Shown here: positions 1-10,883 of the stretch, piece by piece
How positions within the stretch are numbered: position 1 is the stretch's first letter
Layout of the letters: each line of letters starts with the position of its first letter
Assembly (NCBI GenBank): GCA_020052215.1
Contig: JAGVPN010000214.1
Location: 1-10,883, forward strand
Source: Syntrophobacterales bacterium
Lineage (GTDB): Bacteria; Desulfobacterota; Desulfobaccia; Desulfobaccales; 0-14-0-80-60-11
DNA: 10,883 nt
Direction: 5' to 3'
Position numbers and translations under genes: made by a program
The notes under the pieces: generated by a model
Database searches by the model: none
What the model was told of the DNA's origin: nothing
What the model saw: only the letters and a program-made list of their open reading frames with translations

Positions 1-1
1 G

Positions 2-460
2 GTCACCGGGGATTTGAAACACATGAGCCCCCAATGGCTCCGGGGCGCCTCCTTCACCGGCTACGGCGTGACCTTGACGGTGGGGTTGGGCATTCCCATC
101 CCCATCCTGGATGAGGAAATTATGGAGTTCGTGGCGGTCACCGACGGCGACATCATCGCGCCCGTGGTGGACTACAGCGAAGCCTACCCCAACGGCAAAC
201 CGGAGGTCCTGGCGGAAGTGACGGTGGCCCAGTTGAAAAGCGGGGAGATCTCCGTGAACGGTAAAAAGGTGGTCACCGCCGGGCTCTCCTCCTACGCCCG
301 GGCCCGGGAAGTCGCCCGGATTTTGAAAGAGTCGATTGAGAAAGGGAGCTTCTTGTTGGCCGAACCCCTGGCGCCCCTGCCGGGTCCGGATTCCGGTTAC
401 GCCTTCAAGCCCCTGAAAGAACGGCCCTATGTGCCGTCGAACCGAAACGCGGTTACCTGA
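2..460 (+). CDS. Homocysteine biosynthesis protein (DUF39/HcyBio), C-terminal part
   Basis: The frame is already open at the window edge, so this is the 3' end of a longer gene; about 152 residues are visible, ending at TGA 458-460. The segment has features I recognise from the C-terminal part of DUF39 proteins: MSPQWLRGASFTGYG, then GLGIPIPILDEEI and a VTDGDI...VVDYSEAYPNG stretch. DUF39 proteins, with a NIL-domain ferredoxin partner, have been implicated in methanogens in making homocysteine from aspartate semialdehyde and sulfide, without cystathionine or O-acyl-homoserine. The next secure gene downstream is exactly such a ferredoxin, which supports the call. The protein is expected to be cytosolic. 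The start codon and N-terminal part lie outside the window, so full length and integrity cannot be judged. Confidence 0.85.
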   Translation, partial: VTGDLKHMSPQWLRGASFTGYGVTLTVGLGIPIPILDEEIMEFVAVTDGDIIAPVVDYSEAYPNGKPEVLAEVTVAQLKSGEISVNGKKVVTAGLSSYARAREVARILKESIEKGSFLLAEPLAPLPGPDSGYAFKPLKERPYVPSNRNAVT

Positions 461-472
461 GAGATCGAAACC

Positions 473-658
473 ATGGCACCGGCCCTGAACGGAACATGGC
501 CACCAGGCGGGGTGAGGAGGATCGGCGCCCTCAGTTTAACTGACGGGGGCGGTCTTCTCGTCTGCCAGCGAAGCTCCTTGCCTCCGGTGGTGTTACCTTT
601 ACATGACTTCCGGGAATTGTTCCGGGAGAGGAGATTATCATGCCGAAAAAGAAAGTAG
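473..658 (+). CDS. Possible small ORF, unknown function (doubtful)
   Basis: A 61-codon frame lies between the DUF39 gene and the NIL ferredoxin and overlaps the ferredoxin start by 19 nt. Its middle (IGALSLTDGGGLLVCQ, then PPVVLPLHDFRELF) alternates hydrophobic and polar residues like a small beta-rich protein followed by a helix. An internal GTG at 512 could be an alternative start. Against it, there is no clear Shine-Dalgarno before ATG 473, codon use is mixed, and I recognise no family. It may simply be the spacer of the DUF39-ferredoxin operon. Confidence 0.2.
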   Translation: MAPALNGTWPPGGVRRIGALSLTDGGGLLVCQRSSLPPVVLPLHDFRELFRERRLSCRKRK

Positions 659-1050
659 TCTTAAACTTTCCGCCCCACCTCATCGATCAGCCCATTACCT
701 ACCGTCTGATTAAGGATTACGGCCTGGTGGTCAACATCTTGAGGGCTCGCATCACTCCCCAGGAATGGGGGAGTATGGTATTGGAGTTGGGGGACGGCAA
801 CGACCGGTTGGCTGAGGCCGTGGCCTTTCTCACGGAATTGGGGGTGGGGGTGGAACCTCTCTCCAAAGAAGTGCGCTGGCACGAGGAGCGCTGTATTCAC
901 TGCACCGCCTGCACCGGCCCCTGTCCCACCCAGGCGCTGGCGGTGGCCGACCCCCACAGCATGACCGTTTCCTTCGACCAAGAGCGCTGCATTGCCTGTG
1001 AGCTCTGCCTGCCGGTGTGTCCCTATCAGGCCGTAGAGATATGTTTTTAA
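640..1050 (+). CDS. NIL-domain 2x[4Fe-4S] ferredoxin, homocysteine pathway partner
   Basis: This 136-residue protein has two parts. Residues about 1-78 resemble the NIL domain, the small ferredoxin-fold domain also found at the C-terminus of the MetN methionine transporter ATPase. Residues 84-136 form a bacterial-type ferredoxin with two cluster motifs: C85-x2-C88-x2-C91-x3-C95-P and C117-x2-C120-x2-C123-x3-C127-P. NIL ferredoxins next to DUF39 proteins are linked to sulfide-dependent homocysteine synthesis, where the ferredoxin may supply electrons or take part in sulfur transfer. The start at 640 is preceded by GGGAGAGGAG at good spacing. It lies 179 nt after the DUF39 stop, on the same strand, so the two are probably co-transcribed. 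It should be cytosolic, and all eight cluster cysteines are present. Confidence 0.9.
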   Translation: MPKKKVVLNFPPHLIDQPITYRLIKDYGLVVNILRARITPQEWGSMVLELGDGNDRLAEAVAFLTELGVGVEPLSKEVRWHEERCIHCTACTGPCPTQALAVADPHSMTVSFDQERCIACELCLPVCPYQAVEICF

Positions 1051-1087
1051 CGATCCCTGTTGGTTAGCATTTCCACCCCCACCGTAA

Positions 1088-1110
1088 CCCTCCCCCATCA
1101 AGGGGGAGGG
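1088..1110. repeat. Perfect 9-bp palindromic hairpin, REP-like
   Basis: CCCTCCCCC and GGGGGAGGG pair perfectly around the loop ATCAA, 38 nt after the ferredoxin stop. No U-tract follows (AATAAATCGC), so it is not a classical intrinsic terminator. It resembles the dispersed C-rich/G-rich palindromes common between genes in many bacteria, and could still protect the 3' end or slow transcription. Copy number cannot be judged from this window. Confidence 0.5.
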
Positions 1111-1194
1111 AATAAATCGCTTTGGTTATAGTCGATAGTTCATTAAAGATCCATTCATGGAGTCGTTAATTAAAAAACAACATCTAGTGGGTAC

Positions 1195-1230
1195 GGGAGT
1201 CAACCGGATACTCCCAATAAAAATTTTTTT
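1195..1230 (+). terminator. Weak terminator-like hairpin with T-run
   Basis: GGGAGT (1195-1200) pairs with ACTCCC (1210-1215) around a 9-nt loop, and seven T residues follow at 1224-1230. The 8-nt A-rich gap between stem and T-run and the short stem make it a poor intrinsic terminator. Its place just upstream of a candidate promoter would suit insulation of the next operon. Confidence 0.25.
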
Positions 1231-1242
1231 GGTTATGCGCTC

Positions 1243-1270
1243 TTGACATTAATCTATAGCTGGTTAATAT
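1243..1270 (+). promoter_or_regulatory. Candidate sigma-70 promoter of the sulfur/Fe-S operon
   Basis: A perfect -35 hexamer TTGACA sits at 1243-1248. The best-spaced -10 is TAATAT (1265-1270, 16-bp spacer, 4 of 6 matches); a perfect TATAAT at 1270-1275 is 21 bp away, too far for the same -35. The surrounding 150 bp are strikingly AT-rich compared with the flanking genes. Downstream, TGGTGG (1280-1285) can pair with CCACCA (1295-1300) just ahead of the AAGGAGAG ribosome binding site. The operon encodes an Rrf2 regulator, so autoregulation here is likely (inference), but I could not identify a clear IscR-type operator. Confidence 0.5.
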
Positions 1271-1318
1271 ATAATGAAGTGGTGGTTTATGGCTCCACCA
1301 ACCCGAAGGAGAGAACAA

Positions 1319-1585
1319 ATGCGGTTCTTGACCGAATGTAAGGCGGATGCCACCGCGGACCTGGTTTATCGCGCCTGCCCCATGCACCTCCTGGAGCCGA
1401 TGGAGTTAATTAAAGACCTGGAGCCGGGTCAGGTGTTGGAAATTTTGACCGACTACGACGGCGCCCTGGAAGACATCCCGGCCTGGTGCGCCAAACACGG
1501 GCAAGAATTTTTGGGCATCAGTGAGGATGCCTGCGGCGATTGTTATAAGCTCTACATTAAAAAGATTTGCGAGGAAAAGTCATGA
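1319..1585 (+). CDS. TusA-like sulfur carrier protein, variant active site
   Basis: An 88-residue protein with the TusA/SirA fold signature. The active-site cysteine C20 is followed by Pro (ACPMHLLEPMELI), then comes LEPGQVLEILTDYDGALEDIPAWCAKHGQEFLG, matching the usual pattern of the family. TusA proteins carry persulfide sulfur from a desulfurase to acceptors. Here the usual CPxP is CPMH, so the second proline is lost. The protein carries extra cysteines (C7, C57, C72, C75, C84), including a C-terminal CGDC, that TusA does not need. I chose ATG 1319 because AAGGAGAG precedes it at good spacing; an in-frame ATG at 1274 lies inside the promoter region. The stop overlaps the next start (ATGA), which points to translational coupling with the NifS-like gene and a shared role in sulfur relay. 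Confidence 0.8.
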   Translation: MRFLTECKADATADLVYRACPMHLLEPMELIKDLEPGQVLEILTDYDGALEDIPAWCAKHGQEFLGISEDACGDCYKLYIKKICEEKS

Positions 1586-2772
1586 AACGAGCCTATATGG
1601 ATCACGCCGCGGCTACGCCGGTGCGCCCCGAAGTCCTGGAAGCCATGCTGCCTTTCTTTGTCGAACGTTTCGGCAATCCCTCGGCGGTGTACGATCTTGG
1701 ATCGGAAATCAAAGCGGTCATGGAAGAGCAGCGGGGGAAGGTGGCCCGGCTCATTGGGGCTCAAGTCGGTGAGATTATCTTCACCTCCTCCGGCGCCGAA
1801 GCCAATAATCTGGCCATCAAGGGATTGGCCCAGGCTACTTTTTTGAAGAGAGGGAGACACCTGATTGTTTCGGGCATCGAGCATCACTCGGTGCTCAACT
1901 CGGCCAGATTCCTGGAGAAGTTTTTCGATTTTGAAGTAACCTTCCTGCCGGTGGACCAGTACGGACGGGTTGATCCGGAACGTCTTAAGCAGGCCCTCAC
2001 CCCGGCCACGGTCATGGTTTCCATCGGTCACGGCAGCAACGAGATCGGCACGATCCAGGATATCCCAGAGCTGGTGGCGGTGTGTCGGGCGGCGGGAGTT
2101 CCCTTTCATACTGATGCCGTGGCTACCGTGGGCCAGGTGCCGGTGGAGGTAAAAGAGCTGGGCGTCGATTTGTTAACTATTTCGGGGGCGGCTCTGGGAG
2201 CGCCCAAAGGGATCGGGGCCTTGTATTTTCGCAATAAACTGCGCCTGGTGCCCCAGCTCAACGGCGGCATTCAAGAAAACGGCAGGCGGGGCGGCACGGA
2301 GAACATCCCCGGCATCGTGGGCTTAGGCAGGGCGGCGGAGTTAGCCTGGCAGGAGTTGGATGAGAAAGCGGTCTATTTGGCGAAGCTGAGGGACCTTTTA
2401 ATCGCCGGAGTCCGGAAGAATGTGCCCGAGGTCCTTTTTACCGGCCATCCGGACAAGAGACTGCCGGGGCATGCCAGTTTCTGCTTTGAAGGCATTGAAG
2501 GTGAAGCCTTGATTTTCCTGTTAAGTAGCCAGGGGATCTATGGCAACACCGGGTCCGCCTGCGCCTCCAAGGCCTTAAAAACCTCGCCGGTCCTGGGCGC
2601 CATCGGCATCAAGCCGGACGTGGCCCAGGGGTCCATGGTTTTTACCCTGAGTGGCGCTAACCGGGAAGAAGAGGTGCAGCATGTTTTGAAGCACCTGCCC
2701 CCGGCAGTAGAAAAACTCCGTTCCTTCTCCCCCGTCTGGCGGAAGAAGATGGCCGCAGGATCAGGAGCCTAA
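1582..2772 (+). CDS. nifS: NifS/IscS-like protein lacking the PLP lysine
   Basis: A 396-residue protein with the full fold of class V aminotransferase-like cysteine desulfurases. It begins YMDHAAATPV and contains FGNPSAVY, EHHS (H101), SNEIGT (N153), TDAVATVG (D178), GGIQENGRRGGTENIP and the active-loop cysteine C327 in TGSACAS. Several cofactor residues are replaced. The motif that is SGHKxxGPKG in E. coli IscS is SGAALGAPKG here, so His205 and the Schiff-base Lys206 are A203 and A204. The PLP-phosphate Thr of GATE is A72, Gln183 is A181, and the Arg of RFSLGR is V353. Ordinary PLP-dependent desulfurase activity is therefore unlikely. From memory, Archaeoglobus fulgidus IscS also lacks this lysine and its C-terminal tail is similar. 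C327 could still carry a persulfide to IscU, encoded two genes on. GAGG precedes ATG 1582, which overlaps the upstream stop. The frame is intact, so it is not a decayed gene. Confidence 0.9.
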   Translation: MKRAYMDHAAATPVRPEVLEAMLPFFVERFGNPSAVYDLGSEIKAVMEEQRGKVARLIGAQVGEIIFTSSGAEANNLAIKGLAQATFLKRGRHLIVSGIEHHSVLNSARFLEKFFDFEVTFLPVDQYGRVDPERLKQALTPATVMVSIGHGSNEIGTIQDIPELVAVCRAAGVPFHTDAVATVGQVPVEVKELGVDLLTISGAALGAPKGIGALYFRNKLRLVPQLNGGIQENGRRGGTENIPGIVGLGRAAELAWQELDEKAVYLAKLRDLLIAGVRKNVPEVLFTGHPDKRLPGHASFCFEGIEGEALIFLLSSQGIYGNTGSACASKALKTSPVLGAIGIKPDVAQGSMVFTLSGANREEEVQHVLKHLPPAVEKLRSFSPVWRKKMAAGSGA

Positions 2773-2774
2773 AC

Positions 2775-3221
2775 ATGAAGCTCTCCACCAAAAGCCGCTA
2801 TGGCACCCGGCTCATGATGGACATGGCCCTGCACTATAATCAGGGGCCGGTGCAGTTGGGAGACATCGCCAAACGCCAGAATATCTCCGTTAAGTACCTG
2901 GAGCAGATCATCATCCCCTTGAAAAAGGCCAATTACGTGGAGAGTGTGCGGGGGCCTAAAGGGGGACACGCACTGACCAGGCCGCCTGAAGAGATCACGG
3001 TGGGAGAAATCGTGGCCCTGCTGGAAGAGGGAGCCACCCTGGCGGAATGCACCGAGCACTCCGAGGTGTGCGAGCGTTCGCCTACCTGCCCCACCCGCCT
3101 GATTTGGAAGGAGGCGGCCAAGGCCATGTTTGACAAGCTGAATACCATTACGCTGGCTGACTTGCTGCATCAGGGCCAGGCCCCGGCAGGAGGAGCCCAG
3201 GAGTTGCGCCATGTACTCTGA
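2775..3221 (+). CDS. Rrf2-family (IscR-like) transcriptional regulator
   Basis: A 148-residue Rrf2 protein. The N-terminal winged helix opens MKLSTKSRYGTRLMMDMA, followed by the recognition-helix segment ISVKYLEQIIIPLKKA and the wing VESVRGPKGGHAL. A cysteine triad C92-x6-C99-x5-C105 follows, the usual site for a [2Fe-2S] or [4Fe-4S] cluster in IscR, NsrR and relatives. IscR's fourth ligand, a His three residues after the last Cys, is Arg here (CPTR), as in many non-Proteobacterial Rrf2 proteins. GGAG precedes ATG 2775, two bases after the nifS-like stop, and its 3' end overlaps iscU by 11 nt. By position it is the probable cluster-sensing repressor of its own operon, acting near 1243-1270 (inference). 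Confidence 0.92.
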   Translation: MKLSTKSRYGTRLMMDMALHYNQGPVQLGDIAKRQNISVKYLEQIIIPLKKANYVESVRGPKGGHALTRPPEEITVGEIVALLEEGATLAECTEHSEVCERSPTCPTRLIWKEAAKAMFDKLNTITLADLLHQGQAPAGGAQELRHVL

Positions 3222-3630
3222 GATTGTGATGGATCATTTCACCAATCCCCGCAATGCCGGGGTTATCGAGGACGCCGACGGCGTAGGCGAAGTGGGCAAC
3301 CCCCAGTGCGGCGATATGATGACTTTTTATATCAAGGTCAAGGACGACACCCTGGTGGACGTGAAGTTCCAAACCTTCGGCTGTGTGGCGGCCATTGCCG
3401 TGTCCAGCCTGGTGAGTGAAATGGCCAAAGGCAAGAAGCTGGACGAAGCTCAACAGATTACCCGGCAAGGGGTAGCCCAGGCCCTGGGCGGCCTCCCCCC
3501 AAACAAGATGCACTGCTCCAACCTGGGGGCCGAGGCGTTGTCCCTGGCCATCAACAATTACCAGGAAAAGAAAGGCGGCGCCGCCGCCTCGCCAACCCAC
3601 GGAAATCAGGAGAGTGAGGTTAACTCATGA
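3211..3630 (+). CDS. iscU: IscU/NifU-N Fe-S cluster scaffold protein
   Basis: A 139-residue scaffold protein on which Fe-S clusters are assembled. It opens with MYSEIVMDHFTNPRNAG, and all cluster ligands are present: C33 and D35 in PQCGD, C58 in TFGC, and C102 in the KMHCSNL motif after GGLPP. The usual GCGSAIA/GCGAAIA is GCVAAIA here, a Gly-to-Val change beside C58. The last 20 residues are a Gly/Ala/Ser-rich tail beyond the domain. Because the scaffold looks functional while the neighbouring NifS-like protein lacks its PLP lysine, sulfur may reach it from sulfide, from a TusA-like carrier or from another desulfurase (inference). The start lies within the end of the Rrf2 gene, with an AGGAGG-type site upstream, and its stop overlaps the HdrC start (ATGA). 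Confidence 0.93.
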   Translation: MYSEIVMDHFTNPRNAGVIEDADGVGEVGNPQCGDMMTFYIKVKDDTLVDVKFQTFGCVAAIAVSSLVSEMAKGKKLDEAQQITRQGVAQALGGLPPNKMHCSNLGAEALSLAINNYQEKKGGAAASPTHGNQESEVNS

Positions 3631-4226
3631 GCCAGGTTCAGCCTCTCGTTCAAGAAATTGTGATCCCGGATAGGGTTAAGGCCGACAATCCGAGGCAATC
3701 ATTGGCCGCCGAGGTCGCGGAGCGCAGCGGCACCGAGCTCAACCGCTGTTACCAGTGCCGGAGCTGCGGCAACGGCTGCCCCTTTGTCCAGGCCATGGAC
3801 TATACCCCCAACCAGGTGATCCGGCTGGTGCAATTCGGCCTGCGCCAGGAAGTGCTCACCTGTAAGACCATTTGGGTTTGCGTGGGCTGCCACACCTGCT
3901 CCAGCCAATGCCCCATGGGCATTGACCTCGCCGCGGTGATGGACACCTTACGCCTCATGGCGGTGGAAGCGGGCGTGGTCATCGGCAAACCCAACATCAT
4001 TGATTTCCACGAAGAGGTGCTCAGGTCTTTGGAAAAATACGGCCGGGCCCATAAGCTGGGCATCATGCTGGGTTATAAAAGGCAGACCGGGCGCTGGCTG
4101 AAGGACCTGGACCTGGGTCTGAGGATGCTGGCCAAACGCAAACTGGATCTTATACCCTCACGGGTGCGCGATGCCAATAAGGAAATCGCCGACCTATTCA
4201 CCTGTTATTGGAGAGAATCGGCATGA
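3627..4226 (+). CDS. hdrC: HdrC-like 2x[4Fe-4S] protein
   Basis: A 199-residue protein with two closely spaced cluster motifs in the HdrC arrangement: C41-x2-C44-x2-C47-x3-C51-P and C85-x2-C88-x2-C91-x3-C95-P, separated by the helical YTPNQVIRLVQFGLRQEVL segment. HdrC passes electrons between clusters of the HdrA flavoprotein and HdrB in heterodisulfide reductase-type complexes. The C-terminal 100 residues (HEEVLRSLEKYGRAHKLG and on) are helical and match HdrC. No membrane segment is visible, so this is the soluble type. Start and stop both overlap neighbours by four bases, locking it between iscU and hdrB. No hdrA gene is present here, so its electron donor is unknown. Its place in an Fe-S assembly operon suggests a role in electron delivery or thiol/disulfide chemistry (inference). 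Confidence 0.9.
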   Translation: MSQVQPLVQEIVIPDRVKADNPRQSLAAEVAERSGTELNRCYQCRSCGNGCPFVQAMDYTPNQVIRLVQFGLRQEVLTCKTIWVCVGCHTCSSQCPMGIDLAAVMDTLRLMAVEAGVVIGKPNIIDFHEEVLRSLEKYGRAHKLGIMLGYKRQTGRWLKDLDLGLRMLAKRKLDLIPSRVRDANKEIADLFTCYWRESA

Positions 4227-5080
4227 GCGACGTGAAACCACAGGACTTCTCTTATTTTCCGGGCTGCTCCCTGGCCACCACTGCGGCGGAGAGCAACCGC
4301 TCCCTGATGCAGGCGGCCCGGATCTTGGGCCTCAACTTGATTGAACTGGAGGATTGGAACTGCTGCGGTTCCTCCTCGGCCCAGACCATGTGCAGGAACC
4401 TGAGCCTGGGGATGGCGGCCCGGAACCTGTCTTTGGCCCCGGCGGGGCGACCCCTGGTGGCCATGTGCCCCAGGTGTCTCCATTACCTGCGGTCGGCCCA
4501 GCAGTGTTTGCAGGCTGACCCGAAGACCCGGGCGGCCCTGGAAGAAAAGTGGGGCCGCCCCATTTCCACTGACCTGGAAATCATCCACTTTATGGAGGTT
4601 CTGGTGCGATACGGCCTGGACCGCCTCAAGGCCAACGCCCGCCGCAGCCTGAAGGGCCTGAGGTTTGTTCCCTACTATGGCTGCACCCTGGCTCGACCGC
4701 CGCGCCTGGCCAAGGAGACATACTTTCAGGGTGAAATGGAACACATCCTCACGGCCCTGGGGGCCGAGGCCGTGCCCGACGCTCTCATGTACCGCTGTTG
4801 CGGGTCGTTTCTTTCGGCCACTGATCCGGAGATCGTCACGCCCCTGGTGCAGGAGATTATCGGCAGCGCCGTGGCCGCCAAGGCGGACTGCCTGGTCACC
4901 GCCTGCGCCATGTGCCAGCTCAACCTGGAGATTCGCAACACCAACAGGGCCAAAATTCCCATTTTTCACTTTTCGGAAATCCTGGCCCTGGCTTTGGGGG
5001 CCGACGATTACGAGGAGTGGTTCGTCCGGCATCTGGTGGACCCGCGCCCGGTGATTCAGAAACTTTCCAAGGCGGCTTGA
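4223..5080 (+). CDS. hdrB: HdrB-like protein with two complete CCG domains
   Basis: A 285-residue HdrB-type protein with both cysteine-rich CCG domains intact: C15 (FPGC), C47-C48-G, C82-x2-C85; and C154 (YYGC), C192-C193-G, C228-x2-C231. In methanogen HdrB these motifs hold two noncubane [4Fe-4S] clusters that reduce the CoM-CoB heterodisulfide. In bacteria the natural substrate is usually unknown. ATG 4223 is preferred over an in-frame TTG at 4208, because GGAGAG lies upstream and the four-base overlap with the hdrC stop matches the other couplings in this operon. The pairing with hdrC shows a two-subunit module; with iscU and the NifS-like gene upstream, a disulfide, persulfide or cluster-linked substrate is possible (inference). 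The protein is cytosolic, with no signal peptide. Confidence 0.92.
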   Translation: MSDVKPQDFSYFPGCSLATTAAESNRSLMQAARILGLNLIELEDWNCCGSSSAQTMCRNLSLGMAARNLSLAPAGRPLVAMCPRCLHYLRSAQQCLQADPKTRAALEEKWGRPISTDLEIIHFMEVLVRYGLDRLKANARRSLKGLRFVPYYGCTLARPPRLAKETYFQGEMEHILTALGAEAVPDALMYRCCGSFLSATDPEIVTPLVQEIIGSAVAAKADCLVTACAMCQLNLEIRNTNRAKIPIFHFSEILALALGADDYEEWFVRHLVDPRPVIQKLSKAA

Positions 5081-5138
5081 GAATTTGTGCCTGAAAGATT
5101 ATTATTGAAAACAATCCCTGGCGGAGGGGTTTGCAACC

Positions 5139-6161
5139 GTGAACCAGGACCCCTATTCGGGCGTGTTTGATCTGAGAGGTTCCCTGAACAAAAGCATGCT
5201 GGTAAGCTTCACCAGCTTTCTGGCAATTTGTGTCGTCGCCGTAATGGCGCTGGGGGCCAACGGTTGCAGCCGAGACTCGGACCAAGTCACGGTGGATTTT
5301 TCCAAGACCCTGCCCGTAGCGCGGCCCACACATCACGCCGGCGAGGCGGGCGCCCTCCGAGGAGCGGTGGCGGCCATGATCTCCCCCCGGGAGACCTTTA
5401 TCCATTACCGGCAACTCCTGGCTTATCTGGCCAAGAAGTCGGGAAAAGACCTGGAGTTCGTACAGCGCAAGACCTATGAGGAGATTAATGAACTTTTGGG
5501 GAAAGGGGAGATCGACCTGGCCTTCATCTGTTCGGGTCCCTATGCCTCGACCAAGGCCCGTTACGGCTTCGTTCCCCTGGCCGTCCCGGAGGTCCAAAGG
5601 AGCACCTCCTACCGGGCGTATTTGATTGTCAACCAAGACAGCCCCTTCAACAAGCTTCAAGACCTCAAGGGTCAGACCTTTGCCTTCACCGACCCCGACT
5701 CCAACACCGGCAAGCTGGTTCCCACCTTCTGGTTGGCCGAACTGCACCAGCGGCCTGAGACCTTCTTCAAGCAAATTATTTACACTTACAGCCATGACAA
5801 CTCTATCCTGGCGGTGGCTCGGGGTCTGGTGGCGGGGGCGACGGTAGACGGCTTGGTATGGGAATATTACCAGGCCACTAACCCCGTTTTTACTTCTAAG
5901 ACCCGAATCATTAAAAAGTCCGAAGCCTATGGCATCCCACCCCTGGTGGCATCCCGGCAGCTCCCGGCGGCAGAACGGGAGCGGCTTCAACAGACCTTGT
6001 TAGCTATGCACCGGGACCCGGAGGGAAAGAAAATCCTGGCCGAGCTCCTGATTGACCGCTTCCTGCCCTTACAGGAAAAATGGTATGAGCCGATCCGGTC
6101 CATGCAACGGGACCTGGCCCACCTCAAGGAACAGCCGCATGCTCCTGAGCCTCAAAAGTAA
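5139..6161 (+). CDS. PhnD-type periplasmic substrate-binding lipoprotein
   Basis: A 340-residue phosphate/phosphonate-binding-like (PhnD/TorT-like) protein. The N-terminus holds positive residues (R13, K18), a hydrophobic stretch (MLVSFTSFLAICVVAVMAL) and a lipobox-like GANGC with C43 as the likely lipidated residue. The box is imperfect, with Ala at -3. Family landmarks follow: FIHYRQLLAYLAKKSGKDLEF, GEIDLAFICSGPYASTKARYGF, the hinge RAYLIVNQDSPFNKLQDLKGQTFAFTDPDSNTG and a C-terminal VDGLVWEY segment. No ABC permease or ATPase is nearby, and the next gene, which it overlaps by 23 nt, encodes a membrane sensor-activator. It therefore probably presents a ligand to that sensor rather than serving import (inference). 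GTG 5139 is chosen for the GGAGG upstream and because it supplies the charged n-region; ATG 5196 is the alternative. Confidence 0.8.
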   Translation: MNQDPYSGVFDLRGSLNKSMLVSFTSFLAICVVAVMALGANGCSRDSDQVTVDFSKTLPVARPTHHAGEAGALRGAVAAMISPRETFIHYRQLLAYLAKKSGKDLEFVQRKTYEEINELLGKGEIDLAFICSGPYASTKARYGFVPLAVPEVQRSTSYRAYLIVNQDSPFNKLQDLKGQTFAFTDPDSNTGKLVPTFWLAELHQRPETFFKQIIYTYSHDNSILAVARGLVAGATVDGLVWEYYQATNPVFTSKTRIIKKSEAYGIPPLVASRQLPAAERERLQQTLLAMHRDPEGKKILAELLIDRFLPLQEKWYEPIRSMQRDLAHLKEQPHAPEPQK

Positions 6162-8325
6162 GCTTCTGGCCACCATTTCAGCCATCGTCATCCTGACCGG
6201 CCTGGCCATCGCCGGCATCGTCACCCAGAGATACAGCGGCGCCCTGCGCCAGGAGATAATGGGCCAGTCGAAGGACCTGGCGCACGGCATCGCCCTGGAT
6301 GCCGCCGAGCGGATTCTGATCAACGACCTGGTGGGGCTCCAGAAGATGCTGGACCAACAGCGCCGCATTCACCCTGCCCTGGCTTATCTGTTCATCCTCA
6401 AAGATGGGCAGGTTTTGGCTCATACGTTCGATCAAGGGGTACCTACCGGCTTACGGGAAGCCAACCAGCCGATTTCCCCGGCTCAGCCCGGCTTTCGGCA
6501 AGTCGTCTCGCAAAAGGGGGACCACTACCTGGATACCGCTTTACCCATCTTCGAAGGCAAGGCGGGAATTTTACGCCTGGGATTTTCCGAAAGCCGTTAC
6601 CGGACCCAGTTGGTCAAGCTCTGGGGGGAGATCGGTGCAATAACTTTGGGACTACTTTTGCTGGCGTTATGCGGCGGTTTATTATTTGTCCGGCGCATTG
6701 CCCGGCCTTTGGCGGCGCTGGTGGCGGCCACGAGAGAGATTGATCAGGGAAAGTCAAATGTCCAGGTGGAGGTGACGGGCAAGGATGAAATTGCCACCTT
6801 GTCGGTTTCCTTTAACCAGATGGTGTCCCGCCAGGAGGAATATACCTGTCGTCTGGAAGAGCAGACCCTGGAACTGGAGCGGGCTTACGGTCAGGCCCGG
6901 GCCGCCTGCCAGATCGTGCAGGAGGTGGGAGCGCTTTACACCTTGAAGGAGATAGGTCGATTTTTACTCAAAAAGCTTCGGGAGGCCATCCTTTGCCCCC
7001 ACATTGCCTTGATAGTTTTGAATAGCTCCCAGGATACGGTTTTTGTATTATCCGAGGAGGAAGGCGTCAACATATTCCGGGATCCCCCGGTGGTTAAGGC
7101 GGCCCGGGACGCCTTGGGGAGCTTGACGATCAGCAGTCTCCCCCGGGAATTGGCTCAAAAACTTCCGGGTATCACGCCCGATTTTTCCACTGCGGGGTAC
7201 CAGGCCCTCATTCCCTTTTCGGACAATCACATCCGGGGCGCGGCTGTTATCGCCTGTCCTGACTGCTTGCACACCAACTCCGAGCAGATGCAGTGGATAG
7301 GGCTGGTCCTCAAACAGAATGCCGGGGCCTTGGGAAGGGCTATGTTACATGAAGAAGCGATGGGCAGCCTCAAAGGCCGGGTCGAGGCCCAGGCCGGTTT
7401 CGGCGAAATCATCGGCAAAGACCCCAAGATGCAGGTGGTGTATAAGCTCATTGAAGACGTGGCCTCCTCCGACGCCACCGTCCTGATTCAAGGGGAAAGC
7501 GGCACCGGCAAGGAATTGGTGGCCCGGGCCATCCACCGCTTGAGCTCCCGTCAGGGCAATCCCTTCGTGGTGATCAACTGTTCGGCCTACCCTGCGACCC
7601 TTTTGGAAAGCGAACTCTTCGGACACGAAAAGGGGGCCTTTACCGGAGCGATGCGTCAAAAGCCGGGACGCTTCGAGCTGGCCGACGGCGGTACGGTATT
7701 CCTGGACGAGATCGGCGAGATTCCCCCGCCGGCCCAGATAAAACTACTCCGAGTGTTGCAAACCCGCAAATTTGAACGGGTGGGGGGAGAAAAGACCCTG
7801 ACCGTGGACGTCCGCGTCTTGGCGGCCACCAATAAGGACTTGATGCAGGAGGTGGCCCGGGGAAACTTCAGAGAGGACCTGTTCTACCGCCTCAACGTTA
7901 TTCCTCTTATTCTGCCCCCTTTACGGGATCGCAAAAACGATATCCCTTTGCTGGCCCTCCACTTCCTCAGACGTTTCGCGCAGGAGCGGGGCAAGGACCT
8001 CCGGGAGATCAGTTCCGGAGCCATGCGGCTGCTGCTGGATTATTCCTGGCCCGGTAACGTCAGAGAACTGGAGAATTCCGTTGAACATGCCGTTGTCCTG
8101 GCCAAGAGCAGTCAATTGGAGGCCTGGGATTTCCCCTCAGCCCTCCATCACCCCTCTCCAAGCTTTCCTTCCACTATTGCCGATCAGGAACTTAGTCTGT
8201 TACTGAACATTTTGGAAGAATGCGGCTGGAATAAGAAATTGGCGGCCCAGCGCCTGGGAATCAGCCGCAGCACCGTATACGCCATCCTCAAGAGACATAA
8301 GATCTCCAAACCCACGACTCACTGA
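6139..8325 (+). CDS. Membrane-bound sigma-54 activator (sensor-HAMP-GAF-AAA+-Fis)
   Basis: A 728-residue one-component regulator. A transmembrane segment lies at about residues 9-27, then a periplasmic sensor of about 135 residues (Cache-like, with HPALAYLFILKDGQVLAHTF). A second transmembrane helix spans 165-187, a HAMP domain and coiled coil about 185-265, and a GAF-like region about 265-410. The AAA+ sigma-54 domain has Walker A GESGTGKE (452-459), GAFTGA (499-504), Walker B VFLDE (D523-E524) and the NVREL segment. A Fis-type helix-turn-helix follows at 698-719. There is no receiver domain, so the signal must come through the membrane, probably helped by the PhnD-like lipoprotein just upstream. 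ATG 6139 is chosen because AAGGA precedes it and it starts directly before the first membrane helix; longer in-frame starts lie inside the previous gene. A matching -24/-12 promoter at 8625-8641 is the likely target. Confidence 0.92.
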   Translation: MLLSLKSKLLATISAIVILTGLAIAGIVTQRYSGALRQEIMGQSKDLAHGIALDAAERILINDLVGLQKMLDQQRRIHPALAYLFILKDGQVLAHTFDQGVPTGLREANQPISPAQPGFRQVVSQKGDHYLDTALPIFEGKAGILRLGFSESRYRTQLVKLWGEIGAITLGLLLLALCGGLLFVRRIARPLAALVAATREIDQGKSNVQVEVTGKDEIATLSVSFNQMVSRQEEYTCRLEEQTLELERAYGQARAACQIVQEVGALYTLKEIGRFLLKKLREAILCPHIALIVLNSSQDTVFVLSEEEGVNIFRDPPVVKAARDALGSLTISSLPRELAQKLPGITPDFSTAGYQALIPFSDNHIRGAAVIACPDCLHTNSEQMQWIGLVLKQNAGALGRAMLHEEAMGSLKGRVEAQAGFGEIIGKDPKMQVVYKLIEDVASSDATVLIQGESGTGKELVARAIHRLSSRQGNPFVVINCSAYPATLLESELFGHEKGAFTGAMRQKPGRFELADGGTVFLDEIGEIPPPAQIKLLRVLQTRKFERVGGEKTLTVDVRVLAATNKDLMQEVARGNFREDLFYRLNVIPLILPPLRDRKNDIPLLALHFLRRFAQERGKDLREISSGAMRLLLDYSWPGNVRELENSVEHAVVLAKSSQLEAWDFPSALHHPSPSFPSTIADQELSLLLNILEECGWNKKLAAQRLGISRSTVYAILKRHKISKPTTH

Positions 8326-8676
8326 AAAGGGCGCCAACTAGGATAGCAGGAGCCTCCTCAAAGGTATCCCGTGTCCAACCCAACCAGACAGTGCCTGATT
8401 TTCAAACACAGATAACCATTTAATATCATTTATAATTAATCCTTATGTATAAATAGTGTCGGAATCATCCTTCGGCCGGGAATTGGCAGGGTTTTTAAAA
8501 TAACTGTAATTATAGATAGTTAGCTGGTCTCCCCGAAAGCTCTTCATCCTTACCTCGGATAACCATCAGGCCCACCGATTCGGCGCCACGCCATTTAACA
8601 AATAATTACAGCACCTTATGGTCAGGGCATAAACCTTGCTTCTATATCTGGCAAAGTTCTTAGTGGGGAAAGGTGC
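8326..8676. other. Noncoding control region upstream of the SQR operon
   Basis: These 351 bases hold no convincing gene and are more AT-rich than the flanks. They contain a -24/-12 promoter (8625-8641), listed separately. The 9-mer GATAACCAT occurs twice in direct orientation, at 8411-8419 and 8558-8566, about 85 and 230 bp upstream of the predicted transcription start. TAACT and AGTTA, 12 bp apart, form a loose dyad at about 8503-8524. Either could be an activator site for the sigma-54 regulator, but chance is not excluded. GGATA (8341-8345) can pair with TATCC (8365-8369) around AGGAGCCTCCT soon after the regulator stop; no T-run follows, so a terminator is not clear. Confidence 0.5.
8625..8641 (+). 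promoter_or_regulatory. Sigma-54 (-24/-12) promoter
   Basis: The sequence GGGCATAAACCTTGCTT matches the sigma-54 consensus TGGCACG-N4-TTGCW. GG is at 8626-8627, GC at 8638-8639, with exactly 10 bases between, GGCA is intact and TTGCT is complete; only the -26 T and the CG after GGCA differ. Transcription would begin near 8651, leaving a 25-nt leader with GGGGAAAGG before ATG 8677. It lies 300 bp downstream of a gene for a sigma-54 activator, the usual arrangement for a regulator and its target. Confidence 0.75.
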
Positions 8677-9069
8677 ATGAAAAAACCGGGTGTGCTGGTG
8701 GTGGCGGGCGACAGGGGACCTGGCCTTGAAGTTTGTTCGCTGCTGCAAGAGTTGGATTATCCCGCCGCCCTCATCAGTTCCCTTAAGGATCTGGAACAGG
8801 AGATTAAAAAGGATGCCGAGGTCGCGGTGATCCTGGATTTGGATACTGTGCCCTTAAATACCCAGTTTCTCCGGGGTTTGAGGAAGATGCACCCCCATCT
8901 GCACCTGTTGGGGATTTCCGAGCTGTCGTATCACCCTGGATTAGAAGAAGTTATCGGCTCCCACCTTCTGGCCTGTTTGGTTAAGCCATTGGATGTGGAG
9001 GAACTCTGCTTCTGGTTAAAGAGTATCGGCGAACATCTGGCTAATCCGGTGGGAGAGGCCGAGGGATGA
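8677..9069 (+). CDS. Stand-alone response-regulator receiver domain protein
   Basis: A 130-residue protein that is a single CheY-like receiver domain with no output domain. D54 in VILDLDTVP is the likely phosphoacceptor, S81 in GIS is the conserved Thr/Ser, and K103 in LVKPLD is the conserved Lys. The acidic pair at the end of the first strand is degenerate (VVAGDRG, only D12), so metal binding and phosphorylation may be weakened. It is the first gene behind the -24/-12 promoter, with GGGGAAAGG upstream of ATG 8677, and is followed 40 nt later by the SQR gene. No histidine kinase gene is in the window. It may relay or modulate a signal governing the operon (inference). Confidence 0.75.
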   Translation: MKKPGVLVVAGDRGPGLEVCSLLQELDYPAALISSLKDLEQEIKKDAEVAVILDLDTVPLNTQFLRGLRKMHPHLHLLGISELSYHPGLEEVIGSHLLACLVKPLDVEELCFWLKSIGEHLANPVGEAEG

Positions 9070-9109
9070 ATCGGTTCAGCCTTACAAAGTTATCAAGGAG
9101 GATTTGGGA

Positions 9110-10387
9110 ATGAAGAAACTGGTTGTGTTAGGGCATGGGACGGGCGGCACCATCATTGCCACCAAGATGCGTCAGAGACTGCCCGAGTCCCAGTGGTCAA
9201 TCACCGTCATCGACAAAGACTGGCAGCATCACTACCAGCCCGGTTGGCTTTTCATCCCCTTCGGCATTTACACCAAGGAAGATTGCATCAAACCCAAGAC
9301 CAAGTTTGTTCCTCCCGGGGTCAATCTGGTGCTGGATGAGATCTTGGGGATTGATCCGGACAAGAAAGAGGTCAAGACCAAGCGGGAGACCTTCCCCTAT
9401 GACTGGCTGGTGATCGCCACCGGCTGTCGCATCGTTCCCGAAGAAGTGGAAGGCCTGATCGACGGTTGGGGTCAGGACATCCACAATTTTTACACCCTGG
9501 AAGGGGCCCTGGCTCTCCGGGAGAAGCTGAAGTACTTCGAAAAAGGCCGGGTGGTGGTGAACATCGCTGAACTGCCCTTCAAGTGCCCGGTGGCCCCTCT
9601 GGAGTTCGCCTTCATGTCGGATTGGTTTTTCGGCATCAACGGCGTCAGGGACAAAATTGAGATTGAGCTGGTGACGCCCCTCTCCGCGGCTTTCACCAAA
9701 CCGGTGGCTGCGGAAATCCTGGGCAATATTTGCAAAGAAAAGAACGTCAAGGTGACCCCCAACTTCCAGCTAGCCCAGGTGGACTCAGAAAAAAAGGTCA
9801 TCAAGTCCTACGGCGGCGAAGAAGTTCCTTATGATCTCCTGGTCTCCATTCCTCCCAATTTCGGGGCCCAATGCATCATCGACAGCGGCATGGGCGACCC
9901 TATGGGCTACATGGACACGGATAATTTTACCCTGAAAGCCAAGAAATACGATTCCATCTATGTCATCGGCGACGCCGCCAATGTTCCCACCTCCAAGGCC
10001 GGGGCCGTAGCCCACTACGAGGCCGACGTGGTGGCGGACAACCTGATGCGGGAGATCGACGGGCAACCGCCCCGGCCGGATTATGACGGACACGCCACCT
10101 GAATGGTGGTGACGGGTTACGAGAAGGGGTCCCTTCTCGACTTTAATTACAAAATCGAACCGCTGCCGGGCAAATTCCCCTTCCCGGGCATCGGGCCTCT
10201 TGATCTCTTGGGGGTCACCTTTTCCAACTACGTTGGCAAGATGATGTTCCGCTGGGTTTATTTCAACATGATGCTCAAGGGCAGCCACCTGCCCCTGGAG
10301 TCCCAGTTCGTCCTGGCCGGCAAGATACGGGGCATCCTCTCTCCCGATATTGAAATGCCGCTGCGGAGCAAAAGGAGAAGGCCATGA
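9110..10387 (+). CDS. sqr: Sulfide:quinone oxidoreductase, apparent selenoprotein (Sec331)
   Basis: An FAD protein oxidising sulfide and passing electrons to membrane quinone. It begins MKKLVVLGHGTGGT (FAD Rossmann motif) and contains YQPGWLFIPFGIY, VIATGCRIVPEE (C106), KCPVAPLEF (C159), TPLSAAFTKP and VIGDAANVPTSKAGAVAHYEA. Reading by the standard code stops at TGA 10100-10102 after DGHAT, giving 330 residues. The same frame continues to 10387 with GYEKGSLLDFNYKIEPLPGK and FRWVYFNMMLKG, the normal C-terminal region of the family. The TGA falls exactly where relatives have Cys in DGHANCFIE. C159 and residue 331 correspond to the redox pair Cys160/Cys356 of Acidithiobacillus SQR, so the TGA most likely encodes selenocysteine, giving a 425-residue protein; a hairpin follows it. 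ATG 9110 has AAGGAGG eight bases upstream. The alternative, a nonsense mutation or sequence error, fits the hairpin less well. Confidence 0.85.
10100..10102 (+). other. In-frame TGA, probable selenocysteine codon
   Basis: TGA interrupts the SQR frame between DGHAT and MVVTGYEKG. Aligned with the remembered family pattern DGHANCFIESGFGKG, the stop occupies the conserved catalytic cysteine column with no gap on either side. Cys TGC/TGT to TGA is a one-base change, the usual Cys/Sec relationship. The ATG right after it would let an automatic caller split the gene in two. Confidence 0.8.
10120..10139 (+). promoter_or_regulatory. Putative bacterial SECIS hairpin
   Basis: C-GAGAAGG pairs perfectly with CCTTCTC-G (8 bp) around the tetraloop GGTC at 10128-10131. 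The loop starts 25 nt after the TGA, within the 16-37 nt range given for bacterial SECIS elements, and begins with G as required. Its GGUC matches the core of the E. coli fdhF SECIS loop (AGGUCU), which SelB binds. I see no clear bulged U below the stem. The hairpin lies inside coding sequence (YEKGSLLD). Confidence 0.75.
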
Positions 10388-10883
10388 CCAACGATCTGAT
10401 TCTAGAACGCCTTGAACGCCTGGAGGAAAAGCTTGATCGGGTCACCGCCAGCCAGGAACAGTTATCACCTTTTCTCAGGTCCTATGAAAACCTGAGCGAC
10501 CTGGGGCGAGACCTGTCGCTCTTGATGGGCCCCGGCGCCAGGTTGCTCACCGAAGAACTGGGGGAAGTGGAGACGGCGTTTCAAATCGAGGATGCCCTCG
10601 CTCTCTTCAAAAAGCTCCTCCTCAGTTTCCGGCATATTACCTGGTCTCTGGAGAAGATGGAGAACCTCATCGACTGGTGGCAGGACATGGAGCCCCTCCT
10701 GAAAATTGCGGTTCCCCATCTTATCGACAAACTGGATGATTTGGAGCAAAAGGGCATCTTCCGCATCAATTCGGCCGTCCTCGGCATGTACACCAAGCTA
10801 GCTTCGGCTTATACGCCCGAGGATGTCGAGGTTATCGGCGACGGCTTCGTGCGCATGCACGGCATCGTCAAGAAGTTTGCCGA
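10384..10883 (+). CDS. DUF1641 family protein, N-terminal part
   Basis: ATG 10384 overlaps the SQR stop (ATGA), has AAAGGAGA upstream, and opens a frame of 166 codons that runs off the window end. The N-terminus is a short coiled coil (LILERLERLEEKLDRV), followed by helical segments including DLSLLMGPGARLLTEELGEVE, LEKMENLIDWWQDMEPLLK and FRINSAVLGMYTKL, with no cysteines visible. This matches my memory of DUF1641 proteins, which occur beside SQR-like and formate dehydrogenase genes. The function is not established; translational coupling to the SQR implies a role with it, perhaps in assembly or membrane docking (inference). Length and C-terminus cannot be judged. Confidence 0.75.
   Translation, partial: MTNDLILERLERLEEKLDRVTASQEQLSPFLRSYENLSDLGRDLSLLMGPGARLLTEELGEVETAFQIEDALALFKKLLLSFRHITWSLEKMENLIDWWQDMEPLLKIAVPHLIDKLDDLEQKGIFRINSAVLGMYTKLASAYTPEDVEVIGDGFVRMHGIVKKFA

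Follow-up and report, generated by a model that had tools for sequence, protein, structure and literature searches.

Cys201 and Cys379 form the catalytic pair of human sulfide:quinone oxidoreductase (SQOR), whose cycle is set out in the available text of PMC11039317: sulfide opens a Cys379-S-S-S-Cys201 bridge, a persulfide on Cys201 interacts with FAD, and a persulfide on Cys379 donates its sulfur to an acceptor; Cys379 then completes the cycle. A predicted selenium-containing version of this enzyme has already entered print and the databases. The available part of a 2026 review (PMC13188914) has a table that lists a selenoprotein SQR family with the motif HxxU and a reference (number 65) tied by the review's text to deep-Sep; the deep-Sep paper itself (mSystems 2025, PMC12013277), in its available sections, predicts for two Desulfosediminicola species a selenoprotein termed "NAD(P)/FAD-dependent oxidoreductase" and gives Cys homologues and SECIS-like structures for it. 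NCBIfam holds the model NF049943, named "type III sulfide quinone reductase, selenoprotein subtype." In a literature search made without bioRxiv preprints and most subscription papers, the review and the deep-Sep paper, as far as the available text of each goes, were the only ones among the publications consulted to name this selenoprotein; the accessible text of a 2022 review (PMC9312934) contains no word beginning with "quinone." The same search found no description of a purified selenium-dependent SQR and no experimental demonstration of selenium in the SQR treated here or in a related one. A preliminary description of the locus, made from the DNA alone, was not aware of SQR among the well-known bacterial selenoprotein families, and this hint of novelty has to be withdrawn, the family being present in NCBIfam and in print. 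Selenoprotein SQR is already predicted and catalogued, and the gene considered here is a well-supported further member, not a discovery.

The window (the whole stretch of 10,883 nucleotides that was analyzed, from a Syntrophobacterales draft genome) carries an SQR-family gene in which an in-frame TGA at a conserved redox cysteine is very probably read as selenocysteine (Sec), aided by a hairpin downstream (Table 1). Translated with TGA as Sec, the frame gives 425 residues followed by a terminal TGA stop at 10385-10387; the TGA at residue 331 is the sole internal stop, and AAGGAGG lies eight bases upstream of the ATG. The sequence HATU at residues 328-331 matches the HxxU motif of the review table. 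The single interrupted frame of 426 codons in the preliminary description is thereby borne out, that count including the stop, and so is its expectation that standard annotation would truncate such a gene: nine of the 120 database matches listed are 330-residue proteins with 83-96% identity to the window protein, and one of these short database entries, P0011, ends exactly ahead of codon 331.

Table 1. Features at the SQR locus, in window coordinates, with the evidence for each
Feature	Position	Strand	Evidence
Likely ribosome-binding site, AAGGAGG	9095..9101	+	Read in the sequence
SQR-family gene, 425 residues with Sec331 (predicted)	9110..10387	+	NF049943, 668.3 bits; human SQOR sequence and fold matches
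Cys106 codon (TGT)	9425..9427	+	Cys in 59/80 related loci, including 14/14 TGA loci
Cys159 codon (TGC), partner cysteine, aligned with human Cys201	9584..9586	+	Cys in 80/80 related loci; alignment
TGA, predicted Sec331 codon, aligned with human Cys379	10100..10102	+	TGA 14, TGT 35, TGC 30, unreadable 1 of 80 loci
Predicted SECIS hairpin, 8-bp stem and GGTC loop	10120..10139	+	Exact in 26/26 TGA rows, 0/76 Cys rows; -12.6 kcal/mol
Partner gene of unknown family, 5' part (overlaps SQR stop; cut by window end)	10384..10883	+	Homologue in place after 25/25 TGA rows

Assignment to the SQR group draws on several comparisons. The window protein clears the curated cut-off of NF049943 (525 bits) and matches Pyr_redox_2 at 50.8 bits. 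Human SQOR is found by sequence with E values of 1e-49 to 3e-50, in an alignment that spans residues 4-391 of the query, across the TGA. In the human chain, residue 331 is aligned with the Cys in TSCPLVTGY, and the human cysteines aligned with residue 331 and Cys159 stand 178 residues apart, the same distance as 201 and 379; the earlier placement of the TGA at the second redox cysteine of SQR, with Cys159 as partner, agrees with this. A structure predicted with Cys put at position 331 (pLDDT 79.3, pTM 0.80) likewise has human SQOR as its best fold match (PDB 6oi5, 6oi6; TM-score 0.81). Both catalytic positions align, although identity is only about 28%, and the human enzyme has Cys where the window protein has its predicted Sec and Gly at the place of Cys106. 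The label "type III" is the NCBIfam name. The nearest solved structure is that of the human enzyme, which we take to be a type II SQR. Sulfide:quinone activity is assigned to the window protein by homology only. The family name needs some care in the databases, too: P0072 and P0111 are full-length entries of 412 residues that NCBI names "selenoprotein subtype," and column 331 is an invariant C in the alignment that includes them. With Cys where Sec is predicted in the window protein, these two show that the NCBI name by itself does not imply Sec.

The codon at position 331 was followed through a scan of the genome collection, which returned 155 relatives of the window protein. Among the best 80 of these the counts are as tabulated, the single unreadable locus being cut before the codon; no codon besides TGA, TGT and TGC occurs in the 79 readable loci, a result far from chance, and no TAA or TAG lies within the aligned part of the 14 TGA loci. 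An alignment column of Cys or TGA was what the preliminary description had proposed to look for, and random stops in close relatives were what it thought would count against a selenoprotein; the column is Cys or TGA in 79 of 79 readable loci. These data bear directly on the idea of a pseudogene in decay, or of a sequencing error at the TGA. The draft is indeed fragmented (514 contigs, 72.8% complete), and P0002, a protein 94% identical to that of the window, has Cys at 331. Against this, the same TGA recurs in 14 of the 79 readable loci, from separate assemblies, it is always accompanied by the hairpin, and outside the hairpin the fixed residues vary synonymously, as they do under selection on protein. 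Independent TGA genes largely refute decay or error, which we consider the least probable of the readings weighed here.

A sample of 395 genomes from the phylum was also examined, 30 of them with a match at E <= 1e-80. The TGA-bearing matches listed there all come from the window's own family, and the 17 loci newly fetched in that sample (L134-L150) have TGC or TGT at codon 331. Sec forms extend beyond these 395 genomes, as the Desulfosediminicola genes in print show. By their published description, as far as it is available, the latter resemble the present gene in the HxxU motif (here HATU), in having Cys homologues and in a SECIS-like structure, the window protein standing over the family cut-off of NF049943; they differ in coming from another lineage.

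Downstream of the TGA the RNA can form CGAGAAGG-GGTC-CCTTCTCG, with 25 nt between the TGA and the loop. The constraints on bacterial SECIS elements in the available text of PMC13188914 are a loop of 3-9 nt, a stem of 4-16 bp, a G in the first two loop bases, a distance of 16-37 nt from the TGA and an energy of at most -7.5 kcal/mol; the GGTC loop, the 8-bp stem, the spacing and the energy (calculated over 30 nt) all fall within these limits. The exact 20-base element separates the two kinds of gene completely, being present in every TGA row (26 rows, representing 18 distinct genes) and in none of the Cys rows; it is also present in 7/7 TGA loci added at a later stage, six of them duplicates of genes already counted. 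Constraint is visible at the nucleotide level: among the 18 distinct TGA genes, seven of the eight fixed-residue codons from +6 to +13 show no variation at any of their three bases, as against 6/76 in the rest of the 130-codon stretch, and so the RNA itself is apparently under selection. Mean fold z is -2.14 in the 18 distinct TGA genes versus -0.45 in 73 distinct Cys genes. Fold energy was rejected as evidence in its own right, since 9 of 200 shuffles fold equally well and the hairpin ranks, at best, 22nd when the gene is cut into 1245 windows of 30 nt. A stem that does not differ between any of the 26 TGA rows offers no covariation, and pair-counting was left aside. No Rfam family was found in the window at gathering thresholds, which says little on SECIS elements.

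The hairpin also bears on whether the TGA is a true stop, with translation restarting at the ATG at 10103 to give a two-piece protein. That ATG directly follows the TGA and opens a frame of 94 residues. It is not kept, however: the codon after the TGA is CTG in 8 and ATT in 2 of the 26 TGA rows. A restart would moreover leave the hairpin and its synonymous invariance without a role, and the break would split the redox motif. We regard this arrangement as very improbable.

Decoding as Sec calls for the corresponding machinery, which the preliminary description had suggested seeking in the genome. The draft (2.83 Mb) has matches over cut-off to selA (570.3 bits), selB (365.9 bits) and tRNA-Sec, the product of selC (74.7 bits; anticodon tca by ARAGORN). 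On selD the search came up short: in this draft, at its stated completeness, none is over cut-off, and the best match reaches 51.1 bits against a required 125. Absence from an incomplete draft is weak evidence against a selenoprotein. Among the 29 genomes of the order, 28 have selB and 25 have selD over cut-off. Each of those 25 has at least one selD copy with one in-frame TGA, and SelD is probably itself a selenoprotein there, to judge from these reading frames.

Read-through of the TGA by other means, for example by tRNA-Cys or tRNA-Trp with selenium uninvolved, would suit the Cys found in the relatives' column, since inserted Cys would preserve the enzyme. The genome, though, encodes tRNA-Sec, selA and selB; a SECIS-like hairpin marks the TGA genes and is missing from the Cys genes; and the gene's own end is an ordinary TGA stop. 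We consider this kind of decoding as improbable as a restart. The TGA/Cys column, the hairpin with its nucleotide-level constraint and the presence of selA, selB and tRNA-Sec together back the original suggestion that the SQR is a selenoprotein.

On the favored reading, SelB, bound to the hairpin, would supply the Sec-tRNA and so place Sec at residue 331. By analogy with human SQOR, Sec331 would take the role of Cys379 and carry the outgoing sulfane sulfur, while Cys159 would work with FAD; the resting bridge may then be Cys159-S(n)-Se-Sec331, and FAD would pass the electrons of sulfide on to the quinone pool. Selenols are better nucleophiles and better leaving groups. A selenenyl-sulfide bridge of the kind proposed in the preliminary description might change the rate or the reversibility of the reaction.

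A selenoprotein whose main reaction is something other than sulfide oxidation with quinone, whether the reverse direction, polysulfide or another persulfide, is unlikely, if a good deal less so than the readings that dispense with selenium. Function here is assigned by homology only, and flavocytochrome c and type II NADH dehydrogenases have the same fold; genes for TusA, a class V aminotransferase (cysteine desulfurase type) and Hdr-like proteins lie in the neighborhood, and a module of molybdoenzyme, Fe-S and NrfD subunits lies downstream in the related loci L018 and L020. Yet SQRs are the best matches by both sequence and fold, both catalytic cysteine positions are conserved, and the NCBIfam family is named for SQR.

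The surroundings of the gene deserve description in their own right. The ATG of the partner gene lies within the last codons of the SQR gene, and its homologue follows SQR in all 25 TGA rows compared and in most Cys rows above 56% identity. No Pfam or NCBIfam family is over cut-off for this gene (10384-10883 of the window; L018:7272-8114). Several labels were tried and dropped: "DUF1641" (14.8 bits, cut-off 21), "RR" for 8677-9069 (no family matched), and PsrA/B/C, for which the best models were TtrA and TtrB, both far below their cut-offs. Positions 14-5080 hold a run of sulfur and Fe-S genes: the C-terminal piece of a homocysteine-biosynthesis gene, a NIL-ferredoxin, TusA, the class V aminotransferase, a NifU-like scaffold and Hdr-like subunits; 2775-3221 is a candidate IscR gene. 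This neighborhood fits sulfur transfer. Between it and SQR, 5139-8325 encodes a phosphonate-type substrate-binding protein and, after it, a sigma-54 activator that has HAMP and sCache domains; this sensor-like pair is kept in L018-L020. In L018 (8348-13063) and L020, 3' of SQR and the partner gene, come genes for an Fe-S subunit, for a membrane subunit of NrfD type (PF03916, 68.8 bits) and for a molybdopterin subunit (545 bits to the TtrA model, below its cut-off of 1750); the window ends ahead of the position matching this module. Gene order around SQR shows long synteny only in close relatives and in L034/L118, many of the compared loci being too short to show it, and for this reason no selenium-linked meaning is claimed for the neighborhood.

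The relationship between the Sec and Cys forms was addressed with a maximum-likelihood tree of 89 distinct proteins (17 of them Sec), with column 331 masked and the root not inferred by the program; fragments (L065, L119, L120), rows with identical proteins, P0002 and L134-L157 stayed out of it. All 17 Sec rows fall in a single clade of 21 rows (support 100/100), within which four Cys rows are nested. The Sec/Cys label needs two changes on this tree, and the starred branches force two. Because the surrounding clades are Cys, the most economical account, in a tree whose root was not inferred, is a single gain of Sec followed by a single return to Cys. One of the nested Cys genes, L033 from Desulforhabdus sp. 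TSK, still has the hairpin, altered at a single base so that a G-U pair results, and the same stretch occurs in L136; in L022, L025 and L031 the hairpin is absent. A nested Cys clade with a relic hairpin points to reversion from Sec to Cys, and from tree and relic together we infer a single origin of Sec from Cys in this clade, with at least one later loss. P0002 is perhaps a second return. According to the available text of PMC13188914, Sec-to-Cys changes are rare and recorded mainly in FdhA and SelD, and a figure legend in the available part of a 2006 paper (PMC1794560) shows that FdhA and a HesB-like protein, in their Cys versions, have remnants resembling SECIS elements.

A different kind of Cys gene occurs beside the Sec form. 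In the order, 19 of the 29 genomes have a match over the NF049943 cut-off, and seven carry a full-length Cys copy together with a full-length TGA copy (G005, G012, G013, G014, G016, G018, G019); G015 has fragments of both. The codon itself was read in the Cys copies and in the TGA copy of each of the seven. Only Cys copies are over cut-off in four genomes (G001, G002, G024, G025) and only TGA copies in eight (G000, G007, G008, G009, G011, G017, G020, G021), and in the window's genome the single copy over cut-off is the TGA one. The contig and whole-genome sets overlap, so their counts were kept apart, not summed; weak matches below 150 bits, L099-L100 among them, were excluded. Eight Cys paralogues (L101-L108) resemble the Sec form in being over the NF049943 cut-off and in having a homologue of the same partner gene downstream; they differ in their TGC/TGT codon, in lacking the hairpin, in their 66-69% identity to the window protein and in forming their own group in the tree, separate from the Sec clade. 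A mixed bin could account for one such pair but hardly for all, given that three genus codes are represented among the seven genomes, whose estimated contamination is 1-6%.

We advance, tentatively and with somewhat more doubt than conviction, the proposal that selenium has split the SQR of this order into two working isoenzymes: a Sec form with one origin from Cys, kept beside a separate Cys paralogue in 7/29 genomes, and later returns to Cys with a fossil SECIS in Desulforhabdus. The paired isoenzymes and the fossil SECIS are possibly new additions. A further Sec-to-Cys change with a relic SECIS would be useful given the rarity stated in the available text of the 2026 review. On the practical side, database entries for genes of the predicted Sec-SQR kind are still truncated to 330 residues. 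Sulfur metabolism has SQR as one of its central enzymes, and paired Sec and Cys copies, together with near relatives that have reverted to Cys, would amount to a natural experiment on selenium in persulfide chemistry. NiFeSe and NiFe hydrogenases are a parallel pair that serves different supply; if the proposal is true, the two forms of SQR would, in the same way, suit different supplies of selenium or sulfide.
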